A stretch of 64,000 nucleotides of DNA from Paramecium tetraurelia (taxonomy: Eukaryota > Ciliophora > Oligohymenophorea > Peniculida > Parameciidae), in the NCBI RefSeq assembly GCF_000165425.1, contig NW_001799089.1, forward strand, positions 417,770-481,769. Direction: 5' to 3'. Below the pieces are notes generated by a model. The model saw only the letters and a program-made list of their open reading frames with translations, was not told the origin of the DNA and made no database searches. Below are positions 1 to 64,000 of the stretch, in pieces. A program made the position numbers and the translations under genes. Every line of letters begins with the position of its first letter. Position 1 is the first letter of the stretch.

Positions 1-1807
1 GCAAAAGGGCCACATCTCTTCATGGAACATCACCCATCAATTAATTTCCACAGGAAATAAATACAACTCAATAAATATAGCCAACTCCCCCAGTGTAAAT
101 TCCATCAAAACTGAATTCCAATAACTTTCCTATCTTAGAAAATACTAGTTAAATGTCAACACCTTAATATTTGCCTTTCATTACAAAACTTTTGAAGAGC
201 AAAAGAATAGTCACATAGAGTTGAACAAAGCTAAATGACTTTTATAAATCTTAAATTATATAATTAACGAAGATTAGATTTTGGAATTAATTAGTAAATA
301 TAAAAAATTCTTATTAAAATTTATTTTTATGGTATACAAAATTCAAAAACAGAAATTATTTAAATAAAACTTGATGCCATTTTGAATTTAAATCAATTCC
401 AATAATCTGAGTATGTTCTCATAAAACTTTTAACATTAATAAGGAGAAATGTAAATTAAGAATTATATAACTGTATGTGTTCTAAAATTCTAATTGATTT
501 CTGATAAGTGCCCTTCTAGTTCTTCAAAATATTAATGGAATATCATAATATATTAATATTTCATCGTTGTTCACATTATATATAATTATTTTGTTTTAGA
601 TAAAATATATCATTAAATCTGAAAATATAGGGAATTAATATAATTTATATTTTGTTGATTATGAGAATTTTAGAATGTTAATTAAAATAATTTGACAAGC
701 GTTGATTAAAACACTTTTTGGTTATAGAGAACAAAACTAAATTACTGTCGATAAGGTAATTGATAATATATAATAAATTTAGGATTAACTATGATAGGTA
801 AAGAATCGTTGAATATATTCATTAAGTAATTAAATATATATATATTTATTAATATCATATAATATGATTAATGATTTGGATATCAACTTTTGCCCACTTT
901 CTCCTTTAGAATTTCATACAAATTAACAGCAGATAATTTCTGAATAATTCTTAGAATATGAGAATCGTTCTAAAAAATGTAGAGTTAGTTCCTAATGTTT
1001 ACTAATAAAAAAGTACTATTTTTAGATCATTATAGAAAAATTAGACAAAAGAAATCTAGACCATCTGTCCTTCGAATAGAAGAAGTAGTTAGAAATGTGA
1101 AGTTGTACAATACTTGTTCGAGCCAACAGAATCTAGAGAATCTGGAAATTATTTAAAATAAACCTCTTGTGAAATCTAGTTGAAAAGATTTAGCTGACTT
1201 GATTTATATTAATACATACTTGTAAAAGTTTGAACTATATAAAGTTTTCATTTTCTCAAATTTCCATATCAAGAAATATAAAAATGGTGGATCAGATTTT
1301 TTAACATACCTTAATTATAGTATGTTTAACCTCCAACTACTTTATGATGGTTTCCCTTCTCGGTAAACATTCAATCCAATGAGTATAAACAAATTAATAT
1401 TAAATTCATACTCGATAAAACTATTATGTGACTCTTGTCAATACATTAAAGATGATCAGGACCTTCAATTTAATGAAGTTTTTTCTTCATTTTTAAGGAG
1501 ACTTTGAGAATATTTACATAATCAACCCAATTAATTTAACGATTCCACAATTGAGATGCATCAAATACTAACCAAATGAAGAAATGATAATTTTGTTTCT
1601 GTAATTAATTATATCTTAGACTTAAATTATATTATGTGAATTATATGAGATGAATATGTTTTTTAGTTGTGAAACAAATAGGAAGAATAAATTGATAAAG
1701 AAATGGCTAAATTATCTAGATTGTGTCTATGTAAAAGGAGAATTACTGAATTTAGTGAAAGTTTTACTTTTAAAAGCAATTTTTATTATATAACATATTT
1801 ATATATT
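1..1807. other. gene-poor left edge
   Basis: AT-rich sequence with frequent TGA in all frames when read with the ciliate code. I could not assemble a convincing open frame or join short open pieces through small introns. A neighbouring gene may end in the first two hundred bases, which are slightly richer in GC, but I cannot show it. No telomeric CCCCAA/CCCAAA repeat is present at the window edge. Confidence 0.5.
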
Positions 1808-2913
<1,106 letters not shown>

Positions 2914-2988
2914 TTTAATATAATTATTTGAACAGATTATTAAAATAAGATATATATATATCCATAAATAATAATAAAAATCATAACA

Positions 2989-3976
2989 ATGGGTGGAGCT
3001 AAAGTTGATTCCAAAGATCCAGTAAGAGGGATCATCTCAGGTAACCCCCAATGTCATTCATTTTTATTTTAGGTGGTATAACCGGTGGAATCGAAATTTG
3101 TATCACATATCCCACTGAGTATATTAAAACTATGATGCAACTCTATAAGGAATACTCATAGAAAGGAGTCAAATATTGCATTGGTGAAACCTATAGGAAT
3201 TTTGGAATTACAGGATTTTATAGAGGCTTAACACCTTTGGTCACATTTTCTATTCCCAAAGTGGCTTGCAGATTTGGTGCCAATGAATGGTTAAAGAACA
3301 ATGTATTCACAGACAGAAAAAGCAGATTCTAAACTTTCTGTGCAGGATTAGGAGCTGGTGTGTTTGAAGCACTTGTTGTAGTGACACCCACTGAAACTTT
3401 GAAGGTCAGAAAAGTCATTTAGAAATTAGGTTAAATTGATACATGATAAATTATCAACCACTCCCAAATATAGAGGAATGATTCACGGTATTGGATCAAT
3501 TGTAAATGAAATGGGATTATCTGGTATTTATAAGGGATTGGTTCCAACTATTGTAAAACAAGGTAGTAATTAAGGTATCAGATTCGTTGTGTTTGAGGAT
3601 ACTAAGAAATTCATCTAAGTATTTTGCAAATATAAGTGTTATAGAAAACTTTTACATTTTTACCTGAACCAGTTGTCTTATTATTTTCAGGAGGTATTGC
3701 TGGTGCTGCATCTGTGATGTGTAATACTCCAGTTGATGTCATTAAAACATAAATGCAAGGTCTTAAGGCTCATTAATATAATGGTGTTTTGGATTGCTGT
3801 AAATAAACTTATTAACAAGAAGGAGTCAGAGGATTCTACAAAGGTAAATCATATATTTCTAGGTTTTAGGAACTGTACCTAGATTGGGTAGAGTTGTTTT
3901 GGATGTAGCTATTACATTTACACTATATGATTATATCGGAAGAGTTCTTAATTTGGTTTGGCCACCAAAACATTGA
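2989..3976 (+). CDS. mitochondrial carrier, tricarboxylate (SLC25A1) type
   Basis: Predicted inner-membrane carrier exchanging citrate-type tricarboxylates with malate. Four introns of 25-32 nt give 292 residues, the normal length of a six-helix carrier. Each of the three repeats carries the carrier signature: [24 protein letters not shown] and [14 protein letters not shown]. Between repeats two and three the gene has [10 protein letters not shown] and KQGSNQGIRF, which closely resemble the citrate carrier subgroup. The start is the first ATG and gives the short N-terminus usual for carriers. It is divergent from the PP2A gene and followed 75 bp later by a kinase. Substrate is inferred from family resemblance only. 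Confidence 0.88.
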
Positions 3977-4051
3977 TAGTTCATATAATTTTATTCAAGA
4001 TAGTAATATAAATCTATAATAAATAAATAAAAATACTAATACAATACAAAA

Positions 4052-5688
4052 ATGACATAAAAAACAATTGATCAATATGTGTTTAATACAAAGGATGTGT
4101 TAGGATAAGGGTCATTTGGAGTAGTTTTCAAAGCGACCAACAAAATAACGGGCAGAGAAGTGGCATTGAAAATGATATCAAAGGATAAAATGTTGAAAGA
4201 TCAAAATGCTATTAATGGAGTAAAGAGTGAAATTTGGATTATGCAAAAACTGAACAATAAAAATATTGTATAATTAATTGATGTCTTAGAAACATCAAAT
4301 AATATTTACATTATTTAAGAGATTTGCGAATCTGGAGATTTAGCTAAGTCTTTATTATTATAAATTCCCTTAGATACTTAAAATAACATTAATTTGTGAA
4401 TGAATAACAGGCATTGAAAATAATGACTGAAATTTTACAAGGTTTCATAGAGTTGATAAAATTTGGAATAATCCATAGAGATTTAAAACCAGCCAACATA
4501 TTAATTCATTAAAACACTTATAAAATTGCTGGTCTGATATTTAATATATTTTCGTAGATTTTGGATTTGCTAAAATTGTAGATAATTTTGCATAACAATT
4601 ATTTTATTCATAAGTAGGTACGCCATTGTACATGAGTCCTCAAATCTTAAAGAACGAAAAATATTCCACAAAATGTGATGTTTGGTCATTTGGATTCCTA
4701 TTCTATGAAATCATTTATGGAAGAAGTACTTATCCCATAAAATGATTTATAGCCCCATGGGTTGCATCATCCATACCCTAATTAGTAAAGAATATAAATA
4801 CACAACCCTTACAATTTTATGATTCTATTAATTAAGTCTCTGATAATGTTAAGGATTTAATTTCTAAATGTTTAGCCATCTAAGAGAGTAAATAAGTATG
4901 TTTACTATAATAGAAGATCGATATAGTTGGTATGATATATTTGCTCATCCTCTCTTTAGTGCTTAATTTTCATAAACCCCAAATCTATAATAAATATGCG
5001 AAGTACTATCTCATTTCTATTAAATAATAGCAAAAGGAACTTTACATTGCTAACCGTTTACGAGAGATATTGGGTGCAAAATAAATTAACAACAATTAGA
5101 TAATTGAAGAATTATAATAGAATTCAGATGACATTATTCTACAAGACAAATTGAAGGAATTATTAATTGACATTGATGCTGATTTGGAAGACTATGCAAT
5201 TTAATACATATTTAATAGTATTGATGAGGATTAAAATGGTTAGATTACATGTTAAGAATTTTGTAATTGGATGATAAAACATGAAGTTATGCATAAATTG
5301 AATTATTTTAGATTATTAATGATTTTTAAGTCAGAAGTACATCAAATACTATCAGCGGTCCATATCAGATCCAATAATAAGAAGTTCAAGATAAGAAAGA
5401 CACTAAAACTATTATTTATAATTTGATTTCTGCGATACAATAATAAAATGAAAATCTGGTAGAATTGTTTTACAAATTTGTAAAAGGGTAAGAAAATATG
5501 AGCTCAGATGATTTTGCAGATCTTTTACTGTACTTATTTATTATTATAATATACTTAGGTACTATGATGATAGTTTATCTGATGATGAAATATTCTCGAC
5601 CTTTTAAGTGTTTGATCTGGATGAAAAAAATGAAATCACACTATAGTAATTCAAATACATTCTTGAATAAGATATAGATGATTATTGA
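4052..5688 (+). CDS. ULK/Atg1-like protein kinase with C-terminal EF-hands
   Basis: Serine/threonine kinase. Seven introns of 26-32 nt leave 1443 nt, 480 residues. The kinase domain fills the first 260 residues: glycine loop GQGSFGVV, ATP lysine in VALKM, HRDLKPANI, DFGFAKI and GTPLYMSPQI. CESGDLAKYL and the segment before the HRDLKP loop resemble ULK/Atg1 and Fused-type kinases. The C-terminal half carries a canonical EF-hand loop, DEDQNGQITCQEF, and a second, weaker one, DLDEKNEITLQQF, so calcium control is plausible. Animal and yeast Atg1/ULK lack EF-hands. A CDPK assignment fits less well because the kinase domain is ULK-like. Autophagy or ciliary roles are inference. Confidence 0.85.
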
Positions 5689-6129
5689 TTCATATTAATA
5701 ATCTAAACTTATTATTATTTAAAAATTTAACATGTAATCAATAAAAATATTCTTATTAAACTAAAATAAGGACTTAAATCATATTTTAAAATACAAATAA
5801 TCATACTATTTTAACAATAGTTCTATCCTTTATTGATAATTAGGATTTGTATTATTTTAATATTAATTTTTATAAAATTTTGAACAGATTTATTAATTAT
5901 ACAAAGTTACAATATTTGTATCTATTTACTTTTAAAACTCAACAAATTTATTAATAAACTGATATATTTCAACCAAATAATTCATTCATTAATTAATCAT
6001 TTAACATAGGTAGAATTTTAAATGAGTAAAATAAGAATCCTAAACAATGTGCTATTTATTAAATATTGGAATATTAAAATTTAATAAAATATTATATAAA
6101 AGATTAATTTTGTTTAATCATTTATTATT
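5689..6129. other. intergenic spacer
   Basis: AT-rich spacer between the EF-hand kinase and the following gene remnant. No open frame with the ciliate code and no structured repeat was seen. Confidence 0.4.
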
Positions 6130-7908
6130 ACTTGAAAGTGGTGATAGTAAATTGATACCCTTTTATGGCACTTTTTAAGGTGTTTTACCAAATGGATTAG
6201 CAGATTGAGGTTATTGATTTTATGCAATCACCTATTATTATTATTCTTATTATTGTTTTGGTATGGAATGTTATTGTTAAAAGGAGGCCTCTTATGGTTT
6301 TGAATAATATGCAGAGTCAGATTTTGGTAAGGTATTACCTAAGTTTTCTTAGTTATTGAAACAAGGTTGAACAAAGTGTTGAAGTGTCTATGAAAATTAT
6401 TGTTAAGGGTTGACCTACTTTTAATTGGCTTTGTCTTAATAGAAAGCTTATTAATATGGGGGTAAAAAACCAGTATGGTGTAGGGGAGTTACTAGTTTTA
6501 AGGCTGGTTTATGCATAGAAGTCATTTGAAATGATGTTTTTCTAGATTAGTTTTATATCGGACTTCTGCTTATGACCATAATGTTTCTTGAATTTTCAGT
6601 AACAGTATTAAGCTTTCTTCCTCTTTCATCCTTGATTGGTGTTTTTTAACTCTAAATCAATATTGTTTGTTTGGTTGGAGTTTTATTAAACCCACTTAAG
6701 GCTGCAGTTGTATTTCTACTTTAAGCTGGACTTAGATATTTTCCAGATCTATCCAATACTGGAGATACACTTCTTTATAATGGAGTTCTAAAATATGATT
6801 GTATAGATAAGTCTCTTAGAACTGGGGATTTACTACTCAATCCCATATCAGGTGGAGGTGAATTAGTTCTTTCAGGCTATCTAGGAGGAGATGTATATCT
6901 CCTTATTTTTGATTATGGCAGAAAAGTGCTGCCTTGTTATTACAAATTAGTATCAAAAAGAATATCAGAAAGGGTTGGTCTTGATTATTCATCAAAGGTA
7001 ATCAATCTTTAAACAAAATTGATCAATTGTTAAGAGTATCTCTTTCTTGCTGATGACAATAAATCCATGATAGATTTAAAATATATAGTTTTTCTTTGAT
7101 AATCTATACACTCCTCCAAGACTCATTATAAATGATAATTGAATACTTGATGTCATAGTCATTAATTCCAATAAGGTGAGTCCGAGTTAAAAAGAATCAG
7201 TTTTGAAAGGATCATCTTTTGGAGTCACTGATTAATTTACTAAGGCATCTAATTATTATGGTGATATGTAAACACTAGCATCTGAATAGGCTAATAATTT
7301 AGCATAAGATGTAATTATTTCTGGATATGCATTATGGTACTATTTGATTAATAATTTTAAGTACCAATATTTTAACTTATTTGGAATTATCTATAAAAAT
7401 TGTTTAGGGATTCAAATCTCCATGAAATAAATCTAACTTCTGTAAAAATGAACAAGCAGAAACTATTTATAAAATTATCTAAATGATTTCGATATAAATT
7501 ACTTTCCAAATTTCAGCTTCTTCCAGATAACTACAATTCTTCTTATGAAAACTGATCACATTATCTAAAGTATTCGGAATATATTCAAAAAAGAATTTTG
7601 TCTATAGAATATTCCCTTTAAATGTTAAATAATTGGATTAACATCCGTAATATTACAATATATTTGGATGATTTGCCTTTTTTCTATCGTTGTGCTCATT
7701 CACATTTAAGTCATGTCTTTAACCACTATGAGATTACTTATTGATCTAAAAATACAGATACTTTCGAAAAGATTGACGGTTTACTTTTAGAATCTCTTCT
7801 CCATAATTAAATCAATCCTAAATATTTGTGCTGCTTTGATCCAATGCATTCTAAATGATCTTCTAATTTGCCATCCATTGAAATAACTTATTCATTGACA
7901 TAAGAGGT
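6130..7908 (+). pseudogene. decayed large membrane-protein gene
   Basis: Several long coding-like blocks on the plus strand lie in different frames and are cut by TGA. Around 6190-6560 one Cys- and Tyr-rich frame contains CFGMECYC and ENYCQGLTYF but several in-frame TGAs. From 6637 to 7090 a frame of about 150 codons is open, with SGYLGGDVYL. At about 7100 the coding sense continues one nucleotide out of frame (FFDNLYTPPR), then meets another TGA after INDN. Blocks at 7160-7450 and 7480-7908 follow; the last has a strongly hydrophobic segment around 7640-7720. The layout suggests a large Cys-rich ectodomain protein with C-terminal membrane segments. Small introns cannot explain all the breaks. 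Family identity is not certain. Confidence 0.6.
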
Positions 7909-8959
7909 TTAATTACCCATTTTTTTATTAACAAATTTTGCTGTTATATATAAATATTAAAAAAATAATATAGAACCAGTGATATCAATTATATAATTGC
8001 TTAAAATATATCATTTTAGGTCTACCAAATATTATAAATCTTGAAAAGAAATTGCTTAATAATATATATCTTATTCTAGAAATATAGAGTTAATCTCAAA
8101 TATAGGAGTCAATTTTTATTTTATAATAATAATTGAATTTCTTAATATCAAATGTTGTCCCTTAAAAACGGAAAAACTAATGAAATTTATTAGAAAGGTC
8201 TAAAAGTGGAGGTATTAAATAAATTACATAGTTGATTCGAACTCAGTAAATGTATGAGGCATTCACAATAAATTGTTAAATTGTCTAGAAATCAATAATT
8301 TTGAATATCAATTTAACAATTCTGCCCACTAAGTCAATTACATTTCAAACAAGACACTACAACTTCAATGTTTGTCAATTGTTTAAGAATTTATAAAATT
8401 CTAAAATATAAATAATATTTATATAGCGTTTTCCTTCAGTAAGTATAGATTAGTTACTTTGAGTGATCTGATACAAGAGTAATCCAATGAAGTTGAAGAT
8501 GATAATTCAAGAGACTTGAACTTGTGAATTTCATCTACACTTGTGTTGAAATTGATTTCTGATTACTAAATATACTATATTGATAAGATTTCTCAGATTC
8601 AATTAAATGAATTACCTATAAAATGAAATAAGAAGTGATGAAAATATTATGATAGAGAAGTTAAAATATCAAGTGTAAAAAAAGATTAAGAATCACAAGA
8701 TTAGAATTATTTATAATTTAATCATTTCATTTTTATAAATATGTAATTACTAATAATATTTCATATATTATTTTAAGGATGAAATCTGATGTTGTTATTA
8801 CTAAAATAATGGTTACTTAAATCGTTTAATAATAATGAGTTAGGTCAGAACATCAATAATTTAAAATCTGACACATTAAATTAGTTTAAAAGCAAAATTA
8901 TTATTAATTCCGTAAACAATAATTTTAAATTATATTTTAAAAAATTTGTTCTTATTAGA
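7909..8959. other. low-information stretch after the remnant
   Basis: AT-rich sequence without a continuous ciliate-code frame. Short coding-like pieces near 8440-8640 (a Ser/Leu/Asp-rich segment) may be the last trace of the upstream remnant, but I cannot join them. Confidence 0.35.
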
Positions 8960-9920
8960 ATGTAAAAACAAAGATAAATACCACTAACCTACTTGTAGAG
9001 TGATGGGGATACATATCCAGTTCCAGAATCTATCGAAGCAGATATTGGAAGTTTATTAACATCACCCTAAACAACTATTTAATCGGAGAGAAAGAAATCG
9101 TTTTAAAGTCCTTTTAGATTAAAAAGATCTCATTAAATTTTAGAATATACAGAATAACTTTATGTCTGGAATTCGTATCTTTCCAGAAAATTCGTTTCAT
9201 CCTGATTGAATAGTTGTAATGATTTGTGTTCACTTTATTATAGTATGACTTTTATTTTCATTATATCATATTTCTAGCAATAAAACACCTTAAATGTTTT
9301 GACACTCTCTACATCATCCAATCCAATATAAGACACTAGTTATGATATCTTATGTCAATAAAACTTGTTAAATTCGTCAAGTTAATTATACTTCGTCTTA
9401 ATTTTAGATGCTATGTTATATATATATATAAATATAATACTATCCAATAAAGTACTAAGTTATTCATCATCTCGATTACAATAATTTCTATACATTATAC
9501 TTAGAAGCATTTCACAATTTATTTTTGATATTGTATAACAAAAAGATTTAAGAGTACGGAAATGCTGATATGATGTTCTCAATTTTAAAGTATGTTATCA
9601 GATTTCATTAAGAATAATTGTTCTTTTTAGATAAAAAACTTCACTATAACTTATAAATTATTAGATTTAGATATGAACTTTGCTTTAAGCACGAATGTTA
9701 GAACTAAACTGTGTTAAAGAGTGAATACTAATAAATTAAATTAATTTAGAATATAATATCCACACATTATAAATATTTCTTTAATTTTATTCCTGTTCCA
9801 AATTTTGATTTTCAGAACTCTAAAAACATTACTGGACCTAGGATTCTCAAAGAAATAAAGTATGTTAGTTATATTAATTTATATAGACTATCTTACGTGA
9901 GAATGATTTATATGTTAAAT
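8960..9920 (+). pseudogene. probable gene remnant, function unknown
   Basis: An ATG opens a frame of 82 codons containing PVPESIEADIGSL and a basic stretch before a TGA at about 9205. A possible 50-nt intron would restore a frame that stops again near 9340, and a further open block continues from there to about 9560 in a shifted frame. Repeated stops and frame changes over a kilobase suggest a decaying gene rather than a working one. A gene with unusual introns remains possible. I recognise no domain. Confidence 0.35.
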
Positions 9921-10049
9921 TAATAAAAGTGATTCATTAATAATTTATAGTAAATCAAGAATAAATTAAAATATTAATATCTGTTTGTAATTACATATTA
10001 AATTATTGTTTTTATAATTAGATTATAAGGTCAAATAAAATATAAAGCT

Positions 10050-10649
10050 TCAGGTTTAGTAATAATAAATCGGTTAAATTCTAATAGTTTTCACATCTAA
10101 TTTTAAGGGTTAAGTCTTTTATGGTGATTCTTTAGAGACAATGGTTTCAGCAGGAATAGTATCTGTTTGAGTCTGTTAATTTTAATATAGAATTTCAACT
10201 TATTGGGATTAATTTATTAAGATGAGTTCATTTTGTTGTTGTTCAGTCTACATAACAGCCTCTTAATACTCAGGCAATTTAATTGGTTAATCATTTATTT
10301 ATTATTCTCTAAGAATGGCTTTTAATTTATTAATTTCATCAATCAACTGGGCATTTTAGGTTTCTTTCTATTTATCTGATTATTGTAATTTATTCAAAAG
10401 GGATTAAATTTATAGTTCTTATTTCCCTATTGTTTAATTATAAGATGAATTTTGTAGTTCAAGTTGATTAATTATTTATTATTGTTTGGCAATAGTCTGT
10501 TACAAAATATCAATTTGAGAGTTTTCTTCTTGAGTTTTTTATATTAACTTTTATTATTCCTGCTTGATTTAGCCTTCATGATAAAAGTAATTGTGATCTC
10601 CCTAACATTAATTCTTGGTTATGTATGCTTTATGTATATAAACAGACAT
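10050..10649 (-). CDS. Gln-rich coiled-coil protein, unknown
   Basis: An intronless frame of 200 codons closed by TGA. Beyond residue 25 it is dominated by Gln, Glu, Lys and Leu in heptad-like spacing (KQEQQKLIQKTQEENSQ, QLIDEINKLKAILREQQ), so a coiled coil is expected through most of the protein. The tail is basic and ends IQPIYYYQT. No known family recognised. The start at 10649 lies only 7 bp from the divergent start of the Cys-rich gene. An in-frame upstream ATG at 10685 would add 12 residues and overlap that gene's first codons, so the shorter start is preferred. Confidence 0.7.
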
Positions 10650-10656
10650 TTAATTA

Positions 10657-11397
10657 ATGTTTTATTTATTATTGATATTACCCATATTTGGAATTGATGA
10701 TGTATAAGTGAGAAGAAGTATAATATGTGGATGTAAATACTTGAGTCCATCAGAGTGTATTGAAGTGGAATGGTGTGAATTGGCTTCTCAATTTGACAAA
10801 TGTCCTATTAATTCTGATTGCATAACTTACCAAACTGAATAAGAATGTGATGAAGCAGATGCTAGTTTATGTGTTTGGAAAGACAGTTAGTGTTTAAATA
10901 AATGTTAAATTTTGGAATATAATACTTGTTAAAATAAAGAAATAGATTCAAATTGTTCATAATTTAATACTACTTCAAGTTGTGAAGCCTTGTCATGGTG
11001 CTAATTTAACATTACTACATCAATTTGTGAACAAAAACTGTAAGTTTCTTGCAGTGATATTTTGAATTCCATTTAATGTGAAGAATATGGTTGTCAATGG
11101 GATGATGATGATATGATAGGTTGTTAAAATAATGATGGAAATTGTAGTATAATTTTGAATAAAGATGATTGCGTGGCATCATATTAAGATAATAGGTAAT
11201 GCATTTGGATAGAAGATTTATCATCTTGCTATTAATCAAAAGATTGTGGTGAATACAAATATGATTAGGATGAACTTGGTCTTTGTGAATCAATATCTAA
11301 TTGTCATTCAGACGAAAATCAATGTCAGAGTTGCGTTTAAGATATGTTTACATTTGAATCAATTTTACAATTAATAAGTATATTTTATTTTTTTTGA
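10657..11397 (+). CDS. Cys-rich secreted or surface protein
   Basis: Intronless, 246 residues. It opens with a signal-peptide-like MFYLLLILPIFG and continues as a Cys-rich chain with many Cys in pairs three to twelve residues apart, in repeating units such as CSQFNTTSSCEALSWCQ, CEEYGCQWD and CVASYQDNRQCIW. The Trp-Cys spacing resembles the periodic Cys repeats of Paramecium surface antigens and their small relatives. The last 16 residues are hydrophobic (ILQLISIFYFF) and could serve as a GPI-anchor signal, but no clear cleavage site is assigned. The start is fixed by the signal peptide and lies 7 bp from a divergent start codon. The surface location is inference. Confidence 0.75.
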
Positions 11398-11400
11398 TTT

Positions 11401-12656
11401 TCATTGTTATTCCTCACCATCAAAATTTTGATCAAATGAGATTATACTATTTCTATGCAAATTAGGAGCATTTTTATCCAAATAATCTGATTGTTCTGTC
11501 ACAAGAATCTGAATACCATCATATTCCTTTTATAATCTATCAATATCCTCTTTTAGAACATTCTTTCTCTAATCCCCATCCTGTCGTCTATATTATTAAC
11601 ATATTTACCTTTAAGGATACCATTTATTCCTTTTTCTATTTGATTTCCCTTATTAGATGATCAGCCTTTTAATTCAATTCTGGCACTGTAATGATATCCT
11701 CACTTTATTTTTTCATTCTCATAAAGTCTGTGTCTTTGAGCATCTCAAAGTCCAATTTTTGATGCTAATTGAATAGTAATGAATTAATTATATCTCTGAA
11801 TTAATTAAAGATATTCTAAATTAAAGGATCTTGTGTAAAATGCAACAATTTATCAGATGTTCCTTATAGAAATTGATTTATTATTTCTTTGATATTAGCA
11901 TGTTGGCTGATCAATTGAAATTCTTATTCTGAATTCTTTTTACTGATAATTGATCTCGAAACAGAGGAATAATTATCAACTCTAATTTATTATTATAATT
12001 ATTACTATAATAAGAGTAATTTAAGCTGATTATTTTCTTCCCTTAAATCATCGTTTTATTATGTTAATTGCTCGTATATCTTCTAGAATTTCTTCATTTG
12101 TTAATCTTAGATCTCTTATAATTTTGATTACGGAATATGCGATTACTATAGGGTTTTCACTTCTTGACTTTTTTCACTTAATTGAGTTTTTAATTGTTTA
12201 TTTTATTTTTCTAGTTCTAATATTTTTGAGTCTTGCTTGTTTATCCTTATCTTAAACTCATCTACTTGCATAATTAATTTCATTTAATCTTATTTTACTT
12301 TTTCGAATTCACTCTTATTACCAGAAGCCTTTTCTTCGAACTTAATAGATATAAATAAAAACTTTAATGAGTCTTAGATTTCTATCAGTAACCTAATGGT
12401 TATTATCATAGAAAGGTTATGATGAATCTCGTTTATTTTTTTCTCTTTCTCTTTCTATTCTCTGTAATTGTATATTCGGACTGATATTATTTTTCTATTA
12501 AAACCAACTAGAATCTTGAGTGATGGAATTGTCAAATCTTTTAATGTAATCAACCTATTTGCTAGTATTATTGAAATCCTATTGAATAGATATTTAACTA
12601 GATTAATATGTAGGAGGATATTGAATTTATTATTATCGACGAAATACTTCAGACAT
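11401..12656 (-). CDS. coiled-coil protein, unknown
   Basis: Two introns of 28 and 22 nt leave 1206 nt, 401 residues. The first 100 residues are Gln/Asn/Ser-rich and probably unstructured; from about residue 90 (RIERERE) to residue 370 the chain is charged and Leu-rich with long heptad runs (EENNQLKLLLLQQQL, KDIDRLQKEYD-like). Stop codons of this gene and the Cys-rich gene are convergent and 3 bp apart. I recognise no named family. Basal body, ciliary or cortical scaffolding would be typical for such proteins in ciliates, but nothing in the sequence proves it. Confidence 0.75.
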
Positions 12657-12904
12657 CTCATTTAACTAAATTAGATGATGGAAATTACACTTTAATTGGG
12701 ATTTCGAAAAGGCTGCTTCATAGCTCTATCTGGAGTGTGACATATTGGACTTTAATTGAAATATTGTTGAGTGTATGATTGATTTTGATTCACAAACATT
12801 CTCTTGGGGGTAGTTTCTTGATTTTTGATTATTCCGGGTCTCAAATAATGTTCTGACATTGAATAGAAATAATTATATTGTCAGTTAATATTTAATATAA
12901 AATA

Positions 12905-13716
12905 ATGGAGATAGGTTAATATAATGATGTAATGCAATATGCCTCTTAATTGGCAGATTTGGCTTTGAATGTTGGTATTGATCTTATTTTGATAAATAAA
13001 TAGGATTTGTGGTGGGTCCTCTAATTGGATACGTGGCTCAATATTAATTGATAAAGCAATAAAAGAGTGTAGGATCATTCTCAACTGATGTCTGTGCGAT
13101 ATTATTGTTTGCAAACTTATTAAGAATTGTATTTTGGTATGAAAAACGGTTTGAAAGCGCATTATTGTATCAATCAGTCCTGATGATCATGATGTAAGTA
13201 ATAAATCATGCTAAATTCTTAAGGTGGAATTATTAAGGTTATGTTTGACAATAAAGAACAACTCAGTTTATAAGAATAAACCAGTTTCATTCTTTGATAG
13301 TCCATTGAATAAGTTTTGGAGATGGAGCTAATTAAATTCTTACATTACTTGTTTGATTGCCTTTTTAACATTTGTATTGATCACTAGTTATTTCAATCTT
13401 GGCAACCCTCAATATTGGGAAATTATAGGATTCCTAAGTTGTGCAATAGAGGTAGAACTAAATTGATAATGATTAGGCAACTTTGGGTTTGCCTTAAGCC
13501 ATAAAGAATCACACATCAAAAAGCGTGAAAGGATTATCATACACTATGATTGGATCATGGTTTGTGGGGGATGCGTTTAAGACATTCTACTTTATAGTGA
13601 AAAACTAACCTGCTTAATTTGTGATGTGCGGAGTAATTCAATTAAGTGTGGATATTTGGATCATGTTATAAATAGCAGTATTTAGTTCTAAGAAGAGTGA
13701 TTTAGCAGAATTATGA
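12905..13716 (+). CDS. PQ-loop repeat membrane protein, SLC66A2/PQLC1 type
   Basis: Seven-helix PQ-loop protein, 237 residues after removing introns of 29, 44 and 25 nt. The first repeat has FVVGPLIGYVAQYQ followed by KQKSVGSFSTDVCAILLFAN; the second has GLPQAIKNHTSKSVKGLS, with the Pro-Gln pair defining the family. WFVGDAFKTFYFIVKNQP and FVMCGVIQLSVDIWIMLQ near the end are very close in pattern to animal PQLC1 (SLC66A2). That protein sits in endosomal and trans-Golgi membranes and has been linked to lipid scrambling and retrograde traffic. The middle intron is long for this genome; the 30-nt alternative breaks the frame. Start is the first Met before the first helix. Confidence 0.88.
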
Positions 13717-13753
13717 TTTATTATGGAATTGATATTTGTGATAATGTTATATA

Positions 13754-14743
13754 TCATTTTGGAACAACTGAGTTATCCCAAACACTGCAAGTGTTTTTTC
13801 CTCCTTAAAGGTAGATGTATCCATCGACTCCCCAAACGGTATTCCATGAGTTCTTGACGATGAGAGCTTCAGAAGTGAAACCAACAGCCAAAACAGCGTG
13901 GTTGACATCTCCTGTGCATGCAGAATCTGGGAAGATGAAATCGTCACCTTTGGGTTTATAGTTCTTCCAATCTGAAGCCTTGACAGCGACTGAAATTGGT
14001 CCGTTTTAGAGGGCAGCTTAGTGAGCAGCTTCGTTAGCGGCAATAGCAGTTGATCCAGCGACTTTGTAGGCACCTCCCTTGATTTTGCAGGATTTGTTTT
14101 AGATATGTTCCTATAAAGAATTAATTAAAAATAATACATATGGATAAGCATCTTAAGTGGTAAGACCGTTTCTCTTGACATAGTTCAAGGCTCTTGATGG
14201 CATACCTCCGTCACATCCTTAGTTGAAATCAATCAAAGTTGAGCAATCAACCAATTATTATTCTGAGAGATCTGGTAATTCACCAGTTTAGACCTTGTAG
14301 AATCCTTCCAAGACACCAGTTGTACTGAAAGCCCAGCATGATCCGCATTATCCTTGGTCTTTGACCTTATTGACTGCACCTCTTGTTCTCCAATCGATTG
14401 GTGTAGCATTGACATTTTCGAATTAAGCCTTTGGTACTTCCAAATCATCAGGGTTGACTTTGAGGGTCAAGTAGGTGGCAGCGAATTCTTCATCGGTAAG
14501 ATCTGTGAATTAGGTTTCACCGAAGATTTCTCTTCCGAGCTTTTGGTTTCTGGCCTTGATGTCAGCAAGGTTGGCCTCATAAACTTATAATCTGTAAAGG
14601 AGTTCAGATCCAGAGTATTATTTGTTGAATGTGGCTTAGTAATTGGTGAATTAAGCAGCCAATTAAAGCTCTGGAGTGCTTTGAACGTTGTAAAGTGTTC
14701 CCACTAACATCAATAAACCTATGGCAAGGATTGTCTTTTCCAT
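13754..14743 (-). CDS. cathepsin L-like cysteine protease (papain family)
   Basis: Secreted or lysosomal papain-family protease, 320 residues with one 27-nt intron at 14113-14139. Residues 1-20 form a signal peptide (ILAIGLLMLVGTLY). An I29-type propeptide follows, with NKQYSGSEL and the region before FTDLTDEEF. The mature enzyme begins near PIDWRTRGAVN. The catalytic set is complete: the oxyanion Gln and nucleophile Cys in DQGQCGSCWAFS, His in VNHAV and Asn in KNSWN. The usual KNSWG reads KNSWN here. GCDGGMPSRAL matches the cathepsin L subgroup. GC content is higher than in neighbouring genes, suggesting high expression. Identification is firm. Confidence 0.95.
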
Positions 14744-16772
14744 TATGTAATAATATTATTTTTCGATGTCATAATCATCGATTTTTATAATACTAATGAT
14801 GATGTCATCATACACTTTTATTGACCTAGTCATTAAATTTGTAAATTCCCCTCCAGAACGGTTTATATTATACAGAATTCCTAGCCCATAACCCTCCTTG
14901 ATATACTCAACAACAAACCAACAAATTTTATGTTATCCAAAGATACACATATAAATTTAGTCTACATCATTTAGATTGAAAAATAAGTTAAGCTCAGATA
15001 AACTTGATGGGCTACTATTAAGCGATCCCACAATATTCTGGACTCATTTGATATGTCACACCCAATATATGTACCAAAAAAATACAGAAATGAAAAAAAA
15101 TTAGACACTTGAAGTTATCCCAATTAAAATTTATTGCCCCTCTCATTATCTATAATTACCAATCTTGGTTCTTTAAAACCAATATACTCCTTCAAAGTAG
15201 ATAAATATTTTAGATTACAATATGATTATAATAAATTGTTATTAAAATTAGTAGAATCTTACATAAAAATTGTTATATTACTACAAGACAAAAATGAAAT
15301 TATTATACAATTAAACAAATATTATATATGAGTTTCTAAACTTCAAGACCTGGTAAGGATGTTTCATGACAATCCAACTAATGTGGTACCTTGGTTTATT
15401 AACAATCAATGGTATTTGTGTGAATCTCCATATTCAAAATGCCCAAGTAAGAGTGATCACTCAAATTATGCCATTATTGTCAATACTAAAATGCATGGAT
15501 CAGAAATGCTATGATAAATCACTCAATTAAATGCATCCTATATTATCGTTCTTATATTTGACTCCTTATTTACTAAGAGTTGTCTATGATTAATGTAAGA
15601 GATCTAATATCAATTTCATTATTAGTTTTATGAAATTTAAAATCAATTATTATTGATTTTTCTACAATATTATTACGATATTTTTACTCTAGAAATAAAC
15701 TTGTAGGTTCTTAAGTGTGTTATTCTTAAAAGGATGAACAATGACTTCTTATTATATTAAACTTTCACACATTCCAATTCTTCCTATATTATATTTAAAT
15801 AGTCATAGAGCATTTTATTTAATTTATTAAGGATATATGATATTTAGAATTAAAGATTCGTAATCAGAAATCAATCTCTTTTTTTAGAATCCCTTTCAAG
15901 TCAATTTGGTATTATTATTTATTAATTTCCTAAAAATTTATTAAGTTGTAACGAGAAAATATCAATAAATCCTATCCAATCACAGTAAGCGACTATTATT
16001 GACCTGAAAGATGATTTCTTTTAATATATGGATATTTTACAAAAATTGATTAAAAATTTATTAAAAAATTGCTTAATTAGAGTAAAATAATCGAATTGAA
16101 AAATATATTTAGTAAGTATTTAAAATTATTATAAATAGTTTTTATAGTTAAAATCCAAAAGTTCCAAAAATGTAAATTTTTATCAGATGGATATATAGAA
16201 AATATCACCAAAATGTGGTTTTCACCATTAATCTTAGATTATATCAAAAAATATTAAAACTTTGATGGAAATTTGCAAGAAAATCTACTATATATACATT
16301 TCTCTACTTTTTTAACTATTAATTTCCTATAACTATAAATTTAACTATAGAGAAAACCTTATACGAGAAGGGCATAATGATATAATTCTCTTGAGCAAAT
16401 TACTATAAAATTTACCAATCTAACAGCGATGACAAAAGTATCTCAAGGATGAATAATAATTCATATTGAGATTCTCAAATTGTAAATACCTCCCATAATT
16501 ACTAATCCCAAAATGATATTAATTAATTAAATCTTAGCATTATTTTCAACTCTGCCACATGATCAAGATTACGATAAATTCCTGAATTATTAGAAGATGT
16601 ATTAATTACCATTCATTCTCTTTGGACAATTGTGTTTACAATTAGAGTCTTAATTTAATCCTTAGTATCAAGTCAAACTAAATGAATGTAATTTCTTTGA
16701 TCTTCTTTGGCTCATCTTAATATTCACTCCTTAGTTATTCAAAATTTTATTAATAAATTAATTTAATATACA
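14744..16772. other. two-kilobase gene-poor stretch
   Basis: Mostly AT-rich sequence with TGA in every frame. The only coding-like piece is a 52-codon frame at 15359-15514 on the plus strand, beginning MFHDNPTNVVPWF and containing two Cys; no signal, domain or neighbouring exon supports it, and it may be a relic. No repeats or structural RNA were recognised. Confidence 0.45.
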
Positions 16773-17533
16773 ATGGCTGATGAAAATCCAGATGACAATA
16801 ATTTTGAATTTATCAAATTCCTTCCTGAAGGTGATCAGAAGACCAAGTCTTCTAGAGATTATACTGGTAGAGGATAAGCCAAATATGCCAATAATGAAAT
16901 CTATGAAGGTGAATATGTTGATGGAGTAACTGTTTCAAATCTAATCCTTAGAAAAGAAATGGTAAAGGCAAATATAATTATGCTAATGGTGACCTCTACT
17001 TTGGAGATTTCATAAACAATGTCAAACATGGAATTGGTAAATTAACATACAAAGAAAAGGGAGAATATTTCGGTTTCACTCCCCTTTATTATTTTAGGCT
17101 AATGGGAAAATGGTAAGAGACATGGAGAAGGCATTTTTACATTTCCAAACAAGGACTAATATAGTGGATGGTGGGCATTTGGTAAAAAAGAGGGCAATGG
17201 CACATATATTTATAATGATACTGGGATGAGAGTATTTTCTAATTGTCTATTTTACATTAGTTAGTAGGGTAATGGAAAGACAACAAGTTTGTATCTGGAA
17301 GATGGGTTCTACCAAATGGTACATACTATGAAGGGGAATTCGATAATAATAAGCCAAATAAGGTTGGAATCTGGTACTTCAAGAATGGCAATAAAGTAGA
17401 AGGAACATATAATCAAAAAATAATTCCAAATGAAGATTCTGAGGATAAGAAACTTAATATAGAAATGAAATGGGCATCTAATGGATATTTATATTAAAAT
17501 GCAGATTTAGTAAATGCACATGAAAAATTCTGA
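16773..17533 (+). CDS. MORN-repeat protein, RSPH1-like
   Basis: Introns of 26, 25 and 29 nt leave 681 nt, 226 residues. From about residue 25 the protein is a series of 23-residue MORN repeats: YEGEYVDG, YFGDFINNVKHGIG, WENGKRHGEG, YSGWWAFGKKEGNG and YEGEFDNNKPNKVG. Such repeats bind membranes or form rods; a radial spoke head 1-type protein would have this number and an acidic N-terminal lead. MORN proteins are abundant in ciliates, so a ciliary role is likely but not proved. Its stop is 31 bp from the convergent stop of the next gene, which fixes the 3' end. Confidence 0.85.
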
Positions 17534-17564
17534 ATTATCATATTAATATAGGAGATTCTTATAA

Positions 17565-19102
17565 TCATTCATTATATAATTTTAATTATTCCTAAATTAT
17601 ATGAAAGGAATTACATTTTTTCTATTAATTCTAATATTATCAGTATCTAGAACATGCTTTTCTATGTTTTCATCTTTTTCAAATCCAAAGTTCAATACAA
17701 AATTGTTTGATTTTGACGGACTCTCCCTACCTTTTAGTGTAGGTGATGCTATGGTTTCAGGCAATCTTCTATCAAATAAACATAATTGTAATATCTCTAA
17801 TAACATGGCAGCAAATGTCAACACTAATTCAGGTATGCAGAGGGGCATTAATTATTCATCAATGATATCCCTCATATAAACAAGATTCAGTATATTTGAC
17901 CAATCAGTGCATTTCTAAAGAATAACCATAAGACATTATTACATTTTCAATATAAGAATGCATGGTATTTCTAAAATGAGCCAGAAATCCCAATTTAGTA
18001 CCAACGATAGATAAATGTGCCATATGAAGGAGAATGAGGAATGTTGTAGGACAATAGAATTTCCAAGTAACCTTATAAATTTTGTGTTTAAATATGCCCT
18101 TTCTAGTTAAATTTTGTATGATTGCAGAATGAAATATTGCTCCAAAACCCATTAAAAAGCCTAGATCAATTTAATTAAGAATTACCTGCCATAATGAGAG
18201 CAATCAAAAATACAAGTTGAATGTAATTGTCTCTGAAATTGGAGACATCAATCTATTTAATGGTACAATTATATTCTGTAAACTTTTAACCAAAAAGACC
18301 AAACTTAGGTGTTTCAGGGAAATACTCTAATCCAGGCAAATTCTCATATGGGTATTCATTTTCTTCAAATAATAAATACTAATCAAATTCATCTATGAAC
18401 GCATATTCTGATGATTAAATCACACATTTATAGGCTGATTCTAATAATGGATATTGATTAATTGAGTCTCCATCCTCGTAGCAAACATCGATTCCATAGC
18501 TTAATGTGAAATTGAAATATGATTGGGTAAGATTTTCTTTGGAGATTAAGTCTGCATAGTTTCCACAAGCATTTTATTCATTTTTAGTTTAGCAAACTCC
18601 TTTACAAATAGACGTGCAGTTTTTTTCATAAAATAATTCTCTGTATGTATATTCAGATCTTCTTCCACAAATAGAATATCCCTTCCAGATTCCAAAATCT
18701 TATGAGTTGATAGATGCTATTTCATCACATCCCTCATCAATATCGGAAGACTAACAATGTTCACTTTTCAATTTATCATAATCAATTTCACCATTCTCAT
18801 CTTCTTCTCCAAAGCCACAGTCACATCCTTATTATTTGCTTAGTATAAATACCACTTGAGGTTTCAGGATAACTGTATTCAAAGAATGTTTCAAGATTGG
18901 ATGGACATTTTGAATCGTTTATTTTTTGAATTTCAACAATTGGTTTAAATTCCCAGTTATCATATAGATTTCTATCCATTTAGTAGTGATTTATGTATAG
19001 AATCAAGGCCAATGGGAAGATCACACACTCTATAAGGAAATTGAGATATTGAACAGATGCAGCAAAGTGAGTGGATTTCCAATAACTAGGTTTTTGCTTC
19101 AT
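17565..19102 (-). CDS. polytopic membrane protein with Cys-rich loop, unknown
   Basis: Introns of 25, 25, 28 and 23 nt leave 1437 nt, 478 residues. A first membrane segment lies near residues 15-35 (FLIECVIFPLALILYI). It is followed by a long extracytoplasmic loop rich in Cys and acidic residues (SGCDCGFGEEDENG, CGRRSEYTY, CTSICKGVCQ). At least three more hydrophobic segments follow: VFLIALIMAGFLMGFG, TFLILLHMAHLSIVG and LVLTFAAMLLEIL. The cytoplasmic tail is basic. I do not recognise the family. An upstream ATG at 19155 would need a 42-nt intron and lies inside the PPP4R2 coding region, so the start at 19102 is preferred; it is 24 bp past that gene's stop. Confidence 0.75.
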
Positions 19103-19126
19103 TAAATAAAATATTATAATTATATA

Positions 19127-19652
19127 TCATGTACTTACATTTACTAATTTTTCCATTGCGAATAATATTTTCTTGGAGGACTTGTAATGTTTTTAGGGAT
19201 CAATTAACAATTCGCATATTCGTTGCAATGTAAAAGGTGGCCTGGTATATTAAATGGAGAATAATATACTTTTATTCAAAAACACAGAGGAATTGGAGCA
19301 CTATATCTAATTCATCCTCGAAGCCTTCATTCTGAGCAGTCTTTTCATAAGGGAACAGCTTTTGCATATTTAATAACATATCTCTGGTTGTGATGACAAT
19401 AAGTGATCTCAAATAGAGCCAGTTATATTTTTGAATTTCGCCGTTCTGAGAGATAGATTCTAATATTGGTTTCAGCTGGCTCATTAAATTATTGATTTGA
19501 ATGGGTATATCCTTGAAGTATTAAATGAGGTCTTTTACTTTCTTGATCCGAATTCCTTATTGGATTTAACTGACAATCTCTTGGGTTTGCTCATAGAAAT
19601 CTTTGAGTTGGTTCTAATAGTCATGTTGAATCATTTCTTTATTTTCATTCAT
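19127..19652 (-). CDS. PP4 regulatory subunit 2-like protein
   Basis: A single 28-nt intron leaves 498 nt, 165 residues. Splicing produces a C-terminal block with PPFTLQRICELLIDPQKHY and KKILFAMEKLVNV, matching the conserved FTxQRxCELLxxP...Y and ALEKxxxV core of PPP4R2/Psy4. The N-terminal 110 residues are helical with KKVKDLIQYFKDIP. PPP4R2 binds the PP4 catalytic subunit, which acts in DNA damage recovery and centrosome function in other eukaryotes. If the intron is left in, a different stop follows within 25 residues and the conserved block is lost, which supports splicing. The protein is short compared with animal PPP4R2, lacking its acidic tail. Confidence 0.78.
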
Positions 19653-19798
19653 TTTATTTAATTAATTAATATATAAGGCATAGTTGAAGTATAAACTAGG
19701 GGTGTTGATTCTAGGGAGAATGAATGCAATTCTTATAGACTCAATCCCCTAAAATCAATATGCTCAGAAAAATCTAACAATATTAATTAAAAATAAAG

Positions 19799-20502
19799 AT
19801 GAATCCAATTTAATAAGCATGGTTAAAAATCCTGAACCCAGTATCTGTAGTGATCAACGAGAAGCTGGCCAAAAGATCAGGATTATTGGGTAAGATTGGA
19901 AGATTCTTCCTCATTGGCCCAAGAGAATTTGGATTTCATCCTACAAACTAAATGTTCATTTATTTCAACAGAAGAGTGCTCTTTGCAACAGCCTTCATGG
20001 GTCACAAATACTCAGTCTTAAAGTAACTAACACCAATATGTTTACAATAGAGGACTCACTCATTAAGGATATCATATGTTGAGACCAATGAGAGCAGCTG
20101 TATTCTTGGGACCAATTGCAGTTTTGGCAGGTCTATTTAGATTGGTCTACTATTCCTCTGAAAACAGATCCTACTAGTATGCAATATTATTTGGATAGTT
20201 AGTCCTGATAATTTGGATTACGTGATGAAGAAAGCCACTAATGCATTACATTTTCCATTGAACACTTTGAATCAAAGATTATCAGCACATTACACAGAGA
20301 TAAGTTCTATTTATACAGCTGAAATGATGAAGAGAGTAATAATCTATTATTATTCAAATCTTAGTATCATAAATAACATGCCAAAATAATCAAGGAGAGA
20401 TCAATACAATCAGAACATGTTAAGAAAACTAAATATGCGGATCCATCATATAAATATGTCCCAATGACTCCAGTCCACATTGAAGATTTAAAACTCGCTT
20501 GA
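19799..20502 (+). CDS. small membrane protein, unknown
   Basis: Introns of 28, 26 and 29 nt leave 621 nt, 206 residues. The middle holds one clear hydrophobic segment, AAVFLGPIAVLAGLFRLVYY, preceded by basic and aromatic stretches. The N-terminus (residues 1-40) is amphipathic and basic, so a mitochondrial or endomembrane location is possible. The C-terminal third is soluble and basic, ending HIEDLKLA. I recognise no family. It is 19 bp upstream of the SAPS gene on the same strand. Confidence 0.65.
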
Positions 20503-20521
20503 GATAAATAATAAAAATATA

Positions 20522-21871
20522 ATGTTAACAATCTTTGATGAGTTTTATAATAATAAAAATATCCCTGACTTCCTTGATGATGATGGCATACTCATGAATA
20601 AGGAGAATAACATCCAATTGAAAGAATTGTAAGCACATTTATAAATTACTTCCAAATTAGTTTAGTCAATAATGAAGACTTAGTAACACAGATGCTCTCC
20701 TTTTTCGAGTATGATGAATTAGAAACTGATCACAAACGTGTAATCAAATATCCTTTTGTCGTAAGCGAATTGTTAGGATCACTTTATGCTCTAAATGCAA
20801 ATCATCTGAATTTCCTGATCCAATTGTTGAATTCACATAATAGTCTGCCTTCCATCACAATTGGATACATAAGTAAAGTCATTATGAATGTTCTTAAACA
20901 CAATCCATGTTTTGTAATCATATATCTTAACAATTTAGTTTTGGTAAAATGTCTAATTGCCATAATTGGGTATTTTACTGCAAGATATCAATAATTATGC
21001 TATAGCTGAATTAATCTATTCTATGATTATATATTAAACATAGGACAATCAATTGGACTATTTGAAATAAAGAATGGAATTGGTCAATTGCTTATTGAAT
21101 GATATCAATACTGACAGAAGTGAGGGCATTTCCAATGTCATCTGCATGTTATTACAACAAATTACTGAAACCCTCCAAGAATAGAAATCCCTCATTATTA
21201 AACATCTATTTACTAAATTAGACATCTTTTTATCTGCTTTGCCTTATAGACCATAACCAATTTTAAGTATCCTCATTAATCTTATTAAACATCAATAATA
21301 TTATGAATCTGAAGTCAATTAAATTTACAATCATTTTCTTGAAAGATCCAAAGAATTATTTGATGATTTGCTTAAAAACAGTGGTTCTTTTGGTCAAAAT
21401 AATCTCTCATACATTCAATTTTATGATGTCTTGACCAATTAAACTTATATTTTACAGAATATCAATGCCTAACATTTAGAGATTGCATTGTTTGTATAAT
21501 ATTATTATATATATAGCAACTAATTCAAAAGTATCAATTTCATAATCAATTACACAAATACGCAACAAGTATCATCCTTAAATTAATTCCATAAACTGAC
21601 TCTCAATAATTACTTTAAATTGCCCTTTCTGAGTTTAAGTATTTAAAATTTATAATATAGGATTAAACCAATAAAGGAAAATAGAGGATATGTGGTTTAG
21701 ATAATTAACAAAATAATTGAAGTGAATTTTAATCTACAAATTTAAGAAGAAGAGTTACAAAATATAAATTCAATTCAAAATAATTATTTTTTTGGATAGA
21801 TTCCTGATTAGAAACCTACATTCAATTTACAAGAAGAGTTTGAAGCAGCAATGAATAAATTATAAATATGA
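20522..21871 (+). CDS. SAPS-domain PP6 regulatory subunit-like protein
   Basis: Introns of 32, 34, 23 and 22 nt leave 1239 nt, 412 residues. The N-terminal 200 residues follow the SAPS pattern: a short acidic lead (FLDDDGILMNKEN), VIKYPFVVSELLGS, then YISKVIMNVLKHNPCFVI and an all-helical region with NYAIAELIYSMI. SAPS proteins (PP6R1-3, yeast Sap) scaffold the PP6/Sit4 catalytic subunit. This one is about half the length of animal PP6R, lacking the long disordered tail. Its stop is 2 bp from the convergent stop of TSR3. Assignment rests on pattern and predicted helices and would need a profile search to be certain. Confidence 0.75.
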
Positions 21872-21873
21872 AA

Positions 21874-22641
21874 TCATTAAATTTGGTCTTCATCTTCATC
21901 AGAACTACTTGGCATATCATAATTCTTTTATCCAGTATTCTCCTTCTTTTAAGCCATTTCCAAATACTTTAATTCAGCTACTTTCAATTCCTTATCATTC
22001 TGACATTCAGCATAGAGATCAAAAGCCTCTTTGTTTATCTTGAAGAAGTTCTCTCCCCAAGTGAATTTACTAAGAATGTAATCTGCTTATTCTCTGCGAC
22101 CACATAGGGCTAATGTAGCTGCAATAGCTTCAACACAAGACAATTTGAATTGTTTCCCAAAATTAACTGGATTCACTGCTACCATATGAGGTAATAATCT
22201 TTCATTGGGAGACACATAAGTAATTTCTTCTACCTTTGCCCATGAGCAATCAATCACACAAATCCCTTTTTATAATAATTCCTCATCTTCTTTTGATACG
22301 TACTTCTTCCCATTTGCACTTACTATGATTCCTTAGAATTTCACTTTTGGCTTAATTGCTGTCAATAATTTAAATCTTTCCATTTTTCTACCTGTGCATT
22401 TCTTGACATCGCATTAACCATAATCAATCATAAACAATTTAATATCATTCAATCTTTCTTCTTTCTTAGTTATTTATTATTAATCTTCATCTTCACTTTC
22501 ATCTTGACTGTTACTCTATTAATTATCTATTTATTGCAATTGATGCAATGTTATTTGCTATTGATGACCCTATTATTGTTTCTAGTCTCTTTTGTCTGAT
22601 CTTGCTTTTTTCCAATTTTAGTACCTCTATTTATTGTTCAT
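21874..22641 (-). CDS. TSR3: TSR3-like 18S rRNA aminocarboxypropyltransferase
   Basis: Intronless, 255 residues. TSR3 adds an aminocarboxypropyl group from SAM to a hypermodified uridine of 18S rRNA late in 40S maturation. Visible family segments are DYGQCDVKKCTGRKM, CVIDCSWAKVEEI, RLLPHMVAVNPVNFGKQ, SCVEAIAATLALCG and the FTWGENFFKINKEAFDLYA block, in the expected order. The first 75 residues are Gln-rich and unstructured, and the tail is acidic (SSSDEDEDQ). The start is the first Met of the frame, 35 bp from a divergent start codon. Residues and order make this identification strong. Confidence 0.92.
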
Positions 22642-22676
22642 TAATTATTTTTAATAAAAAAAAGTCTAAAATATAC

Positions 22677-23212
22677 ATGAAGGCAAATCGATTTATTATC
22701 CATAATCCTACCATTGAATCTTACCAATTGGAAGAGTATTACAATCATTTCAAAAGGATGGAGGAGATCGATAAAGAAAAAATGAATATTTATAAAAGTA
22801 TAGAGTCCAATAAGTCGGCATCTAATTACAGATTTCTTATGTTACAACAAACATCCAAATTTAATAAACAACAATAATAGAATGCTCAAGATCGTCTTCA
22901 AAAAGTACTGTTCACAATATTTTACATAAGTTACTTGATAATAAAATCGAAAGGATAAAAGTGAGAGATAATCCATATGTCAATTAAACTAGATTAAGAG
23001 GTATATCTTAAGTTGATCTAAAAAGTCCAAACATTAGTTTCAATAGTTCTTTAGAGAATCTCAACTTAATTAAAAAGCTCTAAACTCTTAAACCCAACAT
23101 CTCTAAAAAAGATCTGGATTGCCATTATGAGAAATAAAAGGAATATGGGAGTAGACTAAGAAAACTACCCAAACTTCCAGATTTAGACAAAAAGAATCAC
23201 TATTTTTTTTGA
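22677..23212 (+). CDS. basic hypothetical protein
   Basis: One 26-nt intron leaves 510 nt, 169 residues, ending in TGA. The protein is basic, rich in Lys, Asn and Ser, with an amphipathic N-terminal stretch (ESYQLEEYYNHFKRMEEID) that may form a short coiled coil. The C-terminal third contains SRLRKLPKLPDLDKK. No known domain. It shares a 35-bp divergent promoter region with TSR3 and converges with the JmjC gene, leaving 15 bp between their stops. Confidence 0.65.
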
Positions 23213-23227
23213 TTTGTATAATTTAAA

Positions 23228-24338
23228 TCAGTCAAACTAATTCTAAAACTCTTCCAAGGAATCCTACTCTGAGTTATTGTCATCCTATTATAATGATTTA
23301 ATCTGGATATTGAATTTTTCATTCAATCCCAAAATCCTGTTGTATAATTCCCCATTTTCTTATTACACATTAGTTTAAAACTATTAACTTAATGTTGGAT
23401 TTTCCTTATTAAAAGCAATCCAAAATTTCTCCAAGTTTTAATCACTCACATAATTCTGAGTTACAGCAATACTATCTTCAACATTCAATACAGCATGCCA
23501 CCATCCATTTGGAACATAAACAGTTTCATGTTCACTCTAAATGAAATCATAATATTTAATATTTTATTAATCGCAGTGCTTCTTCACCAAAGGAACTATG
23601 ATACTAAAATAATCAATTGGATTATTAATATTCTCTAAGATATCCTTGCTAATTAATGATTTTCCTATGATTTTAATTTCAATCAAACATACCTTTAATA
23701 ATATTCTTATCAATAGAAGGTGGAAACATAACCCATCTTTTCTTCCCTAAAACAACGCAATTCCAAGCAGAGGTTTCATAGGGATCTATATGAATCATTG
23801 ATCCTGATTGCTTAGGACTAATATATCAATTGATTTACCCACATAAAATCCATCTATATTATGGTCTTCTCTACTTCAAGTAGGCTAGGTAGTCTTATGG
23901 AAATAAGTATGGTATCTTGTATTAATTTAACATTTTTTGGGGAATGTCTCCATCAAATATATATAAGGGGTTGTAATCAGTATTGTTCTAAAAATATTGA
24001 ATGTATTGATCAAATCTCAATTTCAAATAGTTGCCATCATCATCTATGGCACACCTGAAATAACATTCCTTATAATTTTAAATTAGATAATCCCAATCCC
24101 AATTTTCCCAATCCTTGTCCAACCCTGTGATAATTACTGGAACCTTAGAGTCGTAATGGGTTTAAAAATCTACAAGAGACAAATCAGAATCGAGTTTGAT
24201 TGGGGATTCCTCAACCTTTTCTAGCAATAAATCATTGAATCTTAATTGATATTGATTTGATGATCTCTGTTAATATTTAAGGAAGGTCTTCAATTCATCA
24301 ATATTCTTGAATTCAAATTATTTTTATGATTGGTTCAT
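23228..24338 (-). CDS. JmjC-domain oxygenase, JMJD6-like
   Basis: Fe(II)/2-oxoglutarate oxygenase of the cupin/JmjC class, 353 residues after introns of 21 and 28 nt. A lead region has [15 protein letters not shown], matching the JMJD6 pattern before the barrel. The iron site is visible: His and Asp in [13 protein letters not shown] and the distal His in [10 protein letters not shown], with AVTQNYV following as in JMJD6/JMJD4. [11 protein letters not shown] is the characteristic turn between them. JMJD6 hydroxylates lysines of splicing factors; whether this homologue does so is unknown. The last 80 residues are Gln/Asn-rich. Intron 1 interrupts the WILCG/PKQSG junction and its removal restores the frame. 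Confidence 0.9.
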
Positions 24339-24421
24339 AAATAAAAAAATAATGAATGTACCTTTATTGGATCTGATGATTATATTTATATTTATTAAAA
24401 ACTACAATTAAGTTCCGTTAA

Positions 24422-25573
24422 ATGAATTAAGCCTCAAGTTCTCACTCCAGAAACCTTTATAATTATAATGGAAGTGCCTATTCAACAGACAGCATGAGAG
24501 TGTATAGTAAATCTCCTAAAAATGCGTAATAATACAATAATCGATATTAACCCTGTATTTATTCCACAATGAGCAATATTTAAAACTTACAATCTCTCAA
24601 AAACCAAATATCTTAATTATAATCTGTTTTAACTCAATAACATCGAAAAAGTAGTTTCACAAGATCTAAAGCAGACTCCTCAGCAAATATTTCAAATGAT
24701 AGATCCTTCTACACCATGATTAAGGAATAGCTGAAATAGGTGAACAATTTATAAACCCTTGAAAAAGATCAGAACAATTAAAATATCAATCAAACTACTC
24801 AATAACCAAAAAAGGATTAAGTAATAAACAATAAGAAGTTCGAACAAGATACAGAAAAACAGTCTAAAAACATTACTCCTTAAGGTAGTGCTGTGAAGAA
24901 TGCAAGCATCCTAAAAGATACCACAAATAATGTGATTAAGAGTGAAAAATAATAAGCATTAAGGCAATTGCTATATCCAGTGAGTGAAACTAAAGGAGAA
25001 AGAAATACAAGGACAAATAATACATTAGAAGAGTAGCTTCGAGTGAGACTTCAAGAAAAGTTGACTTATTTGGAATAGAATAAATAAGATAAAATGACTA
25101 AATTGGTTTAAGGTACAATCTATTAATCAATTTGATAGAATTTAAGAATTCAAAGAAATTATTAGAGGAAGACTATTAGAATTAGGTTTAGAATGAGATT
25201 TAAATTTTTGAAAGGAAACTCAGAAAATTGATGATGTCATAAAATAAGGATAAGAAGCTAAAAAGACTTAAAAAAAGTAGTTTGTTATTGAATTCTAAAT
25301 TAAATCAAGAGTCACCTTGTATGGTATTGTTTGCAATAATTTGAATAGCTTAGAGCTCATCATAATCATCAGAAAATGAAATTAGAAGTTCCTACAATTT
25401 AATGAACACTTTCAAAAGATCAGATAGAACCCAATTAGTCAGTAGTTTTAAAAAAGATTGTAAAATTTTGAATTACTCTAATGATAGCTTCCTTAAATAA
25501 GGATAAAAAGCAGAAGGTTCGATTTGAAAATGAATAGGGCACACGCTTTAAAACAGAAACGGAAAATAATTGA
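24422..25573 (+). CDS. coiled-coil protein with C-terminal RVxF motif
   Basis: Introns of 26, 30 and 28 nt leave 1068 nt, 355 residues. The first 110 residues are Ser/Asn/Tyr-rich and disordered; a predicted coiled coil runs over residues 195-265 (EEQLRVRLQEKLTYLEQ, KKLLEEDYQNQ). The final 28-nt intron is needed to reach a basic tail KKQKVRFENEQGTRFK, starting near residue 334. KVRF fits the RVxF docking motif for protein phosphatase 1, and the following GTRFK resembles segments in two other proteins of this window. Without that intron a stop appears earlier and the motif is lost. Function unknown. Confidence 0.65.
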
Positions 25574-25626
25574 TTTGAAGTTAGAAACATAAATATATTT
25601 TTTTTATAATTTATTTAAAAAACCAA

Positions 25627-26677
25627 ATGGGATAGTTATACAGCTTTGTTCAAGATAATAAAAAAATTGTTGGCATAACTGCAGTTGCAGCTTTAGGGTA
25701 AGAATTGATTCATTATAAGGGCAACAGCGACAGTGGTTTATAATAAGAGAAAACAATATTTAAGTTAGAGTGATATTTTTAAAACACCAAAACAACTTGA
25801 TGATGAATATTTTCCTGCTAAAAGACCAGCATATTATTATGAAGACAGAGAAGATACTTTAAATACAAGAATAACGAGACCAGGAAAAATAGATCAAATT
25901 ATTGATTCTATTAATGTTAACTATATCCCAAATTCTGAATGCTTAGAACCCTAAACAATTGTTGACATACTCTAAAATACCATAGAACTAGCAGGAGATG
26001 AGTTTATTCGAATGACACAAAAAAATAGGACTTAAAGAAGATAATTTAAAGAAAATTAAAAATTAAATTAATACCGATACTAAATTATTAAATATAATGA
26101 AGACTTAGAAGAACTATTAGAAAAGGCATAAGCAGAGTTATTAACTAGATTAGATATTAATAAAAATATTTTTGAAGAAAGCATGCTAGTTCTAATGGAA
26201 AGAGGGTTTTTTCAATAATTATATATGTTATAAGCAAGTGTCAAATAAAAAATAAAAGAAAAAATACCCTCGAAAAAAGATTTATCTCTAAAATAAATTA
26301 AAGAAATCATAAAGTTCAATATTAGAATATTGAAAGAGCAGCCAGATCCTTTTAAAAGTATTATTTCTTTTATGATTGTAATCAATATATAATACTTCAT
26401 AGAATAAGCAAGATTAAAAAGATTATATTCCTAATGTAATAAGTTTGTTGGTTCAGGATTTTATCTATTAAAAATATAAGATTGAGGAAGAAGATCAAAT
26501 AAGAAATATTTCTAAACCAGGTATAAGTCATGAATTTAAATATATTTAGAATGTATGGGTGATCCTGAAATTCTGCACCTATTGGGTGAGATAGAAAATA
26601 CCATGTAAGAATTGATGCAAGATTTGGGATTAGGAGGATTAGATTCTATTCCAGATAATTTTGAAAATTTTGCGTGA
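25627..26677 (+). CDS. membrane-anchored hypothetical protein
   Basis: Introns of 22, 25 and 29 nt leave 975 nt, 324 residues. Residues 12-32 form one hydrophobic segment (KKIVGITAVAALGATATVVY) near the N-terminus, so the bulk should face the cytosol if it is an N-anchored protein. The rest is helical and highly charged, with a short acidic, Gly/Leu-rich C-terminus (QDLGLGGLDSIPDN). The arrangement recalls peroxin-3, but no PEX3 motif is visible and I do not assign it. Low GC and Asn/Lys-rich composition are as in neighbouring genes. Confidence 0.65.
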
Positions 26678-26928
26678 ATATTTATATTTATTTATTTAGA
26701 GGAAACAAGAAATAAATATTATTATAAATTGTAACAGTTCAAATAAAAAGATGTTCTTTTAAATTCACTTGCTTTTTGAAAGTTCTTCAAGTTTATATCT
26801 ACATTATTATGAGTAAACGATAGCATTATATAATTAAACTCTTTCATATATTATTCGTTAAAGAATGAAAAATAAAGAAACTAACTAAATCTCAGATCAA
26901 TTTAACTTAATTGGACTCGCTCATAATA

Positions 26929-27297
26929 TCAAAACATTGTGCAAAAAGGGCAACAGTTTTCTTTCTCTTCCTCTTAGATATCATTTGAATTATATTCTTT
27001 CCAACTTTCTACATAATATATTTGGCATAATTCATTGCTAAATGTAATTTTATGTGCTTTGGACTTTTTAAGTATTGGTTAACCTGTAGAATCAAGACGA
27101 ACTTTCTTTTATGAATTGGATTTTTGATCAGAAGAGAGCTATCCTTTAGATTTAAATTAGGATGATAATTAATCTTTTTAGGTTGTTTCAATGCTCTCTG
27201 ATTAGTATTTATTTAATTGAGTTTGCTCCTTAATATTGAAAGGGATTTCTATCAATTTTCGATCCGTTTCATCCTAAGGTTGTGGATAAATTTACAT
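26929..27297 (-). CDS. small protein with PP1-docking motifs and CaaX-like end
   Basis: Intronless, 122 residues. Two RVxF-like motifs lie in the second half: KKVRLD and KITFSNE, 22 residues apart. The latter is followed by YYVESWKEYN, an arrangement that resembles phosphatase-1 regulators with a basic stretch, an RVxF motif and an aromatic follow-on. The protein ends NCCPFCTMF; the last four residues (CTMF) fit a CaaX prenylation box with a terminal Phe, and nearby Cys could be palmitoylated. Together these suggest a membrane-tethered phosphatase regulator, but this is inference. The start is the first Met; 5' and 3' neighbours are well separated. Confidence 0.65.
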
Positions 27298-27901
27298 AAC
27301 AAATGTGATGATTATTAATAAAATATCTATATATTATACTATAAATAAAACATTATTAATCATCATAAAGAATAATAATAATGATAATTTCCAGTTCCTA
27401 ATGTCATGAAAATTGAAATAATAATTGATAAAGAGAGTGTAGGATTGTATATAAAGATGGGGAAGAGAACTAAAATGGTTTATTTTAAAATTCTTTATTT
27501 TTGAATATAAATCCAAATCTTTAGTTGATTCAATATTATTTAAATGTTAAATAATTGTAAATAAAATTTATAAAACCATATTAAATAACTTAAACGAGTT
27601 GATTAGCATATGATTCTAAACATTCACCATATTTTGGAAATAGTAAATTAAGGAGGATTTGCAAAATAATACTGAATCAGGGATAGTGATTAAATGAAAT
27701 TGGCATTAAGACATAATTTCTGATATTGTTATAGTTATAAAAAAGAGGTCGGAAAAATTAAAGTAAATTAAAAAATAATATCAATATTGCGAAGAATAAT
27801 TACGTTTAAATGGATGATAATGAAGTATTGTTAAATACATCAACATTCGACATTGAGTTGAAGCTATATTTATTCAATTCGATATTTTTTTAATAATAAA
27901 T
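27298..27901. other. intergenic spacer
   Basis: Six hundred bases of AT-rich sequence upstream of the PH-domain kinase. No continuous ciliate-code frame, repeat or structured RNA was recognised; promoter elements cannot be identified by eye. Confidence 0.4.
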
Positions 27902-29649
27902 ATGATATTTAGCAAAGGTCTAGTGCAAAATTAAGAGTTTTGGAATAAATCTGACATTCCAATATTTGATAAGGAGGACTTTCAAAGTGTTTAAGTGTTA
28001 ATGGGGAATTTTACAAAAGTTGGGAGGACCTTCAAATAGAGATGCCTCAGAACTTACTTTTTGGTGAAATAATTTTTATTATACTCGGATGTGGGAAGTG
28101 GAAACAATATTAAAGGATTTGTATAATTGGATACTGTATATTGTTAATTTAATTAATTGGAAACAGGATTTTAAATAGCATTAATAAATAATGGTTACTA
28201 AATTCACCTGAATACAGAGGACAAGCAACAATTCAAAATCTGGGTAGATGCTTTGTCTAATTGTTGTATCTTAAGTGATTTCGATAAAGTATACAAACTG
28301 GGAATACAAATAGGTTAAGGAAGTTTTTCAACAGTAAACCAAAATATTTATTTTAAGGTTCATTAATGTTCGAATGGGGATGGTGAGATATTTGCTGTAA
28401 AAATAATAAAAAAACAAACAATAAAATAATTTAATAAAAATAAGAGTTATGAGGAATAATTATTAAATGAAATCTAAACTCTTAGAATGTTTAATCATGC
28501 TAATATTTTAAAATTATACAGAGTTTATGAGAATCAACAAAAAATATGTTTATTGACTGAATACATCGATGGTCCAGAGTTGGTTTCGTAACAGTCTTCA
28601 AAAAAGATCTATTCCTCGGATGATTTAAGAATAATGATAATTCACCTATTCAGTGCAGTTGAATAGATTCATTAATAGAAAGTGATGCATAGAGATATTA
28701 AACCATAAAACATCATATTAAATAATAATAATATACAGAACCCAGTTCTAATTGATTTTGGATTGGCAGCATTTACATGTTAGAACAATGTGCCTTTTCC
28801 ATAATGTGGAAGTCCTGGGTATCAAATTAGACTATATTTAATTTTAGCTATTCAGCCCCTGAAGTATTGAAATATGATGAATCTAAAAAGATATACAATC
28901 AATAATGTGATATCTTTAGTTTGGGAATAACTTTATTTGTTGTTCTTTATGGTTATAATCCATTTAAGCAAAATGATTTAAAATAAACCATTAAAAAAAA
29001 TACTGATGGATATTTCGAAATACCTTCATCCAAATATCCAAAATCATGTAAATACATCTTTATTAATCTAGTGGAGAATCTAATCTGCCAAATGACAAAA
29101 AAGTACCCTAAGGATAGAATTACCATTAGAGACGCATTAGACCATTCCTTTTTCAAGACTCCTTTTTTTTGTTAAATTCAGTTGCCAAAATAAATTGTAT
29201 CTAAATAATATCGTGACATCATTGCCAAAGGAGAAAATAACACTCATATTCATGCCAGCATGGAAATGGATTAGAATATCAATTATGTAAGCCAAGCTAA
29301 TACTTAAACTACTCCTCAAAACAATGGATATAAAAATAGAACCATTTCAATAATGAGTGTGCCTATTAGCAGAAAGAGCTAAGACTATTAAAAATAACAA
29401 GAGATTAGTTCATATTCTAGAACTTCCAATGATAAGGATTGTAATCCACAGGATAAAATTCGTATACCGTCTAAGACATTATCTTATCAAAAAAACATTT
29501 AATTAGATTTTGAGGACGAATATCAACTGAATTGTTTGGAACATGATAATAATTTTGTAGATCAAGAACATTTATATAAACTTAACTTCTCTATTAACTA
29601 AAAGTTATTTTAAACCTCTAGGCTTAGTGTAAATAAACACGATAATTGA
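27902..29649 (+). CDS. PH-domain serine/threonine kinase
   Basis: Introns of 24 and 29 nt leave 1695 nt, 564 residues. Residues 30-130 look like a pleckstrin homology domain (VGRTFKQRCLRTYFLV, KGFVQLDTVYCQF, DKQQFKIWVDAL with the conserved Trp). The kinase domain spans about 140-410: GQGSFSTV, FAVKII, HRDIKPQNIIL, DFGLAAF and GSPGYSAPEV, with the second intron inside the last motif. The catalytic core resembles the CAMK/AGC side of the tree. A Ser/Thr/Asn-rich tail of 150 residues contains no known domain. Kinases with N-terminal PH domains are common in ciliates; lipid recruitment to membrane is plausible. The start is the first Met giving the complete PH fold. Confidence 0.85.
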
Positions 29650-29703
29650 CTATTTTGTATTTTATATTTATTATTTCCTATATATACTTTATTTGTTTAT
29701 TTA

Positions 29704-31520
29704 TCATTTATATTTTTGAAGAATTCCACCAGATGAAGCAACCAAACAACCTGCTTCGTGAATCCAAAGTAGTGGTTCAGGGAAATTCTTCTTAGGTCCA
29801 TTGATCACTTTGATTTCCCCATCAATAACAGAAATAAATTTGTGAGTACCATCCCAAGAAGATGTAACAAATAATCTAAAAGATATTAAATGATCTCTTT
29901 ACTTTTAGTCTATTCTAATAAGAAATCTAACTATAGATTCATGAGCCTTGATAACTTACTATATTTCGATTGATTAAACAAAGGTGTAAATTCTTACTTC
30001 TCCAGAACTATTTCCAGTAACAAATCTAACTCCATCCAAAGCAATCACTGACTTAATTTCACTTTCCTAAGAAACAATTCCAACCAGATCTCCAGTTAAA
30101 AATTTGTAAGCCGCAAGCATACCATCATCAGAAACTGAGGCTATAATTTCTGGAGTTATCAAAGCTATATCATTAACACTTGCTTAATGGACAGCTATCT
30201 TCTACACTTACTATTAGTTTTAAGTATTAAAGATTTTAATAGTCTTAAATAACAATAGATAATTACTCCATCTTCTGAACATGATGCTATTAGATTTTTA
30301 GGTAAATTGATGACCTACCAAATGTATTTGTCATGAGCATTGATGACTTTCCATTTGTCAAAGGTTTCCCAATCCCAAAATTACAACTAAAAAGATTCCT
30401 CATTCTCTTCAACACTTATTATTATTCCTTATTATACCTTGCAATTATGTATGTTTTTTTATCTAATGTCACTGAACACAAAGCCGAGATATCATTTTCA
30501 CAATCTACTTATGATATAAATGAAAAGTTTTTGGTTTTGTCAAATATCATAATTCTAGTCCCAGAACTATAGGCAAGTAATTTTTAATCAATCGAAATGA
30601 TCGATTTCACTTAAGGATTCTCTTACCTCTCCATTTGGTTTGGCTCAATTACCAGGTCTTTCACTCCTTAAATCTTTTTATTTAACTAACATTTATTACA
30701 GATTTAATTTATTCAACCAAATACTCTTGTTCTTGTTTATTCTTCTCAATTAAAAACTAAAATGTAGGCTCCTACAAATCTACCTTTGGAGCCTCAGCTA
30801 CACTCTAGAATCAATTAGATTTATTATCATACCTATTTACTTATCTATTCAATCTTCTTAGAAATTTCGTTTTTGTATTGAGTAAACTCATTTAGAATCA
30901 TTTCCAATTTTTTTTTGACTCCCTGAGCATCTTTTAAAGCATCTATAAATTTTCTTGCTTCCTGCTCATGAAATAGTACTTTAGTCAATAGACTTGCGCT
31001 TAAATCATCTCCTTTTTAAAAAGGAATCTGCTAATCAATGATAGAACTAAATTGATCAATAGTATTTGGAGTGACTAACTAGATTAGGATTATCAAATTT
31101 ATTTACATCGAATATGTCGTCAACGGTGAAAAGATTATTGGGTAATTTCTTAAATATGCAATTTACAAATAACTAATGGATGCCATTTAATAAGATTTCA
31201 TGAATAGAATCAGCTGTTTGCACTAATTTGATTCTCAATTATTCGGTCTCATTAAATAATGGAGTCATTTTTAATTTGTATTCCCCAACTAAATCATTAG
31301 ATGTTTAAGTTTAGAGTTTATTTTACATTTCTTTAAAAGTTACAAACTATTCCTTCATTCTAGACTGTTTGCACAAAGCGCATGCTTTAAATGTTTGACT
31401 TCTGTCTGTATAATTTAAACTTACACAGTCATAAGCATTATTGTGAATTTTACATTTATCCTCCAAGGAGATACCCCCTTTTTCATTAGCCTTTTTGTTT
31501 TTGCCACTACAAGCAAACAT
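29704..31520 (-). CDS. B-box-like zinc finger, coiled-coil and beta-propeller protein
   Basis: Multi-exon gene; three introns of 28, 28 and 26 nt in the 5' half are clear, and at least one more in the propeller region is not resolved. The N-terminal 50 residues contain Cys/His pairs (CKIHNNAYDCVSLNY, ACALCKQSR) like a divergent B-box. A helical, coiled-coil-prone region follows (ARKFIDALKDAQGVKKK). The C-terminal half has short beta-repeat units resembling a WD40-type propeller (SVSDDGMLAAYKFLTGDLV, VTGNSSGEVRIYT, TSSWDGTHKF). B-box plus propeller proteins are a large family in Paramecium with unknown roles. End is fixed by TGA after LQKYK. Confidence 0.7.
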
Positions 31521-32001
31521 AGTTATTTGAAATTTAATTAATCTAATTAATTACAGTATTATTATCAATTATATGAATATATAAATTTAATATTTTACAT
31601 TATATAAAATATTGATCAAAATAAAGGAGAAGGAACTGTTTTTTAAGAATGTATTAAATATTCTAAAATGTTTTTATTGGTTAATTACTGGTTGAGGGTA
31701 TTTTAAATGGAATTAGTTCCTTAATATGTTACAATTTAGCTATACTGCTATCGATAACAATAATAAGAGATTGCCAATTTACAAGTAGATCAATAAGAAA
31801 TTTATAGTAAAGGCAGAATTATTGTTATTTAATCAAAAAGTTGGGATTACTGTTTCACCAATATTTCATAGTTATAATATAAAATATTGTAGTTTCCCCA
31901 TGGAATAGCATTGTTTAACTGAAGTTATTTTATTGAAATTATAGCAATCATTTATATAATTGGAATATTACTAATTTCATCATTGATATATGACAACAAA
32001 T
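31521..32001. other. intergenic spacer
   Basis: AT-rich spacer between two minus-strand genes. No open frame of note; it should contain the promoter of the B-box/propeller gene. Confidence 0.4.
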
Positions 32002-32338
32002 TCATGTATTGGGAGATGGTAAAGTTGATGTATTTTCATGAGCTAAATAAAATAATTATTATACATAAAATTAGTATTTATTTCAAGGCAGCCGATGAAA
32101 GCTCAAAAATATGATCTATTCTAGCTTTCGTTTGTTTTCGTTTCCTAAAATAGAGAAATATATATCCAACGGTTGTCATTAACCAAATGCCCAACCAAAT
32201 CCACAATACTCTCAAGCAATAACTTATATCTGCACAAGTGTAATTTTATTAAACTTTAACACAACATTAACAATTAGACGAACAATTTCCTTTTATCATT
32301 TGAACACACGAAATGAACAATAAAATTTGTAAGTACAT
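32002..32338 (-). CDS. tiny secreted-type single-pass membrane protein
   Basis: A 22-nt intron leaves 315 nt, 104 residues. The chain has a signal peptide (MYLQILLFISCVQMIKG), a very short Cys-dense ectodomain (CSSNCQCCVKVQQNYTC), one membrane helix (VLWIWLGIWLMTTVGYIFLY), a basic stop-transfer stretch (FRKRKQTKAR) and a 35-residue cytoplasmic tail. The intron follows LKQILIL and its removal gives the tail SHENTSTLPSPNT. Read through, the frame would end six codons later. The architecture is that of a small type I membrane protein. No family recognised. The gene is too short for routine gene finders. Confidence 0.65.
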
Positions 32339-32577
32339 ATTTTATTGTAAAGTATTGTTTTATCAAAATGTGGGCAATATATATATTATAATGATTTGAT
32401 ATTGAATTAGATCATAATTTTATTATGGAATCAATATTTCAACTAAACTAAGATTGTCATTTCAATATAGAATTTTAAACATAACAAAAATATATTCCTC
32501 AAATACTAAATATATAATATTTGGTTGAATATTACTATTAATCTTCTAGATAACTTAAATAATTTTAATATATGTTA

Positions 32578-33489
32578 TCAATTTGTAAAAAAACTAATGA
32601 ATTCCTATTCTTCTATTGAACCACTATTGTTTTGATCCATAATTCTATAGACTCTATTGATTGCTGCCTTATTCCAATCTAATTCAAGCTAAGAAATTCA
32701 ATTATTAAATTTACCTTTTTGAGTAAAAAGATGAATTCACTAATTGATAGATCTTTAGATTTATTAGTGTCAAACTCTTGAAAAACATTCACTATAAACT
32801 TTTTACCACCTGCCCTTGCTATTAGTCTTTCTTTAATCTATTATAAACTATTCTATAAATATTCTTGGAATGCAGTGTCTTCTTGTTTTTCATCAATATT
32901 CCAAGCCTTAGATAAAATAGATGTAAAGGTTTCGTCTGATGCAATATTTAATGATAGTTCTTCATGAAATTCCATAAATTATTCATAGGTTAATTCATCA
33001 CCTACACGAATATTATCGATAAATGTCTTCATTCCATCTGTTAAATTGTCAATCTTATAAATTTATCCTAGATTTATCGGGTTTATCTTACTTAAAAAAT
33101 CTGATGTTATTTTAGTATTATGTTAACTCTCATATACTTTGAGTACCATTGCATTTCTTCTTTCATTCATCTCTTCTCTAATAAATGTTAAAAATTCTCG
33201 AAAACTCAAAAATCCATCTCCGTCTTTATCAAAATATTTAATCAGTGCTTGTAATTCAACAACTTTTAAGAACATTCCAACACTCTTCAATAAGTTATCT
33301 AATTCTTCTAGATTTAGTTTTCCGTTACCATTTTTGTCATATTATTAGAATATTGCTCTAATTTTAATGACTTTCTTTATACTTTAATCTTGATAATGTA
33401 CAATAGGGATTAGCTTTACAAACATGGTTTCTGAATCTAAAAACCAATTCTTACACAGCAGTTGGCAATCCCACTCCATAATATGCCAT
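32578..33489 (-). CDS. EF-hand calcium-binding protein
   Basis: Introns of 31 and 26 nt leave 855 nt, 284 residues. Two canonical EF-hand loops lie in the N-terminal third, DKNGNGKLNLEE and DKDGDGFLSFRE, and two more near the C-terminus, DTNKSKDLSISE and DQNNSGSIEEQE. The last loop is split by a Gly-Ser substitution pattern but keeps the acidic ligands. A 120-residue helical region separates the pairs, which is longer than in calmodulin or centrin. The shape resembles a calcium sensor with two lobes joined by a long linker. Calcium binding by hands 3 and 4 is less certain because ligand 3 is not acidic in hand 3. Start is the first Met. Confidence 0.82.
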
Positions 33490-33622
33490 AGTTTTTATTT
33501 ATATTATTTAATAAATTTAACAATAAATAGAAATTGGTATACTTATTAATTAATCTTTATGAATTTAATTAATCACAACTTTTTTCAGCAAACAAGAGTT
33601 TTATAAATAAGTAAAATTCATT

Positions 33623-34683
33623 TCATTGAATGAATTGAGAAGAGACTGAATAAGAATTATATTATGGAAATTCAAACTTAGGTTTATTTTGAGATTTTTC
33701 ACAAGTTTTCTCTAATTCTAGGTAACCCTCTAGATTCTGTACTTATAATTTAAGTTATTCATTTTGGACTTATGTGCCACATTAAGTTTTTAATAGTTTA
33801 TGAGTTCGATTTTTGATTTATAAATCCTAAAATTAAACAAGTGTTTTTACAGATCTCCCAGGAAACTATCGAGCGATCTAAGACCATTTAGATCCTAGTT
33901 AATTATACAACTACAATAATTTTTGATCTTCCTACTTAGACCATGGCTATTACTTTACATCGATAATATCTGACCTTAACTTGTTTATATATCTCTCCCT
34001 TATTTGTTTCCCCGTTTTATTTTTTAAAACTTTAATATATGATATATTATCTACTTGCTGCTATTGTTGCCCAATTATTTTCTTCCGTATTAACATTATC
34101 CCTGATTATTTAATCTTCCTCAGGAGTCCATTTGCTTTTCTATGATTATTCAGGTTTATGTTTTCTCTACCAATACTATTTACATTATGTCAAAGTTCTT
34201 CCTGGCATTCTTTCAACAATCCTCTGCCAATCGCCATTAAATTATTAATACAAATTTGCTAGTATATCATTTTCTTCTTGAGTCCATTTTTTCATTTTTC
34301 CAGTCTAAATTCTATTCTAACTAATAGATTACATTTCTTTCAATCTCCCTACTTCTACTTCTGGATTCAAAGGTGCAATCCTCCACTTTAGATTAATTAT
34401 TGAAACACTAAATTTTGCTCAACAATCTAGAGTCGTTTTCTATTACAAAATTATGTGTAGACGACAATTTCTATAATGCATCCAAATTTTCAGAAACATG
34501 GTTAATTTCTTCCTAGCAACTAAAATTTATTTCCTCCAATTACTTTATATCTCCAAGTAAGTCACATTCAAACTATAATTAATTGTTTTAATCTATTATG
34601 TCATTCTGAAACTAATCTTCCTAAACAAAGCAAAACTAATCATCATTCAAAGGATCAAAGTTGAAGTCTTCATCATAGCTCAT
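33623..34683 (-). CDS. three-repeat Myb DNA-binding protein
   Basis: Introns of 28, 25 and 24 nt leave 984 nt, 327 residues. After an acidic, Gln-rich N-terminus of 130 residues, three Myb/SANT repeats occur in tandem: KKWTQEENDILANLYQQFNGDW with the third-helix RMPGRTLTQCKQYW; KWTPEEDQIIRDNV with RERYINKL; and PWSKQEDQKLLQLYNQLGSKW with ARQFPGRSVK-type ending. The spaced Trp residues are present, with Tyr replacing one, as in R1R2R3 Mybs. Such proteins act as transcription factors or snRNA-type activators. The third repeat is completed across the 24-nt intron. DNA target unknown. Confidence 0.85.
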
Positions 34684-35087
34684 TTTAAATAAATATAAGT
34701 AATTATCGAAAAAAAACAGATCAAAAATCATATTCCATCATGTTTCTATCATCAATAACATATAATTCTTAGTTTTAGACTAAACCAATTAATGAATTGT
34801 TAAAAATATACATTTTAATTTACAATTGCTAATCTATCTGGTTAGAATATTATATAAATAATTATATAAATTGCGTTTTTCAACATAATTAATATTAAAT
34901 TTCTTGACAATTCTTGCCATAACTTGTAGTGCATCATTATAATTTGATATTAAATATTACAAAATAAATCAGTCTAAATGAAAGTCAAGAATGAGGTTTC
35001 GAATAATGTTACTTCTCATGCAATTTAATAAAGAAAATAACAACTAACATTTTTAATTAAGTTTTATATAATCAAAATTTTTAAGGC
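34684..35087. other. intergenic spacer
   Basis: AT-rich spacer between the Myb gene's start and the next minus-strand gene's stop. No coding frame or repeat was seen. Confidence 0.4.
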
Positions 35088-36177
35088 TCAATTGTTTTAA
35101 AATTTTTTTTGTTTCCAAAGATCAATGAGTTATTTAATATTTCTATTTTACATATTTTATGCAATTTCTTATTCTTAATTTAAATTATCTTGACAAACCA
35201 TGACAAACATACCCATGTGAATTGATGTTAAAGTATTGTGAAGAGTTTCTCCATTGCTATCTGATTATTTGAAAATTGGGTCCAGAATACCATTCAAAAG
35301 GATTTCAAATATGCATTTAGATATCAGAAACAAGATTGCTATAACCTTATCTTTGTCATTTTTTGTTAGAGACAATAAATCATCCTTAAATAACGTTATG
35401 CAAGATAACATATAAATCAATTAAAAGACTGTTGTTTATTTAGCTTCAATTTCCTGAGACTTTTTCTTAGTTAACTTCTCTAATTAATACATTTAATAGA
35501 GGATTGAGTATAGAAGATTGCAATGATTGATGTCATTTTCATCATAAGGCTTCTTTCCTTCATTTATGATAATTTGTTTTTAAATTTAATAGAATGATTG
35601 TTTTGTTGTTATTGTAAAACAACAGCATTTTGCCAATGTTTTTCTTTTTAAATATGGTTGATTTAACTCTTATATATGATATTTAACTAAAATTTCACTT
35701 AGAGCCTACATCTAACTAAAACTCAAATATATTGTACCAATTGACATAAAGATGTTCTCCTTTGCCTTTTTTTTATATTGGAATAGGGGATTCTAAATTT
35801 TCGTTATCAAACACACTGTTCTATTCCTCTTACCTATATTCAATTGAATATTAAGATTGATTTTATTGTTTTATTTATATTTATTTTTGTCTTGATAAAA
35901 AATTCTGTTGTTAAACTATGTTTTATTATTCGTTATGCTACATTTAATCTAAATTATCACACTAATCTTTAGATTCATTTGCAGGTTCTTGCCGAGAGTA
36001 TCGAGTATTCTACTTTTGATTTAAATCATTTTTAATATTTTTGGAAAAAAGATTTACTTAAATGAAATCCACTCGTTTTTAGTATTATTATTAGAATTGA
36101 GATTATTAAAATGTTTAATCCATTGTACTGGCTGTGCCGAGTCTTTCCATCAATTTCTTATCCTCATTATTAATCAT
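35088..36177 (-). CDS. hypothetical protein with helical C-terminal half
   Basis: Introns of 45 and 22 nt leave 1023 nt, 340 residues. The first 110 residues are Gln/Asn-rich and disordered (FQQSQFQQQYQKRVDFIQ). The remainder is helical and less biased, with ALSEILVKYHIQELN, NHCNLLYSILYQMYQLEKL, LISKCIFEILLNGILDPIF and IHMGMFVMVC, and a few Cys. Hydrophobic stretches look amphipathic rather than membrane-spanning. I recognise no family. The 45-nt intron is long for this genome, but its removal is the only way found to join the initiating frame to the rest. Confidence 0.6.
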
Positions 36178-37293
36178 TTAAGAAAAAGTATTTATTAATA
36201 TTTATAAACATTAATGAAAATTATCATCAAAATTTTTGACCATGCTTATTAATTTAAATCACCTGACCATTCCAAATACTCCTTCTGATTACTTTTTATT
36301 GAAATAACAGAAAAATATTTTGTTAATAAAATTTCAGTTATTTTATTAATCATTATATAATTCCTCTCAGATTTAATATATATGATTGATAAAATAGAAA
36401 TTCTTTTCACTTTTAATATTTTGAATTAATTACTCATCTATAAACAATTTCTAAATTAATTCCTTAAATGTTCTTTTTTCAATATAAATCATATATAATT
36501 TTTCAATATCTCTATTTTTTATTATATTATGAAAATGCTCTTTCATATGCACTTTTGAGAATGATGTTTTCTTTCTTTATTATTAGCAATTAATTGAACT
36601 TTATCAATTCATTGTGTTGTTAATCCTTATTCTCTAGATTATTTTTAGATCAAACAAATAGTTTATTCGAACAGTATTTTTCAAGACTTATATACTCCTA
36701 TCTAAATTATTAAATTACAATTCATTGTTTATTTTTTGTGGATTGGTTTAAAATTTTATATAGTTTGATATTTAAAATGTTTTCTAATTGTATGACTTTG
36801 GAGCTATACGCTACATTTATTAGGATATATTTGTTATTATTCAACTTGAATTATTAATTGTATAAATAGTATAATTGGTCCAATTAGCCTAAACATTTAT
36901 CTAGATATAGTTATTTTAGGACTAGAGATTGCATCAAATATTCTTATAATAGTTTTCCTAATTAAATTTAAATCACTATGAAATAGATTTATAAAGTAAG
37001 ACAACTACATTAATTACATAACCTAATCTATAAATTGAACAGATTAGAAATGATAATCTTAATGGAATAAAAGAAATATATATATTATGAAAATTGTTTC
37101 AATTAATGTAATTTGTAATAATTAAATTGCCCTAATGATATAGAGCCTTTTAGATAATACATAATTATAAAATGTCATTAATTCTTATATACTCATGCTA
37201 TTCCAAAAAGGGATTTTACAAATTACATAAAACAGCAATCTCTTGATTTTCTTCTCCTTTATTGCATTATTAATATTATTATAAAAAATATAT
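36178..37293. other. kilobase-long intergenic stretch
   Basis: Very AT-rich sequence with dense TGA in all frames between two divergent genes. I looked for small exons and hairpins and could support none. Confidence 0.45.
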
Positions 37294-38914
37294 ATGTTAA
37301 ATTCCAAGAAGCTAATTAAATAAAATCAGTTAACTGAATTAAATAATTTTCTTCTCTAAGTAAAGCAAGCATTTATTACAGATGTACATCATAAATAGTT
37401 TAAATAAAGGATTTTGAATTTGCAAATGAACCTGAAAAAATAATTGATAATAAATTTCCATTATAAGAAATTATTGAAAATACTATTCCTTAGATTAAGT
37501 AGGATTAAATAAAGCAAGCTACATTGTAACCTTAGGATGATATATAGAATTTGTTATCGGGTTTGACTACTCTGTTGGAAAAAAATTTACAAGAATCTCA
37601 TAATTTATATCAAATATTTCAATCTAATAAGTAGTTTAATAGTAAGTGTTAAGATTCTAATTCCTCCTTTTAATATTAAAAAGAAGAAAATATTGAAGCA
37701 TTGCAAGAAGATATTAAATTAAATGAAATAAAATTATTGTAAATGCAGAATTCTCGATTACTGAATAAAATTGAGTCACTTAACGAATAGATTGCTCAAT
37801 TCGAATCGGATCTACATGAAAACTCGAAAGATTATCGATAATTGGTCAGTCTCATTAATTCTACATACTGTATTTAAAGAATTCAATATATGGTGTAACA
37901 AAATACAATTACTATTCTAGGGAAAGGAAACGATGAAGAAATAGAGTAAGGAGTTTTTGTTATTGTTGATGATTAAATAATTTTATCTCCTAGTTATTTA
38001 GATGAAAATAAAATGATTTTAGATATTTCTCAAATTTTAGATGTCACTTATAAAAATGATTTCTAGATTATCATTCATTATAATGAAGGTAAATTAATTT
38101 TAATAATGGAAAATCAATAAGATTTTGCTAAAATTGATTTATCTCTATGGTCAACAATGCGAAGGAATGCTTGTTTGAATTCAGAGTAAATAATATATTT
38201 TATTACATAAGTAAATTATTTGAGAATAGTTTATTTGAAAGACCCTTCAGATAAGAAATTAATATAGACTTTAAAAAACTAAAAGAGCAACTATTTAATA
38301 TTATTCCATAAATGGAATAGGAATCTAAACAATAATAATAATAATAACAATACTAATAACAATAACAATAACAATTCACTTTAAATATAAAAGGCTCTGA
38401 TCATTTTACAGAAGTTCACTAGAGTAGTAATATATAAGTTTAATCTCAATAATCACCTGAATTAAAAGGAACATAACCTAAATAACTAATTTAAGTAAAT
38501 TAATAAACTAAATTATAACATGCTCTGCTTTAACTAAAATAAGGATTTTGTATGATTAAGTATTCAGAGGGATAAAGAAAGCCAAACATCAAAATTATTT
38601 ATTTAACTGAAAATGAACAATACATAAAATGGAAAGATGAATTATAACCATTTGACTAAAAGAATACATCTGAATAAAAATCAATTTAAATTTCATAAAT
38701 AAAAGAAGTCAAGGATAAAGCTCAAGGATCCGGTTTTGAGAAGTTTAAGAAATATCGATAGGGAAAAGAATCATTAGGCATCACAATTATTGCTAAGAGA
38801 AATTTAGAGTTAGATGCACCTAAACAAGAAATTAAAGATTTATTTTTAGATTGTTTAAAGATATTGTTAGACAATAAACAAAATAATAAATTCGAATTGA
38901 AAAGCAAAAAGTGA
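37294..38914 (+). CDS. coiled-coil protein with polyglutamine tract
   Basis: Introns of 26 and 26 nt leave 1569 nt, 522 residues. Residues 60-190 include a Leu/Glu/Gln-rich coiled coil (EALQEDIKLNEIKLLQ, SRLLNKIESLNEQIAQ). The centre has beta-type alternation (QGVFVIVDDQIILSPSYLD, DFQIIIHYNEGKLILIM). A run of Gln encoded by TAA and CAA, broken by one Tyr, follows. The last 120 residues (GFCMIKYSEGQRKPNIKIIYL, QYIKWKDELQPF) have the strand-strand-helix feel of a PH-like fold, but the assignment is weak. Intron 1 is needed to join ATG to the main frame. No named family. Confidence 0.65.
38330..38376 (+). repeat. AAT/AAC trinucleotide tract encoding polyglutamine
   Basis: An imperfect trinucleotide repeat of CAA, TAA and one TAC within the preceding gene. 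In this code TAA is Gln, so the tract encodes 7-8 Gln, one Tyr and 7-8 further Gln. In the standard code it would be a string of stops. The mixed codons suggest it is not a freshly expanded pure repeat. Confidence 0.8.
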
Positions 38915-39471
38915 AATCATATTTAATGAATACCTTCATTTAATAATTTATATTATTCTGTTAGGTTGTGAGTTCTCATTTTCTCATTATAATTAATCCT
39001 CATATTTACCAATATGTGAAATAAATATTAAAAATAAGGCTACTGTTAGTACGCCAGACTGTTATAATCCATAATATATCTATTTTTTTTATTACTAAAT
39101 ACATGTCTTTTTGCTTTCTATTGGAGCAAATATTCTTATTGCATCATCTAAATTCTCATTATTCAAAGAGTAAACTTTTAAATCATATTTTCAACAACAA
39201 CAACCGGTAATTCATTTCTAATACATTTAAAGAAATTAAGAGAATTTTCTATTAATCAATCCTTTAAACAATGTATTTTAGATTAGATTTAACAGCAGAA
39301 AGTGATTCTTATTAGTATGTTTACAATTGTTACTAGCCAGGTTTGATGAAATTTCTATTGATAACGATTGGGTGTTGTTTTACAATATTTTTAAGAAAGA
39401 GAAATAATTGTTTTATAATTTGTTTGGTGTTTTGGAATATATTAAAATCTTTAATTTTCATTTTTCAAATT
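38915..39471. other. intergenic spacer upstream of the ribosomal protein gene
   Basis: AT-rich spacer with no open frame. It must contain the promoter of the RPS15 gene; no element can be named by eye. Confidence 0.45.
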
Positions 39472-39963
39472 ATGGCAGAATAAACATAAGACAAACAATT
39501 CAAGGGAGTTAAGAAGTTCACTTACAGAGGTCTCTAACTTGAAGAGTTGGTTAAACTACCTATGGATAAATTAGTGGAATAATTCAGAGCAAGATAAAGA
39601 AGAAGAATCTCAAATCAAGGGGAAAAAGTACATGCTTTCTAAAATTTAATGAAAAAGGTAGAAATGTGATTGTAAAATTAGATTAGAAAAAGCAAGAAGG
39701 AAACATTGCCTGGTGAAAAACCAAAACCAGTCAAGACTCATTAAAGAAACACAATTGTTGTTCCAGAAATGGTTGGTTCAATTGTTGGAGTTTATAATGG
39801 AAGATAATTTAGCAATGTTGAAATAAAGTTTGATATGATTGGCAGGTATGAGTGGTTTAATATATATTTTAGATATTTGGGTGAATTTTCATTAACCTAT
39901 AAACCAACTAGACACGGAAAGCCAGGTGTAGGTGCAACTAAAGGATCTTAACACACAGATTGA
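39472..39963 (+). CDS. RPS15: small-subunit ribosomal protein uS19 (RPS15)
   Basis: Component of the 40S head, contacting the decoding region. Introns of 24 and 27 nt leave 441 nt, 146 residues, the normal length. Family segments in order are [72 protein letters not shown] and [20 protein letters not shown] codons encode conserved Gln positions. GC content and codon choice are slightly richer than in surrounding genes, as expected for high expression. Identification is firm. Confidence 0.97.
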
Positions 39964-40020
39964 TATTATGGATTTAAAAGTACATTAAATTAATTTATAT
40001 ATATTTTTATTTTTTTCTTA

Positions 40021-41720
40021 TCATGCTTGAAGTTTACTTTCGCTTTGTTTTGATGTAGTGTCTTAAGACAAAGTCAAAGGTTTATGCTTTTCCAAGAATC
40101 GTTTATATCGTAACTATTCAATTATCTAATTTCTTTATTTTAAGAGACTCATATTTTATTTAAATTTCTTTTATTCTCTATCCATTTGCTTATCACATTT
40201 ATTGTTATATTCTTATTTGATATGTATGAATCTTCCCTAATTTTCAGCACTCAATTCTCTAATTTTATCAAATTTCTCATCCAATTCTTCTTATTTTTTT
40301 AATTTATGCTCAGCTAAATATTGATTCTTTTTTGCAAATTTTTCTTCTACTTTCTATCTTTTCTCCCTTATTAATAATTATAATATAATACTCGAACAAT
40401 TTGAGTTTATCTGAATATCGTTTTTAAAATTATTCTTCTTTTTATTTAACTTCTTCAATGTGTTCTTTTTCTAATTCTTAAGATTTATGATATTTAAGTT
40501 TCTTTTTCTCTTTATTATGAAATTTTTCAATAACTGAAGCTAAATTTGAGTTATATACATTCTAAAATTAAGCTTCGCTTCTACTAATTAATAAAGGTAA
40601 TTTTGCAGACCATTCATCAGGTTTCCTTATTTTTTTGATTGATTTTCGAGTTCTTTCAGTTTATATTTCTTTTAATCTGCTTTACATCAATTATTAGTCC
40701 TATTCATCTTTTTTTCTCAAGACTTAGTGTAATTTCTCTTCATATATCCTTTGCTTTTCTTCTAATACATCTACATATGATTATTTAATTTGGTCAACTC
40801 TCTTTTATCTAATAATTATTTTAATTTATTAATTACGCTTTTTCTATATTCTATTCTGTCTGTAGTTTCTTGACCTAAGCATTTTTATATTTCTCTTCTT
40901 GGACAACTGTTTTCATTTTAGTGGAAACTTCTAAGCTTTTAGATACATCTTTTCTTGCGATTTCGGACTTCTAATTTAAATTTTTTAATCTATTCTTTTT
41001 CTTCTTTTCCAATATTACTTCAAGTTTCTCTTTGTACTTTTCTTATTCCTCTTAGTTTTATTCTTCTTATTCTTTTCTTTTCTATTTACTTATAACCAAG
41101 ATATTTACTTATTATAGTTTGTTGAATTTTAATAATTGACGATCACTCGATTATACTTGAGTATCTATCCAACTTTCAATCATTTCAGTCGGACTTTTAT
41201 AAGGAGCATATTCACTTATATTGATACTGCTATTCATGCTCTGATCTAGAGCTTGGATCGATTTGGGACGTTACTATTTCTCAATCCATTCTTCTCTTTT
41301 GTATTTATTCCGTTATAAAATCACAGACTTTTTAATTTGGGCAACTTAGAAGTAGTGCAGCCAATATCTCTTCTCAGTTAACTCTTCTGATTCTCCGTTT
41401 TTCTTAAATTCTGATTTATCCCTAAGTGTTAAAAGGATTAATTATACAGCAATTCTAATTAATAGGAATAGATGTTTAAATCCTGTAAAGCTTTGTTAGT
41501 TTTGGGGGATTAGGGGTCGAATTTAGTGTTATTCAAATTTACAAGTGTCTCGTTGGTTTTGATTTTGAAGTCTTTAAGGTATTTCTTATCTAAAGTCCTG
41601 TCATAGATGTCTTAAACTCTCTTACTTGGGATTGCATGTTTTCATCAATTTAGTGGTCAGTTTATATACAGGTTCTTCGATTCTTATTGATTAAGCCTAT
41701 TCATTTTATTATTATTCCAT
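40021..41720 (-). CDS. Lys/Glu-rich coiled-coil protein
   Basis: Multi-exon gene starting MEQQQNEQAQ and ending KQSESKLQA. Two 5' introns of 28 and 26 nt are clear; others in the Lys/Glu-rich middle are not all resolved. The N-terminal third contains EKRYWLHYFQVAQIKKSVIL and NKYKREEWIEKQQ, aromatic patches within helical sequence. The middle third is a long highly charged coil (KEQEEQNQEEQEKYKEKLE). The last third is also charged. I recognise no family; ciliary and basal-body proteins often look like this. Its start codon is 14 bp from the divergent start of the membrane gene. Confidence 0.65.
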
Positions 41721-41734
41721 AGTTTAAATAATTA

Positions 41735-42727
41735 ATGGATAAAATAGAAAAAATATATGACTACATCAGAGAAAAAGGAAGCAAATAGTTATTCATCCTA
41801 ATCTCGATACAAATGTCATTCCTAATAATATCATGCGTCACCTTTATTATACTTGAAAACAATTAAACTGATGCAGAATACAGAAGAGAAAATTTATACA
41901 AATGGTTGATTTTATTATTGTTTAGTTTATCCTAATACTATTATGCCTGGCATTCAGTAATTATTGATGATATTAAATAAGATTATCAAGAAAAACATGT
42001 TAGAATTGCTTGCTTATCTAATAATATCTATATGCACAACCACAGCTAGTACATTACGCTATTTCTACATCAGTATGAATGAAGAATTAGACCACAAAAT
42101 AGTAAGTAATTTTCATAGACTTAGTTGGTTTAAAGTGTTTGTTACATATATATTGTTTTTTCAATATTTGTGCAAATTGTGGGATTGATTTCTTATAAAT
42201 ACTTCTTAGAAGCCTTCAGAGATGAAATATTTAAAAAAATAGGAGCCTCTGTGAATGAGTAGAATAAGTTTAAATGGTTTACTTCATTTGAATGCCTTCT
42301 AGAAGTTTATGCTTAATTAACACTTTTGATCTTTGTCACTTTCTTTTTTTTCTTTGATACTTCAATAGATGACTAGAAATAGGTTCACCTTATTGCAGAT
42401 ATCTGTGCAATAGTAATAATTATAATTGGATTTGCCATTGGTTATATAGGAGTAAATTATAATATTATTAAAAAGGTGAAAAAAAGACAACTCAAATTAG
42501 TCTATTTATATTTTGGAGTTGCCTTCCTAATTTGCATTGCTGAGAATGTCAAACTGTTTTTATTTTTATAGTATTATGATTATTAATTCGAAAAAATACA
42601 TTTAGATTGGGCAACATTTTCAATAATCACAATAGTTTTCTCTAGCAGCATAATTGTGTTGGTAAATATATCTAATACAATTTAAAGGGATATAATTTCT
42701 ATTATGGATATAAATGTGTCTAGTTGA
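41735..42727 (+). CDS. polytopic membrane protein, about eight segments
   Basis: Introns of 25 and 23 nt leave 945 nt, 314 residues. After a short charged N-terminus (MDKIEKIYDYIREKGSKQ) about eight hydrophobic segments follow, including FLIISCVTFIILE, LELLAYLIISICTTT, FSIFVQIVGLISYKYF, LTLLIFVTFFFFF, AIVIIIIGFAIGYIGV, LVYLYFGVAFLICIA and TFSIITIVFSSSIIVLV. Loops are short. There is no recognised transporter or receptor motif. The general look is of a small polytopic protein such as a TMEM-type or GPCR-like family; topology would need prediction software. Start is the first Met, 14 bp from the divergent gene. Confidence 0.7.
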
Positions 42728-43121
42728 AATTGATGGATATCAAGACTTTTGATGCGGATAAAAATTCGAACGATCATTTTTTATCATAATATGACTACTG
42801 AAATTAACATAATTGTCATTTTAATAAATATTCTTAATCAACTAAGGTTGTGTATCTATTTCTCAACTTCCTGCCAGTTTAGCTTATAAAAAATTTATAA
42901 ATTTCATGATGTCAAACCTTAATTACCAAATTCTTTTTGTCCTTAGTCTAAATTATTTAATTTATTATAAACAAAATCTAAACAATATATATGATTGTAT
43001 ATTAACTACATATATTAAAATGAAATGATTATTCCACAGTAATATAAAAAGAGAAAGAATAAAATTTGGACAATCAATTAATTATTTACAATTTCTTGTA
43101 TAAAGCAATATTCAAACTAGT
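42728..43121. other. convergent 3' spacer
   Basis: About 390 bases between convergent genes with no open frame. It is unusually long for a convergent spacer in this window, where 2-31 bp is common. Confidence 0.4.
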
Positions 43122-44573
43122 TCAAATGGCTTAAATGTTTCTCAAAGATTCCATTTGAGAGGCTTAAGGTTGTTGTTGTAGTGTCTCATTTATAAGTGGT
43201 CCCAGATGGATTCTTATCTCGTCAGTCCTACTGCTCCATTAAAGCATGTCAGAATCTTTCTTAATGCAGCCTTAATATTTAAGCATGGATTCTTAATCGA
43301 ACAAACTTCTGCAATTAGGACAGCTCTGGTGATAAGTGGTATCACATTACTTTATGTACGTTCATCCATTTATCAAAACAAGTTGTATGGAAGATATGAT
43401 TGCAAAAGGTGACTCTTACAAGTGAATCATCATAAAAAGGATCAAGACAAATCAGGCACTGATTATATGTTGCAAATCTATCGCATCTAACTCTAAGTAT
43501 TCCATATTCTTGAGATGGAAAGAGTATCTCTGTTAATGATGGCAATTGCTTTAGATCATATTTTATTTCCACTTTCTTTTTTGCTTTTTATTTGGGATAA
43601 CATTTCGATTTCATAAGACAAAATATAAAACATAAAGCAAATGAGGACAGAGTAGTAGATAGAATAATAGTTAGAAGGTAATCATCAGAAACTGAATTAG
43701 AACTCTCCAGATAAATAAGATAATTTGAATCAAAGTACACTAGATAATAAAAGTTGATCGTGGAATTTGATTATTCCTTTAAATCTATTACATCGTTATA
43801 GCACTCCTTGACTTGATCTAATGATATATGTAATGTGGTTGTAGTTTATTTTGAGATTTAATTAAGATTGAAATTTTAAGTGATGCAAAATCCATAGAAT
43901 GAAGTCGAATTTTAAAATTGTAATTAAACTTCTTCTTTCTCGTAAAAAAACTACTCAATATCAATGTAATAAATCTTTCCACCTTAAAAAATCTACTATT
44001 ATGTGAGATCATCAATGATTAGATTACAATCTTAACCAATTTATGCAATATTACAATTACAATAACGAGATTAACATTCAGTGTCATGTTGACAATCCCT
44101 TTTATATCGTTAATAAATACAATATGCATTGATTGGAATTTATTTATTATATTCTTACTAAAATATCGGCTTCATAATCTGATTGAAACCCAATGTAGGA
44201 AGATTCATCATATTAATAGATTTGATAGTAATTTGATATTAATAAGTTGATTGATTATTTCTGCAGGATTAAATACTACGTTTATTTCATTTGATAGGAA
44301 AACCAATTCACAATGCATCTAATTAAATAGTAATACTCACTTTTCTTCAGAGAGTAGTTGCATAAAGTTGGATTAGGTCGGCTTTATGATGCAAATAAAT
44401 AGAAAAGGTCCTACTTTTTTTGGATCTGTAAATTGGGATTCCAACGTTATTTTTATTTAATTATTGTTTAAATTGAAGGGCATTGTGATAAAGTTAATTC
44501 CTTTGAATTCATTTTGTTAGATAATGGGCCATGTACTGACATATTCTAATAAAAGGTATAAACATAATATCAT
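43122..44573 (-). CDS. secretory type I membrane protein with EGF-like region and RING-H2 finger
   Basis: Introns of 22, 22 and 25 nt leave 1383 nt, 460 residues. The chain has a signal peptide (MILCLYLLLEYVSTWP), a lumenal region and a compact Cys cluster near residue 145 (CILDCQHDTECQSRYCNCN, then GQDC) resembling an EGF-like module. A single membrane helix follows (YLLTIILSTTLSSFALCFIF) with a basic stop-transfer region. The cytoplasmic RING-H2 is CLICLDPF, CNHIFHTTC, then CPNC across the 25-nt intron, so C3H2C3 ligands are present. Membrane RING-H2 proteins such as PA-TM-RING ligases work as E3s in the endosomal system; here an EGF-like cluster stands where a PA domain usually lies. Ligase activity is inferred. 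Confidence 0.82.
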
Positions 44574-44699
44574 AATTATAAATTATAAAAAACAGTTTGG
44601 CAATTCAAAATTTAGAAAAAGAGTTAGTTTAGAATAAGCATAGAATTCGAATAAAGAAATTGGTTAATCCAAATATATATATATAAATATTTAATTAAT

Positions 44700-45453
44700 A
44701 TGAATACATCCTCCAAACCATTCATTATTAGACACATACAAGAGAACTATTTGGTGTCATCTGATTCATCTTCTTTCGATGCGATTGTGGAGAAAAGAAT
44801 ATAATTTGTGCAAGGAGCAAACACCTTCATAGCAGTAATTATTAATTTGAAAATAATAGGTGATGTTGAGTTATGATAGTTTGTAACATGGATTCCAATT
44901 TTTCTAATATTATGATAAGTGTCTGTCATATGCGTATATGATTGGAGCTTTGTTGATAGGGAATATATTTTGGATTTTGTGTTCAATTTTTGGGTTTTAT
45001 TCAATCGATGCCAAGAATTCCCAGAAAATTCATAGGTATCAAGTATATACGACTAGGGGTATTATTTTGCATTATTGTGGGTTTTGTTTACAAGGATTCT
45101 TGTCTATGGATATATGGCATATCAAATGAATTAGTTTAATATATACCCCCAATCAGAACAAGCTATAAGTGACATCGTCTGTGAGTCACTCAATCAAACA
45201 GGATTGATTATAATGCAAATCACAATCGAATCAGTAGTTTTGTTGATTATGATCTACTTCTCTCGTTCAATCAGATATTACATAAAATGTAAACTTCGAA
45301 TATAACATTAGAATGGGAAGTCAATGAATACTCAAAGAATTGGCCAGGAATATGAATTAATATCAATCATAAGATCTTCTATAAATCATTATTTTTATTT
45401 CTCCTATTTAAAAGTCTTAATTACACCCATCAAAAGTATATCATTATAGTTGA
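44700..45453 (+). CDS. small multi-pass membrane protein, splice structure tentative
   Basis: A model with introns of 25, 35 and 28 nt leaves 666 nt, 221 residues. After a Ser-rich N-terminus and DAIVEKRIQFVQGANTF come three hydrophobic segments: SAYMIGALLIGNIFWIL, YYFALLWVLFTRILVYGYM and TGLIIMQITIESVVLLIMIYF. The 35-nt second intron is inferred only because it alone joins the two membrane-like frames. The 3' end is uncertain: without the last intron the frame runs on to about 45585. I recognise no family; it could be a tetraspanin-like or TMEM protein. It shares a divergent 126-bp region with the RING gene. Confidence 0.45.
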
Positions 45454-45603
45454 ATAATAAATTATTCCTATTAATAGCTTATAAGTTAATACTAATTTTT
45501 AGATCTTCAAATTCATAGATTCTTAGTAGTTAAATAAATTTATTCTAAATCCGATATCTTTCTAATTGTTTTAATAATTAATGAATCAATTGCAATTAAA
45601 AAA

Positions 45604-45836
45604 ATGGATAATTAGTTACTCAATGATTTGACTACTCATATTGAGTCCACTTTTATATCAATCCTAAATTATGATAAATTTAAAAAATGAATCAATAGTT
45701 CAATTTCAGATTTGGCTAAGGAAGAGAGACTAGATTGGGATAAATAGCAATATATTTTATGAAAAGAGTTTAATGAATTTGTCTAGTGTTTGAATTCAAT
45801 TTAATCTATAAAATAATTAATATATAACTGTTCTAG
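45604..45836 (+). pseudogene. short coding-like remnant with in-frame TGAs
   Basis: One frame from an ATG reads coding-like sequence (LLNDLTTHIESTF, LAKEERLDWDKQQY, EFVQCLNSIQ) but is cut by TGA twice, after KFKK and after QYIL, within 78 codons. All three pieces stay in the same frame, so the breaks look like point mutations in an old gene rather than introns. It abuts the start of the large EF-hand gene and might be a decayed exon or a separate small gene. Chance cannot be excluded. Confidence 0.35.
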
Positions 45837-48438
45837 ATGATAGTCAGAAGAGATCGCATTCATCATCAAGGCAAAACTAATCGAGACTTCAAGTACACTG
45901 TTTCATTTCATTCAAGGATGTAGGATTCATTGAAAAATACTTCACATAATCAAAATAGTTCTTTGGATGGAGATAGAATCGCTACATTATCTATTCCGAA
46001 AAATAAGAAGTTCTCTGAAATCTTAGACCAAAAATCTAAAAGAATTGTACAATGCAAAGATCCAGTTGATGAAACTAAAACATCTGCCAAAAAATTTTAC
46101 TAACATCATTTGATCGGCTACCCAAGGTATTCTTCGTTGTGCAAATTAGATCCTCCAATTTAGAAGAGAAGGAATTGATGAAACGAGTGTTTTGTGGTGA
46201 TTCTAATACACTCTTCTTTGATGAGGAACACAGACAAAGTTAAGAAGGTCCAATTCATACTAAATGTATAATCTACAATACTAATTTATTAGAGGAGTAA
46301 AAGGAGAAATTGGCTTAACAGAAAAGAGAGGAGAACACCACAGGAATTCAAGAAACCTAATTAGTGGGTTTGGAAAATAAGAATACACTTGAAGGCAAAG
46401 TAGATCTAGAAAAAGTTAGAGATATCAGAAGAGCTATAAGAAGAAGATATGCCAATAGAAAAAACTTCTAAAAGATCTTCAATTTGTGGGATGAAGATTC
46501 TAATGGTGCTGTTAGTGTTAAGAATCTATACAACATGATATAAAGATTAGGCATAAATATTAACATCGATGAGGCAAGAGTCCTATTGGCTAGTGCTGAT
46601 ATGGATGGTTCAAGTGATTTAGGATTAGATGAGTTTCTGGATCTCATTTTCAATGATAAGGATGCTCTTAATGTAAATTTAAAGGCATTGCCAGCATTAA
46701 CTGAGGATGAAAAGGATTCCTTAGTCAAAAACTAGGAGACCATTGATTATCTCAGAAAGGATGCTATGCAGGCTAGAGATAGAAGACATTAAAATCAAGT
46801 CAATCTCATTCTTAAAAACAGAGTATTTTATCTCACTATAATTTAAGTTATAATAATTGGGACAATAACTAACTATGTAGGATGAGTTGTAGAAAGGATA
46901 CATAAGTTATGGAAGATTTGAAAGAGTCATTAAGAAATTAGAAATAGATCCCAGTATATTATCTGAATAGGATCTCAAAATCCTGTATGAGAATTTTAAA
47001 AACCAAGATGACACCTTTGATTATAAAAAGTTCTTAAATCATTTGAAATCATTCTAATTGAAGGAAGAAGTTTACGACGATCCGTATCTAAACAAAAACC
47101 AAGAACCAGTAGATAAAAAGTAGTTGTTACTAAAAAGTATGAAATATTAAGAGGATCAACTCATTACACTATTTGACATCACAAGATTAGATGCCTACTC
47201 TTTGGAGAAGATGAAGAAGAAGACTAAGACCCTTGTGAATAAGATTTAGAGATATATCCCATCGCAAACTAAATTTGAAGAATTTCTAAAAGGTAAAATC
47301 TAAGGGAATAATGTGAATGTGAAGGAGTTCTCTCATGTGATCGTGCAATTCTTGGAAAGTGTTAATGAAAGATACTAAAAGTTCGATCTTGAAAGCATGC
47401 TCAGTGTATTGCAATTTGGCCAATATGAAACATAAAAAGCTGACGAAATTGTTAGGATATTGTTTAAGTATTTGATAGATCCATTTAATTTAGTGAAACT
47501 GACTAGGAATTTTATGATAGAGCTTAATTGAGATAAAAGGGACCAGCTCCTCCTGAAAAGGTATCCAAAGTTGACTAACCACTTCAAGCTATCGAAAATA
47601 AGGAATAAGATATTGAAAAATAAATCTGTATGAATCTATTAATACTCCAATAGAGTTTTATAATTAGGAAGCAGGAATGACGTGGTACCTACCTAACCAA
47701 ACTAAAGAATTATCAGATGTATTGATGAAAGTTGAGAACTCTCTGTTTAACAAATCCGAAAGAGCCTATAAACTATTTAAAGATTTTGACAAAGATAAGG
47801 ATGGATACATCTCGCAGTAGGATATGAAATAGAAATTCGAGGAGATGAATATACTCAATGGACAGGAAATCGGAATATTAATTAATTATGTTGATCCGAC
47901 TAACAAAGGATATGCAACCTTCAATGAATTTCATGAGAAACTCAGAGCTGGAATGACCATCTTCGATACTGCAGGGAATCAGTTGATTTCAATTAATAGT
48001 TAACCTGGAAAGACTTTTTAAAGTGCAGCCAAAGCCTTCTTACCTGAATTGTCAAGATTAACTGAAGAATTCAAAAAACCTTTTAGACCCCAAACAAATC
48101 ATACCGATATCAGGCCTTCCACTAGGTTTGGAGCCACTCCTGCTTTCAAAAACACGTTTTAAAACTTTGTTCCTCCGAAGACTTCTCCTATGTTCATGAC
48201 TCAGGGGGAGAGATTCTCAAAAAACAGGGAATAATTCATTTAGGATGAGAAAAGTCAGAACAACCAAAAATACGAAAGCAAACTTAATAGAATACGACAA
48301 TATCATCAATCTATAGAATAAAGAATTTAATCTGCATAAGAGTAAAGGGATTAGAAGGATGCAAGCAATTTAAAATCAAAATAAATGGCACAATGGACAT
48401 ATGAACATAAAGCCCATCTTAAAAATGATTATTTATGA
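45837..48438 (+). CDS. large EF-hand protein, possibly axonemal
   Basis: Introns of 23, 25, 26 and 26 nt leave 2502 nt, 833 residues. A basic disordered N-terminus is followed near residue 200 by a helical lead (IRRAIRRRYANRKNF). EF-hands then occur in pairs: DEDSNGAVSVKN and DMDGSSDLGLDE around residues 215-265, and DKDKDGYISQQD and DPTNKGYATFNE around 615-665. The first loop of each pair keeps the acidic ligands. The C-terminal 160 residues are Pro/Thr/Phe-rich, then a charged helix. The architecture resembles EFCAB-type flagellar proteins, but I see no diagnostic match. The start is the first Met after the remnant and could lie further upstream. Confidence 0.75.
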
Positions 48439-48456
48439 TTAAATATATATTTATAA

Positions 48457-49053
48457 ATGGGATCATCTTGTGCTAAATTTGTGTGTTAAGACCATGTGGA
48501 TTCTGATCTAATGAGTTTAGAATCCAAAATGAAAACATTGAATGAAATGAGTAGAAGTACTAAATTTTCTTCTCTGAAATTGAGTATTACCTACACCGTC
48601 CCTGTAAATTAGAAGGCTTCGGAAACGGAAATACAGGATCAAGATCGCCCTATTCACAAAATCAATAAAAGCAAGGGGAGAATGAAAAACTTCAATTTTC
48701 AGGAAGATCATCAACAATAATTTTGGCTTTCTCAAGTTTCTAGGATTACTGAAAGTCCAGTGAGTGTGAAAAGTGAAACCAGAAGAATCAAAAAGAAAAA
48801 TAACCCTAAGCGAGATCTTATTTAGATTTAAAATTTAGATTTATCATTTTATATTCAGAGAATAAGTTACTAATTAGAGAATAGAGAAGTGCAATCTCAG
48901 AGAAGTATCCTTAGGTCCCCCTTGAATAAAAGTTTAAACTCTCTCTCAGAACACAAGAAAGTACATTTTGCTTAGGGCACAAAGTTTAGGTCCAATAAAT
49001 CTTCGCCCTCTAAAAGAACTTAACTTAAGCAACATAGAGGAAGTTTAATTTGA
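48457..49053 (+). CDS. MGSSC small basic protein with RVxF motif (tandem copy 1)
   Basis: Intronless, 198 residues. The N-terminus MGSSC fits N-myristoylation at Gly2 with palmitoylation at Cys5. The rest is basic, Ser/Lys/Arg-rich and predicted disordered. Near residue 169 is KKVHFAQGTKFRSNK: KVHF fits the RVxF docking motif for protein phosphatase 1. RSILRSPLNKSLNSLSEH precedes it. The next gene has the same layout and a matching SIL...RFARGTIFR block, so the two are tandem paralogues. The gene starts 18 bp after the EF-hand gene's stop. A lipid-anchored phosphatase regulator is the natural reading but remains inference. Confidence 0.7.
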
Positions 49054-49111
49054 TTGTCTTCTGAGTTTGTATTAGCAATATTTTTATATTATATTTTTAC
49101 CATATTCTTAA

Positions 49112-49828
49112 ATGGGATCATGTCAAATCTAAAGAGTAGAATCCGAATCTAATTCCTGTAAAGAGTCTTCTTCAAAGTGCCAATATTCCAAATCATCAGT
49201 TATCATGAATCAAATTGTCTAACCTACTAATGCTGAAAATAAGCTTGAATTAGACCAAATAATTGAAGACGAAGAAAACTTGCTTACTGTACAAACCAGA
49301 ATCAAAAAGAACAAGAGATTCTACAATTTTCAAGAAGAAGAATCCCTCAGAAAAATATCCAATAGAGATGAAGTTGAATCCCTCAAAATAGGAGCAAAAC
49401 AAAAACGACGCCTATTTAGGACCAGTGTAACACACAGTCATTTTGATGAAATTAAACAACATTCACCACCTCTCAATCAATCTTTATAAACAGAAAAGGA
49501 AGATGATGCGAAATCTGTGAAAAGCATATTAAAAAAAAATAGCAAATTAAAAGATAGTCTAAGTGGCTCACCAGAAACTAGATCTGTTCGCTTTGCAAGA
49601 GGCACCATCTTTAGAACCAAAAGCCAACGTTCCATTCGCCAATCCAAAAATAAAAAGCCTAATCGGCCTGACTCTAGACAAAATGAATCTATCAACTCTT
49701 TTGAAAATAAAAGTCCGAATTGGAAAAGACACAGGGAACAATAAAGAGTTTAAATTACCAATGTTCCGGTTCTTTTTTCAATGAATCAAAATATAGGAGT
49801 TAAAACTAAACTTTTCTCCTACTATTGA
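49112..49828 (+). CDS. MGSC small basic protein with RVxF motif (tandem copy 2)
   Basis: Intronless, 238 residues. It starts MGSCQIQR, again a myristoylation/palmitoylation-type N-terminus, and stays basic and low-complexity throughout. Near residue 159 the block RSVRFARGTIFRTK parallels KVHFAQGTKFRSNK of the preceding gene, with SILKKNSKLKDSLSGS before it matching SILRSPLNKSLNSLSE. Outside this block and the N-terminus the two have diverged strongly. The tail ends VKTKLFSYY. The 58-bp spacing and same orientation point to local duplication. No annotated family recognised. Confidence 0.7.
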
Positions 49829-50783
49829 GAAATCTTCATCTTATCTCAATGTTGATAACAATTAATGAGTATTAGATTGTATTATATCATTAAATATGTT
49901 CTTTAATTAATATAGACCATGTTTAATAGGGTTGAATTTCGTAACTAAATTCTTCACAAATTATTTTCGTAAATTTGATGATATATTGTGTAGACATGCC
50001 TAACATTTACTCCTTTTTTACCAGAGTAACAGTACCCAAAGAATGACGATTAAATTTGTCAAATAACTTAAAAAATATTACTTTTAATTAAATATAATAA
50101 TTTTTTATTTTCATTTCTTTGAAAATTCATTCCGAGTATTTAATACTTAATTTTTAATTATATAATTAAATAATATCATAGAGAATTTGATAAATTCTCG
50201 TTTGATTCGTTAAACAGAAAATCTGAATGTTACTTATCTATGATATCTTAGGCAAATTCTATAGAAATAAAAAAGTAAGGAACAATATTTTAAGATATCC
50301 ATAATTAGATACATATTTTTTAATATAATTATTTCTATTGATTAGTTTTAGAATTTATTTAATCCAAATAGAATTGTTGAAATCCACTTCACTTTAGAAG
50401 GGATTTGGGGCTATTGAGAATTCATAAAATGAATTATGACTAATATTTCTGAATTCATACTATTTTCATATTGATGAAGAACAGAAAGTCTTCAATATGT
50501 GATCTCAAAAAAATCCAACTAAGTAAGATAAAGGCTAATTACAAAAACAATCTAATCATGCTATTAAGATACAATAATAAATTTTATAGTATATATATAA
50601 TTAAAAATCAGTTTATCTTTTGATATTTACAATGTCGATTTAGAATTTGTCTTTATTAAAATAATACTGATATGAATGCTACAAATAATATCTAATATCT
50701 AAATGAGTATTATAATAAGTATATTTATACTAGTTTAGATATATAATATTTTAATAGTCTATAATGATTCTTCATTAATAAAA
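49829..50783. other. gene-poor spacer
   Basis: About 950 bases of AT-rich sequence. No open ciliate-code frame of useful length and no repeat; it separates the tandem pair from the GH63 gene. Confidence 0.45.
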
Positions 50784-52882
50784 ATGATAGTAATTATATT
50801 CGCTATTATCTCAATAATATTGTGCAATTTTGATGAAAGCATGAGATGGGGAACCTATAAACCTCAATTAATTCATGCAGTAACACAACGAAATATGAAA
50901 ACATTTAATCCGATAACAGGAGCTCTTATGTATGCAGATCATATTGGGACAGATGATCGATCATTAGTTTATAAGATCCCAGATTTAAACACTGAGCAAG
51001 TGAAAATTAATCCAGTTCATCATAATGGTAAGGACTTTAATGTTTAAGTGATAAGTGATCCAAACACAAAGTCTATAATTTAAACAACTCTTATAAAATT
51101 TCCAATAGAATCTAAAGTGAACTTTGTTGATGAAATCAAAACCTTAAATATTGAAAAGCCATTGTCCTTGTTCTATGTTTTAACCATTGAGCAATTCAAT
51201 CAATTTAATTTGGAAACAAGAACTTTTGAAGTAAATGTGACTAACCATGGTATCAGAGTTAGCACTTACAATGAGGATGAAACAAGAATAGAACACTTCT
51301 TTATCACGATAACTGTAAATGATAGAAATTATTAATACAATTGCACCGATGAGAAATTGTCAAATCTAACCATAAGGACTTTGTTTAACGATTACATTTT
51401 TAATTATGATCCTAGACCAACCTTGATGTAGGCAATCTTCTCCAATAGTACAAATACCAATAATTCGAACTTGGTTGCCATTGAATTCAGAGCCTAACCT
51501 GGAGATAATGTAATTATTCAAGTAACACAAACTGATAAATATATACCTGATTATGGATTTGATAATCTGGAATAGTTGAGTGATAGTTTGGCAGCAGTCA
51601 ACAGGTTCAATTTTAAAAAAGTATTTGGAACTGATAATAAATGTGCCTATTCTAGTTTTAGTAATTTGATGGCAGGCTTATTATTCACTTATGGAAATCT
51701 CAGTTGTGTGATAAATAAGGATACGTGCACAGCCTTTAAGCCAATGTTAAGTCATACACCTTCAAGATTTGGATTCCCTAGACCTTTTCTATGGGATGAG
51801 GGTTTTCATAATATGATTGCTTGTAAAATCAACCCAGATATTTGTCTATAAAGTTTAGAAGATTGGATCAATACTATGTCGATTGACGGTTGGATACCTA
51901 GAGAGTAACCAAGAAGTGAAGAATTGAGATCATACATTCCTTGGTTAAAGGAGGATCCTAGAGAATCAAATCCACCAACATTCTTCTTTAATTTTGAATA
52001 TCTGATTGATAACCATCCAGAATATAAGGAACGCATAGGAAAAATCTATCTAAAGCTCTTCTCTTGGTACAATAACTGGTTCAGAACCTAAGCGATTTTC
52101 AATGATTAAGGTAAATTTTCAGGATTTTTAAAATGGTGGGGTCCTGATGAGGATAGTAATTTAGGCTCAGGTCTTGATGATTGGCCAAGAACAGATGGGA
52201 GCAAGGTATCGAAATATAATATAGATGCTTAAAGTTGGGGATACTTTTTCACTTTTCATATGGCTAAATTAGCAAAACTCTATGATGTTGGGATAGTTAG
52301 TAGTCTTGAACAGAGATTGGAACTAATTTTGAATAAGATGAATGTAATTCTCATAATCACTATTTATAGTCTGATATGCTGGACCCAAATGACTTAATTT
52401 ATAAGGATATACTCTATTATCCTAACACAGATGATTAAGTATTTTACTCTCCTCATAGAGGGTATGTGAATCTATTCCCTCTAGGATTAGGGTTGATTGA
52501 CAAATCAAGAGTTGACATTATCCAATAACAAATAAACTTTATGAGAAGTAGCACTATGTGGACACAGTTTGGTATTAGATCTTTAGAAAGTAACAGCACA
52601 GAATTTAGAAAGAAATCTAATTATTGGACTGGACCTATTTGGGTGAATATTTAATTTTTGGTGTTGAGAGCATTAAAATTATACTATTGGGAAATTGATG
52701 GAGTATAATAATTCTATCGCGATTTAAGATCTAATATGATTGAGACTATATGCTCACAATATGAAACTAGAGGATACTTCTACGAGCACTATAATCAAAA
52801 TTTAGATGGTTTAGGATAAGGCAATAGACCATTTAATGGATGGACTAGTTTAATAACTTTAATAATAGCAGAAAAGTATTGA
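50784..52882 (+). CDS. mannosyl-oligosaccharide glucosidase (glucosidase I, GH63)
   Basis: ER-lumen enzyme that trims the terminal alpha-1,2 glucose from the N-glycan precursor. One 26-nt intron at about 52343 leaves 2073 nt, 690 residues; it mimics a frameshift if overlooked. A signal peptide (IVIIFAIISIILC) starts the chain. The N-terminal beta domain opens with MRWGTYKPQLIHAV. The (alpha/alpha)6 domain has FPRPFLWDEGFHN, with the catalytic-acid Asp, NPPTFFFNFEYLI, KWWGPDEDSNLGSGLDDWPR, SNYWTGPIWVNIQ and ETRGYFYEHYN near the second catalytic Glu. The order and spacing match GH63. C-terminus GNRPFNGWTSL is typical. Identification is firm; presence implies Glc3Man-type glycan processing. Confidence 0.94.
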
Positions 52883-53280
52883 AATATAATCAAAATTCCT
52901 TAATTTATTTGATTTTTAGAAACTAAATAGATTAATAATGCAAAGTATTTTAAGATTCTAGTTAATCACATAAAAGGATTTTTTAATTTTTTATGTAATA
53001 CATTTATAACATCTATTCGAATCAAGATTGTGGAATTTATCATTAACTTTAAATATAAGTGTAAAGAGAGAGGATTTAATTTAAATCTTATACTATTTAG
53101 TAATGGAAATAAAGATCTCTTCTTGTTAAATGAGAGTTTCTGATATCATTCACATTTCTTCCCTGCCACTAGATTGTGTGTAATTCCACATTCAATCCAT
53201 TATTTATTCATCAATTTCTATTCCTTCATCTTAAATCATAGTCCCTATTTTGCATTAAGTACTATTATTAAATATATTTA
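52883..53280. other. intergenic spacer
   Basis: AT-rich spacer of about 400 bases between two same-strand genes, without an open frame. Confidence 0.4.
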
Positions 53281-55415
53281 ATGTTATATGAAAATTTATA
53301 AGAGTAATTACAAGAATGCCTTCCTGAATATTAACGATAGTTTGTTATACAAAACTACTAAAATTTCTTAGATGCTTCAAAAGACAAAGACCCAGTATAT
53401 TAATAGTTTGTATAATTGATTGATAAATTCCAATCAGCATCAAGTTAAATAGAAGTAAGAATTTGATTTAATGGAAGGTAATTTCTAAGGACATCGAGAA
53501 CCTAAAAAATGCTAAGGCTAGATGCAAATAGTTGCTTGAGGAGTAAGTCATAAAAGTGGAGGATGTTGTTGAAGATGTATAGGCTGAAGATCAATTGACG
53601 GAGATGCTAGATAATTTATCTATGTTTACATTTGAGAAAAATTACGAATAGGCTATAGAAAGTTATAGATTGTTAATTGAAACTCATTAATCTAAGAAGT
53701 TTATGAAATTGATTAAGAAACCAGAAATCAAGAGATAATTGGATGAAGCATTCAAAAGTCTTTGTTAATCGATATTCAATGATTACATAAGTCAGAATGC
53801 TTAATTTGATTCATCTTAATTAATGCAATATTTGATGGTGTTAAATTAGGTTGAAATGCTTATCAAAGGATATCTGCAAATACAATAAGATAAATTTGTT
53901 AATTGGATTGAATAATAAAATTAATTCAATGAAAAACAAGTTTAATAGTTTGTAGGGAATATACTAAAAGTGAATCAATAATACGAATCAATATTCGGAG
54001 AGTATCTGAGGAAAAACCAGTTATTGTTTTCTTTTATTTCCATATGGAATTAATAGATTATCCAGAGTTACTTCGATAAAATTCAAGAGAACTTTTTCTA
54101 GGATGTTGTGTCTTTTGATGATATATTTTCTAAATCTAAAACCTTGTTGAATACATTTTCTCAATATCAATCCAAAGGAATATCAATAGATTTTGAGATT
54201 CAAAAGGAGCTAGCCATTTATATAGAGAATAAGGTGAATGAGTTGTTTGGAGTGTATGGTTAGAAGATTAATTAGTATATGCATTTCAATGAAAATAAGT
54301 TGGTAAAGATTGAGTTTCTGCCTAATCTACTTGAAAGTGATAAATTATTAGAATCAAAGGAGATGGAGATGTCTAACAAACCTTAGGAGGTTAAATTAAA
54401 GGCTTCGGCTACGATAAAGAGTACATTCGATTCACTCAGCCAAGGAGTATCTATTAGTTCTTGTTTCTTTTGGAATATAGTCTTTAAATTAGGAGATTCT
54501 GCTTTGAATTTTTTTAATCCAGAACAATACTCTTTATTATCGACAATGTTGAGTGAATCAATATCTAAATTATTGATTCTATTCATAAAAGATTATTTAA
54601 GTGCAATAAGAACTAATAGGAAGGAAGGTTAACTATTATTTGAAATAGGAAATTTATTTGGAAATTATAATTTAAATAGTACTTTAATTAATTATTTATC
54701 AACAAGAGCATCTAATCTACCTATCCAAAGCAATAGCGAATGGAAAAGGGCGATTCAAGATTGGGTGGATGAATTAAAATAATTAATACAATAACAATAT
54801 AAAAATACGTATTTGTAGATGTTACCATTTTGGATTTGTGAGCATGGAAAGATTTACATATAGAAGTAACTTGTAGTTCAAAAGCCATCACCATTGTTTT
54901 TGATGATTGGATTTTCAATAATGGAAATGAACAATCAATTTAAATCACGGATACCTCAAGCACCAACACTTTATTATTTAGGGTTGCTATGGGATTATAC
55001 AAAATATTTGTTGGAATATTCATTATATTGGTCATACCACAATTAAGGGAAAAACAATGAGGTGTTTTTGTTGGATGCTAAATCTAGAAATGAACTCAAA
55101 TTAGACATGAACCAAATAAACCTGCAATTCCAATAGAGTTCTATAAAAATACAACAGATATCACAAGACGGATTGAAGTAGCTGATATTGGACACTCAAT
55201 TTGTTTTTGATCTTTTCAATCGATTCATAGGGCAATTGCAACAAAATGATTAATTCTTACCGAAGTTGGTGTCATTTTACTGTAAGGATAAGAAATGTTA
55301 ATAACCGCAGATGAATAGTTAATCTTTCGAATAGTATTTCACCTAAAGTTTTCAATAAGATATGATACAAGCAAAAAATTACATCGAACAACAAAGAAAG
55401 AGTATAGTGACATGA
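53281..55415 (+). CDS. large helical protein, possible vesicle-tethering subunit
   Basis: Introns of 23 and 21 nt leave 2091 nt, 696 residues. The chain is helical throughout and Gln/Leu/Glu-rich. Residues 1-110 look like a coiled coil; the segment LDNLSMFTFEKNYEQAIESY resembles the entry helix repeat seen in Exo84 and COG-type CATCHR tethering subunits. The later half has regularly spaced helices including FFWNIVFKLGDSALNFFN and LLSTMLSESISKLLILF. Size and fold type fit an exocyst or COG subunit, but no signature motif proves it. Unknown helical scaffold remains the safer alternative. The start at 53281 gives the complete first coil. Confidence 0.55.
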
Positions 55416-55446
55416 TATTATTTGATTTAAATTTATAATTAATTTA

Positions 55447-57086
<1,640 letters not shown>

Positions 57087-57830
57087 ATATAATATAGTTA
57101 AATTTTAGTTTTCTAATACCATAAATTATTAGAAAATAATATTATTTGAATGAAGAATTCCCCTTTATCTTGATACAAATTATTATTTGTAGATAGATAT
57201 CAATACTAATAATAATTGGAAATTCTCAAGAGAGAATTAATGATTACAATTATGAATTAATGATTTATAATACCTATTCTTTAAATTAATAAAATAACAA
57301 TTGAATCTAAAAGATAGGATTCTTAAGATCATGATATCAATTTACAAACCATTATAGCTTTAGATATATTACTCATTAAATAAAATATAAAAATAAACTT
57401 TTGCGAATTGATATTTGATTTTCAAAGGAGACTGAATTTTTGAATGTGGTATTCACTCAATCAGCTTAAAATTATAGTGGAGAGTTTATAAAAATATTCT
57501 TACAAGCGTTTTTTAATAAAATAGACTCGATTATTATTTAGTTGCAACCACTTCATAATAAATGATATAAATAAATTAACAACAATCAATAAAGCATATC
57601 TTAATAACATTGGGTTAATTAAAATTAATGGAAATGCTGAAATGTAATTAAATAATATAGGAACATGTAATATTTTATTACCTTACATATTAAAACTATC
57701 AGTATTTATATAAAGAATAATAAAAAGACTAATAAAAGATTAGATAATTATATCATGAGTTTGTATAAGAATTCAACCTGAATAATTATAATTTATTGAT
57801 AATTGTTAATTACAAAATCTAATATCATTT
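57087..57830. other. convergent 3' spacer
   Basis: About 740 bases of AT-rich sequence between convergent genes, without a useful frame in the ciliate code. It is the longest convergent spacer in the window. Confidence 0.4.
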
Positions 57831-59456
57831 TCAAATAGGAGATATTCCTTCTAGTTTTTAGATGTTTTTCAAAATAATATCGCTAATGTTAAATAAAAGT
57901 AATACTTTTTTAATTGTTAATTCTTCTAAATTGCTCTTATTGTTTTACTAAAACCGTCTGTGTATTATTTTTCCAATAGCTTTTCCTATAATTTCTTACT
58001 TTATTAATAAAGGTTGTCAACATTGAATTCATACATAGAATTTAATGATTCATCATCGGTTCGAGAATCCTATGATGCATTCAATTCTACGTGTCTCAAA
58101 TTCTATTATTTAAAAGACTAAGCTGGTTTTCTTAATGGAAGTTTAATATTTCTATTTGATGATAATCCTCCTGCAATAAGAATATCTTCTTAAATTTATT
58201 ACTAGACATCTTTATCTTTATATGGATCATATTTAGGATAGTTTGTAATATATTAAATTAATTCTAGATCATTATTAATCAATTAATTCTTAACAAATTG
58301 ACTACCTTTAACACCCTTCTATAAAAATGGATAAATGTGTTTAATATTATTCTATTAGCTCTGATCGAATGTTTATGGTGTACTCAATTTCTGCTCAATG
58401 TTTTTCTTGAATTAATAGTTTACATAAATCTACTTTTTGGCTTTCTAGCTTTCAATATAATCTTTGATTAGTAATTCTTCCATGTATTATTTGGCCTTCT
58501 TATTAACGAGATGACGAATAACGTGTTTTTGTTAAGGTGCTTCATATTTGACTTTATTGGGATTTTAGTGATTTCTTGAACTCAATAATTAATATGGATT
58601 TTAATGTTTAATGATATTTACTGAACTTCCTTTAAAAATTAATCTATTGTTTGTACTGATATCTTTTTCCTCTGACTTCTTCTATAAGTTTTGAATATAT
58701 TGATCACTAATATCATACATTTATTTGATCATTCCTACATTCTTCAATTCTCTACTTCTCTTAACAAGATCTTCCTTCTCTCTCTTCTCAATCTTTTCTT
58801 CTATAAGGTCCCTGATCATATCGAATCTGTCTAATGCTTGTTATTTTTTGAGCATTTCTTCATTTTTTTAATCCAATAATTTCAAAAAAGCAACGTCATG
58901 ATTACCTTCATCTGTTACTGCTGATCTCCGATAAGTTCTAATAATTTTACTATCTAATAATACACATTGATTTTTGGTCTCTTCTATTTCTTAATAACTG
59001 CTGGAATTAATTTATCGAGTTTTTGAGATTAGTTTTTTCTAATCACAAATTCTTCAGCAGATATTTCTCCCATAATATACTTAGTGAAATTGCTTCGTAT
59101 GGATGGACTTATAGACATAGCATTATGAATTTGCAATGGAACTTCGTGTAAATATGCTCGATCAATTGCTGTTTCTGTATTTCTTTTCAATTAAGTCTGT
59201 TTTCTCCTCAACAAGGCTTCAGATAAAAAATCACCAAAGACATCATTCCAATTCTTCAATCTGGCATCCTTGGGAATCGAAACACCTTCACTCTCCTCTG
59301 TTTTAATAAGAATTCTAGGCACATCGTGATTGGTTGACTGAGCATTGAAGAAATATTATTTACAGCAACTGATCGAGTTGTCTATAATTATGATTCAACT
59401 GTCGTCTCATGACACTACAGAAACTTTCTTCTTTTTGGCAAAAATACTTTATTCAT
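57831..59456 (-). CDS. coiled-coil protein, unknown
   Basis: The N-terminus MNKVFLPKRRKFLQ joins across a 26-nt intron to a well-conserved-looking region (IPKDARLKNWNDVFGDFLSE, IRSNFTKYIMGEISAEEF, KLDKLIPAVIKKQ). The middle and C-terminal parts are charged and coil-prone (LVKRSRELKNVGMIKQMYD). A 23-nt intron near the end is likely; without it the frame ends in a hydrophobic tail instead of KLEGISPI. Total exon length implies at least one further small intron that I did not place. I recognise no family. The start is 37 bp from a divergent start codon. Confidence 0.6.
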
Positions 59457-59493
59457 TAATTATTATAAATCAATTAACCAAATTACATTAATC

Positions 59494-60701
59494 ATGACTA
59501 CCTTATTATTTGATCCTATTTACATGACCTAAAGTCGATAACTCATATTATAAAATACTACATCCTACTTTAGCAATTATTAATTCAGTTAAGCAGGCAT
59601 AATTACACAGGAAACAGCTTGTAAAAACAAAATCAGGATAAGAAATACACAGTCTTGCAGTGTTTCTTAGATTGCTATTTATAGGGTTGGAATAAAAAAT
59701 TATAGAAAGAAAGCGTTGGATCTCAAATTTGAATAGGATTTTAAGGCTAATAATTAAAAAATAATTGAATATTTCATCAGTAAAGTCGACTATACGAACT
59801 GTATTAATGCAGACAAGAAGGCATACTTATACAATAAAAAAACTATCCAAAAAGATGAGGATATCAAATTTGCAAACTAAAAAATGTTAAACCTGATGAA
59901 GATAAGGAAGTTATCTGTTTATTTAGGTATGTTTGATTAGATATTGAGATTTGAAAAACCAATCACCACTAGAAATAGATTATTTCAAGAACAGACAGAA
60001 TTTTTGATGGTATCTTGAAAACAGCCTAGAAAGCTTCTATATTTAGCTTAGAGGATAAAGATCTTTCAAGGTAAATATGTAGGAGTGAGAGGAGATGAAG
60101 AAGAACTCCAATAAATAATAGGAACTAGAATTCAAGATGTTAATAAAGCTAGATAATTATCAAGTGCCAAACTATCATATTCAGTATTGAAGGAATTCAT
60201 TAAATCGAATGAAAAACATTTTATTATAGGCCCATAAATAGATGAATAGGGAAATGTTTGTTTGAAGAATGTGTAATAATTCTTAGAATGGGGGCTTGGT
60301 TCGCGAATGAATCCAGATCTGTCTAGATTAAAGTAAATTGAGATTGACCGATATGTAAGGATTAAAGTGTTATTTTAGTGAATAATAATATATTGTATTG
60401 GATGCTCCAATTACAATTAACAATTGGAAAAGAATGGTTGCAGTATTTTTGAGAAGATCTGCTAATTAGTTGAAACAATTACTGAACAAAATCCTAGTCA
60501 ATTATTAAACAGTAACTATATTTGCTATTTCTACTCTAGCATAAGAGGATAATATATGGAATCTGAAGAGGACAAAATAAAGGACTTATTCATGTAATGG
60601 AATGCTAAGGTTTTGGAATTACAGAGAAGCAAAAGGTGAATGCATTTTGGGAAGATCTAGAAGCTTTTCTCTTGAAACCTGCTAAGTTATCATAATAATG
60701 A
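59494..60701 (+). CDS. hypothetical protein, exon structure unresolved
   Basis: A clear coding region whose introns I could not fully place. It starts MTTLLFDPIYM and contains KKIIEYFISKVDYTNCINAD-like and KMLNLMKIRKLSVYL segments, then KYVGVRGDEEELQQIIGT, LKEFIKSNEKHFIIGPQID and FLEWGLGSRMNPDLSRL. At about 60381 the frame meets TGA unless an intron intervenes. Beyond it another coding-like frame (CIGCSNYNQQLEKNGC, SEEDKIKDLFMQWN) leads to TFWEDLEAFLLKP-type sequence ending at 60701. It may be one gene or a gene plus a fragment. No family recognised. Confidence 0.45.
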
Positions 60702-60741
60702 GTATTTTGGATATTTAATATTTCTGTGTATTTGTATATTT

Positions 60742-61057
60742 TCAATGCTTTTATTAAAACACCTCTGTTGCATTTTAATATTTCGATACAAACCTATCAT
60801 TTTCGACATCATAAGTAGGCAATACCAATATTCTATTCTTATGCAATTCCTATTGGATTTTGTAATTGAGTGCATACTAATATAATTCAATTTCGCTTTA
60901 CTTATTTTCTACGATTGACACATTCTAAGAAGTCTAGTCCTTCGATTGCACACATTTTATTTGGTAAATTTTCTTTATTGATACAAGCTTGCATTCTCTC
61001 ATAAAAAGTGATACAAGGGTTGATCCCACCAGATGTATTGATTCCAATGTATGACAT
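60742..61057 (-). CDS. twin CX9C mitochondrial protein, NDUFS5-like
   Basis: One 25-nt intron leaves 291 nt, 96 residues. Two Cys pairs, each separated by nine residues, form a CHCH fold: CITFYERMQAC and CAIEGLDFLEC. PCITFYERMQACIN followed by LDFLECVNRRKQ is the pattern of the 15-kDa complex I subunit NDUFS5, which is imported through the Mia40 disulfide relay and sits in the membrane arm. Length fits. A generic small CX9C assembly factor is the alternative. Removing the intron gives the basic tail LNYKIQQELHKNRILVLPTYD, shown here only in part as KIQQELHKNRILVLP. The gene converges with its neighbour, 40 bp apart. Confidence 0.78.
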
Positions 61058-61907
61058 TAAAATTAATTAATATTATTATTATTATTATTTTGATATCTGA
61101 ACAGATGATAAAAATTACATCTTTAGATAAACCCTACCTTCATTCATAAATGCTATTTCTCATGTTGAAAACATTAATTCACTCCGAAACAAGATTTTTC
61201 ATATTTTCTTTATAACATAATGAAAAAGATAGATCTATTGCTTAAGCGATTTAATTTTGGAATTAGAATATGCTATTAGTAATTATTATTGATGCTATAC
61301 TTTCTGATTGAAATGACAATTTTAATCACTTCCAATGATAGTGGTTATTTAATAATCTAAACAATGATGTAAATCTGTATTTTTATGCATAGAATGAGGC
61401 AGTGTTATCAAACAATATTGATCAAAACAAGAAAGAAAAATAGATTACCTGATGGAATTTTATCAAACTATCTATTAGAAAATAAAAATAAGGAATTTCT
61501 CTTTTAATCTTTATCAATCATTTTTTATGTTTAGAACTGGCTCTTTCTTCTAAACTCCTTTAATTAATGACCTATCGCTCTCCTCATTTTATATAGCACT
61601 TTGAATATTGAAGTATAATAAATTATTATAAAATAATAGTGCTTCGATTATTTTCTTATCAATCTAATTGATATCAATAGCTTTTGTACAATGATAAAAT
61701 AAATGATATATAGATGAAATAAAATCTCAGTTGTTATTAGAAATATTAAATTTCTTATTCCATCACCTTATTTGAACAACTCCATTAAATTCTATTTATT
61801 TTAATTTGAAAAAAATAACAAATGTAAATTATATATAAACATATTATTGATCATAAATAAATAAATTGATAATTCATAATTTTTTCCAATATTTCAAATA
61901 TTAATTA
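61058..61907. other. gene-poor spacer
   Basis: About 850 bases of AT-rich sequence between divergent genes. It begins with a short ATT microsatellite (about 61071-61088). No convincing open frame or RNA gene was seen. Confidence 0.45.
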
Positions 61908-64000
61908 ATGAATACATATAGCTCTGTTAAGTAAAATTTGATATATATTGAAGATCTATTGAGTCTCAAATTTTAGGAAGAAGAATACAAGAACCAAATG
62001 TAGCTGTTATGTTTTGCAAACATTAACCAAATCAAAAGCATCATTCTCCAGAATCCTTTTTAGATTAATTTGTCAATTTGAAATTAGTTGAACCCTAAAA
62101 AATATTATAAAAGCAGAAACCTCCCTAGGTGTAATAGGGCAAAGCAATAGCTAACACTGTTTAACTTTTAAAACCCGCCTAAAGTTCAATCTCAGTAAAA
62201 AAATAAACAAAGCGAACAATATCCCCAAAAAAAAAGAAAGCATAAACAGTTGATTGTGTTCAAATGAACAAGCCTAAATCATAATAACAGAGAAGGGAAT
62301 AAATGGGATTGGGAGAATTAAACGAAAAATAAATTAAGCAACGAACGAGTAATTTCAAATTTAATTTTAGAAAAAATAAAATAAAAAGAGAAGTCAACAG
62401 AACAACCTCTCAAGAAGAAGCCTTATGAACCTAATACTAAGCTATAATCTTACATAATATAAAAGAAAACCGTAATTTACAATAATTACATGTAATAGTA
62501 ATTGATGGTTGAAATGGAAAAATAAAGAAAGTAACGAAATGCAATTAACAAGATTGGAGAACTTAGCCTAGTTAAATTAATCCGTCAAAGATATATTTAA
62601 AAAGTGCAAGACTTAAGAGAACTCTAATTTGCAACCATCTAAAGCGATTGTAAAGAGAAGGAAGATCGAAGCCTAAAAAGAGAATGCCTAGTAGAATATT
62701 AGACAAATCAAAAATTAAAATAAAACTAAGTAGTTGCAATAAAAGTTTGATGACATTTCTCATAGATATCAATAAATCCAAGATGTTAGATATAATGACA
62801 TAAATAATGTAGAGCAATGCATTTTCGAGATGGATGAAGAAGATGATTAATATTCTGCTGTCAGTGATAATTAATTGGTTCAATTAGCACTTCAAGAACT
62901 TTAAAAAATAAAACCTACAGAGTATCTGATTAATAAGGTTAAATACATAATCGAGAATCAGAACAACATTGATTTAGATTTTATTACAGAATAAGATTAT
63001 TAAGTAATTCAGTATCATCTTATGAATCAAGCTGCCACTAAATTATAAAGTGTATGGAGAGGAGTATACGTTCGAAAATAAATACTTAATGAATTATAAA
63101 ATATGATGGAAGAAGAGTATGACAATTTATCACAAGAAGATCTTTCAAAGACATATTAAAGGAAGCAGTTTTAATAAGAATTTATTGGAAACATATCCAA
63201 TTCTAACTCAAAGGGAGTATGTGAATCAAATGTCTCAGCCTCAAATAAAATTGAAAATCGTTCTTTATAAGATTTGAACTTTAATCAAGATTAACAGCCT
63301 AATAAGTATGAATAAGCAAAATAACACTTTTATTCTGAAGAGGATCAAGCATTGGATATTAAATTATCTGATTAATTGTCTGAATTAATAATGATCTAAC
63401 AACCTAATAGTCCTATTGAATAGACTGAAGACTTTTCAATATAGTTTGGGTAGATTGAGAAGAGAAATTGTTTGGAATAGATCGATTCCTTTGCTAGAAA
63501 TGAAGATGAAAAAACAAATTCATTATCTTAATCTGTAGTTTAATAAATTTAATAAGAATTGGATTCATGGAATTGTTAAATAGATACTCTGTTTTAATAA
63601 AGTAATGATGGTGATACAATATCAAAAGTCAAATAATAGATCTCTTAAACAGTTATCAAGATTGTTAATTCACATTTGAAAAAGTCAAGGGAAGTTAAAT
63701 AATTAAATGAAAGTGCACATGATGAGAAAATTAGAAATCAATATGAAGCCAATAATGAAAAGCATTTTAATGATACAATTAAGAGGTTAAAAAAATCTAA
63801 AGAATTTGGTGCTGAACAATTACTATACTCGTCAAGGGAAATTGAGTAAAATAATGATAATTTGAATTTGGAATCCCAATTAAAATTGAAGGAAAATGAA
63901 CTTTTAAATATGAGAGAACAAGCCAGAAACTTAAGATATTTTAGTGAATTAAAGAAAGTTAAGTAAGATAGCAATAAAAAATAAGAATTAGATTTGTGGC
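61908..64000 (+). CDS. IQ-motif charged protein, 3' end outside the window
   Basis: Start MNTYSSVKSI is joined by a 23-nt intron to SQILGRRIQEPNVAVM; a second intron of 22 nt follows RT in the basic region, and a third near 62480-62520 is implied but not placed. Residues 1-160 are basic and disordered (SISVKKQTKRTISPKKKK). Around 63030 lies AATKLQSVWRGVYVRKQ, a good IQ calmodulin-binding motif with the Q..RG..RK core. Upstream of it is an acidic stretch (IFEMDEEDDQYSAVSD), downstream long Gln/Glu/Ser-rich coil-prone sequence continuing to the window edge. Calmodulin binding is likely. Family unknown; the protein is truncated by the window. Confidence 0.7.

Follow-up and report, generated by a model that had tools for sequence, protein, structure and literature searches.

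A tandem pair of small basic proteins in Paramecium tetraurelia with paired SILK and RVxF motifs and lipid-anchor-type N-termini: candidate membrane-held PP1 targeting proteins

Regulators of the phosphatase PP1 in which a SILK-type motif and an RVxF motif are used jointly include inhibitor-2, inhibitor-3 (I3) and KNL1 (PMC10066265, PMC9582199), and it is this pair of motifs that we find in two neighbouring genes of Paramecium tetraurelia. In the passages of the sources drawn on here the SILK consensus is given as (G/S)IL(K/R), with its Lys sitting among Glu54, Glu56, Asp166 and Glu167 of PP1, and the motif is described as once thought always to lie N-terminal to RVxF, an exception being PTG, where SALK follows RVxF (PMC9582199). 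Two further comparisons concern membranes. LAP1B is a membrane-borne PP1 regulator with an REVRF sequence close to the RSVRF of our gene 2, but is anchored by a transmembrane segment and not by an N-terminal acyl group (PMC3792071), whilst the kinetoplastid PPEF phosphatases carry N-terminal myristate and palmitate and are localised to the endocytic system (PMC1885993), the acylated protein there being the catalytic protein itself rather than a separate docking protein as proposed here. TIMAP (PPP1R16B) is a membrane-associated PP1 regulator that works in the way we propose for the present proteins. Its anchor is a C-terminal prenyl group, as opposed to the N-terminal acyl group proposed here, and the likeness drawn here between TIMAP or LAP1B and the present proteins is one of mode of working.

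The window, i.e. the whole 64,000-nucleotide stretch of the P. tetraurelia genome that was analysed, has its genes kept open when TAA and TAG are read as Gln. Within it, gene 1 and gene 2 are intact, each as a single open frame in the ciliate code (table 6), and are arranged head to tail with a gap of 58 bases (Table 1). Both frames are open at exactly the coordinates assigned to them in the original prediction, which was made from the letters and open reading frames of the window and described small basic proteins with MGSSC or MGSC starts; this description holds, the products of 198 and 238 residues having pI values of 10.2 and 9.9 respectively, with a net charge of about +15 to +18, and being hydrophilic and rich in Ser. 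The pair is flanked by an EF-hand gene upstream and a GH63 glucosidase gene downstream. The EF-hand gene (46569-48438) adjoins gene 1, apparently comprises at least two exons, and is conserved in location at a second region of the genome, C108 (91% identity over 47677-48435). Further downstream, a protein kinase gene begins with MGLCSSK (S6), by eye a classic myristoyl/palmitoyl-type start; kinase motifs, also recognised by eye, are found in the window at 55447-55701, where the gene starts, and in the following frame, into which it runs on.

Table 1. Positions, in window coordinates, of the two genes and of their conserved and predicted functional elements.
Feature	Positions	Strand	Basis
Gene 1 (198-aa basic protein)	48457..49053	+	open frame, relatives, purifying selection
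MGSSC start, gene 1 (MGSAC, MGSMC in two relatives)	48457..48471	+	five-protein alignment
FQE core of second common block, gene 1, residues 81-83	48697..48705	+	alignment
SILK-type PP1-docking motif, gene 1: SILR (SILK in both relatives)	48904..48915	+	alignment, motif match
RVxF-type PP1-docking motif, gene 1: KKVHF, residues 167-171	48955..48969	+	alignment, motif match
AQGTKFR tail of common block, gene 1	48970..48990	+	alignment, DNA pattern search
Gene 2 (238-aa basic protein)	49112..49828	+	open frame, relatives, purifying selection
MGSC start, gene 2 (MGSCQIQ in both copies; Ile at 6)	49112..49123	+	alignment
FQE core of second common block, gene 2, residues 73-75	49328..49336	+	alignment
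SILK motif, gene 2, residues 138-141	49523..49534	+	alignment, motif match
RVxF-type motif, gene 2: RSVRF, residues 157-161	49580..49594	+	alignment, motif match
ARGTIFR tail of common block, gene 2	49595..49615	+	alignment, DNA pattern search

Relatives were sought within the P. tetraurelia genome (69 Mb, 231 contigs), using the full-length proteins and, for the wider family, the block alone as queries. Gene 1 is present at three places, C121 (the window), C108 and C2, the latter two proteins being 80% and 61% identical to that of the window, and the gene 1 block used alone returned the same three places. Gene 2 is present at two, C121 and C108 (75% identity), giving a family of five proteins: the tandem pair, two relatives of gene 1 and one of gene 2. 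C108 carries both genes in the order seen in the window and behind the same upstream neighbour (91% identity). In the C2 copy of the region gene 2 was not found by tblastn (best E 2.4), so that it has probably been lost there. An open frame downstream is common to C108 and C2 (76% identity), and a RING-type gene lies ahead of gene 1 both at C2 and in the window (37% identity between them).

The original prediction had noted a block shared by the tandem proteins, KVHFAQGTKFR and VRFARGTIFR, each preceded by SIL, and had suspected a PP1-docking motif. Block and SIL are present as described, with SIL beginning at residue 150 in gene 1 and residue 138 in gene 2, but SIL proves to be part of a complete SILK motif, which reads SILR in gene 1 of the window and SILK in every other family member, and it is this second PP1 motif that makes the observation more telling than was first appreciated. 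In all five proteins a (G/S)IL(K/R) sequence lies N-terminal to RVxF, and in all five the RVxF motif (KKVHF or RSVRF) fits both of the stricter consensus forms given in PMC3792071. SILK is separated from the V of RVxF by 15 residues in gene 1 and by 17 in gene 2, compared, by the same count, with 9 between the SILK-type motif (27-31) of I3 and the V of its KVEW (40-43), a distance at which both pockets are reached (PMC10066265). MGSxC or MGSC, FQE, SIL[KR], RVxF and AxGTxF are kept by the whole family, the residues invariant in 5/5 being M1, G2, S3, the N-terminal Cys, FQE, S-I-L and V-x-F-A-x-G-T-x-F; within the block, the positions invariant across the tandem pair are S, I and L, the Ser residues around SILK, and V, F, A, G, T and F. 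No variation is seen at the Ser of SILK itself or at Ser residues that closely follow it (in gene 1, S154 and S159). The accompanying statement that the proteins have diverged elsewhere is correct in that gene 1 and gene 2 are 27% identical overall, but overlooks a second short block, [NS]FQE[DE], common to all five. As to the docking motif, the evidence from motifs (SILK plus strict RVxF in 5/5, and PP1-like genes in the same genome, see below) is stronger than had been claimed, PP1 binding being a prediction.

Motifs as short as these arise by chance: an RVxF-type motif alone occurs in 27% and 32% of shuffled versions of the two proteins. For either protein, 0.126% of 100,000 shuffled versions contain the ordered combination, SILK followed by RVxF 5-40 residues later, which is also present in 3 of the 327 open reading frames of the window (stop-to-stop, at least 100 aa), namely gene 1, gene 2 and one RING-type frame. 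The last (43137-43872, minus strand) has a GILR...RVTF pair, and it is its 37% identical relative that precedes gene 1 at C2. Searched as a DNA pattern, VxFAxGTxF gave seven matches in the 69 Mb genome compared with none for the reversed control, and five of the seven are the family described here. Both remaining matches were judged to be due to chance: the one at C64:16222 lies on the same strand as a 1008-aa open frame but in another reading frame, and the one at C80:283218 (VYFASGTKF) is antisense to a 270-aa frame with a DHHC-type cysteine motif, recognised by eye. A small doubt attaches to the second verdict because the frame of the match itself is likewise uninterrupted, over 230 codons; a query made from it returned six further weak matches, two with in-frame TGA. 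On these judgements, VxFAxGTxF is confined to the family in this genome.

These figures bear on the possibility that the block is not a PP1 dock, but a basic segment in contact with membrane, tubulin or nucleic acid that matches both motifs by accident. Such a reading would suit the high net charge and the fact that conservation in gene 1 extends well beyond the block, for example to TLNEM, SITYT and IQNLDLSFY; against it, the invariant positions of the block are the motif residues and Ser, not basic residues in general, and the ordered pair is rare in shuffles. We regard it as improbable, and proceed with the two motifs as a putative PP1 dock.

Potential partners are available. STPPase_N gave at least 12 matches at E up to 1e-5, a lower bound from 27 candidates scored. 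All 12 PP1-like genes found keep the E54/E56, D242/L243, Y255/F257/R261 and L289/F293 segments, and D166/E167/I169 was recognised in eight by a first pattern and in the remaining four by a looser one. Pocket positions were assigned by motif in human numbering, from residue lists in the relevant passages of PMC10066265 and PMC9582199, the checked set excluding Met283. By this assignment, P. tetraurelia has PP1-like enzymes in which both docking pockets are intact at the residues checked.

Both genes are under purifying selection and behave as real genes: dN/dS between C121 and C108 is 0.13 for gene 1 and 0.21 for gene 2, and comparison of the two other gene 1 copies with that at C2 gave 0.12 and 0.09, at dS values (2.27 and 2.86) close to saturation. 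When the gene 2 pair is divided into 30-codon windows, pN is lowest, at 0.04 (pS 0.45), over residues 151-180, which hold RVxF, and is 0.08 in the preceding window, which holds SILK. For gene 1, pN over 151-180 is 0.06 between C121 and C108, where window 121-150 is lower at 0.04; it is the lowest value, 0.11, between C108 and C2; and it is 0.18 between C121 and C2, where it is not the lowest (0.17 at 31-60). Accordingly, the block ranks with the more strongly constrained segments of the proteins, of which it is not the only one.

The two genes may also share an origin. BLASTP between the gene 1 and gene 2 proteins aligns the block (16/38 identical, E=2e-4, in a single comparison), and profiles made from the two alignments match collinearly over a stretch that begins at NFQE and ends beyond the block (E 2.8e-4, probability 41%). 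These results lend modest support to common descent, which is strengthened by the tandem position and by the identical order of landmarks. Since gene 1 and gene 2 are only 27% identical, compared with 61% for gene 1 between C121 and C2, the tandem duplication probably predates the split of the C121, C108 and C2 regions.

The lipid-anchor-type N-terminus of the original prediction is plausible but uneven. No Cys other than the N-terminal one is aligned across the five proteins, and NMT (PF01233) is above cut-off at four places in the genome. Judged by the broad NMT pattern, in which an MG start is followed by S/T/A/G/C/N at position 6 and Pro is absent from position 7, the three gene 1 proteins (A6, K7) fit, although they do not fit MGXXXS/T, whereas the two gene 2 proteins (MGSCQIQ, I6) fit neither; acylation is accordingly given here as predicted. 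MGXXXS/T is described in PMC4736023 as the usual form for myristoylation, Ser6 being neither sufficient nor critical: sperm hexokinase HK1S (MGQxCQ), which has the Gly2 and Cys5 spacing of gene 1, is both myristoylated and palmitoylated without Ser6. HK1S is otherwise an unrelated protein, and the analogy covers the N-terminus only. The fit to the broad pattern and the precedent of HK1S make it likely that the gene 1 protein is acylated.

Starts of this kind are recurrent in the genome and not peculiar to the pair, since the pattern ATGGGNTCNTGY gave 126 matches genome-wide, about four times more than its reversed control (32). One hundred of the 126 MGSC starts were examined, of which 34 were gene-like, i.e. 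had an open frame with AT-rich sequence upstream, a definition that misses intron-split starts. S/T/A/G/C/N at position 6 without Pro at 7 was found in 19 of these 34 and in 14 of 60 others (66 less six frames that were too short; Fisher p=0.003, falling to 0.001 when the two gene 2 copies are removed, with duplicates kept so that entries are not fully independent). Ile6 occurs in three of the 34, two of which are the gene 2 copies themselves. A few of the starts examined continue, by eye, with a MORN-like YPDGGVY-type sequence. The set as a whole suggests a sizeable number of N-terminally acylated proteins in P. tetraurelia.

It follows from the difference at position 6 that only gene 1 might be lipid-anchored, gene 2 being a soluble or palmitate-only paralogue, so that the two proteins would act in two different places. 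Ile6 in both gene 2 copies, and its scarcity among gene-like starts, more than half of which fit the pattern, speak for such a division. Conversely, the two gene 2 copies agree throughout MGSCQIQ but mostly diverge over residues 8-32, and the dispensability of Ser6 in HK1S (PMC4736023) weakens an argument made from position 6. We consider this arrangement possible but doubtful, and continue with both proteins as candidates for acylation.

Searches for known families and folds gave little. No Pfam family was listed for gene 1 (E up to 10, with most matches above about 0.1 filtered out), and none was above cut-off for gene 2, whose only match was a methyltransferase at E 0.048, below cut-off; one match of gene 1 to solved structures was at chance level (E 1.2) and there was none for gene 2. 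Structure models, built from alignments of three and two close sequences, have mean pLDDT of 47.2 (gene 1) and 48.1 (gene 2) and pTM of 0.18 and 0.15, with some low-confidence helix. The proteins are probably mostly disordered, although model confidence this low is weak evidence for disorder because the alignments are so shallow.

These searches also speak to what the proteins might do with PP1. Rather than targeting subunits they could be inhibitors or tethered substrates, a reading encouraged by inhibitor-2 and inhibitor-3, which likewise pair a SILK-type motif with RVxF (PMC10066265), and by the abundance of Ser and basic residues. No Pfam model of either inhibitor was listed for gene 1 or gene 2, however, at E up to 10 and with filters that drop most matches above about 0.1, and the CCC that follows RVxF in I3 is absent from all five proteins, which have at most one Cys there; an N-terminal anchor, moreover, would suit targeting better. 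We therefore think inhibition or tethered-substrate behaviour unlikely, and a targeting role is favoured because no known inhibitory element (I3-type CCC, Pfam inhibitor model) was seen. Other described regulators differ in further ways. KNL1 is a large kinetochore scaffold with further parts beyond its PP1 dock; identity with KNL1, considered on account of the SILK and RVxF dock, was dismissed solely because the present proteins are so small (198 and 238 aa). Large kinetochore or carbohydrate-binding parts are absent from gene 1 and gene 2. To our knowledge, none of inhibitor-2, inhibitor-3, KNL1 and PTG begins with MGSxC or MGSC.

Taken with a likely lipid-anchor start, a two-part docking site suggests that the proteins probably bring PP1 to a membrane. 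The reading that we prefer, and hold to be reasonably probable on the sequence evidence, is that an old tandem duplication gave rise to the two genes and that they belong to a small family encoding PP1 targeting proteins, which dock at two sites and are held at the membrane by N-terminal acylation. In the proposed mechanism SIL[KR] would enter the SILK pocket and [KR]xVxF the RVxF groove of one PP1 catalytic subunit simultaneously, both of these surface sites lying away from the active centre. The AxGTxF segment would probably run further along the RVxF groove. Gly2 and the nearby Cys of MGSxC or MGSC would probably carry myristate and palmitate respectively, and the acylated N-terminus would hold the complex at the membrane, such that PP1 acts on local substrates. 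Two precedents count against this reading: SILK is present but unused in human LAP1B, where it is located C-terminal to the RVxF that is used (PMC3792071), and in I3 a non-canonical SILK adds almost nothing to affinity when other motifs are present (PMC10066265).

By analogy, binding may be regulated. Phosphorylation in the SSILK region of KNL1 impairs PP1 binding (PMC9582199), and because of this precedent a phosphorylation switch at the invariant Ser in or after SILK is possible, if speculative, in the present proteins. Delivery of myristoylated cargo by UNC119 and Arl3 is described elsewhere (PMC6678300); a ciliary or cortical membrane as the compartment would be a guess made from the organism. 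A more ambitious proposal joins these elements into a family peculiar to ciliates, whose members would be dual-acylated PP1 targeting proteins made almost entirely of short linear motifs, with tandem members placing PP1 at separate membranes (ciliary membrane or cortex) and with the invariant Ser of SILK and the Ser residues that closely follow it as the phosphorylation switch for release of the phosphatase; in this full form we would rate it a long shot.

Among the titles and abstract openings listed from the open-licence literature there was no ciliate PP1 regulator of this form, and nothing on membrane targeting of PP1 by such proteins in ciliates. What came up for PP1 and RVxF in Paramecium concerned mammalian ependymal cells, and for myristoylated PP1 regulatory subunits with RVxF it was a fungal review and a preprint on molecular mimicry; in PMC4588039, the material retrieved on PP1 in Paramecium consists of a mammalian passage and reference-list entries only. 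Gene 1 and gene 2 would join a large known class of PP1 regulators. If the preferred reading is correct, they would be a compact, naturally occurring case in which docking of PP1 at two sites is combined with membrane placement, in a small regulator made of motifs only, bearing an N-terminal acyl anchor and easily tested by point changes, and the SILK-plus-RVxF design would be present in a lineage only distantly related to animals and fungi.
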